A DNA stretch of 34,684 bases from the NCBI RefSeq assembly GCF_900091855.1, contig NZ_FMCH01000184.1, positions 1 through 34,684 on the forward strand. The letters run 5' to 3'. The notes under the pieces were generated by a model. It ran no database searches. It was not told the DNA's origin and was given only the letters and a program-made list of their open reading frames with translations. This document shows positions 1 to 34,684 of the stretch, one piece after another; the first letter of the stretch is position 1, and every line of letters begins with the position of its first letter. The translations under genes and the position numbers were made by a program. Origin of the DNA: Streptomyces sp. DvalAA-14 (GTDB lineage: Bacteria > Actinomycetota > Actinomycetes > Streptomycetales > Streptomycetaceae).

Positions 1-29
1 GGCGGCGGCTTGCGACGGTGCTCGCTCAT
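1..29 (-). CDS. Penicillin-binding protein / transglycosylase, 5' end only
   Basis: Only the first nine codons of a leftward gene lie in the window, starting at ATG 29-27 and reading MSEHRRKPP. A strong GAGGAG ribosome site lies about 10 nt upstream. From memory, Streptomyces class A penicillin-binding proteins at this locus, divergent from a padR gene, begin with MSEHRRK. The product assignment therefore rests on a short N-terminal match plus synteny, not on any catalytic domain. The gene runs off the left edge and diverges from the PadR gene across a 389-bp gap. Confidence 0.6.
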
Positions 30-283
30 GAACAGCTACTCCTCGACAGGCGGGATGGCCTGAAGGCAACGATGACATTCGGGTCGGTCCCCCTGCGTGC
101 GACTGGGTCAGGTCGCACCGCACCGAGGATCAAGACGCGTGCGGGCGTCCCAGGGTTCCCCGTGCTTCGCATGCCGAACAGAGTACGCACGCTCAAAAGG
201 CTCGGGACACGAACGTTCATCGCATATCGGACAGTTGGGGACTCACAGATTCGCCGATGTGACGCCGCTCACCGCAACTCGCC

Positions 284-312
284 TTGCGTGATGTGTCGGG
301 CCGTTCTATCGT
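284..312 (+). promoter_or_regulatory. Candidate promoter of padR-ino1
   Basis: TTGCGT (284-289) and TATCGT (307-312) are separated by 17 nt, a reasonable vegetative actinomycete promoter with a TANNNT -10. The predicted start, near 318-320, falls inside the adjacent palindrome. That is the geometry expected for autorepression. Assigned from motif spacing only. Confidence 0.4.
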
Positions 313-315
313 CAC

Positions 316-336
316 GATGTATCGGCTCGATACATC
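316..336. promoter_or_regulatory. Palindromic operator, probable PadR site
   Basis: GATGTATCG (316-324), a GCT spacer and CGATACATC (328-336) form a perfect 9-bp inverted repeat. A second small palindrome, ATCGTCACGAT (308-318), overlaps its left edge. ATGT...ACAT dyads are typical of PadR-family operators, and the site lies about 80 bp upstream of a padR gene, so autoregulation is the simplest reading. Which regulator binds is inferred. Confidence 0.55.
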
Positions 337-418
337 GGGCTGAGACACTGTCAACACGGTAGCCGGACCGGGACGGGCGGCAGCAGGCCGCTCGGTACGC
401 GGACGAGGGGACGAGGGA

Positions 419-1057
419 TTGAGCAAGCGCTCGGGAATCCTCGAATTCGCGATTCTCGGACTGCTTCGGGAGTCTCCGATGCACGGCTACGAGCTGCGCA
501 AGCGGCTCAACACCTCGCTCGGGGTGTTCCGCGCCTTCAGTTACGGGACGCTGTATCCCTGTCTGAAGACGCTGGTCATCCAGGGCTGGCTGATCGAGGA
601 GACGGCGGCGGACAGCGATCCGCCCGCCGCTCCCCTCGCCGGCCGCCGGGCGAAGATCGTCTACCGGCTGACGGCCGCGGGCAAGGAGCACTTCGAGGAG
701 CTGCTCGCCCACTCCGGCCCCGACGCCTGGGAGGACGAGCACTTCGCCGCCCGTTTCGCCTTCTTCGGCCAGACGTCGAAAGACGTCAGGATGCGTGTCC
801 TGGAAGGGCGGCGCAGCCGTCTGGAGGAGCGCCTGGAGAAGATGCGTGCCTCCTTGGCACGCACCCGCGAACGGCTCGACGACTACACGCTCGAGCTGCA
901 GCGGCACGGCATGGAATCGGTGGAGCGCGAAGTCCGCTGGCTCAATGAGCTGATCGAGACCGAGCGGACCGGACGCGTCGAGCGGCCCTCCGCCGAGCAC
1001 GAGCACGACAACAACCAAGAGAACGGCGGCCGACCCGGGGACCGGGGAACCGCGTGA
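419..1057 (+). CDS. PadR family transcriptional regulator
   Basis: The 212-residue protein has an N-terminal winged helix (about residues 8-92) with the PadR pattern [29 protein letters not shown] and a wing ending [16 protein letters not shown] charged helical, coiled-coil-like C-terminal part (about 125-182) is the dimerisation region in this family. The tail after 190 is polar and probably disordered. The TTG start (419) is chosen because [16 protein letters not shown] opens the domain directly and GAGGG lies just upstream. The effector is unknown. The gene ends four bases into a possible GTG start and is followed closely by inositol-phosphate synthase, so the two are probably cotranscribed and may be controlled by the 316-336 palindrome. 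Confidence 0.9.
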
Positions 1058-1080
1058 CGATCAAACAGGGAGCAACCGGT

Positions 1081-2163
1081 ATGGGTTCGGTTCGCGTAGC
1101 CATCGTTGGCGTAGGCAACTGCGCCACGTCGCTGGTGCAGGGTGTCGAGTACTACAAGGACGCCGACCCGGACGGCAAGGTGCCTGGTCTCATGCACGTG
1201 CAGTTCGGTGACTACCACGTGCGTGACGTCGAGTTCGTCGCCGCCTTCGACGTCGACGCGAAGAAGGTCGGTCTCGACCTCGCGGACGCCATCGGTGCCA
1301 GCGAGAACAACACCATCAAGATTGCCGATGTGCCGCAGACCGGTGTGACCGTGCAGCGCGGCCACACCCTCGACGGCCTCGGCAAGTACTACCGCGAGAC
1401 CATCGAGGAGTCCGACGAGACCCCGGTCGACATCGTCGAGATCCTCCGGGACCGCGCGGTCGACGTCCTCGTCTGCTACCTGCCGGTCGGCTCCGAGGAC
1501 GCGGCGAAGTTCTACGCCCAGTGCGCCATTGACGCCAAGGTCGCCTTCGTCAACGCCCTCCCGGTCTTCATCGCCGGCACCAAGGAGTGGGCGGACAAGT
1601 TCACCGAGGCCGGTGTGCCGATCGTCGGTGACGACATCAAGTCCCAGGTGGGCGCGACCATCACGCACCGCGTGCTGGCCAAGCTCTTCGAGGACCGCGG
1701 TGTCGTGCTGGAGCGCACCATGCAGCTGAACGTCGGCGGCAACATGGACTTCAAGAACATGCTGGAGCGCGAGCGCCTGGAGTCCAAGAAGATCTCCAAG
1801 ACGCAGGCCGTCACCTCGCAGATCCGCGACCGCGACCTGGGCGCCAAGAACGTCCACATCGGCCCGTCGGACTACGTCCAGTGGCTCGACGACCGCAAGT
1901 GGGCCTACGTCCGGCTCGAAGGCCGCGCCTTCGGCGACGTCCCGCTGAACCTGGAGTACAAGCTCGAGGTCTGGGACTCCCCGAACTCGGCCGGCGTCAT
2001 CATCGACGCGGTGCGTGCCGCGAAGATCGCCAAGGACCGCGGCATCGGCGGCCCGATCCTGTCGGCGTCCTCGTACTTCATGAAGTCCCCGCCGGTGCAG
2101 TACTTCGACGACGAGGCCCGCGACAACGTGGAGAAGTTCATCCGCGGCGAGGTCGAGCGCTGA
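1081..2163 (+). CDS. ino1: Inositol-3-phosphate synthase (Ino1)
   Basis: This enzyme converts glucose 6-phosphate to myo-inositol 3-phosphate using enzyme-bound NAD. In actinomycetes the product feeds phosphatidylinositol and mycothiol synthesis. The 360-residue protein has an N-terminal Rossmann motif ([10 protein letters not shown]), and conserved family blocks [35 protein letters not shown] and [12 protein letters not shown] chose ATG 1081, preceded by GGGAG, because [15 protein letters not shown] is the usual start. A GTG at 1054 overlapping the padR stop (GTGA) would add nine residues. Its place behind padR suggests regulated inositol supply. It is followed by a strong hairpin terminator. 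Confidence 0.95.
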
Positions 2164-2204
2164 TCAGCGGATTCCGCATGATCTGTTGATTCCGGCACAG
2201 GTGA

Positions 2205-2233
2205 AAGGCCCCGGGGTGCTTCCCCGGGGCCTT
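2205..2233 (+). terminator. Intrinsic terminator after ino1
   Basis: AAGGCCCCGGGG (2205-2216) pairs perfectly with CCCCGGGGCCTT (2222-2233) across the 5-nt loop TGCTT. It lies 41 nt after the ino1 stop. There is no U-run, as is common for actinomycete terminators. Confidence 0.85.
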
Positions 2234-2256
2234 CCCTGTCGTGTGAGGCTGGTCCC

Positions 2257-3555
2257 ATGTCCGTTGCGCGCGATCTGCGGGTCCTGCTGAGGCTGCCCGA
2301 CTTCAGACGGCTGCTGGTGGTGCGCCTGCTGTCCCAGCTCTCCGACGGCGTCTTCCAGGTCGCGCTCGCCGCCTACGTGGTCTTCTCCCCCGAACAGCAG
2401 GCATCGCCGGGCGCGGTGGCCTCCGCGATGGCCGTACTGCTGCTGCCCTACTCGCTGTTCGGGCCGTTCACCGGGGTGCTGCTGGACCGCTGGCGGTGCC
2501 GGCAGGTGCTGCTCTACTGCAATCTGCTGCGCGCGCTCCTGTCCTGCGGCACCGCCGCGCTGATCCTGCTGCATGTGCCGGCCTGGCTGTTCTATCTGTC
2601 CGCGCTGTCCGTCACCGGCGTCAACCGTTTCGTGCTGGCCGGACTGTCCGCCGCGCTGCCCCGGGTGGTGGACACCGAACGGCTGGTGACCGCCAACTCG
2701 CTCACACCCACCGCGGGCACCCTCGCGGCAACGGTCGGCGGCGGCGCGGCCTTCCTGGTGCACCTGTTCCTTCCTTCGGGCGCCGGCGCGAACGCGGCCA
2801 CCGTGCTGCTCGGCGGCGCGCTGTACCTGTGCGCCGGACTGTCCGCCCTCACCCTCGGCCGCGAACTGCTGGGGCCGGACCTGCTGGACAACGGCCCACG
2901 GCTCGGCGCCGCCCTCGCCTCCACCGCCCGCGGACTCGCCGACGGCCTGGCGTATCTGCGGCAGCGCCCCGCCGCCCGGCAGGCGCTGTCCGCGATGACA
3001 GCCATGCGGTTCTGCTACGGCGCGCTCACCGTCACCTTGCTGATGCTCTGCCGCTACGCCTGGTCCGACCCGTCCGACAGCGACGCCGGACTGGCACTGC
3101 TGGGTCTCGCGGTCGGCATCTCGGCCGCCGGATTTTTCGCGGCGGCGGTCATCACCTCCTGGGCCACCGCCCGCTTCGGCGCCGCGGGCTGGATCACCGG
3201 CTGCTCGGCGGCCTCGGCGGTCCTGCTGCCCCCGCTCGCGCTGACCTTCACCCCGGCTCCGATGATGCTGGCCGCCTTCGCGCTCGGCGTCACCACGCAG
3301 GGGGCGAAGATAGCGACCGACACCGTGGTGCAGACCCGGATCGCGGACGGCTACCGAGGTCGGGTCTTCTCGCTCTACGACGTCGCCTTCAATGTCGCCT
3401 TCGTCGGCGCGGCGGCGGTCGCGGCGCTGGTACTGCCACCGGACGGCCGGTCCGCCGCGCTGATCATCGCGCTGTCCCTCATCTACGCCGCCGTCGCGGT
3501 CACCGTCATCCGGGTCGAGAGGCTGACGCCGGACAACGCGGGTCTGCGCACGTAG
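2257..3555 (+). CDS. MFS transporter
   Basis: A 432-residue membrane protein with about 12 predicted hydrophobic segments, consistent with a major facilitator superfamily permease. The basic loop after TM2 (LLDRWRCRQVL) resembles the MFS signature GxLxDRxGRR. The central loop (about 205-235) is more polar, as is usual between the two six-helix halves. No substrate-specific motif is recognisable, so the substrate and direction are unknown; exporter-like members are common in this subgroup. The start is ATG 2257, 24 nt after the ino1 terminator. It ends in a convergent gap facing cca, with a terminator-like palindrome containing parS 12 nt after its stop. Confidence 0.85.
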   Translation: MSVARDLRVLLRLPDFRRLLVVRLLSQLSDGVFQVALAAYVVFSPEQQASPGAVASAMAVLLLPYSLFGPFTGVLLDRWRCRQVLLYCNLLRALLSCGTAALILLHVPAWLFYLSALSVTGVNRFVLAGLSAALPRVVDTERLVTANSLTPTAGTLAATVGGGAAFLVHLFLPSGAGANAATVLLGGALYLCAGLSALTLGRELLGPDLLDNGPRLGAALASTARGLADGLAYLRQRPAARQALSAMTAMRFCYGALTVTLLMLCRYAWSDPSDSDAGLALLGLAVGISAAGFFAAAVITSWATARFGAAGWITGCSAASAVLLPPLALTFTPAPMMLAAFALGVTTQGAKIATDTVVQTRIADGYRGRVFSLYDVAFNVAFVGAAAVAALVLPPDGRSAALIIALSLIYAAVAVTVIRVERLTPDNAGLRT

Positions 3556-3567
3556 GGGCCGGACCGT

Positions 3568-3613
3568 GCGAAGAGGGCCCGTTGTTCCACGTGGAACAAC
3601 GGGCCCTCTTCGC
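3568..3613. terminator. 46-bp perfect palindrome: bidirectional terminator with parS at its apex
   Basis: Every base from 3568 to 3590 pairs with 3613 to 3591, giving a 23-bp arm with no spacer. The outer arms (GCGAAGAGGGCCC and its complement) form a GC-rich terminator-like stem and the centre is a parS sequence. It lies 12 nt after the MFS stop in a convergent gap, so it could end transcription from both sides. Termination is inferred from structure. Confidence 0.75.
3583..3598. other. parS: parS site 1 (ParB-binding)
   Basis: TGTTCCACGTGGAACA, a perfect 16-bp palindrome of the TTCC/GGAA type, at the centre of the 46-bp palindrome. Streptomyces parS has the consensus GTTTCACGTGAAAC. This variant differs symmetrically at one position per arm. 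Confidence 0.85.
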
Positions 3614-3674
3614 GGGCTTCACGGCCTTCGCGGGCTTCGTGGGCTTTGCGGCTCGGAGCGCCGCGTGCCGGCGA

Positions 3675-3690
3675 TGTTCCACGTGGAACA
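3675..3690. other. parS: parS site 2
   Basis: TGTTCCACGTGGAACA inside a 22-bp perfect palindrome (3672-3693). Its centre is 92 bp from site 1 and 24 bp from site 3. Confidence 0.85.
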
Positions 3691-3698
3691 TCGACCCG

Positions 3699-3714
3699 TG
3701 TTCCACGTGGAACA
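3699..3714. other. parS: parS site 3
   Basis: TGTTCCACGTGGAACA. Together with site 2 it is bounded by an outer inverted repeat, GCGATGTTCCAC (3671-3682) and GTGGAACATCGC (3707-3718), so the pair forms one nested symmetric unit. It lies 22 bp before the cca stop codon. Confidence 0.85.
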
Positions 3715-3735
3715 TCGCAACCGCCGAGGCCGGGC

Positions 3736-5172
3736 TCAGCCCTGCTCCGACCACCACTTCCTGAGGGCCTCGGTCGCCGCCTCCTCGCCCAGGGGGCCGT
3801 TCTCCAGCCGCAGCTCCAGCAGATACTGGTAGGCCTTCCCGACCGCCGGACCGGGCGGAACCGCCAGGATCGCCATGATCTGGTTGCCGTCGAGGTCCGG
3901 GCGGATCGCGTTCAGCTCCTCCTTTTCCCGGAGCTCCGCGATCCGCTCCTCCAGGCCGTCGTAGGTACGGGACAGTGCCTCGGCCTTGCGCTTGTTGCGC
4001 GTCGTGCAGTCGGAACGGGTCAGCTTGTGCAGCCGCTCCAGCAGCGGCCCGGCGTCCCGCACGTACCGGCGCACCGCGGAGTCGGTCCACTCGCCGCTGC
4101 CGTAGCCGTGAAAGCGCAGGTGCAGCTCGACCAGCCGGGAGACGTCCTTGATCTGGTCATTGGGGTACTTCAGCTGCGTCATCCTGGTCTTGGTCATCTT
4201 GGCTCCCACCATTTCGTGGTGGTGGAAGGAGACCCGGCCGTCCTGCTCGAAGCGCCGGGTCCTCGGCTTTCCGATGTCGTGCAGCAGCGCGGCCACCCGC
4301 AGGATCAGGTCGGGGCCGTCCGTCTCCAGGTCGATGGCCTGCTCCAGCACGGTCAGGCTGTGCTCGTAGACGTCCTTGTGCCGGAAGTGCTCGTCCAGCT
4401 CCAGCCGCAGCGCCGACAGCTCGGGCAGCACCCGGTCGGCCAGCCCGGTGTCCACCAGCAGCCGCAGCCCCTTGATGGGGTGGTCGGACAGGATCAGCTT
4501 GTTCAGCTCGTCGCGGATCCGCTCGGCCGAGACGATGCCGATCCGGTCGGCCATCTCCGTCATCGCGGCGACCACCTCGGGCGCGACCGTGAAGTCCAAC
4601 TGGGCGGCGAACCTGGCCGCTCGCAGCATCCGCAGCGGGTCGTCGGAGAAGGACGCCTCGGGCGTACCAGGGGTGCGCAGTGTGCGGGCCGCCAGATCCC
4701 CCCGGCCGCCGTAGGGGTCGATGAAGGCGCCGCCGGGCAGCGCGACCGCCATCGCGTTCACCGTGAAGTCGCGGCGGACCAGGTCGTCCTCGATGCTGTC
4801 GCCGTAGGAGACCTCGGGCTTGCGCGAGGTGCGGTCGTATGACTCCGAGCGGTACGTGGTGATCTCGATCTGGAAGCTCCGCCCGGCGGGCCCGGCCTCG
4901 TCCTTGCGGGCGCCGACGGTGCCGAAGGCGATGCCGACCTCCCACACCGCGTCCGCCCAGGGCCGGAGGATCTTCAGCACCTGCTCGGGCCGCGCGTCGG
5001 TGGTGAAGTCGAGATCGTGCCCCAGCCGGCCCAGCAAGGTGTCCCGGACCGATCCGCCGACAAGGGCGAGCTGGAAGCCTGCGTCACGGAAGCGCCGGCC
5101 GAGATCCTCGGCTACGGGCTCGACCTCGTGAGGGGTCTGCTGGGTCTGGGCGGCATTGTTGGCATTCGGCAC
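3736..5172 (-). CDS. cca: CCA tRNA nucleotidyltransferase
   Basis: This enzyme adds or repairs the 3' CCA end of tRNAs. The 478-residue protein has the class II nucleotidyltransferase head (about 30-130) with LVGGSVRDTLLG and the DLD metal-binding motif in HDLDFTTDA. RRDFTVNAMA and the DDPLRMLRAARF RNA-binding segment follow, then an HD-type domain near residue 295 (ALLHDIGKPRTR). The GTG start at 5172 gives MPNANNAAQ, matching the MPNAN start I recall for Streptomyces homologues. No Shine-Dalgarno sequence is visible, and a TACCCT -10-like hexamer sits 8 nt upstream, so the mRNA is probably leaderless. Longer upstream reading is rejected because it runs through the divergent gene's promoter region. 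It is divergent from the DUF6049 gene. Confidence 0.93.
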   Translation of the reverse strand: MPNANNAAQTQQTPHEVEPVAEDLGRRFRDAGFQLALVGGSVRDTLLGRLGHDLDFTTDARPEQVLKILRPWADAVWEVGIAFGTVGARKDEAGPAGRSFQIEITTYRSESYDRTSRKPEVSYGDSIEDDLVRRDFTVNAMAVALPGGAFIDPYGGRGDLAARTLRTPGTPEASFSDDPLRMLRAARFAAQLDFTVAPEVVAAMTEMADRIGIVSAERIRDELNKLILSDHPIKGLRLLVDTGLADRVLPELSALRLELDEHFRHKDVYEHSLTVLEQAIDLETDGPDLILRVAALLHDIGKPRTRRFEQDGRVSFHHHEMVGAKMTKTRMTQLKYPNDQIKDVSRLVELHLRFHGYGSGEWTDSAVRRYVRDAGPLLERLHKLTRSDCTTRNKRKAEALSRTYDGLEERIAELREKEELNAIRPDLDGNQIMAILAVPPGPAVGKAYQYLLELRLENGPLGEEAATEALRKWWSEQG

Positions 5173-5180
5173 AACGCAAA

Positions 5181-5186
5181 AGGGTA
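5181..5186 (-). promoter_or_regulatory. Candidate -10 element for leaderless cca mRNA
   Basis: On the minus strand TACCCT fits TANNNT and ends 8 nt before the GTG start, which puts the expected transcription start at or within about two bases of the start codon. No -35 consensus is visible at 17-19 nt. Confidence 0.4.
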
Positions 5187-5335
5187 CGGGTCCGCAGCGG
5201 CCCCCGGCGCCGGGATTTCCCGCGCTGCCGCATGCTGGACTCCGCAGCACTTTGCCACAGCGCCGCTCGTTAACATGCCAGCACGCACATCCGACGGACG
5301 AGCGACGACCGACGACGACGAGGGACGGCGAACGC

Positions 5336-7786
5336 GTGGGCGAGGCGGCACAGGCACTCGGAAGAGCCCCGTGGGACCGACGACGGCGACTGCCGCGGTT
5401 CATGGCGCTCCTGACCGGGGCCGCCCTCCTCACAGGGCTCCTGCAAGGCGTCCAGGCGACCGGCTCGCAGGCGCGGACGCCGACCGGCTCCCACACCGCC
5501 GCACTGAGCCTGAACGGCCTGGAGCCCGCCGTACCGGCCTCGGACGGCTCACTGACCGTCTCCGGCACCGTGGTGAACAACAGCAGGTCCGAGATCACCG
5601 ACGCGCACATCGGCGTGCGACTGGGCAGCGGCGGCCCGCTGGGCACCCGCAGCGCGGTGAAGGACGTCCTCAACCGCGGCGGCTACAACTCCGACCTGGA
5701 CGGCTCGGCCGACATCGACGGGCACACCGCGCACGTCGAGAACCTCGGCGCCGGACTCACCACCGCCTTCAGCCTCAAGATCCCGGTGAGCGCCCTCGGG
5801 CTCGGCAGCAGCGGCGTCTACCAGCTGTCCGTCACCCTCGACGGCCAGACCGCGCCCGAGCCCTACCAGCACGTGCTCGGCATCGCCCGGACCTTCCTGC
5901 CCTGGTATCAGCAGGGGGACGCCAAGCCGACCCGGATCAGTTATCTGTGGCCGCTGATCGACAAGCCGCACATCGCGCCGCAGGGCGACAGCGACTCCCA
6001 GCAGAGCCCGATCTTCCTCGACGACAAGCTCGCCGACGAGCTCAAGCCCGGCGGCCGGCTCCAGGAGATGGTGGACCTGGCCAAGGACCTGCCGGTCACC
6101 TGGGTCGTCGACCCCGATCTGCTCGCGTCGGTGGAGGCGATGACGAAGCCCTACCGCGTGGTGGCCGAGGAGGACGCCTCCGGGCACATCGTCAGGACCA
6201 CCCTCGGCACCGGCACCGCCGACGCCAAGAACTGGCTGAACGCCCTGCGTACCGCCGTCTCGGGTGCCCCCCAGGTGATCTCGCTGCCCTTCGGCGACAC
6301 CGACATCGCCTCGCTCGCGCACCACGCCGCCACGACCGGTGCCGACGCGCAGCACGGCGCCGGCCCTCTCAAGGCCGTGGACCGCGTCAAGACCGGGCTC
6401 AGCCTCGGAAAGATCACCACCGACACGATCCTCGGAGTGAAGTCCGACGCCAATGTCGCCTGGCCGGTGAACGGCGCCATAGACCCGTCCATCGTGTCGG
6501 TGGCCCGCAACAGCGGAGCGAGCCGGATCATCGCCCGCAGCGACACCTTCTCCGACGGGGCGGTCGGCTACACACCGTCGGCGCCCCGGCCGATCGGCGG
6601 CGGCACCACCGCGGTGGTCGCCGACGCCTCGCTGTCCAACGCCTTCAGCGGCAACATGCTCTACGCCGGCGCCGCGCAGGCCGCGGTGCAGAACTTCGTC
6701 GCCCAGACGCTGCTGATCACCATGCAGGCCCCGCAGCGGCAACGGGACGTGCTGGTCGCCCCGCAGCGGACGCCGTCGGTCTCGCAGGCGCAGGCGATGG
6801 CGGCCGCGATCACCCAGGTCGTCGACAACAGTTCCTGGGCCGAGACCGTGTCCTTCAACGACGCCGCCAAGTCGACCCCGGACCCCAAGGCATCCCACAA
6901 GGTGCCCTCCGCCGCCGCCTACCCGAAGTCACTGCGCCGGCAGGAGCTGTCCGCGCCGTACTTCGGCAAGCTCGGCGGGACGCAGGCCGAGCTCAACGGC
7001 TTCGTGGGGATTCTCACCATCAAGGACCGGGTGACGGTTCCGTTCAGCAACGCGATGCTGCGGGCGATGTCCACCGGCTGGCGGCTCGCACCGCAGGGCG
7101 CCACCGACCCCGCCGATCCCACCGACCGCACCAGCGCCGTCGGCTTCCGCAACTCGATCAACGAGTACCTCGGGGAGCTGATGGGGGCGGTCCATGTCCT
7201 GAAGAAGACCCCGCTGACGCTGTCCGGCCGCAGCGGCACCATCCCGGTGACCGTGAAGAACGACCTCGGCCAGCCCATCACCGGGCTGACCCTGCGGCTG
7301 ACCTCCGACTCCCACATCCGGCTGAAGATCAAGAATCCGCTGCAGCCGATCACCGTCGACGGCGGACACAGCCGTACTCTGAAGTTCCAGACCACGGCCA
7401 CCGCGAACGGCAAGGTCGGGATCACCGCTAGCCTCTACACCGCGAACGGTGCCCTGTACGGCTCGAAGGACGACGCGGTCACCTTCAACATCAAGATCAC
7501 CAAGGTCACCGACCTGGTGATGCTGATCATCGCGGCAGGACTTCTGCTGCTGGTGCTCGCGGGGGTCCGGATCTACCGTCAGCGCAAGCGCCAGGCCGCT
7601 GCCGACGGCGGTGACGGCGGTTCCGAGGGCGGTTCCGGGAAAACGAGCGGCGCCGGCGGAAGCGGCGGGGACGAGGGCGACGGTGAGATGCAAGGCGCCG
7701 GAGCGGGGCAGCCGGGTGACCCTGCGGCTGACACCTCACCGCAAAGTCCGGAGCCGTCGTCAACAGGTGAGAAGGTGGACGGATAG
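5336..7786 (+). CDS. DUF6049-type secreted, membrane-anchored protein next to murJ
   Basis: An 816-residue protein with no catalytic motif that I recognise. A basic N-terminus (DRRRRLPRF) precedes a hydrophobic signal segment (about 25-42). A long extracytoplasmic part with beta-rich, Ser/Thr/Ala-rich stretches follows, including LTVSGTVVNNSRSEITDAHI and a C-terminal Ig-like region (TIPVTVKNDLGQPITGLTLR). One TM helix (about 724-746, VMLIIAAGLLLLVLAGV) ends in a basic stop-transfer and a Gly/Ser/Glu-rich cytoplasmic tail. The GTG start at 5336 has GAGGGA 10 nt upstream; reading further upstream overlaps the cca start. The position directly before murJ matches mycobacterial Rv3909-Rv3910, so I infer an envelope role tied to MurJ. 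The family name is from memory. Confidence 0.8.
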   Translation: MGEAAQALGRAPWDRRRRLPRFMALLTGAALLTGLLQGVQATGSQARTPTGSHTAALSLNGLEPAVPASDGSLTVSGTVVNNSRSEITDAHIGVRLGSGGPLGTRSAVKDVLNRGGYNSDLDGSADIDGHTAHVENLGAGLTTAFSLKIPVSALGLGSSGVYQLSVTLDGQTAPEPYQHVLGIARTFLPWYQQGDAKPTRISYLWPLIDKPHIAPQGDSDSQQSPIFLDDKLADELKPGGRLQEMVDLAKDLPVTWVVDPDLLASVEAMTKPYRVVAEEDASGHIVRTTLGTGTADAKNWLNALRTAVSGAPQVISLPFGDTDIASLAHHAATTGADAQHGAGPLKAVDRVKTGLSLGKITTDTILGVKSDANVAWPVNGAIDPSIVSVARNSGASRIIARSDTFSDGAVGYTPSAPRPIGGGTTAVVADASLSNAFSGNMLYAGAAQAAVQNFVAQTLLITMQAPQRQRDVLVAPQRTPSVSQAQAMAAAITQVVDNSSWAETVSFNDAAKSTPDPKASHKVPSAAAYPKSLRRQELSAPYFGKLGGTQAELNGFVGILTIKDRVTVPFSNAMLRAMSTGWRLAPQGATDPADPTDRTSAVGFRNSINEYLGELMGAVHVLKKTPLTLSGRSGTIPVTVKNDLGQPITGLTLRLTSDSHIRLKIKNPLQPITVDGGHSRTLKFQTTATANGKVGITASLYTANGALYGSKDDAVTFNIKITKVTDLVMLIIAAGLLLLVLAGVRIYRQRKRQAAADGGDGGSEGGSGKTSGAGGSGGDEGDGEMQGAGAGQPGDPAADTSPQSPEPSSTGEKVDG

Positions 7787-7812
7787 CCGGCGGACAATAA
7801 GGTGGGGCACTG

Positions 7813-10377
7813 ATGAACGCGCCGTATGACGGTGATCGCGACTCTGCGGGCCAGATGCCTCCCCAGCCCGAGCAGCGTCCCGCTCCACCCGACCCCTATG
7901 TGCAGAACACCTACGCCTACGACCCCTACCAGCAGCAGGGGCCCACAGCGCAGGACCCGGTGGACGAGGCCCTCTACGACCGGGCCGCGCACCCACCGCC
8001 GCCGCCCGAGCCGGACGGCGGCCAGCACTGGCAGCGCTCCGGCTACCCGCAGATGCCCTACGGCGACAACGCGGCCACCCAGTACGTAGGAGTGGACGAC
8101 CTCGTCAGCCGGGCGGGCCAGGAGCAGCAGCCGGAAGACCCGTACGCCCATCTCTTCCGCGAGCAGGGTGCCGGCGGCGCTCCGGCGCAGCCCCAGGACC
8201 CTCGGCAGCCGGACCCGCGGCAGCACCAGCAGCCGCACCAGCAGCCGCAGCAGCCGGATCCGCGGCAGAACTACGGCCAGCAGCCCCCGCAGCAGCCGTA
8301 CCCCGACCAGGGGGGCTATCCGCAGCAGCAGTACCCGCCCCAGCAGGGTTACCAGCAGCCGCAACAGCAGCAGCCGTACGGCTACCCGCAGGCGTATCCG
8401 CAGGCGCCCGCGGACAACACGGGCACGGGTTTCTCGGAGCCGACCTACCAGGAGCCGGCCTACGGGCAGAGCGTCTACCAGACCGGCCAGTTCCCCGCCT
8501 ACGTGGACCCGCAGTGGAACGAGACCCAGTACGGGCAGGGCGCCCACGGGTACGGGCAACAGGGCTACGACCCGCGGTACGGCTACCCGTACCAGCAGCC
8601 TCAGGGGCAGCAGCCGGGCGGGCCCGGCGGCCCGGCCGGCCCGGTGGGTCCGCCCGCCGGGCCCGCTGTCGGGACAGCCGCCGAGGCACCGCTGGACGCG
8701 ACCGCCGCGGTGCCCGTCGCCGCCCCCGCCACCAGTGGCGGGCGGGCCGGCAGTGTCCTGAAGTCCAGCGCCCTGATGGCGGCGGGCACCCTGGTCTCCC
8801 GCGTCACCGGCTTCGTCCGCACGCTGGTGATCGCCGCCGCGATCGGTGTCGCCACCCTCGGCGACTCCTACGCGGTGGCCAACGTACTGCCGACGATGAT
8901 CTACATCCTCACCATCGGCGGCGGCCTCAACTCCGTCTTCGTCCCGCAGCTCGTCCGCGCGATGAAGGACGACGACGACGGCGGCCAGGCGTACGCCAAC
9001 CGGCTGCTCACCGTCGTGATGGTGCTGCTCGGCGGCATCGTGGCGGTCACCGTGATCGCGGCGCCGCTGCTGGTCCGGCTGATGTCGGCGAAGATCGCCG
9101 ACAATCCCGACACCTACAACGTGGCGATCACCTTCGCCCGCTACTGCCTGCCGACCATCTTCTTCATGGGCGTGCACGTGGTGATGGGCCAGGTGCTCAA
9201 CGCCCGCGGCCGCTTCGGCGCGATGATGTGGACGCCGGTCCTGAACAACATCGTGGTGATCTTCACCTTCCTGATGTTCATCTGGGTCTACGGCTCCTAC
9301 AGCACCACGCGGATGGACGCCACCACCATCACCCCGGAAGGCGCCCGGCTGCTGGGGCTGGGCACACTGCTCGGCCTGGTCGTGCAGTCACTGGCGATGC
9401 TGCCCTACCTGCGGGACGCCGGCTTCAAGTTCCGGCCCCGGTTCGACTGGCGCGGGCACGGCCTGGGCAAGGCCGCCAAGCTCGCCAAGTGGACCTTCTT
9501 CTTCGTCCTGGCCAATCAGGCCGGCCTGATCGTCGTCACCCAGCTGGCCACCTGGGCGGGCTCCAACGCCGACAAGGACGGCTACCAGGGCACCGGCATC
9601 ACCGCCTACAACAACGCGCTGCTGATCTGGCAGATGCCGCAGGCCATCATCACCGTCTCGGTGATGGCGGCGGTCCTGCCGCGGATCTCCCGGGCCGCCG
9701 CCGACGGGGACGTCACCGCCGTCCGCGACGACATCTCCTACGGCCTGCGCACCTCGGCGGTGGCCATGGTGCCGGCCGGCTTCGCCTTCCTCGCCCTCGG
9801 CGTGCCGATGTGCGGACTGCTCTACGCCAGTACCGGCGCCGATTCCGCCATGAACATCGGCTTCATCCTGATGGCCTTCGGCGTGGGCCTGATCCCCTTC
9901 TCGGTGCAGTACGTGATCCTGCGCGGCTTCTACGCCTTCGAGGACACCCGCACCCCCTTCTACAACACGGTGATCGTGGCCGCCGTCAACGCGGCGGCCG
10001 CCGGTATCTGCTTCCTGGTGCTGCCGGCCCGCTGGGCCGTGGTCGGCATGGGCTTCGCCTACGGCCTCGCCTACGCGGTCGGCGTCGGAGTGGCCGCCAA
10101 GCGGCTGCGCGGCCGTCTCAACGGCGACCTGGACGGGCGGCGGGTGATCCGGACCTACGCCCGGCTGGTCGGTGCCTGCATCCCGGCCGCGGCCGTGGCC
10201 GGAGTCGCGGTCTACATCGTCCGGGGCGCGCTCGGCACCGGCGCGGTCGGATCCTTCGCGGCCCTCCTGGTCGGCGGTGTGCTGCTGCTCGGTCTGTTCG
10301 TCGTCGCCGCCAAGCGGATGAGGATCGAGGAGATGACCGCGATGATCGGTATGGTGCGGGGCCGCCTCGGACGCTGA
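7813..10377 (+). CDS. murJ: Lipid II flippase MurJ (MviN) with long Q/P/Y-rich N-terminal extension
   Basis: MurJ moves lipid II across the cytoplasmic membrane for peptidoglycan synthesis. Residues from about 313 to the C-terminus form the MOP-superfamily core with about 14 hydrophobic segments, starting SSALMAAGTLVSRVTGFVRT, the characteristic first helix with conserved arginines. The first ~300 residues are cytoplasmic low complexity, rich in Gln, Pro, Tyr and Gly, encoded by CAG/CCG-rich near-repeats (about 8160-8620). The protein is 854 residues, against roughly 510 for E. coli MurJ; the extra length is N-terminal, not the C-terminal pseudokinase of mycobacterial MurJ, which is here a separate downstream gene. 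ATG 7813 has AAGGTGGGG upstream, 26 nt after the DUF6049 gene. Confidence 0.93.
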   Translation: MNAPYDGDRDSAGQMPPQPEQRPAPPDPYVQNTYAYDPYQQQGPTAQDPVDEALYDRAAHPPPPPEPDGGQHWQRSGYPQMPYGDNAATQYVGVDDLVSRAGQEQQPEDPYAHLFREQGAGGAPAQPQDPRQPDPRQHQQPHQQPQQPDPRQNYGQQPPQQPYPDQGGYPQQQYPPQQGYQQPQQQQPYGYPQAYPQAPADNTGTGFSEPTYQEPAYGQSVYQTGQFPAYVDPQWNETQYGQGAHGYGQQGYDPRYGYPYQQPQGQQPGGPGGPAGPVGPPAGPAVGTAAEAPLDATAAVPVAAPATSGGRAGSVLKSSALMAAGTLVSRVTGFVRTLVIAAAIGVATLGDSYAVANVLPTMIYILTIGGGLNSVFVPQLVRAMKDDDDGGQAYANRLLTVVMVLLGGIVAVTVIAAPLLVRLMSAKIADNPDTYNVAITFARYCLPTIFFMGVHVVMGQVLNARGRFGAMMWTPVLNNIVVIFTFLMFIWVYGSYSTTRMDATTITPEGARLLGLGTLLGLVVQSLAMLPYLRDAGFKFRPRFDWRGHGLGKAAKLAKWTFFFVLANQAGLIVVTQLATWAGSNADKDGYQGTGITAYNNALLIWQMPQAIITVSVMAAVLPRISRAAADGDVTAVRDDISYGLRTSAVAMVPAGFAFLALGVPMCGLLYASTGADSAMNIGFILMAFGVGLIPFSVQYVILRGFYAFEDTRTPFYNTVIVAAVNAAAAGICFLVLPARWAVVGMGFAYGLAYAVGVGVAAKRLRGRLNGDLDGRRVIRTYARLVGACIPAAAVAGVAVYIVRGALGTGAVGSFAALLVGGVLLLGLFVVAAKRMRIEEMTAMIGMVRGRLGR

Positions 10378-10517
10378 TCCCGGCGGCGAACCACCCCGAG
10401 CGCGCTGCCGCGCAACCATCACGGCCCTCTGTGTGTCGTGCATAGCGGTGGAGTGCGGGCACAATTGTCTTCGGCTGGACGTGAGATCGCGCAATGGATG
10501 GGGAGGCAGGAACGACG

Positions 10518-12431
10518 GTGGCGGATCGGAGCACGGCCGCCGTCGGAGTGGCCAATGAGGGCGGCGAGACGCCGCCTGTCGCGCAACTGGGCGACGCCAC
10601 ATCCGGCGGAACGACGACTGATGACCAGACCGACGGCACAACCGACGGCGCCGCGGCCTCGGCCGCGGCGGAGGAGCAGCCGACCACCGTCCTGCTCGCC
10701 GCGGACGCGGCGACCGGCGACAACACCCGGGCCGCCGCGCCCGACACCGACACCCCCGGCGAAGCCGGGCCGGACCGCGTGAACACCGCCGGCGGACCCG
10801 ACAAGCCCGCCGCCGCACTGGCCGAAGGCGAAACCGAAGCCGAAGCCGAAGCCGAAGTCAAAGCCGCGACCGCGACCGGCGGCGCCGCGCACCCCGTGCG
10901 TCCCGCCGCCCGCAGCACACCGCCGGAACTGCACAGCGGTCACAAGCTGGCCCGCCGCTACCAGTTGGCGGAATGCGTGACCCGGGTGGACGGCTTCAGC
11001 AGCTGGCGCGCGGTGGACGAGAAGCTCCGCCGCGCGGTCGGCATCCACATCCTGCCCGCCGACCACGCACGCGCCCGCCAGGTGATGGCAGCGGCCCGTT
11101 CCGCCGCTCTGCTCGGCGACGCGCGCTTCGTCCAAGTCCTCGACGCCGTCGAGGAGAACGACCTGGTGTACGTCATCCACGAGTGGCTGCCCGACGCCAC
11201 CTCGCTGGCCGACCTGCTGATCGCCGGTCCGCTGGAGCCCCACGAGGCGTACCAGATGGCCAGTCAGGTATCCCAGGGCATGGCGGCCGCGCACCGCGAG
11301 GGACTGGCGCATCTGCGCCTCGACCCGGGCGCGGTACTGCGGACGGTCTCCGGGCAGTACCGCATCCGCGGGCTGGCCGTCGCCGCCGCGCTGCGCGGGC
11401 TCAACTCGGAGGGGCCCCAGCGGCAGGACACCGAGGCGATCGGTGCGCTGCTCTACGCCTCCTTGACCCAGCGCTGGCCCTACGAGGAGGACGCGCACGG
11501 CCTCACCGGCCTGCCCAAGGGCGTCGGCCTGGTCGCACCCGACCAGGTCCGGGCGGGCATCCACCGGGGTCTGTCCGAGGTCGCCATGCGCGCGCTGGTG
11601 AACGACGGCGCGACCGCCTCCCGGGAGGAGCCGCCCTGCACCACCCCGGAGGAGCTGGCTAAGGCCATCGCGGGCGTCCCCCGGATCCGGCCGCCGGAGC
11701 ATGCCGCGCCAGTGTACCGGCCCGCCGCTTTCCAGCAGCCGCCCCCGGCGCCCGGCCGCCCGGCCCGGGCGCCGCTGAACGCGCCCGAAGTACTGCCTCC
11801 CGCGCTGCCCGGCCGTACCGGCAAGGCACTGAAGTGGGCTGTCGCCGTGCTGGTGATCGTGGCGATCGGCCTGGGCAGCTGGCAGCTGGCGGACGCGCTG
11901 CAGTCCAACGAGAACCGGTCCGGGAGCACCCCGCCGGCCGGCCAGAACGGCGGCGGTCAGCAGCAGGCCGCCCGGCCCGCGGTCGGTCCGGTCGCCATCG
12001 TCCGCGGCAAGGACTTCGACCCGCAGGGCAGCAACGGCGAGAACCCCACCCAGGTGCCGAAGGCGTTCGACAAGGACCCGTCCACCTTCTGGCAGACCCA
12101 GAACTATTTGGGCCGACCCGACTTCGGGGGGCTCAAGTCCGGCGTCGGAATCATCTTGGACCTGGGCAGCGCCCACAACGTCAGCGCGGTGAAGGTCGGC
12201 TTCCTGGGGGACACCTCGGTCCAGCTGATGGCGGCCTCCGCGGGCACCACCACGATGCCCACCGATCTCGGTGCGTTCTCGAAGGTGGCCGGCGGGGACG
12301 GCACCGAGGTGACCCTGAAACCCGGTGCCAAGCTGACCTCGCGCTTCCTGCTGGTATGGCTGACCAAGCTGCCGCTGACGGATGACGGCCAGTACCGCGG
12401 CAAGGTCACCGAGATCAGCGTCACGGGCTGA
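10518..12431 (+). CDS. Membrane pseudokinase with C-terminal discoidin-like outer domain
   Basis: A 637-residue protein in four parts: an acidic Ala/Thr-rich disordered N-terminus (1-140, with an AEAEAE run); a protein-kinase-like domain (about 145-390); one TM helix (about 437-458, WAVAVLVIVAIGLGSW); and an extracytoplasmic beta-sandwich (about 490-637) resembling discoidin/F5-F8C or carbohydrate-binding modules. Catalysis looks lost: the HRDLKPxN loop reads HLRLDPGAV, and the DFG position reads RGLA, so catalytic Asp, Lys, Asn and metal-binding Asp are all missing. The same kinase-TM-jellyroll order forms the C-terminal half of mycobacterial MurJ (Rv3910), whose pseudokinase recruits an FHA protein after phosphorylation. 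I infer a regulator of the adjacent MurJ. GTG 10518 (GGAGG upstream) is preferred; ATG 10494 is possible. Confidence 0.85.
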   Translation: MADRSTAAVGVANEGGETPPVAQLGDATSGGTTTDDQTDGTTDGAAASAAAEEQPTTVLLAADAATGDNTRAAAPDTDTPGEAGPDRVNTAGGPDKPAAALAEGETEAEAEAEVKAATATGGAAHPVRPAARSTPPELHSGHKLARRYQLAECVTRVDGFSSWRAVDEKLRRAVGIHILPADHARARQVMAAARSAALLGDARFVQVLDAVEENDLVYVIHEWLPDATSLADLLIAGPLEPHEAYQMASQVSQGMAAAHREGLAHLRLDPGAVLRTVSGQYRIRGLAVAAALRGLNSEGPQRQDTEAIGALLYASLTQRWPYEEDAHGLTGLPKGVGLVAPDQVRAGIHRGLSEVAMRALVNDGATASREEPPCTTPEELAKAIAGVPRIRPPEHAAPVYRPAAFQQPPPAPGRPARAPLNAPEVLPPALPGRTGKALKWAVAVLVIVAIGLGSWQLADALQSNENRSGSTPPAGQNGGGQQQAARPAVGPVAIVRGKDFDPQGSNGENPTQVPKAFDKDPSTFWQTQNYLGRPDFGGLKSGVGIILDLGSAHNVSAVKVGFLGDTSVQLMAASAGTTTMPTDLGAFSKVAGGDGTEVTLKPGAKLTSRFLLVWLTKLPLTDDGQYRGKVTEISVTG

Positions 12432-12458
12432 GCGCACGGCGGACGGGGGGAGCCGACG

Positions 12459-13130
12459 GTGCAGGGAAACCCGTTCGCGGACGCCGACGACGCCGAACTG
12501 CTCGCCCGCCACGTGGCGGGCGAGCCCGATGCCTTCGGTGAGCTCGTGCGCCGGCACCGGGACCGGCTGTGGGCGGTGGCGCTGCGGACACTCGGCGACC
12601 GGGAGGAGGCGGCGGACGCCGTCCAGGACGCGCTGGTGTCGGCGTTCCGGGCCGCCCACACCTTCCGCGGCCAGTCCGCGGTCACCACCTGGCTGCACCG
12701 GATCACGGTGAACGCCTGCCTGGACCGCGTTCGCCGGACCGCATCCCGCCGCACCGCCCCGATCGCCGACGACGGGAACTTCGAGGCCCTGATGGAGCCG
12801 CACGAGTCGGCCGAGGCGCCGGCCGAGCGCGGGGAACTCCACCGGGAACTACTGGCTGCACTGTCCACGCTGCCGCCCGAGCAGCGGGCCGCCCTCGTCC
12901 TGGTGGACATGCAGGGCTACCCCGTCGCCGAGGCTGCCGCGCTGCTGGACGTGCCGACCGGCACCGTGAAGAGCAGATGCGCCCGCGGGCGCGCCCGGCT
13001 GCTGCCGCTCCTCACCCATCTGCGGGCCGACGGCATGGATAGCGCCGTCGACAGCGGGGGAAGGAACCGGGCGGAGGGGACATCCGTCACAGAGACGGGA
13101 ACAGAGCAGGGCGGAGGTGGCCACCGATGA
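12459..13130 (+). CDS. sigM: ECF RNA polymerase sigma factor, SigM type
   Basis: A 223-residue group 4 sigma factor. Sigma region 2 (about 15-90) shows AFGELVRRHRDRLWAVALRT, the DREEAADAVQDALVSAF segment and TWLHRITVNACLDRVRR. Sigma region 4 (about 128-185) shows LPPEQRAALVLVDMQGYPVA, AAALLDVPTGTVKSRCARGR. There is no sigma 1 or 3. The GTG start (12459) follows a GGGGGGAG site. The stop overlaps the next gene by 4 bp (ATGA), giving translational coupling with a zinc-finger anti-sigma factor. The order murJ, pseudokinase, sigM, anti-sigma, trxB matches what I recall for mycobacterial Rv3910-Rv3913, which supports the SigM name. Its regulon cannot be read here. Confidence 0.9.
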   Translation: MQGNPFADADDAELLARHVAGEPDAFGELVRRHRDRLWAVALRTLGDREEAADAVQDALVSAFRAAHTFRGQSAVTTWLHRITVNACLDRVRRTASRRTAPIADDGNFEALMEPHESAEAPAERGELHRELLAALSTLPPEQRAALVLVDMQGYPVAEAAALLDVPTGTVKSRCARGRARLLPLLTHLRADGMDSAVDSGGRNRAEGTSVTETGTEQGGGGHR

Positions 13131-13999
13131 CAGCGACGACGGGTTCGGGAACGGACCCCCATCCCGAGGTCACCGAGATCTCCGACCTGACCGAGGGGCT
13201 GCTCCCACCCCGGCGCGCCGCCGAAGTCCGGGAGCACCTCACCGGCTGCGCCCTGTGTGCGGACGTCCTGGCCTCCTTGACGGAGATCCGCGACCTGCTG
13301 GGCACACTGCCGGGGCCGACCCGGATGCCCGCCGACGTGGCCGGCCGGATCGACGCGGCGCTGGCCGCCGAGGCCCTGCTCGACGCCACCTTGCCGAGTC
13401 AGCGTGTTTCACGTGAAACATCGTCGAGCACCCATGTTCCACGTGAAACATCGCCCGCCGTCTACCGCGATCCGCGCCCGCGCAAGCGACGGCCCGGACT
13501 GCTGCTGGCCGCGTCGGTGGCCGGGGTGGCTCTTCTGACCGGCGCCCTGTACGAGGCGGCGTCCAGCGGCGGGGGCGGCTCGGGCGGCGACGACGCCTCC
13601 AGCTCCATGAAGAAGGTCGAGGGATCGTCCGCCGTACCGGCCGCCGGCCCCGTCGCGGACCAGGTGGCCGCCCAGGTGCGGCAACTGCTCGGCAAGCGCG
13701 TCCCGGCGTCCGTCGGGACCCCCGGCAAGGGTGGCAATTCCCCGATGCTCGACCGGGGCACTACTGCGGCCGGCGGGACCGACGCGGCGAGCGGCGTGCC
13801 CTCGTGTGTCCTCAAGGGCACCCGGCAGTCCCAGCCGCTGCTCACCGCGGAGCGCTATCTCTTCCGGGGCACCGATTCCTACCTGGTCGTCCTGTCGCAT
13901 CCCGACGACAGCTCCCTGGTGGACGCCTACGTGGTGAATGCCTCCTGTACGGCCTCCAGCCCGGGCGTACTGCTCTTCCGGAGCACCTATCCACGCTGA
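13127..13999 (+). CDS. Zinc-finger anti-sigma factor partner of SigM, containing two parS-like sites
   Basis: A 290-residue type II-like membrane protein. The N-terminal ZAS motif H37-x3-C41-x2-C44 (EHLTGCALCADVL) is typical of zinc-binding anti-sigma domains that sequester ECF factors. One TM helix lies near 124-143 (LLLAASVAGVALLTGAL), followed by an extracytoplasmic domain containing two cysteines. Between the anti-sigma domain and the TM helix, a linker (94-108) encodes VSRET and VPRET, because the DNA there is a pair of parS sites. Translationally coupled to sigM by ATGA overlap, with GGAGG at 13112-13116. The sensed signal is unknown; the location next to MurJ and trxBA suggests envelope or thiol stress. 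The length exceeds that of minimal anti-sigma factors because of the outer domain. Confidence 0.88.
   Translation: MTATTGSGTDPHPEVTEISDLTEGLLPPRRAAEVREHLTGCALCADVLASLTEIRDLLGTLPGPTRMPADVAGRIDAALAAEALLDATLPSQRVSRETSSSTHVPRETSPAVYRDPRPRKRRPGLLLAASVAGVALLTGALYEAASSGGGGSGGDDASSSMKKVEGSSAVPAAGPVADQVAAQVRQLLGKRVPASVGTPGKGGNSPMLDRGTTAAGGTDAASGVPSCVLKGTRQSQPLLTAERYLFRGTDSYLVVLSHPDDSSLVDAYVVNASCTASSPGVLLFRSTYPR
13405..13420. other. parS: parS site 4, within the anti-sigma gene
   Basis: TGTTTCACGTGAAACA, an exact match to the Streptomyces parS consensus, lying in the coding sequence and read as VSRET. Confidence 0.93.
13435..13450. other. parS: parS-like site 5 (hybrid arms), within the anti-sigma gene
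   Basis: TGTTCCACGTGAAACA combines a TTCC left arm with a GAAAC right arm, so it is asymmetric at one position. Its centre is 30 bp from site 4. It is read as VPRET. Confidence 0.75.
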
Positions 14000-14020
14000 G
14001 CCAGGGCGGCGCACTGCCAG

Positions 14021-14047
14021 GGGAATGCCGGGCCCGTAGGATCCGTT
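14021..14047 (+). promoter_or_regulatory. SigR-type promoter of trxBA
   Basis: GGGAAT (14021-14026), 18 nt, then GTT (14045-14047) matches the GGAAT-N18/19-GTT consensus of the thiol-oxidative-stress sigma factor SigR, known to drive trxBA in Streptomyces coelicolor. It lies about 60 nt upstream of the trxB start. Confidence 0.8.
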
Positions 14048-14108
14048 AGGCAGGACGTGAGTCCAGCAATGGTCCCCACAGCAGTCCGCAGAGACGAGGA
14101 AGACACCC

Positions 14109-15059
14109 GTGAGCGACGTCCGTAATGTCATCATCATCGGCTCGGGGCCCGCGGGATACACCGCGGCGCTCTATACGGCGCGTGCCTCGCTCAACCCGCT
14201 GGTGTTCGAAGGATCGGTCACCGCCGGCGGCGCGCTGATGAACACCACCGAAGTGGAGAACTTCCCCGGGTTCCGCGACGGCATCCTGGGCCCGGATCTG
14301 ATGGACAACATGCGGGCCCAGGCCGAGCGCTTCGGCGCCGAGCTGATCCCGGACGACGTGACCGCCGTCGACTTCAGCGGTGACATCAAGACCGTCACCG
14401 ACTCGGCCGGCACCGTGCACCGGGCCAAGACCGTCATCGTCACCACTGGTTCGCAGCACCGCAAGCTCAACCTCCCCAACGAGGACCAGCTCTCGGGGCG
14501 CGGCGTCTCCTGGTGTGCCACCTGTGACGGCTTCTTCTTCCGTGAGCAGGAGATCGCGGTCATCGGCGGCGGCGACACCGCGATGGAGGAAGCGACCTTC
14601 CTCTCCCGGTTCGCCAAGTCGGTGAAGATCGTGCACCGCCGGGACAGCCTGCGCGCGTCCAAGGCGATGCAGGAGCGCGCGTTCGCCGACCCGAAGATCT
14701 CCTTCGTGTGGGACAGCGAGGTCGCGGAGATCCACGGCGACGGCAAGCTGTCCGGGCTGACCCTGCGGAACACCAGGACGGGCGAGACCTCCAAGCTGCC
14801 CGTCACCGGGCTGTTCATCGCCATCGGCCACGACCCGCGCACCGAGCTGTTCAAGGGACTGCTCGACCTGGACGCCGAGGGATACCTCACCGTGCAGGCT
14901 CCCACGACCCGCACCAACATCCCCGGCGTCTTCGCGGCCGGCGATGTGGTGGACCACAGCTACCGCCAGGCGATCACCGCGGCCGGTACCGGCTGCTCCG
15001 CCGCGCTGGACGCCGAGCGCTACCTGGCGGCGCTTGCCGACGCCGAGAAGACCGCCTGA
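14109..15059 (+). CDS. trxB: Thioredoxin-disulfide reductase
   Basis: This flavoenzyme uses NADPH to reduce thioredoxin. The 316-residue protein has an FAD-binding N-terminus ([18 protein letters not shown]), the redox-active CATC motif at 136-139 in [10 protein letters not shown], an NADPH-binding [10 protein letters not shown] and a closing FAD motif [10 protein letters not shown]. All catalytic residues are present and the length is usual for the low-molecular-weight type. GTG 14109 has GAGGAAG upstream. trxA follows after 55 nt, so the two form a reductase-substrate operon. The SigR-type promoter upstream implies induction by disulfide stress. Confidence 0.97.
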
Positions 15060-15114
15060 TCCGCTTCTGCCCCATCACCCCTCCGTAACGCATCACGACC
15101 CTGAGGAGACCGCC

Positions 15115-15444
15115 GTGGCCGGCAACACCAAGCCCGTAACCGATGAGACCTTTGCCGACGAGGTACTCGCCAGCGACAAGCCCGTGCTGGTGGACTTCTG
15201 GGCCGAGTGGTGCGGCCCGTGCCGCCAGATCGCCCCCTCGCTGGAGGCCATCGCCGCAGAGCACCCGGACGAGATCACCATCGTCAAGCTCAACATCGAC
15301 GAGAACCCGGTCACCGCGGCCAAGTACGGTGTGATGTCCATCCCGACCCTCAACGTGTACAAGGGCGGCGAGGTCGTGAAGACCATCGTCGGCGCCAAGC
15401 CGCGTGCCGCTCTGGAGCGCGACCTCGCCGACTTCATCGGCTGA
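15115..15444 (+). CDS. trxA: Thioredoxin
   Basis: A 109-residue cytoplasmic thioredoxin that reduces protein disulfides. The active site W32-CGPC-36 (FWAEWCGPC), the cis-proline region MSIPTLNVYKGG and the C-terminal VGAKPRAALERDLADFI are all present. GTG 15115 is preceded by GAGGAG at 7 nt. A longer reading from upstream overlaps the end of trxB and is not conserved-looking. It is the second gene of trxBA and ends 8 bp before a 50-bp perfect palindrome that contains parS. Confidence 0.96.
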   Translation: MAGNTKPVTDETFADEVLASDKPVLVDFWAEWCGPCRQIAPSLEAIAAEHPDEITIVKLNIDENPVTAAKYGVMSIPTLNVYKGGEVVKTIVGAKPRAALERDLADFIG

Positions 15445-15452
15445 CACGACAC

Positions 15453-15502
15453 CGGCGGCGGCCGGTCACTGTTCCACGTGGAACAGTGACCGGCCGCCGC
15501 CG
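15453..15502. terminator. 50-bp perfect palindrome: bidirectional terminator with parS at its apex
   Basis: Bases 15453-15477 pair without mismatch with 15502-15478. The outer stem (CGGCGGCGGCCGGTCAC and its complement) is strongly GC-rich and the centre is parS. It lies 8 nt after the trxA stop and 36 nt from the convergent GNAT stop, the ideal place for a shared terminator. It repeats the design seen at 3568-3613 with unrelated outer arms. Confidence 0.75.
15470..15485. other. parS: parS site 6
   Basis: TGTTCCACGTGGAACA at the centre of the 50-bp palindrome between trxA and the GNAT gene. Confidence 0.85.
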
Positions 15503-15538
15503 TTTGCGTGCCGCCCACTCAGTGAGCGACCCGGCCGC

Positions 15539-16156
15539 CTAGAGCGGTCGCAGCGCGGGCTCCTTCTGGACGGCGCCCAGCAGACGGTCGATCGCCATCT
15601 CCACGTCTTCCTTCCAGGAGATCGTGGAACGCAGCTCCAGCCGCAGCCGGGGGTAACGCGGGTGCGGACGAACTGTTTTGAAGCCGACCGCGGTCAGATG
15701 GTCGGCCGGCAGCACGCAACCGGGCGCGTCCCACCTGGCGTCGCCGAACGCCTCGATCGCCTTGAAGCCGCGCCGGACCAGGTCCTTGGCGACGGTCTGA
15801 ACCAGTACTCGCCCGATGCCCTGCCCCTGATAGCCCGGCAGGACCCGAGCGGTCATCAGCTGCACGGCGTCCGCCGAGACCGGACTGGTCGGGAAAGCCG
15901 TCGAGCGGGGTACATACGCGGCCGGGGCGTAGAGCACAAAGCCCACCGGCGCCTCGTCCACATAGACGACCCGGCCGCAGGAACCCCACTCCAGCAGGAC
16001 CGCGGAGATCCAGGCTTCCTTCTCCAGCTCGGGCTTGCCGGCCTGCACGGCGGCCTCGCCGCTGACCGGGTCCAGTTCCCAGAACACGCAGCGGCGGCAG
16101 GGTTTGGGGAGGTCCGGGAGATTGTCCAGAGTGAGTGGTACCAGCCGACGTCCCAT
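15539..16156 (-). CDS. GNAT family N-acetyltransferase
   Basis: A 205-residue GCN5-related acetyltransferase. The acetyl-CoA pyrophosphate-binding motif appears as RVLPGYQGQGIGRVLVQTVAKDL (R/QxxGxG/A within). An N-terminal segment with PCRRCVFWELD is typical of an actinobacterial subgroup. Start ATG 16156 gives MGRRLVPLTLDNLPDLPKPC; an upstream extension crosses the parB terminator and is rejected. The substrate is unknown. It sits between parB and convergent trxA, as its likely mycobacterial counterpart (Rv3916c, from memory) does next to parB. It is downstream of parAB in the same direction but separated by a strong terminator, so it probably has its own promoter, which I could not identify. 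Confidence 0.85.
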   Translation of the reverse strand: MGRRLVPLTLDNLPDLPKPCRRCVFWELDPVSGEAAVQAGKPELEKEAWISAVLLEWGSCGRVVYVDEAPVGFVLYAPAAYVPRSTAFPTSPVSADAVQLMTARVLPGYQGQGIGRVLVQTVAKDLVRRGFKAIEAFGDARWDAPGCVLPADHLTAVGFKTVRPHPRYPRLRLELRSTISWKEDVEMAIDRLLGAVQKEPALRPL

Positions 16157-16211
16157 GTGGCCAAGACCCCGTTTCTGTCGCGAACCGAACCGTCCTCGGG
16201 CAGGCAGCCCC

Positions 16212-16243
16212 CGGGCACCCCGGCGGCTCAGCCGGGGTGCCCG
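16212..16243 (-). terminator. Terminator of parAB
   Basis: CGGGCACCCCGGC (16212-16224) pairs perfectly with GCCGGGGTGCCCG (16231-16243) over a 6-nt loop. It starts 4 nt after the parB stop on the minus strand. Confidence 0.85.
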
Positions 16244-16247
16244 TCCC

Positions 16248-17341
16248 TCACTCCGCGTCGTCGTCCTCAGGTTCTTCGTCGAGCCGGCTCTCAAGCACCT
16301 TGCCCTCGCCGGGAGCCATCGCCCCGAGGATCCGCTCCAGATCCTCTATGGACGCGAACTCAACAACGATCTTTCCCCGCTTCTGGCCCAGATCGACCTT
16401 GACCCGGGTCTCGAACCGGTCGGAGAGCCGCGAGGCGAGATTGGTCAGCGCCGGCGAGATCCGCTTGCCGGCCCGGGGGGCCGCGGCCTTCCGGGCCGGC
16501 TTGTCGTCGCCGTTCATCATCATCACGATCTCTTCGACCGACCGGACCGACAGCCCTTCGGCCACCACCCGGTTGGCCAGCTTGTCCTGCTCCTCGGCGT
16601 CGTCCAGTCCGAGCAGGGCCCGCGCGTGGCCGAAGGAGATCACCCCGGCCGCCACCCGGCGCTGTACCGGAGCCGACAGCTTCAGCAGCCGCAGCGTGTT
16701 GGAGACCTGGGAACGGGACCGCCCGATCCGGTCCGCCAACTGCTCGTGGGTGCAGGCGAAGTCCCGCAGCAACTGGTCGTAGGCGGCGGCCTCCTCCAGC
16801 GGATTGAGCTGGGCCCGGTGCAGATTCTCCAGCAGGGCGTCGAGCAGCAGCTTCTCGTCGTCGGTCGCCCGGACGATCGCCGGGATCCGCTCCAGGCCGG
16901 CCTCGCGGCAGGCCCGCCAGCGACGCTCGCCCATGATCAGCTCAAAGCGGTCGGTGCCGATCTGCCGCACCACGACCGGCTGCAGCAGACCCACCTCCTT
17001 GATGGAGGCAATGAGCTCGTTCAGCGCGTCCTCGTCGAAGACCTCGCGCGGCTGGCGCGGGTTCGGCGTGATCGCGTCCAGCTCCAGCTCCGCGAAATAG
17101 GCCCCCTCCACCGGGGCCCGCTGCGGAGACGGATCAGGCTCTGTTTCACGTGAAACAGGGATGTCCACCACCGGCGGGGCGGACTCGGCCGCGCCCCGGT
17201 CCACCAGACCGGTCACCTTGGCCGCCGCGACACCACGCTCGGGTGTCAGGACGGATGCTGACGACGGCGATGTGCCGGTCGACTGCGGCGCGGCCGGGAT
17301 CAGCGCGCCGAGACCACGGCCGAGCCCTCTGCGTCGATCAC

Positions 17342-17345
<4 letters not shown>
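16248..17345 (-). CDS. parB: Chromosome partitioning protein ParB
   Basis: ParB is a CTP-dependent DNA clamp that loads at parS and organises the origin. The 365-residue protein has a disordered N-terminus beginning RRRGLGRGLGALIP (ParA-contacting), then the CTPase domain (about 85-180) with NPRQPREVFDEDAL, QPVVVR and the GERRWRACREAGL box. A central helix-turn-helix follows (about 190-260, EQLADRIGRSRSQVSNTLRLLKL). An Arg/Lys-rich linker and a C-terminal dimerisation region end in an acidic tail. The GTG start overlaps the parA stop by 4 bp (GTGA), giving translational coupling. The N-terminal linker encodes VSRET because an exact parS lies in the gene at 17142-17157. Confidence 0.96.
17142..17157. 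other. parS: parS site 7, inside parB
   Basis: TGTTTCACGTGAAACA, an exact consensus within an 18-bp palindrome (17141-17158). On the minus strand it is read as VSRET in the ParB linker. Confidence 0.93.
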
Positions 17346-18409
<1,064 letters not shown>

Positions 18410-18493
18410 GGACTCACTCTCCTCGACTTCAGGCTCGCAATGAGAAGAGCCTGCCATGCCCGAGGGGTGCTGAACCAGCGAGGCCGGGCCGCC

Positions 18494-18521
18494 TGTGGAT
18501 AAATCCCGAGAACTGTCCACA
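18494..18521. promoter_or_regulatory. Pair of DnaA boxes upstream of parA
   Basis: TGTGGATAA (18494-18502) is the complement of TTATCCACA, the classic E. coli-type DnaA box. CTGTCCACA (18513-18521) has one mismatch to TTGTCCACA. They are inversely oriented, with starts 19 bp apart, about 85 bp upstream of the chosen parA start. DnaA binding is inferred from sequence. Confidence 0.5.
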
Positions 18522-18605
18522 GCGGCGGTCGTCTTAACGGGTTTATTGGCACGGGCTTCAGCTGCGGCACGGCCGCGGCTGAGCACTCCGGGAAGCAGCG
18601 AGCGA

Positions 18606-18621
18606 CGTTTCACGTGGAACA
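18606..18621. other. parS: parS-like site 9 (hybrid arms) upstream of parA
   Basis: The 14-bp core GTTTCACGTGGAAC (18607-18620) joins a TTTC arm to a GGAAC arm and is asymmetric at one position. It lies about 200 bp upstream of the chosen parA start. Confidence 0.65.
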
Positions 18622-18780
18622 CGATGCACAGCGCCGCGCTGCTATCTCCGTAGACACTCCGGATTATGTCGTTTTGGCCGTTTGTATGGCGCAGCGCGCG
18701 CCCGCACCTTGCTGCCGCCGCCCCGCCACCCGCCGCCCCGGCTCAGCGTCCCGAGCGACTCAGCTCAGTGCCCCGGCGAA

Positions 18781-19521
18781 TCAGCGGCGGCGCCGACCGC
18801 CGACCCCACCACGCGGTCCGCGACTGGCCCGCGCCGCCTTCGCCCTGCGGGTCGCCGCCCGCACACCGCCCGGACTCTCCCCGACCAGCACCCGCACCAC
18901 CGTGGACATCGGGTCCACGATGCCCTCACCGACCTGGACCACCACAGCGTCCACCGCGCCCAGCCGGCTCAGCGCCGCCCGGGCCGCCTTCAGCTCCGCC
19001 TCCGCGGTGTCGCCCTTGAGGACCGCCATCTCGCCGTGCGGCCGCAGCAGCGGCAGCCCCCAGCCGGCCAGCCGCTCCAGCGGCGCCACCGCCCGCGCGG
19101 TGACCACGTCCACCGGCGGCAGCTTGCCCACCATCTCCTCGGCCCGGCCCCGCTCCACCGTGACATTCGCGATCCCGAGCAGCCTGACCACCTCTTCGAG
19201 GAAGGTGGTCCTGCGCAGCAGCGGCTCCAGCAGCGTGATCCGCAGATCCGGCCGGGCCAGCGCCAGCGGAATCCCGGGCAGTCCGGCCCCGGAGCCCACA
19301 TCGCAGACCGACACGTCCTCGTCGATGACCTCGGACAGCACCGCGCAGTTCAGCAGATGCCGCTCCCACAGCCGGGGAACCTCCCGCGGCCCGATCAGCC
19401 CGCGCCGCACCCCCGCGTCGGCGAGCAGTTCCGCGTAGCGCAGCGCGTCGGCGAACCGTTCGCCGAAGACCGTCCGGGCCTGCTCCGGCGGCGCGGGAAG
19501 CTCCGCTGCTGCCTCGGTCAC
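18781..19521 (-). CDS. rsmG: 16S rRNA (guanine-N7) methyltransferase RsmG (GidB)
   Basis: RsmG methylates N7 of G527 (E. coli numbering) in 16S rRNA using S-adenosylmethionine; loss gives low-level streptomycin resistance. The 246-residue protein has LWERHLLNCAVL before the SAM-binding VCDVGSGAGLPGIPLALARPDL, then LLEPLLRRTTFLEEV and VVTARAVAPLERL. The C-terminus is an Arg/Gly-rich tail (about 215-246). The GTG start (19521) gives MTEAAAELPAPPEQA and lies behind an AAAGGAC site; a longer ATG frame from 19563 lacks a ribosome site. It is separated from jag by a terminator-like hairpin and so probably has its own promoter. Confidence 0.94.
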   Translation of the reverse strand: MTEAAAELPAPPEQARTVFGERFADALRYAELLADAGVRRGLIGPREVPRLWERHLLNCAVLSEVIDEDVSVCDVGSGAGLPGIPLALARPDLRITLLEPLLRRTTFLEEVVRLLGIANVTVERGRAEEMVGKLPPVDVVTARAVAPLERLAGWGLPLLRPHGEMAVLKGDTAEAELKAARAALSRLGAVDAVVVQVGEGIVDPMSTVVRVLVGESPGGVRAATRRAKAARASRGPRGGVGGRRRR

Positions 19522-19546
19522 GGGGACTGTCCTTTCCTCGGTTCTG

Positions 19547-19574
19547 CACCAGACATGAGACACCAGACACCAGA
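19547..19574 (-). repeat. Heptamer repeats in the rsmG leader
   Basis: Four consecutive 7-bp units on the plus strand: CACCAGA, CATGAGA, CACCAGA, CACCAGA. The second is degenerate. They lie 26-53 nt upstream of the rsmG GTG start. Confidence 0.6.
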
Positions 19575-19631
19575 CGTATCAAGCCCGACCGTGTGCGCAA
19601 CACCACACGTACACGATCAGGCTCACAAGCT

Positions 19632-19661
19632 TCGGCCCCGCCTGCGAACAGACGGGGCCGA
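19632..19661 (-). terminator. Terminator-like hairpin after jag
   Basis: TCGGCCCCG (19632-19640) pairs with CGGGGCCGA (19653-19661). The stem extends inward by three more pairs past one C-A mismatch to a CGAA tetraloop. It lies 49 nt after the jag stop and before rsmG. Confidence 0.65.
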
Positions 19662-19710
19662 CAGAGCGGACAGCACAGGCGGCGCGAGCGCGGCTGCCTC
19701 GGGAGGGGCG

Positions 19711-20229
19711 TCAGACCGGGAGAACGACCACCCGGCGCTGGGGCTCCTCACCCTCGGACTCGCTGCGCAGCCCGGCCGCCGCCACCGCGTCGTGCACGAC
19801 CTTGCGCTCGAACGGCGTCATCGGGTCCAGCTTCACCGGCTGCCCGGTCTCCTTCGCCTCGGCCGCCGCGCTCGCGCCCAGCTTCGCCAGCTCGGTCCGC
19901 TTGCGGGCGCGGAAGCCGCCGATGTCCAGCATCAGCCGGCTGCGCTCACCGGTCTCCCGGTGCACCGCGAGCCGGGTCAGCTCCTGGAGCGCCTCCAGCA
20001 CCTCGCCGTCCCGGCCGACCAGCTTGTTCAGCTCGCGGCTGGCGGTGTCGCCGACGATCGAGACCGAGGCGCGCTCTCCCTCGACGTCCATGTCGATGTC
20101 ACCGTCGAGGTCGGCGATGTCCAGCAGCCCCTCCAGGTAGTCCGCGGCGATCTCACCCTCCTGCTCCAGGCGGGTCAGTGTCGCGGACGAGCCGCTGTCG
20201 GGTGCCGTGGTGGTGTTGACGTCGCTCAC
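19711..20229 (-). CDS. jag: Jag/KhpB (EloR-type) RNA-binding protein
   Basis: A 172-residue RNA-binding protein of the Jag/KhpB family. A KH-like domain occupies about 45-105 (VSIVGDTASRELNKLVGRDGEVLEALQELTRLAV). A C-terminal R3H domain follows (about 130-172, PMTPFERKVVHDAVAAA). The N-terminal Jag_N domain seen in Firmicutes is absent, replaced by an acidic leader (LEQEGEIAADYLEGLLDIADLDGDID), as is normal in actinobacteria. In Firmicutes KhpB affects division and elongation; the actinomycete role is less clear. GTG 20229 has GAGGAG at 9-nt spacing; the upstream ATG at 20238 abuts that site with no spacing and is rejected. It follows yidC by 25 nt. Confidence 0.92.
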   Translation of the reverse strand: MSDVNTTTAPDSGSSATLTRLEQEGEIAADYLEGLLDIADLDGDIDMDVEGERASVSIVGDTASRELNKLVGRDGEVLEALQELTRLAVHRETGERSRLMLDIGGFRARKRTELAKLGASAAAEAKETGQPVKLDPMTPFERKVVHDAVAAAGLRSESEGEEPQRRVVVLPV

Positions 20230-20254
20230 GCCTGGCATCTCCTCTTACTTCCTC

Positions 20255-21493
20255 TTACTTCTTCTTCGACGCGTTGCTCGGCTTGGACTTGGGTCCGCCT
20301 GCCCGGGGACTGCCGCCCTTGCCGGAACCGGCCCGGGGCGCACCCGCCCGGGGCGCACCCGGCTTCGCGCCGTTGGCGCCGTTCGCACCGCCGGCCGGCT
20401 TCGGCCCGCCCGAGGTCTTGGGGGCCGCGGCGCCCTTCGCCCGGGTGGGACCGCCGGCCGGGCCCGCGCTGTCCGCGCTGTCCGCACCGTCCGAGCTGCC
20501 GGCCGCCGTACCGCTGCCGGCCGCACCGGTGCCGCTGCCACCGCCGGCCGTGCCACCGCCGCCGGGACCCCCGGTGCGCTGGGACTTGGACTGGCGCTTG
20601 GGCTGGGTGCGGTTGGCACGCGCCGCCTCGACGGCCTCCTTGGCCTTGATCTCCTCCGGCGGCTCCACGAGCTTGCCCTTGGCCCGCAGCCGCTCCTGGC
20701 GCTGCTTGAAGGCGAGGCTGCCCGGCGTGGGATTGCGCCGGATGACGACCAGCTGCTGCGCCATCGTCCAGACGTTGGTGGTCAGCCAGTACAGCAGCAC
20801 ACCGACGGGGGCGATGATGCCGAAGACGGCGAAGATCAGCGGGAACACGTACATCAGCATCTTCTGCTGCTGCATGAACGGCGTGTTCACCGACATGTCC
20901 ACGTTCTTCGTCATCAGCTGGCGCTGCGTGTAGAACTGCGAGAACGACATCAGCACGATCATGATGATCGTGACGATGCGCACCTCGGTCTGCGTGGTGC
21001 CCAGGTGGGCCAGCGTCGTGGCGCTGTCCAGGAACTTGGCCGGCAGCGGAGCGCCGAAGATGTGGGCGCTCTGCGCGCTCCGCACCAGGTTCTCGTGGAT
21101 GACGCCGACCTGATTGCCCTTCGCCACGTTGCTGAGCACGTGGTAGAGGGCGAAGAAGAACGGCGACTGGACGAGGATCGGCAGGCACGAGGAGAGCGGG
21201 TTGGTGCCCGTCTCCTTGTACAGCTTCATCATCTCTTCCGACTGCTTCTGCCGGTCGTTCTTGTAGCGCTCCTGGATCGCCTTCATCTTCGGCTGGAGCA
21301 CCTGCATGTTCCGCGTGGACTTGATCTGCTTGACGAACAGCGGGATCAGGGCCGTGCGGATCAGCACCACCAGCGAGACGATGGACAGACCCCACGCCCA
21401 ACCGCTGTTCGGGGCGAAGATCAAGCCGTAGAAAGCGTGGAATTGGACGATGATCCACGAGACGGCGTCATAGAGGGGGTTCAGGATCCCCAC
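20255..21493 (-). CDS. yidC: Membrane protein insertase YidC
   Basis: YidC inserts and folds inner-membrane proteins. The 412-residue protein is the short Oxa1-like type without the large periplasmic domain. It has an N-terminal TM ([20 protein letters not shown]), then the core starting [24 protein letters not shown] with the conserved groove arginine, a cytoplasmic helical hairpin ([18 protein letters not shown]), [22 protein letters not shown] and a closing [17 protein letters not shown]. The last ~130 residues are a basic, Ala/Gly/Pro/Lys-rich disordered tail that could contact ribosomes. GTG 21493 is chosen for AAGGAG at 7 nt; upstream frames overlap yidD. Only 2 nt separate it from the yidD stop. 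Confidence 0.95.
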
Positions 21494-21495
21494 AG

Positions 21496-21813
21496 TCAGG
21501 CTCCTTGGGCGTGAGAGGGTCCGGTGGGCTCGGGGGTGACGGGCCCGTCGGAGCCGCCCCGCAGGTAGCGGCGCAGCCGATCGTGCCATGGCGGTCGTTT
21601 ACGCGGCGGGACATGGTCCACACCACCTGGCGACCAGGGATTGCACCGCAGGATGCGCCACGCGGTCAGGGCGGTGCCCTTGATCGCGCCATGCCGGTCG
21701 ATGGCGGTGTACCCGTAGTGGGAGCAGGAGGGGTAATACCGGCACACCGGTCCCAGCAGCGGACTGATCGTCCACTGATACAACTTGATCAGTGCCAGTA
21801 GCGGATATTTCAT
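21496..21813 (-). CDS. yidD: Membrane protein insertion efficiency factor YidD
   Basis: A 105-residue protein with the family signature [29 protein letters not shown], including the conserved cysteines, then [19 protein letters not shown]. YidD assists YidC-dependent insertion. The Pro/Arg-rich C-terminal ~30 residues extend past the core. ATG 21813 follows a GGGAGGG site and overlaps the rnpA stop by 4 bp (ATGA). Confidence 0.95.
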
Positions 21814-22208
21814 CGAGCCACCCTCCCCTCGGCCTCGCCATGGGTGTCACGATCCAGCAGCCGCGACAGTGCGGCGTCCAGATCGAGGGCCAGCTGTGCA
21901 TGGTCCGCACTGCCGGCTCCGGGCAGTGCGCGTACTACAACCAGGCTACCGGGGGGCAGCAGAAGCAGACGTTCGCGGACAAGATGACGCAGTCGGCGCT
22001 TGACCAGGTTGCGTTCCACCGAGCCGCCGACGGCTTTGCTCACGACGAAACCCGCACGTGCCGGGGGAGTCCTCTCCCCAGGTACGTGCGGGTCCGTGGT
22101 GTCGCGACGCAGGTGGACCACCAGCAGCGGTCGACCCGCTCGGCGTCCGCGGCGAACCGCTTCTGCGAAGTCCTGCCGGCGTCTCAGCCGATTCTCGGTG
22201 GGAAGCAC
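21810..22208 (-). CDS. rnpA: Ribonuclease P protein component
   Basis: The protein subunit of RNase P, which binds the catalytic RNA and pre-tRNA leader. The 132-residue protein starts [24 protein letters not shown] and contains [28 protein letters not shown] with the RNxxKRRLR motif. It is cotranscribed with rpmH, 20 nt upstream, and overlaps yidD by 4 bp. The start is GTG 22208, giving the usual MLPTEN N-terminus; its ribosome site is weak (AGGT). No RNase P RNA gene is seen in the window. Confidence 0.95.
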
Positions 22209-22228
22209 GGCATGGGACCTGTGACGAA

Positions 22229-22366
22229 TCAGGCAGACAGCCGGGCGCGGCCCTTGCTGCGGCGGGTCGCGAGGATCGCGCGGCCGGCGCGGGTGCGCAT
22301 ACGCAGACGGAAGCCGTGGGTCTTCGCACGACGGCGGTTGTTCGGCTGGAAGGTGCGCTTGCTCAC
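22229..22366 (-). CDS. rpmH: Ribosomal protein bL34
   Basis: A 45-residue, highly basic ribosomal protein: [20 protein letters not shown] then [20 protein letters not shown] and a RARLSA end, the canonical bL34 sequence. The start is GTG 22366 with GGAG about 7 nt upstream. It is the first gene of the leftward rpmH-rnpA-yidD-yidC-jag series and diverges from dnaA. Its leader is long (about 170 nt from the predicted promoter) and contains a nested palindrome at 22471-22491. Confidence 0.97.
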
Positions 22367-22470
22367 TCGGGGGCTCCAGGGAGATTCGTGGGTCCGACGG
22401 GGAGTCGCCTGGCTGTCACCGTTCGCCCACGAAAAACTCGCGGACCAGTCGGGTGTACCGCTCCAACGAC

Positions 22471-22491
22471 CTTCCGATACGTATCCGGAAG
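22471..22491. repeat. Nested inverted repeat in the rpmH leader
   Basis: CTTCC (22471-22475) and GGAAG (22487-22491) enclose the perfect palindrome GATACGTATC (22476-22485) plus one extra C. GAAGATCTTC (22488-22497), another 10-bp palindrome, overlaps its right end. It could be an operator or an RNA hairpin. Confidence 0.5.
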
Positions 22492-22545
22492 ATCTTCGCC
22501 CATCGGTAGGCAGGCGGCAGCAGCCATCGACAACTCGACCTCGAT

Positions 22546-22575
22546 ACGGTACGTGCGGCTAGGCCATCCGGTCAA
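22546..22575 (-). promoter_or_regulatory. rpmH promoter
   Basis: On the minus strand TTGACC (22575-22570), an 18-nt spacer and TACCGT (22551-22546) form a good vegetative promoter reading toward rpmH. A weaker alternative lies just downstream: TTGTCG (22534-22529), about 19 nt, TACCGA. Confidence 0.55.
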
Positions 22576-22598
22576 ACCCGGCGGTGGCACCCCGTCAT

Positions 22599-22619
22599 TT
22601 GTACACAGCCTGTGGACAA
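22599..22619. promoter_or_regulatory. DnaA boxes in the dnaA promoter
   Basis: TTGTACACA (22599-22607, one mismatch) and TGTGGACAA (22611-22619, exact complement of TTGTCCACA) sit in opposite orientation 3 bp apart, immediately upstream of the dnaA -35. Streptomyces dnaA is known to be autorepressed through promoter DnaA boxes. Confidence 0.8.
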
Positions 22620-22623
22620 CGAC

Positions 22624-22653
22624 TTGAACCGCGCAGTGCGCCCTGACTACCGT
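22624..22653 (+). promoter_or_regulatory. dnaA promoter
   Basis: TTGAAC (22624-22629), an 18-nt spacer and TACCGT (22648-22653) predict a start near 22660 and a leader of about 120 nt. The spacer length and -10 are identical to the divergent rpmH promoter. Confidence 0.6.
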
Positions 22654-22778
22654 GACGGAACCACGGGACTGGACTCTGTACCCACCTGGTACCGAACCTC
22701 GATCACTTCCCGCCCGTCCCGACGATCACACTTTCGCGGGAGTTCTCAGCACTACCAGACACCGAGAGAGCGTGCACT

Positions 22779-24587
22779 GTGGCCGACGTGAGTGCCGATC
22801 TTGCCGCAGTGTGGCCGCGGGTACTGCAGAAACTGCTGGCGGACAGCGAGGACCTGAAGCCCAAGGACGCCGAGTGGCTCAAGCGCACCCAGCCGCTGGC
22901 CCTGGTGGCCGGCACCGCGGTCCTCTCCGCGCCCAACGAGTTCGCCAAGAGCGTCCTGGAGGGGCGGCTGCTGCCGCTGATCACCGAGGTGCTCAGCCGT
23001 GAGTTCGGTCACTCCGTCGGCATCGCCATCGCGGTGGCCTCCGGCGGCGACCAGGAGCAGCCGCCCCCGCCGCAGGAGCGCCCCGAGCCGCAGGCCCCGG
23101 CCGGCGGCCAGGACCCCTACGACCAGGGCCCCCGGATGCGGCCGGCCTACCCCGAGCACCGGGACTGGCAGCAGCCGGGGCTCGGTACCTGGGGAGCCCC
23201 GGCGCCCGGCGGCTTCCAGGACCGCGACCCCGACGCCTACGGCGGCCAGCGCGAGCCGTACGACGGCAGGCGCGACCCCTACGACGGGCAGCCCGGTTCC
23301 TACGAGCCGCCCCGCGAGCAGCGCTACCGGTCCGAGACCCACGACGGCTACCCGACCGTGCCCCACCAGGGCCACCAGGGCCACCCGGGCCATCAGAGCC
23401 ACCAGCCCTACCCGCCGGCGCCCGGCGGCTACCAGCAGCAGGGCCAGGGGCCGCAGGCCCCCCGCTCCGAGGACCGCCCCGGCGGACCGTCCGGCTCGCA
23501 CGGGCGCCACGGCGCCCCGGGCGGCGGCTCCGGCTCCTCGGGCGGCGCCGTCGAGCCGACCGCGCGGCTGAACCCGAAGTACCTCTTCGACACCTTCGTC
23601 ATCGGCGCCTCGAACCGCTTCGCGCACGCCGCCGCGGTCGCGGTGGCCGAGGCCCCGGCCAAGGCGTACAACCCGCTCTTCATCTACGGCGAGTCCGGCC
23701 TCGGCAAGACGCACCTGCTGCACGCGATCGGGCACTACGCGCGCAGCCTGTACCCCGGCACCCGGGTCAGGTACGTCAGCTCCGAGGAGTTCACCAACGA
23801 GTTCATCAACTCCATCCGGGACGGCAAGGCGGACGCGTTCCGCAAGCGGTACCGGGACATGGACATCCTGCTGGTCGACGACATCCAGTTCCTGGCGCAG
23901 AAGGAGTCGACGCAGGAGGAGTTCTTCCACACCTTCAACACGCTGCACAACGCGAACAAGCAGATCGTGCTGTCCTCCGACCGGCCGCCCAAGCAGCTGG
24001 TCACCCTGGAGGACCGGCTGCGCAACCGCTTCGAGTGGGGCCTGATCACCGACGTCCAGCCGCCCGAGCTGGAGACCCGGATCGCGATCCTGCGCAAGAA
24101 GGCGGTGCAGGAGCAGCTGAACGCGCCGCCCGAGGTGCTGGAGTTCATCGCCTCCCGGATCTCCCGCAACATCCGCGAGCTGGAGGGCGCGCTGATCCGC
24201 GTCACGGCCTTCGCCAGCCTCAACCGCCAGCCGGTCGACCTGCAGCTCACCGAGATCGTGCTGAAGGACCTGATCCCGGGCGGCGACGACTCGGTACCGG
24301 AGATCAGCGGCACCGCCATCATGGCCGAGACCGCCGCGTACTTCGGGCTGGCGGTGGACGACCTGTCCGGCTCCTCGCGCAGCCGGGTGCTGGTCACCGC
24401 GCGGCAGATCGCCATGTACCTGTGCCGCGAGCTGACGGATCTGTCGCTGCCGAAGATCGGCGCGCTGTTCGGCGGGCGCGACCACACCACGGTGATGCAC
24501 GCGGACCGCAAGATCCGCTCGCTGATGGCCGAGCGGCGGTCCATCTACAACCAGGTGACCGAGCTGACCAACCGCATCAAGAGCTGA
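22779..24587 (+). CDS. dnaA: Chromosomal replication initiator DnaA
   Basis: DnaA binds oriC boxes and opens the duplex. In the 602-residue protein, domain I (1-90) has [15 protein letters not shown] and [13 protein letters not shown]. Domain II (about 91-260) is very long, Gly/Pro/Gln/Tyr-rich and disordered, as in Streptomyces; E. coli DnaA totals 467 residues. Domain III is AAA+, with Walker A GESGLGKT (304-311), Walker B LLVDD (about 364-368) and sensor regions. Domain IV ends with the box-binding signature [13 protein letters not shown] (about 567-579). GTG 22779 gives [13 protein letters not shown], the usual start, with only a weak GAGAG ribosome site. DnaA boxes lie in its own promoter. 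Confidence 0.98.
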
Positions 24588-24621
24588 CGCCGGCGGCGGG
24601 CCGCTCCCGCAGCTGCGCTCA

Positions 24622-24650
24622 GGCCGGCCCTCCGCAAGGGCCCGCCGGCC
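24622..24650 (+). terminator. Bulged hairpin after dnaA
   Basis: GGCCGG (24622-24627) pairs with CCGGCC (24645-24650) and CCCT (24628-24631) with AGGG (24637-24640), leaving a CCCG bulge and a 5-nt loop. It lies 35 nt after the dnaA stop and could end dnaA transcription before oriC. Confidence 0.5.
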
Positions 24651-24720
24651 TCTCCGCACCTCTCCGCACCTCTCCGCACCTCTCAGCGCCACTCAGCGCC
24701 ACTCAGCGCCACTCAGCGCC
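24651..24720. repeat. Seven 10-bp tandem repeats at the edge of oriC
   Basis: TCTCCGCACC occurs three times (24651-24680), followed by TCTCAGCGCC and three copies of ACTCAGCGCC (24681-24720). The period is exactly 10 bp and the T/A-CTC core is kept in all seven units. It begins at the base of the dnaA terminator hairpin and ends about 80 bp before the first DnaA box. Confidence 0.9.
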
Positions 24721-24800
24721 TCGGGATCAACTCCCGGGGCGCTGCTTGTTGTTCACCTTTTCGAGTAGCCGCTGTTCGATTCCAGGTCGCCGGCAGCGAG

Positions 24801-25375
24801 TTCTCCACAGATTTGGCACGATCTCGGTGTCCACACCCTGGGGACAGCAGAGTTGTCCCGAAAGCCTCCACAGGCCACGCCCGCCCGAAGCCATCGGGCC
24901 AGCTCAGCGGGCTGGGGATATGTGGGCAACCGATGTCCACAGGCTGTGGACGGGGTGGACGTCCCCAGGGGGTCGTTCGGAGTTGTCCACCGCCCGCCCA
25001 CAGGATGGCCCCTGTTGTGCACAGCTCGGAGCCACTTCTCCACACCTTTGTCCACTGTTCGGCAAGGAAATGCGCTCTGTCCCACGGAAGAGTGAAAGGC
25101 GTCACACCAAGGGGGTGGGTTGGCCTGGGGAGAACCTGGGTATTTCTGGGGACGGCGCTGGGGAGAACCCGGGGTCCCCTGTGGAGCGGGTGTGCACAAC
25201 TTCCGGCCGTCCACAGCAGGGCCTGTTTGTCCACCGGCTCCCTCCACAGGCCCGGTGGATAAAAAACCCGGCCTGACCTGCACCGGAACCGGTTATCCAC
25301 GGTATCCACAACCCCTACTACTACGACTACACGTAGATACCGGGGAAACTGCTTCGAAGCAGGGTCTGTGCACAA
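24801..25375. other. oriC: Chromosomal origin oriC
   Basis: The 904-bp gap between dnaA and dnaN holds about 20 DnaA-box-like nonamers. Fourteen have one mismatch to TTGTCCACA or TTATCCACA: plus-strand starts 24801, 24827, 24933, 24983, 25015, 25036, 25048, 25227, 25293, 25302; minus-strand sites at 24921-24929, 25191-25199, 25254-25262, 25367-25375. Two-mismatch copies lie at 24853, 24945 and 25207, and weaker ones near 24864, 24994, 25180 and 25240. None is a perfect match. The boxes fall into two groups separated by a box-poor stretch (about 25060-25180). Number, density and the dnaA-dnaN location match the known Streptomyces oriC. A 14-bp palindrome CTGCTTCGAAGCAG lies at 25349-25362. Confidence 0.95.
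25293..25332 (+). promoter_or_regulatory. DnaA-trio-like unwinding element
   Basis: Two abutting boxes, TTATCCACG (25293-25301) and GTATCCACA (25302-25310), are followed by a short C-rich spacer (ACCC) and then CTACTACTACGACTA (25315-25329). The order box, GC-rich spacer, CTA-triplet run (3'-GAT repeats on the other strand) is that of the basal unwinding element described in Bacillus subtilis. Confidence 0.6.
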
Positions 25376-25428
25376 CTCGGCCCGGCGCCGCCCCTCCGCT
25401 GTGTCGCGGCTTGACGCCAACCCGCACC

Positions 25429-25467
25429 GGCTGTCAGTCCGGTAGGTCAGACTGTTCTCCGACAGCC
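25429..25467 (+). other. Hairpin upstream of the dnaN ribosome site
   Basis: GGCTGT (25429-25434) pairs with ACAGCC (25462-25467), and CAGTC (25435-25439) with GACTG (25450-25454), leaving a 10-nt loop and a 7-nt bulge. It ends 10 nt before the AGGAGG of dnaN. A TTGACG at 25411-25416 could be a -35 element, but its -10 is poor. Confidence 0.4.
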
Positions 25468-25491
25468 AGCAACGAGCAGGAGGCGGTTCCG

Positions 25492-26622
25492 GTGAAGATC
25501 CGGGTGGAGCGCGACGTACTTGCCGAGGCGGTGGCTTGGGCAGCCCGCAGCCTCCCGGCCCGCCCCCCGGTGCCCGTCCTGGCCGGGCTGCTGCTGAAGG
25601 CCGAGGAGGGCAGGCTCAGCCTGTCCGGCTTCGACTACGAGGTCTCCGCCCGCGTCTCGGTGGAGGCCGAGATCGACGAGGAGGGCACCGTCCTGGTCTC
25701 CGGCCGGCTGCTCGCCGACATCTCGCGCGCCCTGCCCAACCGCCCGGTCGAGATCTCCACCGACGGTGTCCGGGTCACCGTCGTCTGCGGCAGCTCGCGG
25801 TTCACCCTGCACACCCTGCCGGTGGAGGAGTACCCGGCGCTGCCCGCGATGCCGGTCGCCTCGGGCACCGTCCCCGGTGAGGTGTTCGCCGCCGCCGCGG
25901 CCCAGGTGGCCATCGCGGCCGGCCGGGACGACACCCTGCCGGTGCTCACCGGTGTGCGGATCGAGATCGAGGGCGACACGGTGACGCTGGCCGCCACCGA
26001 CCGCTACCGCTTCGCGGTCCGCGAATTCCTGTGGAAGCCGGAGCAGGCCGACATCTCCGCGGTCGCCCTGGTGCCCGCCAAGACCTTGCTGGACACCGCC
26101 AAGTCGCTGACCAGCGGCGACACCGTCTCCATCGCGCTGGCCGGCTCCGGCGCCGGTGAGGGCCTGATCGGGTTCGAGGGCGCCGGCCGGCGCACCACCA
26201 CCCGGCTGCTCGAGGGCGACCTGCCGAAGTACCGCACGCTGTTCCCGACCGAGTTCGCCTCGATCGCCGTGATCGACACCGCGCCCTTCGTCGAGGCGGT
26301 CAAGCGCGTCTCGCTGGTCGCCGAGCGGAACACCCCGGTGCGGCTGAGTTTCGAGCAGGGCGTGCTGACCTTGGAGGCCGGCTCCAGCGACGACGCACAG
26401 GCTGTGGAAAGGGTCGACGCCAAGCTGGAGGGCGACGACATCTCGATCGCCTTCAACCCGACCTTCCTGCTGGACGGGCTGAGCGCGATCGACTCGCCGG
26501 TGGCCCAGCTGTCCTTCACCACCTCCACCAAGCCCGCGCTGCTCAGCGGTCGCCCCGCGGCCGATGTCGAGGCGGACGACGCGTACAAGTACCTGATCAT
26601 GCCGGTCCGCCTGTCCGGCTGA
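25492..26622 (+). CDS. dnaN: DNA polymerase III sliding clamp (beta subunit)
   Basis: The beta clamp encircles DNA and tethers polymerase III. The 376-residue protein has the three-domain clamp fold: MKIRVERDVLAEAVAWAARS, LAGLLLKAEEGRLSLSGFDYEVS, then TLPVLTGVRIEIEGDTVTLAATDRYRFA and the C-terminal LLDGLSAI...YLIMPVRLSG. The GTG start at 25492 has a strong AGGAGG at 8 nt; longer frames would translate through oriC and are rejected. It is the first gene on the right side of oriC. Confidence 0.97.
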   Translation: MKIRVERDVLAEAVAWAARSLPARPPVPVLAGLLLKAEEGRLSLSGFDYEVSARVSVEAEIDEEGTVLVSGRLLADISRALPNRPVEISTDGVRVTVVCGSSRFTLHTLPVEEYPALPAMPVASGTVPGEVFAAAAAQVAIAAGRDDTLPVLTGVRIEIEGDTVTLAATDRYRFAVREFLWKPEQADISAVALVPAKTLLDTAKSLTSGDTVSIALAGSGAGEGLIGFEGAGRRTTTRLLEGDLPKYRTLFPTEFASIAVIDTAPFVEAVKRVSLVAERNTPVRLSFEQGVLTLEAGSSDDAQAVERVDAKLEGDDISIAFNPTFLLDGLSAIDSPVAQLSFTTSTKPALLSGRPAADVEADDAYKYLIMPVRLSG

Positions 26623-26654
26623 GCCGGCGAAGCGGAGCCGACGTAGGCTCAGCC
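26617..26654 (+). terminator. Possible weak terminator of dnaN
   Basis: GGCTGAGCC (26617-26625), which includes the dnaN stop, pairs with GGCTCAGCC (26646-26654) across a 20-nt loop that has its own short GC pairing. Weak support. Confidence 0.35.
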
Positions 26655-26744
26655 TCACGTCAGGCACCGTCGGATCCCGTCGGACACCTGCGGGTCAGGC
26701 ATCGCTCGGACACGCGTCGAACGCCTCGAAACGAAGGATCAGTG

Positions 26745-27623
26745 ATGGAGCTCGGTCTCATCGGTCTCGGCAAGATGGGCGGCAATATGCGCGAGCGCAT
26801 CCGCCGCGCCGGCCACACCGTCATCGGGTTCGACAGGAACCCCGATCTTGCCGATGTCCACAGCCTCAAGGAGCTGGTGGACTCGCTGCACGGCCCGCGC
26901 GTGGTCTGGGTGATGGTCCCGGCCGGCGCCGCCACCCAGTCGACGCTCGACGAGCTGGGTGAGCTGCTCTCCCCCGGCGACCTGGTGATCGACGGCGGCA
27001 ATTCCCGCTGGACGGACGACGAGAAGCACGCCAAGCAGCTGGCCGGCAAGGGCATCGGCTTCGTCGACTGCGGCGTCTCCGGCGGCGTCTGGGGCCTGGC
27101 CAACGGCTACGCGCTGATGTACGGCGGCACCGACGAGGACGTCGCCAAGGCCCAGCCGATCTTCGACGCCCTCAAGCCCGAGGGCGACTCCGGCGCGGTG
27201 CACGCCGGCAGCGTCGGCGCCGGCCACTTCGCCAAGATGGTCCACAACGGCATCGAGTACGCGATGATGCAGGCGTACGCCGAGGGCTGGGAGCTGCTGG
27301 AGGCGGTCAAGTCGGTCACCGACGTCCGCGAGGTCTTCCGGTCCTGGAAGTCCGGCACGGTCATCCGCTCCTGGCTGCTGGACCTCGCGGTGGACGCGCT
27401 CGACAAGGACGAGCACCTGGGCGATCTGCGCGGCTACGCGGACGACTCCGGTGAGGGCCGCTGGACGGTGGAGGCCGCGATCGACAACGCGGTGCCGCTG
27501 CCGGCGATCACCGCCTCGCTCTTCGCCCGCTTCTCGTCCCGCCAGGACGACTCGCCGCAGATGAAGATGGTCGCCGCGCTCCGCAACGAGTTCGGCGGCC
27601 ACGCGGTCACCGCGGCCGAGTAG
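26745..27623 (+). CDS. gnd: 6-phosphogluconate dehydrogenase, decarboxylating (short type)
   Basis: Oxidatively decarboxylates 6-phosphogluconate to ribulose 5-phosphate, supplying reducing power and pentoses. The 292-residue protein has the N-terminal Rossmann motif [12 protein letters not shown], the [13 protein letters not shown] substrate loop, [12 protein letters not shown] and the catalytic lysine region [21 protein letters not shown]. It is the short form of about 300 residues (GndA/YqeC-like) instead of the ~470-residue form; such forms often use NAD, but the cofactor cannot be fixed here. ATG 26745 is preferred over GTG 26742 because of GAAGGA spacing. Its presence between dnaN and recF is the usual streptomycete arrangement. 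Confidence 0.93.
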
Positions 27624-27687
27624 GCCCCGGACCGCCGTACCGCACGTCAGAGCAGGGAGGTCGGCGCGCCCAGCGCCACAGCACGCG

Positions 27688-28881
27688 ATGCACGTAGCGC
27701 ACTTGTCGCTCGCCGACTTCCGCTCCTACGCCCGGGCCGAGGTCCCTCTCGACCCGGGCGTGACCGCTTTCGTGGGTCCCAACGGCCAGGGCAAGACCAA
27801 TCTGGTCGAGGCGATCGGCTATCTGGCCGCCCTGGCCAGCCACCGGGTCGCCTCCGACGCCCCCCTGGTCCGGGTCGGCGCGGACCGCGCGGTGGTACGG
27901 GCCCAGGTGGTGCAGGGCGACCGGCAGCAGCTGGTCGAGCTGGAGATCAATCCGGGCCGGGCCAACCGGGCCCGGATCAACCGGTCCTCCCAGGTCCGGC
28001 CGCGGGATGTGCTGGGCATTGTCCGCAGCGTGCTGTTCGCCCCCGAGGACCTGGCCCTGGTCAAGGGCGACCCGGGTGAGCGCCGCCGCTTCCTGGACGA
28101 GCTGATCACCGCTCGCACGCCCCGGCTGGCCGGGGTGCGCAGCGACTACGAGCGGGTGCTCAAGCAGCGCAACACCCTGCTGAAGACCGCCGCGATGGCC
28201 CGCCGGCACGGCGGCAAGGGCGCCGACCTGTCCACCCTCGACGTCTGGGACCAGCACCTGGCCCGGGTCGGTGCGGAGCTGTTGGCCCAGCGGCTGGACC
28301 TGGTCGCGGCCCTGCAGCCGCTGACCGACAAGGCCTACGAGCAGCTCGCCCCCGGCGGCGGACCGGTCGGCCTGGAGTACCGCGGTTCGATCGGCGACGA
28401 GCGGGGCGAGCGCGACGGCTTTCCGGCGGGCGGCACGGTCGGCGGCCCGGGCGGGACGGCTGGAACGGCGGGGGCGACCGCCCGGGAGGATCTGTTCGGC
28501 CGGCTGATGCAGGCCCTGGCCGACAGCCGCCGCCAGGAGATCGAGCGGGGTGTGACGCTGGTGGGTCCGCACCGTGACGATCTGGTGCTGAAGCTGGGCC
28601 CGATGCCGGCGAAGGGCTATGCCAGCCATGGCGAGTCGTGGTCGTATGCGCTGGCGCTGCGGCTCGCGTCGTACGAGCTGCTGCGGGCCGACGGCGGTGA
28701 GCCGGTGCTGGTGCTGGACGACGTGTTCGCCGAGCTGGACGAGCGGCGCCGGGTGCGGCTGGCCGAGCTGGTCGCGCCGGGCGAGCAGGTGCTGGTGACG
28801 GCCGCGGTGGACGACGATGTGCCGGGCGTGCTGGTGGGGACGCGGTTCTCGGTGGAGAACGGGACGGTGGAGCGGCTGTGA
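27688..28881 (+). CDS. recF: DNA replication and repair protein RecF
   Basis: RecF is an SMC-like ATPase that loads RecA at single-strand gaps. The 397-residue protein starts [19 protein letters not shown], with Walker [14 protein letters not shown] (about 31-43), [28 protein letters not shown] and Walker [16 protein letters not shown] near residue 345. A Gly/Thr/Ala-rich insert (about 245-265) interrupts the coiled region and looks lineage-specific. No ribosome site is close to the ATG (GGGAGG is about 28 nt away), but the N-terminus matches the family. It overlaps the following DUF721 gene by 4 bp (GTGA). Confidence 0.96.
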
Positions 28882-29483
28882 GCGAGCAGGAATCGCTGGG
28901 CGTCCCGGGCGCCCGCAAGGAGTCCGGCGTCCCGGCCGCCGAAGCGGCCGGGAGCGGTGCTGCCCCGGGCGGCCGGACCGCCGAGCCGGCCGGGGTGGAC
29001 CTGGCGCGGGTGGCGCTGCGGGCCGCGAAGGAGCAGGCCCGGGCCCGGGGTGCCGCGGCCGTGCAGAAGAAGCAGTCCCGGCGGGGCGGGGGCCTGCGCA
29101 GTGGCGCCCGCGCCGACGGCCGGGACCCGCTGCCGCTGGGCGCCGCGATCAGCCGGCTGATCACCGAGCGCGGCTGGGAGGCGCCGGCCGCGGTCGGCGG
29201 GGTGATGGGCCGCTGGCCGCAGATCGTCGGCCCGGAGGTGGCGCTGCACTGCGCGCCCGAGCGCTATGACGAGGACGAGTCGGTGCTCACGGTGAGTTGC
29301 GACTCAACGGCCTGGGCCACGCAGCTGCGGCTGCTGGCGCCCACCTTGGTGGCCCGGCTGAACGCGGATCTCGGCCACGGCACGGTGAAGCTGATCAAGG
29401 TGCTGGGCCCTGCCGCGCCCCCGCGTTCGTACGGCCGGCTGCGGGCGCCGGGCAGCCGCGGCCCCGGTGACACCTACGGGTGA
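28878..29483 (+). CDS. DUF721 (DciA-like) protein
   Basis: A 201-residue protein whose C-terminal half (about 90-185) is a DUF721 domain: [56 protein letters not shown] and [21 protein letters not shown]721 proteins include DciA, the helicase-loading or operating factor of bacteria that lack DnaC, so a role with DnaB is plausible. The first ~85 residues are Ala/Gly/Arg-rich and probably disordered. GTG start overlapping the recF stop by 4 bp indicates coupled translation. It is conserved between recF and gyrB in actinobacteria. Confidence 0.9.
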
Positions 29484-31776
<2,293 letters not shown>

Positions 31777-31855
31777 GTCGGCCTCCGACTGTGGCCGCTT
31801 CGGCTGCTCTGGCCGTTGCGCCAGCTGAGCCGTGTGAAAGGACAATCTGACAGCG

Positions 31856-34486
<2,631 letters not shown>

Positions 34487-34489
34487 GCC

Positions 34490-34684
34490 GTGAGTGGAGC
34501 CACGGGCGCCGCGGGTGGGGCCGGGTCGACCGGAGGTGCCTCTGGCTCGGCCAACCTCAGCGGCCCTCAAGAGGGGGGATACACCGTGACGGACACCCGT
34601 CAGCCGCCACCGCATCAGCCGCCGTCGGCGTACGCGCCGCCACCGCCGCCGGGTGCCCCCGGCGTTCCCGGGCCCGCGCCCGGG
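34490..34684 (+). CDS. DUF3566-like protein, 5' part (runs off window)
   Basis: An open frame begins at GTG 34490, 3 nt after the gyrA stop, with GGAGGAG of the gyrA end serving as ribosome site. It reads MSGATGAAGGAGSTGGASGS and continues Gly/Ser- then Pro-rich (QPPPHQPPSAYAPPPPPG) to the window edge, 65 codons with no stop. In actinobacteria the gene after gyrA usually encodes a DUF3566 membrane protein with such a low-complexity N-terminus. The domain itself is outside the window, so the assignment rests on position and composition. Confidence 0.7.
   Translation, partial: MSGATGAAGGAGSTGGASGSANLSGPQEGGYTVTDTRQPPPHQPPSAYAPPPPPGAPGVPGPAPG

Follow-up and report, generated by a model that had tools for sequence, protein, structure and literature searches.

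The locus examined here raises the question of why a parS site should occupy the exact centre of a long perfect palindrome between two convergent genes, and on which molecule that palindrome acts. It lies in a 34,684-nucleotide stretch of the genome of Streptomyces sp. DvalAA-14, hereafter called the window, and the features under discussion are listed in Table 1. Between an MFS transporter gene and cca, whose stop codon is at 3736-3738, is a 46-bp palindrome made of two 23-nt arms (3568-3590 and 3591-3613) that are 100% complementary and are separated by a spacer of 0. On its dyad is GTTCCACGTGGAAC, a 14-bp palindrome of the GTTTCACGTGAAAC family and a symmetric variant with two mismatches relative to that consensus. 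A preliminary description of this DNA had reported a mismatch-free palindrome with parS at its apex, placed between convergent MFS and cca genes; we confirm its anatomy, and gene calls and Pfam matches confirm its location. The chance of obtaining 16 pairs beyond the seven contributed by parS itself is approximately 2e-9 at the GC content of the window, and the longest arm in each of 20 mononucleotide-shuffled windows ranged from 7 to 10.

Table 1. Features of the window that bear on the two parS-centred palindromes
Feature	Coordinates	Strand	Remarks
MFS transporter gene	2257-3555	+	Pfam MFS_1; stop codon 12 nt before the 46-bp palindrome
Perfect 46-bp palindrome	3568-3613	unstranded	parS core flanked on both sides by 16-nt outer arms
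parS GTTCCACGTGGAAC	3584-3597		On the dyad of the 46-bp palindrome
Inverted pair of the two cca-side parS	3671-3718		Possible cca hairpin
parS, cca side of the MFS-cca gap	3676-3689		Within its own perfect palindrome, 3672-3693
parS	3700-3713		22 nt past the cca stop codon
cca (tRNA nucleotidyltransferase/poly(A) polymerase family)	3736-5172	-	Pfam PolyA_pol/HD; start codon uncertain
trxA (thioredoxin)	15115-15444	+	Gene call and Pfam
Perfect 50-bp palindrome, second composite	15453-15502		8 nt past the trxA stop codon, 36 nt from the GNAT stop codon
parS	15471-15484		On the dyad of the 50-bp palindrome
GNAT acetyltransferase gene	15539-16087	-	Gene call and Pfam; convergent with trxA
parB	16248-17111	-	Pfam ParB_N, HTH_ParB, ParB_C; presumed reader of the parS sites
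parA	17342-18274	-	Pfam AAA_31, CbiA/ParA

The window contains nine parS sites together with parB, parA and gidB, and judged by these genes it is an origin-proximal parS cluster. Its longest perfect palindromes are the 50-bp palindrome between trxA and the GNAT gene and, after it, the 46-bp palindrome, both of which are centred on parS. The third-longest (12500-12525) is a perfect 26-bp palindrome with a CACGTG core; it contains no parS and lies inside a called gene (12459-13130). The whole genome holds 22 sites that match GTTYCACGTGRAAC, as compared with 0 for the reversed control, and two of the 22, both within the window, carry a long palindromic extension. Two other parS sites, 30 nt apart at 13406-13449, lie inside a called gene (13127-13999) that has no Pfam match; either this gene call is doubtful or the sites constrain the encoded protein. 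A dialect of parS is also apparent, in that many sites in the genus of the window read GTTCCACGTGGAAC, including those at 3584, 3676, 3700 and 15471, and Streptomyces records mostly read GTTTCACGTGAAAC, a comparison that also took in loci L016-L094. The half-sites of this dialect change jointly: at position 4 of the first cca site there are 20 C-G, 49 T-A and 5 other combinations (n = 74).

With respect to transcription, the 46-bp element has some of the properties of a terminator. Folding predicts that a hairpin is possible in RNA of either strand, and the 46-mer is predicted to form a 21-bp stem closed by an ACGU loop at -44.6 kcal/mol (z of -11.35 relative to shuffles). This is a stable stem-loop shortly 3' of a stop codon, that of the MFS gene; 122 nt separate the far end of the element from the cca stop codon. 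The U-tract of a canonical intrinsic terminator is absent after the stem, and a simple terminator scan produced no match. According to the accessible part of one Term-seq study, terminators of Streptomyces are poor in U, and their hairpins are the longest and most stable (PMC12207403). Our preferred reading, to which we assign a probability of roughly 0.7, is that the 46-bp element is a terminator hairpin of the Streptomyces type, poor in U and with a long stem, and that its innermost seven pairs are a parS site, such that ParB would read the DNA and the hairpin would act in the RNA.

The cca side of the same gap has parS sites of its own. The two sites nearest to cca form an inverted pair with 20-nt arms (3671-3690 and 3699-3718) and 8 nt between them, and the 76 nt around this pair have predicted folding energies of -48.7 kcal/mol on one strand and -48.1 kcal/mol on the other. 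Since the flanks of the two cca-side sites pair with each other, a hairpin incorporating parS is possible at both gene ends, that of MFS and that of cca. More generally, parS is itself palindromic, so that any two copies are inverted repeats of one another and have the potential to form a hairpin. Pairs of parS spaced 24-27 nt apart, like those at 3676 and 3700, recur in the genus at the cca ends of L024, L025, L029, L031 and L032. Positions 3608-3652, between the 46-bp palindrome and the cca-side pair, contain a tandem repeat with a 9-nt unit (CTTCGCGGG-like), seen as four 18-nt copies that overlap.

We examined the cca end at 110 loci, consisting of 30 from the genus of the window (the window included) and 80 named records. 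The named matches belong to Streptomyces, Kitasatospora and Streptacidiphilus, which points to the family Streptomycetaceae. A parS site is present within 700 nt of the cca stop codon at 76 of the 110 loci and within 145 nt at 74 of them. No parS was found within 700 nt of cca at 30 loci titled as other genera or unplaced MAGs (L095-L125 minus L099). The outer arms at cca parS sites are often long, reaching a maximum of 31 nt (L052), and their sequences vary between species. At position 10 of cca site 1, 59 of 74 rows are paired (27 G-C, 28 C-G and 4 T-A), as compared with the 30.8 expected from base composition. In comparisons of nearest neighbours, positions that had changed on both sides were still paired in 57 cases at site 1 and unpaired in 19, relative to 31.0 and 32.7 with a random right arm; the corresponding values at site 2 are 39 and 14, relative to 19.5 and 20.3.

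Independent left-arm changes at positions 9-18 were then scored against the right-arm partner on a tree built from cca DNA, using counts that sum over the four bases, so that one change may count twice. At site 1, the partner changed to a matching base in 138.3 cases, changed to a wrong base in 16.6 and did not change in 131.1. Shifting the right arm by +1, -1 or +2 brought the matched and wrong counts near parity (46.6/41.8, 41.8/36.5 and 39.6/47.1). Likewise, the counts at site 2 are 97.2 matching, 14.3 wrong and 79.6 with no partner change, and those in the shifted registers are 29.0/26.9, 16.9/21.2 and 20.6/26.8. The outer arms at the cca sites have thus undergone compensatory evolution around an invariant parS core, with about half of the changes unanswered. 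These are the changes for which the preliminary description had proposed to look, and they were found.

To place these sites in a wider context, we surveyed 595 parS sites in 69 genomes of the family. Nine first genomes contributed 161 parS from stretches around listed parS sites, and 60 later genomes contributed one stretch each, of at most 20 kb, running from cca towards oriC; for G038 (25 parS), the sampled sites are a lower bound and some of the 25 may be missing. Only exact matches to GTTYCACGTGRAAC were counted, and genes were called with our own codon-usage script, not taken from annotation. We excluded repeated copies and any site lying less than 60 nt from the end of a locus, and set aside 6 sites at a gene edge or in unknown context (0/6 extended). 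Extension past parS was scored as +1 per pair and -2 per mismatch, with a score of at least 7 regarded as long.

Long extensions are largely confined to the 3' ends of genes. Within 60 nt 3' of a stop codon, 84 of 217 parS have one, as compared with 9 of 372 away from gene 3' ends (6/166 in coding sequence, 3/196 in intergenic sequence more than 60 nt from a stop codon, and 0/10 between divergent genes). The 60-nt class was fixed after the first nine genomes had been viewed, and the 60 later genomes, 18 of which had already been viewed at the cca end and others of which may coincide with named records, serve as its test: 65 of 157 near-stop sites are extended, as compared with 7 of 275 elsewhere. 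In the first nine genomes, 19 of 60 near-stop sites are extended, and 2000 flank shuffles gave a maximum of 3. When the left flanks of the 217 near-stop sites were combined at random with their right flanks (400 shuffles), long extensions numbered 4.0 on average and 10 at most, versus the 84 observed. For intergenic sites more than 60 nt from a stop codon, mixed flanks gave a mean of 13.2, above the 3 observed, and coding sites have a slight excess (6 observed, shuffled mean of 2.2 and maximum of 7). The Fisher p value for the near-stop enrichment is 9e-32, and it includes same-gene sites in related genomes that are not independent. A terminator-like outer stem around parS, as proposed for the window, is a real and recurring arrangement.

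At least one parS with such a stem (hereafter hairpin-parS) is present in the sampled stretches of 53 of the 69 genomes; the 16 with none in the sample include G005, G006, G025, G028 and G031, from the genus of the window. The genomes counted have 10-28 parS each. In the stretches examined, 36.5% of parS fall in the 4.3% of bases that lie just 3' of stop codons, an 8.5-fold over-representation, and 32.9% fall in the 5.4% that make up other intergenic bases beside a gene end (6.0-fold). Outside the family, the outer stem was found at 0 of 58 parS in 20 genomes of other actinobacterial families, only 6 of these sites being within 60 nt past a stop codon. Among tandem intergenic parS more than 60 nt from a stop codon in the 69 genomes, asymmetric sites are oriented 27 versus 2 relative to the adjoining gene end, and this one-way asymmetry probably reflects sites at a few shared genes.

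These distributions bear on the molecule that carries the constraint. The outer arms might play their part in the DNA itself and not act in RNA at all, either by extending the recognition site of ParB or by forming a cruciform. The arms are indeed symmetric on DNA and have no wobble bias, as this explanation would have it, and parS is always at the exact centre, which is a result of how the sites were scored. However, the pairing of the outer arms is conserved and their sequence is not, making direct reading of the bases unlikely, and 363 of the 372 parS away from gene 3' ends have no outer arms, so that a role in DNA would need some specificity for 3' ends. We give this explanation hardly any credence. 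Given their position after stop codons, it is likely that the constraint on the arms acts on RNA.

The stem and parS are separable. Among 68 cca ends, 44 have parS at a stem apex, 16 have parS without a stem and 8 have no parS; among 68 trxA ends, the corresponding numbers are 12, 45 and 11. We also took the strongest hairpin after each gene in a separate count. By this count, parS is at the apex of a strong hairpin at 45 of 60 cca ends with parS; at 43 of the 57 parS-bearing trxA ends, a strong hairpin is present and its apex lies elsewhere. Ends without parS have an ordinary hairpin at 4 of 8 cca ends and a strong hairpin at 9 of 12 trxA ends. The existence of hairpins without parS and of parS without a stem indicates that neither element needs the other, and stemless parS at 16/60 cca and 45/57 trxA parS-bearing ends, a situation that the preliminary description had itself named as contrary to its proposal, argues against an obligate joint function. 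Among parS-bearing rows, the minimum number of changes between stem and no stem on the tree is 9 at cca and 4 at trxA (cca row L143 is absent from the tree counts). As judged from these sequences, stem and parS appear to have been joined, or parted, several times.

The arms could also have come from mutation alone, with slippage or template switching at parS copying a flank and selection only purging harmful cases. The stems are nearly perfect, as would be expected of such copying: interrupted positions amount to 4/1037 (0.4%) in parS stems, as compared with 12/635 (1.9%) in hairpins without parS. On the other hand, non-coding intergenic parS more than 60 nt from a stop codon are extended in just the 3 of 196 cases given above, and relatives have parS-free hairpins at the same gene ends, in the numbers just stated for cca and trxA. 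Template switching at parS may contribute to the perfection of the arms; alone, it would not explain confinement to gene 3' ends, and we consider mutation alone to be a very improbable explanation.

The 84 near-stop stems resemble terminators in several respects. The median distance from the stop codon to the outer base of the stem is 13 nt (range -10 to 44), and the arms have a median length of 19 nt. Folded alone at 37 C, they have a median stability of -32.8 kcal/mol, and 73 of the 84 are at or below -23 kcal/mol, the boundary between structured and less structured 3' ends in Streptomyces clavuligerus, where it applies to 40 nt folded at 30 C (PMC8269248, accessible part). Of the 1221 other gene ends in these stretches, 62 are followed by a hairpin of the same size without parS. 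A purine-rich 5' arm, considered as a terminator signature, did not distinguish the groups (0.49-0.53 in the four groups with at least 7 hairpins).

We also considered whether wobble pairs betray folding in RNA, in which case G.U pairs would be expected on the strand of the nearest gene. The 84 stems comprise 1033 pairs and 4 interruptions, among which 0 are G.U or A.C, and a strand bias in G.U as a sign of RNA folding was set aside since the stems hold neither. With stems so nearly perfect, a strand-specific wobble test says nothing about selection on RNA versus DNA. An apparent excess of G.U over A.C in a column count at cca site 1 was discarded because columns outside the stem were included. 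Asymmetric near-stop parS, which are few, are in the wobble versus the mismatch orientation in 5 versus 2 cases (tandem) and 3 versus 4 cases (convergent).

How transcripts would come to end at these stems is a further matter. The hairpin might be a stabiliser of 3' ends, with transcription ending downstream, for example through Rho, and exonucleases trimming the transcript back to the stem; the overlap with parS would be unchanged. The stems are U-poor, and the Term-seq papers, in the portions available, do not decide between intrinsic termination and Rho-dependent termination followed by trimming as the source of U-poor structured 3' ends in Streptomyces (PMC8269248, PMC12207403). While the 10 nt past the stem have a somewhat raised U content (2.24 versus a background of 1.49, with at least 3 U in 31 of the 84), this does not separate a stabiliser from a terminator. 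We regard a stabiliser as the less probable alternative to a terminator hairpin, and an unlikely one.

If the stems are terminator hairpins with parS as their innermost pairs, the following sequence of events can be proposed. Polymerase arriving from the MFS gene, and less often from the cca side, would transcribe through parS; RNA from either strand would fold into the full stem, and the transcript would end, or be trimmed, at its outer base. ParB would bind the same bases as duplex DNA, making them a loading site. Nearly all ParB ChIP-seq peaks in Streptomyces venezuelae correspond to parS sites, according to the part of that report available to us (PMC4852455), and occupancy of these particular sites, like termination at them, is what we would expect. 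The two jobs would be done on different molecules and would require only a shared dyad. As for origin, a parS at a gene 3' end would already supply an apex and a 4-nt loop, and complementary outer arms could have arisen repeatedly on either side of it; alternatively, parS could have taken over the tip of an existing terminator.

Two suggestions of the preliminary description find no support here. One was that polymerase is removed exactly where the ParB clamp opens. The hairpin can form only once polymerase has passed through the entire parS and on to the end of the stem, 16 nt further, so the picture of removal at the clamp does not fit. In vitro, moreover, clusters of Bacillus subtilis ParB on parS did not hinder the movement of Escherichia coli RNA polymerase, according to the available part of one study (PMC10681803). 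If this holds for ParB clusters, there is little mechanical need to remove polymerase at the clamp. The other was that a single element could end transcription from both sides. The symmetric 46-bp palindrome is predicted to fold on both strands, but it lies 122 nt from the cca stop codon, and cca has its separate parS pair. Two hairpin-parS share a gap in 14 cases, and in all 14 one of them is closer to each of the converging genes, giving each gene one of its own.

A selected coupling between the two functions is conceivable, whereby termination just past parS would keep read-through out of the ParB-covered flanks and ParB occupancy would alter read-through. We regard such coupling as doubtful.

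Both parS and U-poor terminators are well known. The hairpin-parS share with the chromosomal parS of Streptomyces their motif family, the origin-proximal cluster and the nearby parAB, whereas the chromosomal sites, in the parts of the reports available, are described without the long palindrome or the covarying outer arms seen here. Among papers and reviews on ParB, the word terminator occurs 0 times in the main text, as available, of PMC5157956, PMC7022226 and PMC4852455 and is used only for cloning constructs in that of PMC4949633; parS is absent from the available main text of the Term-seq papers PMC8269248 and PMC12207403. With the U-poor intrinsic (I-shaped) terminators of Streptomyces, as far as the available text of those two papers describes them, the hairpin-parS have in common a location just past stop codons, long and stable GC-rich stems, a 4-nt loop and few U; they differ in that the innermost seven pairs are fixed as parS and the outer arms are variable. 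A search of the literature, mostly open-access and without preprints, on parS in terminators or hairpins and on parS placement revealed no description of a parS-terminator composite.

The nearest precedent is the neisserial DUS found in rho-independent terminators, where a short DNA recognition motif likewise doubles as part of a terminator (PMC2397512, in the part available). As described there, two inverted copies of the motif make up the stem of a DUS terminator, in the service of transformation, whereas a hairpin-parS has one palindromic motif at its apex and variable arms, in the service of segregation. A terminator of the DUS/USS type was rejected for 3568-3613, which has a single parS at the apex and outer arms that are not copies of the motif. 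The parS pair at 3671-3718 is the only neighbour with a DUS-like two-copy layout and is the closer parallel.

Taken as a terminator with parS at its apex, the 46-bp element is an instance in which a palindromic signal recognised in DNA and another recognised in RNA share one dyad. The over-representation of parS just past stop codons suggests a rule for the placement of centromere sites in Streptomyces. It also has practical consequences, in that predictors of terminators and of parS will match the same loci, and caution is warranted since deletion of a hairpin-parS may change transcription of its neighbours. The relation of ParB to transcription is debated; it becomes testable at natural sites, since a single genome can contain both stemmed and stemless parS and relatives have both kinds at the same gene. 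If the coupling considered above were real, transcription and ParB loading would be mutually tuned at many gene ends, and the expression of origin-proximal genes would respond to the state of segregation, for example as ParB complexes assemble in sporulation.
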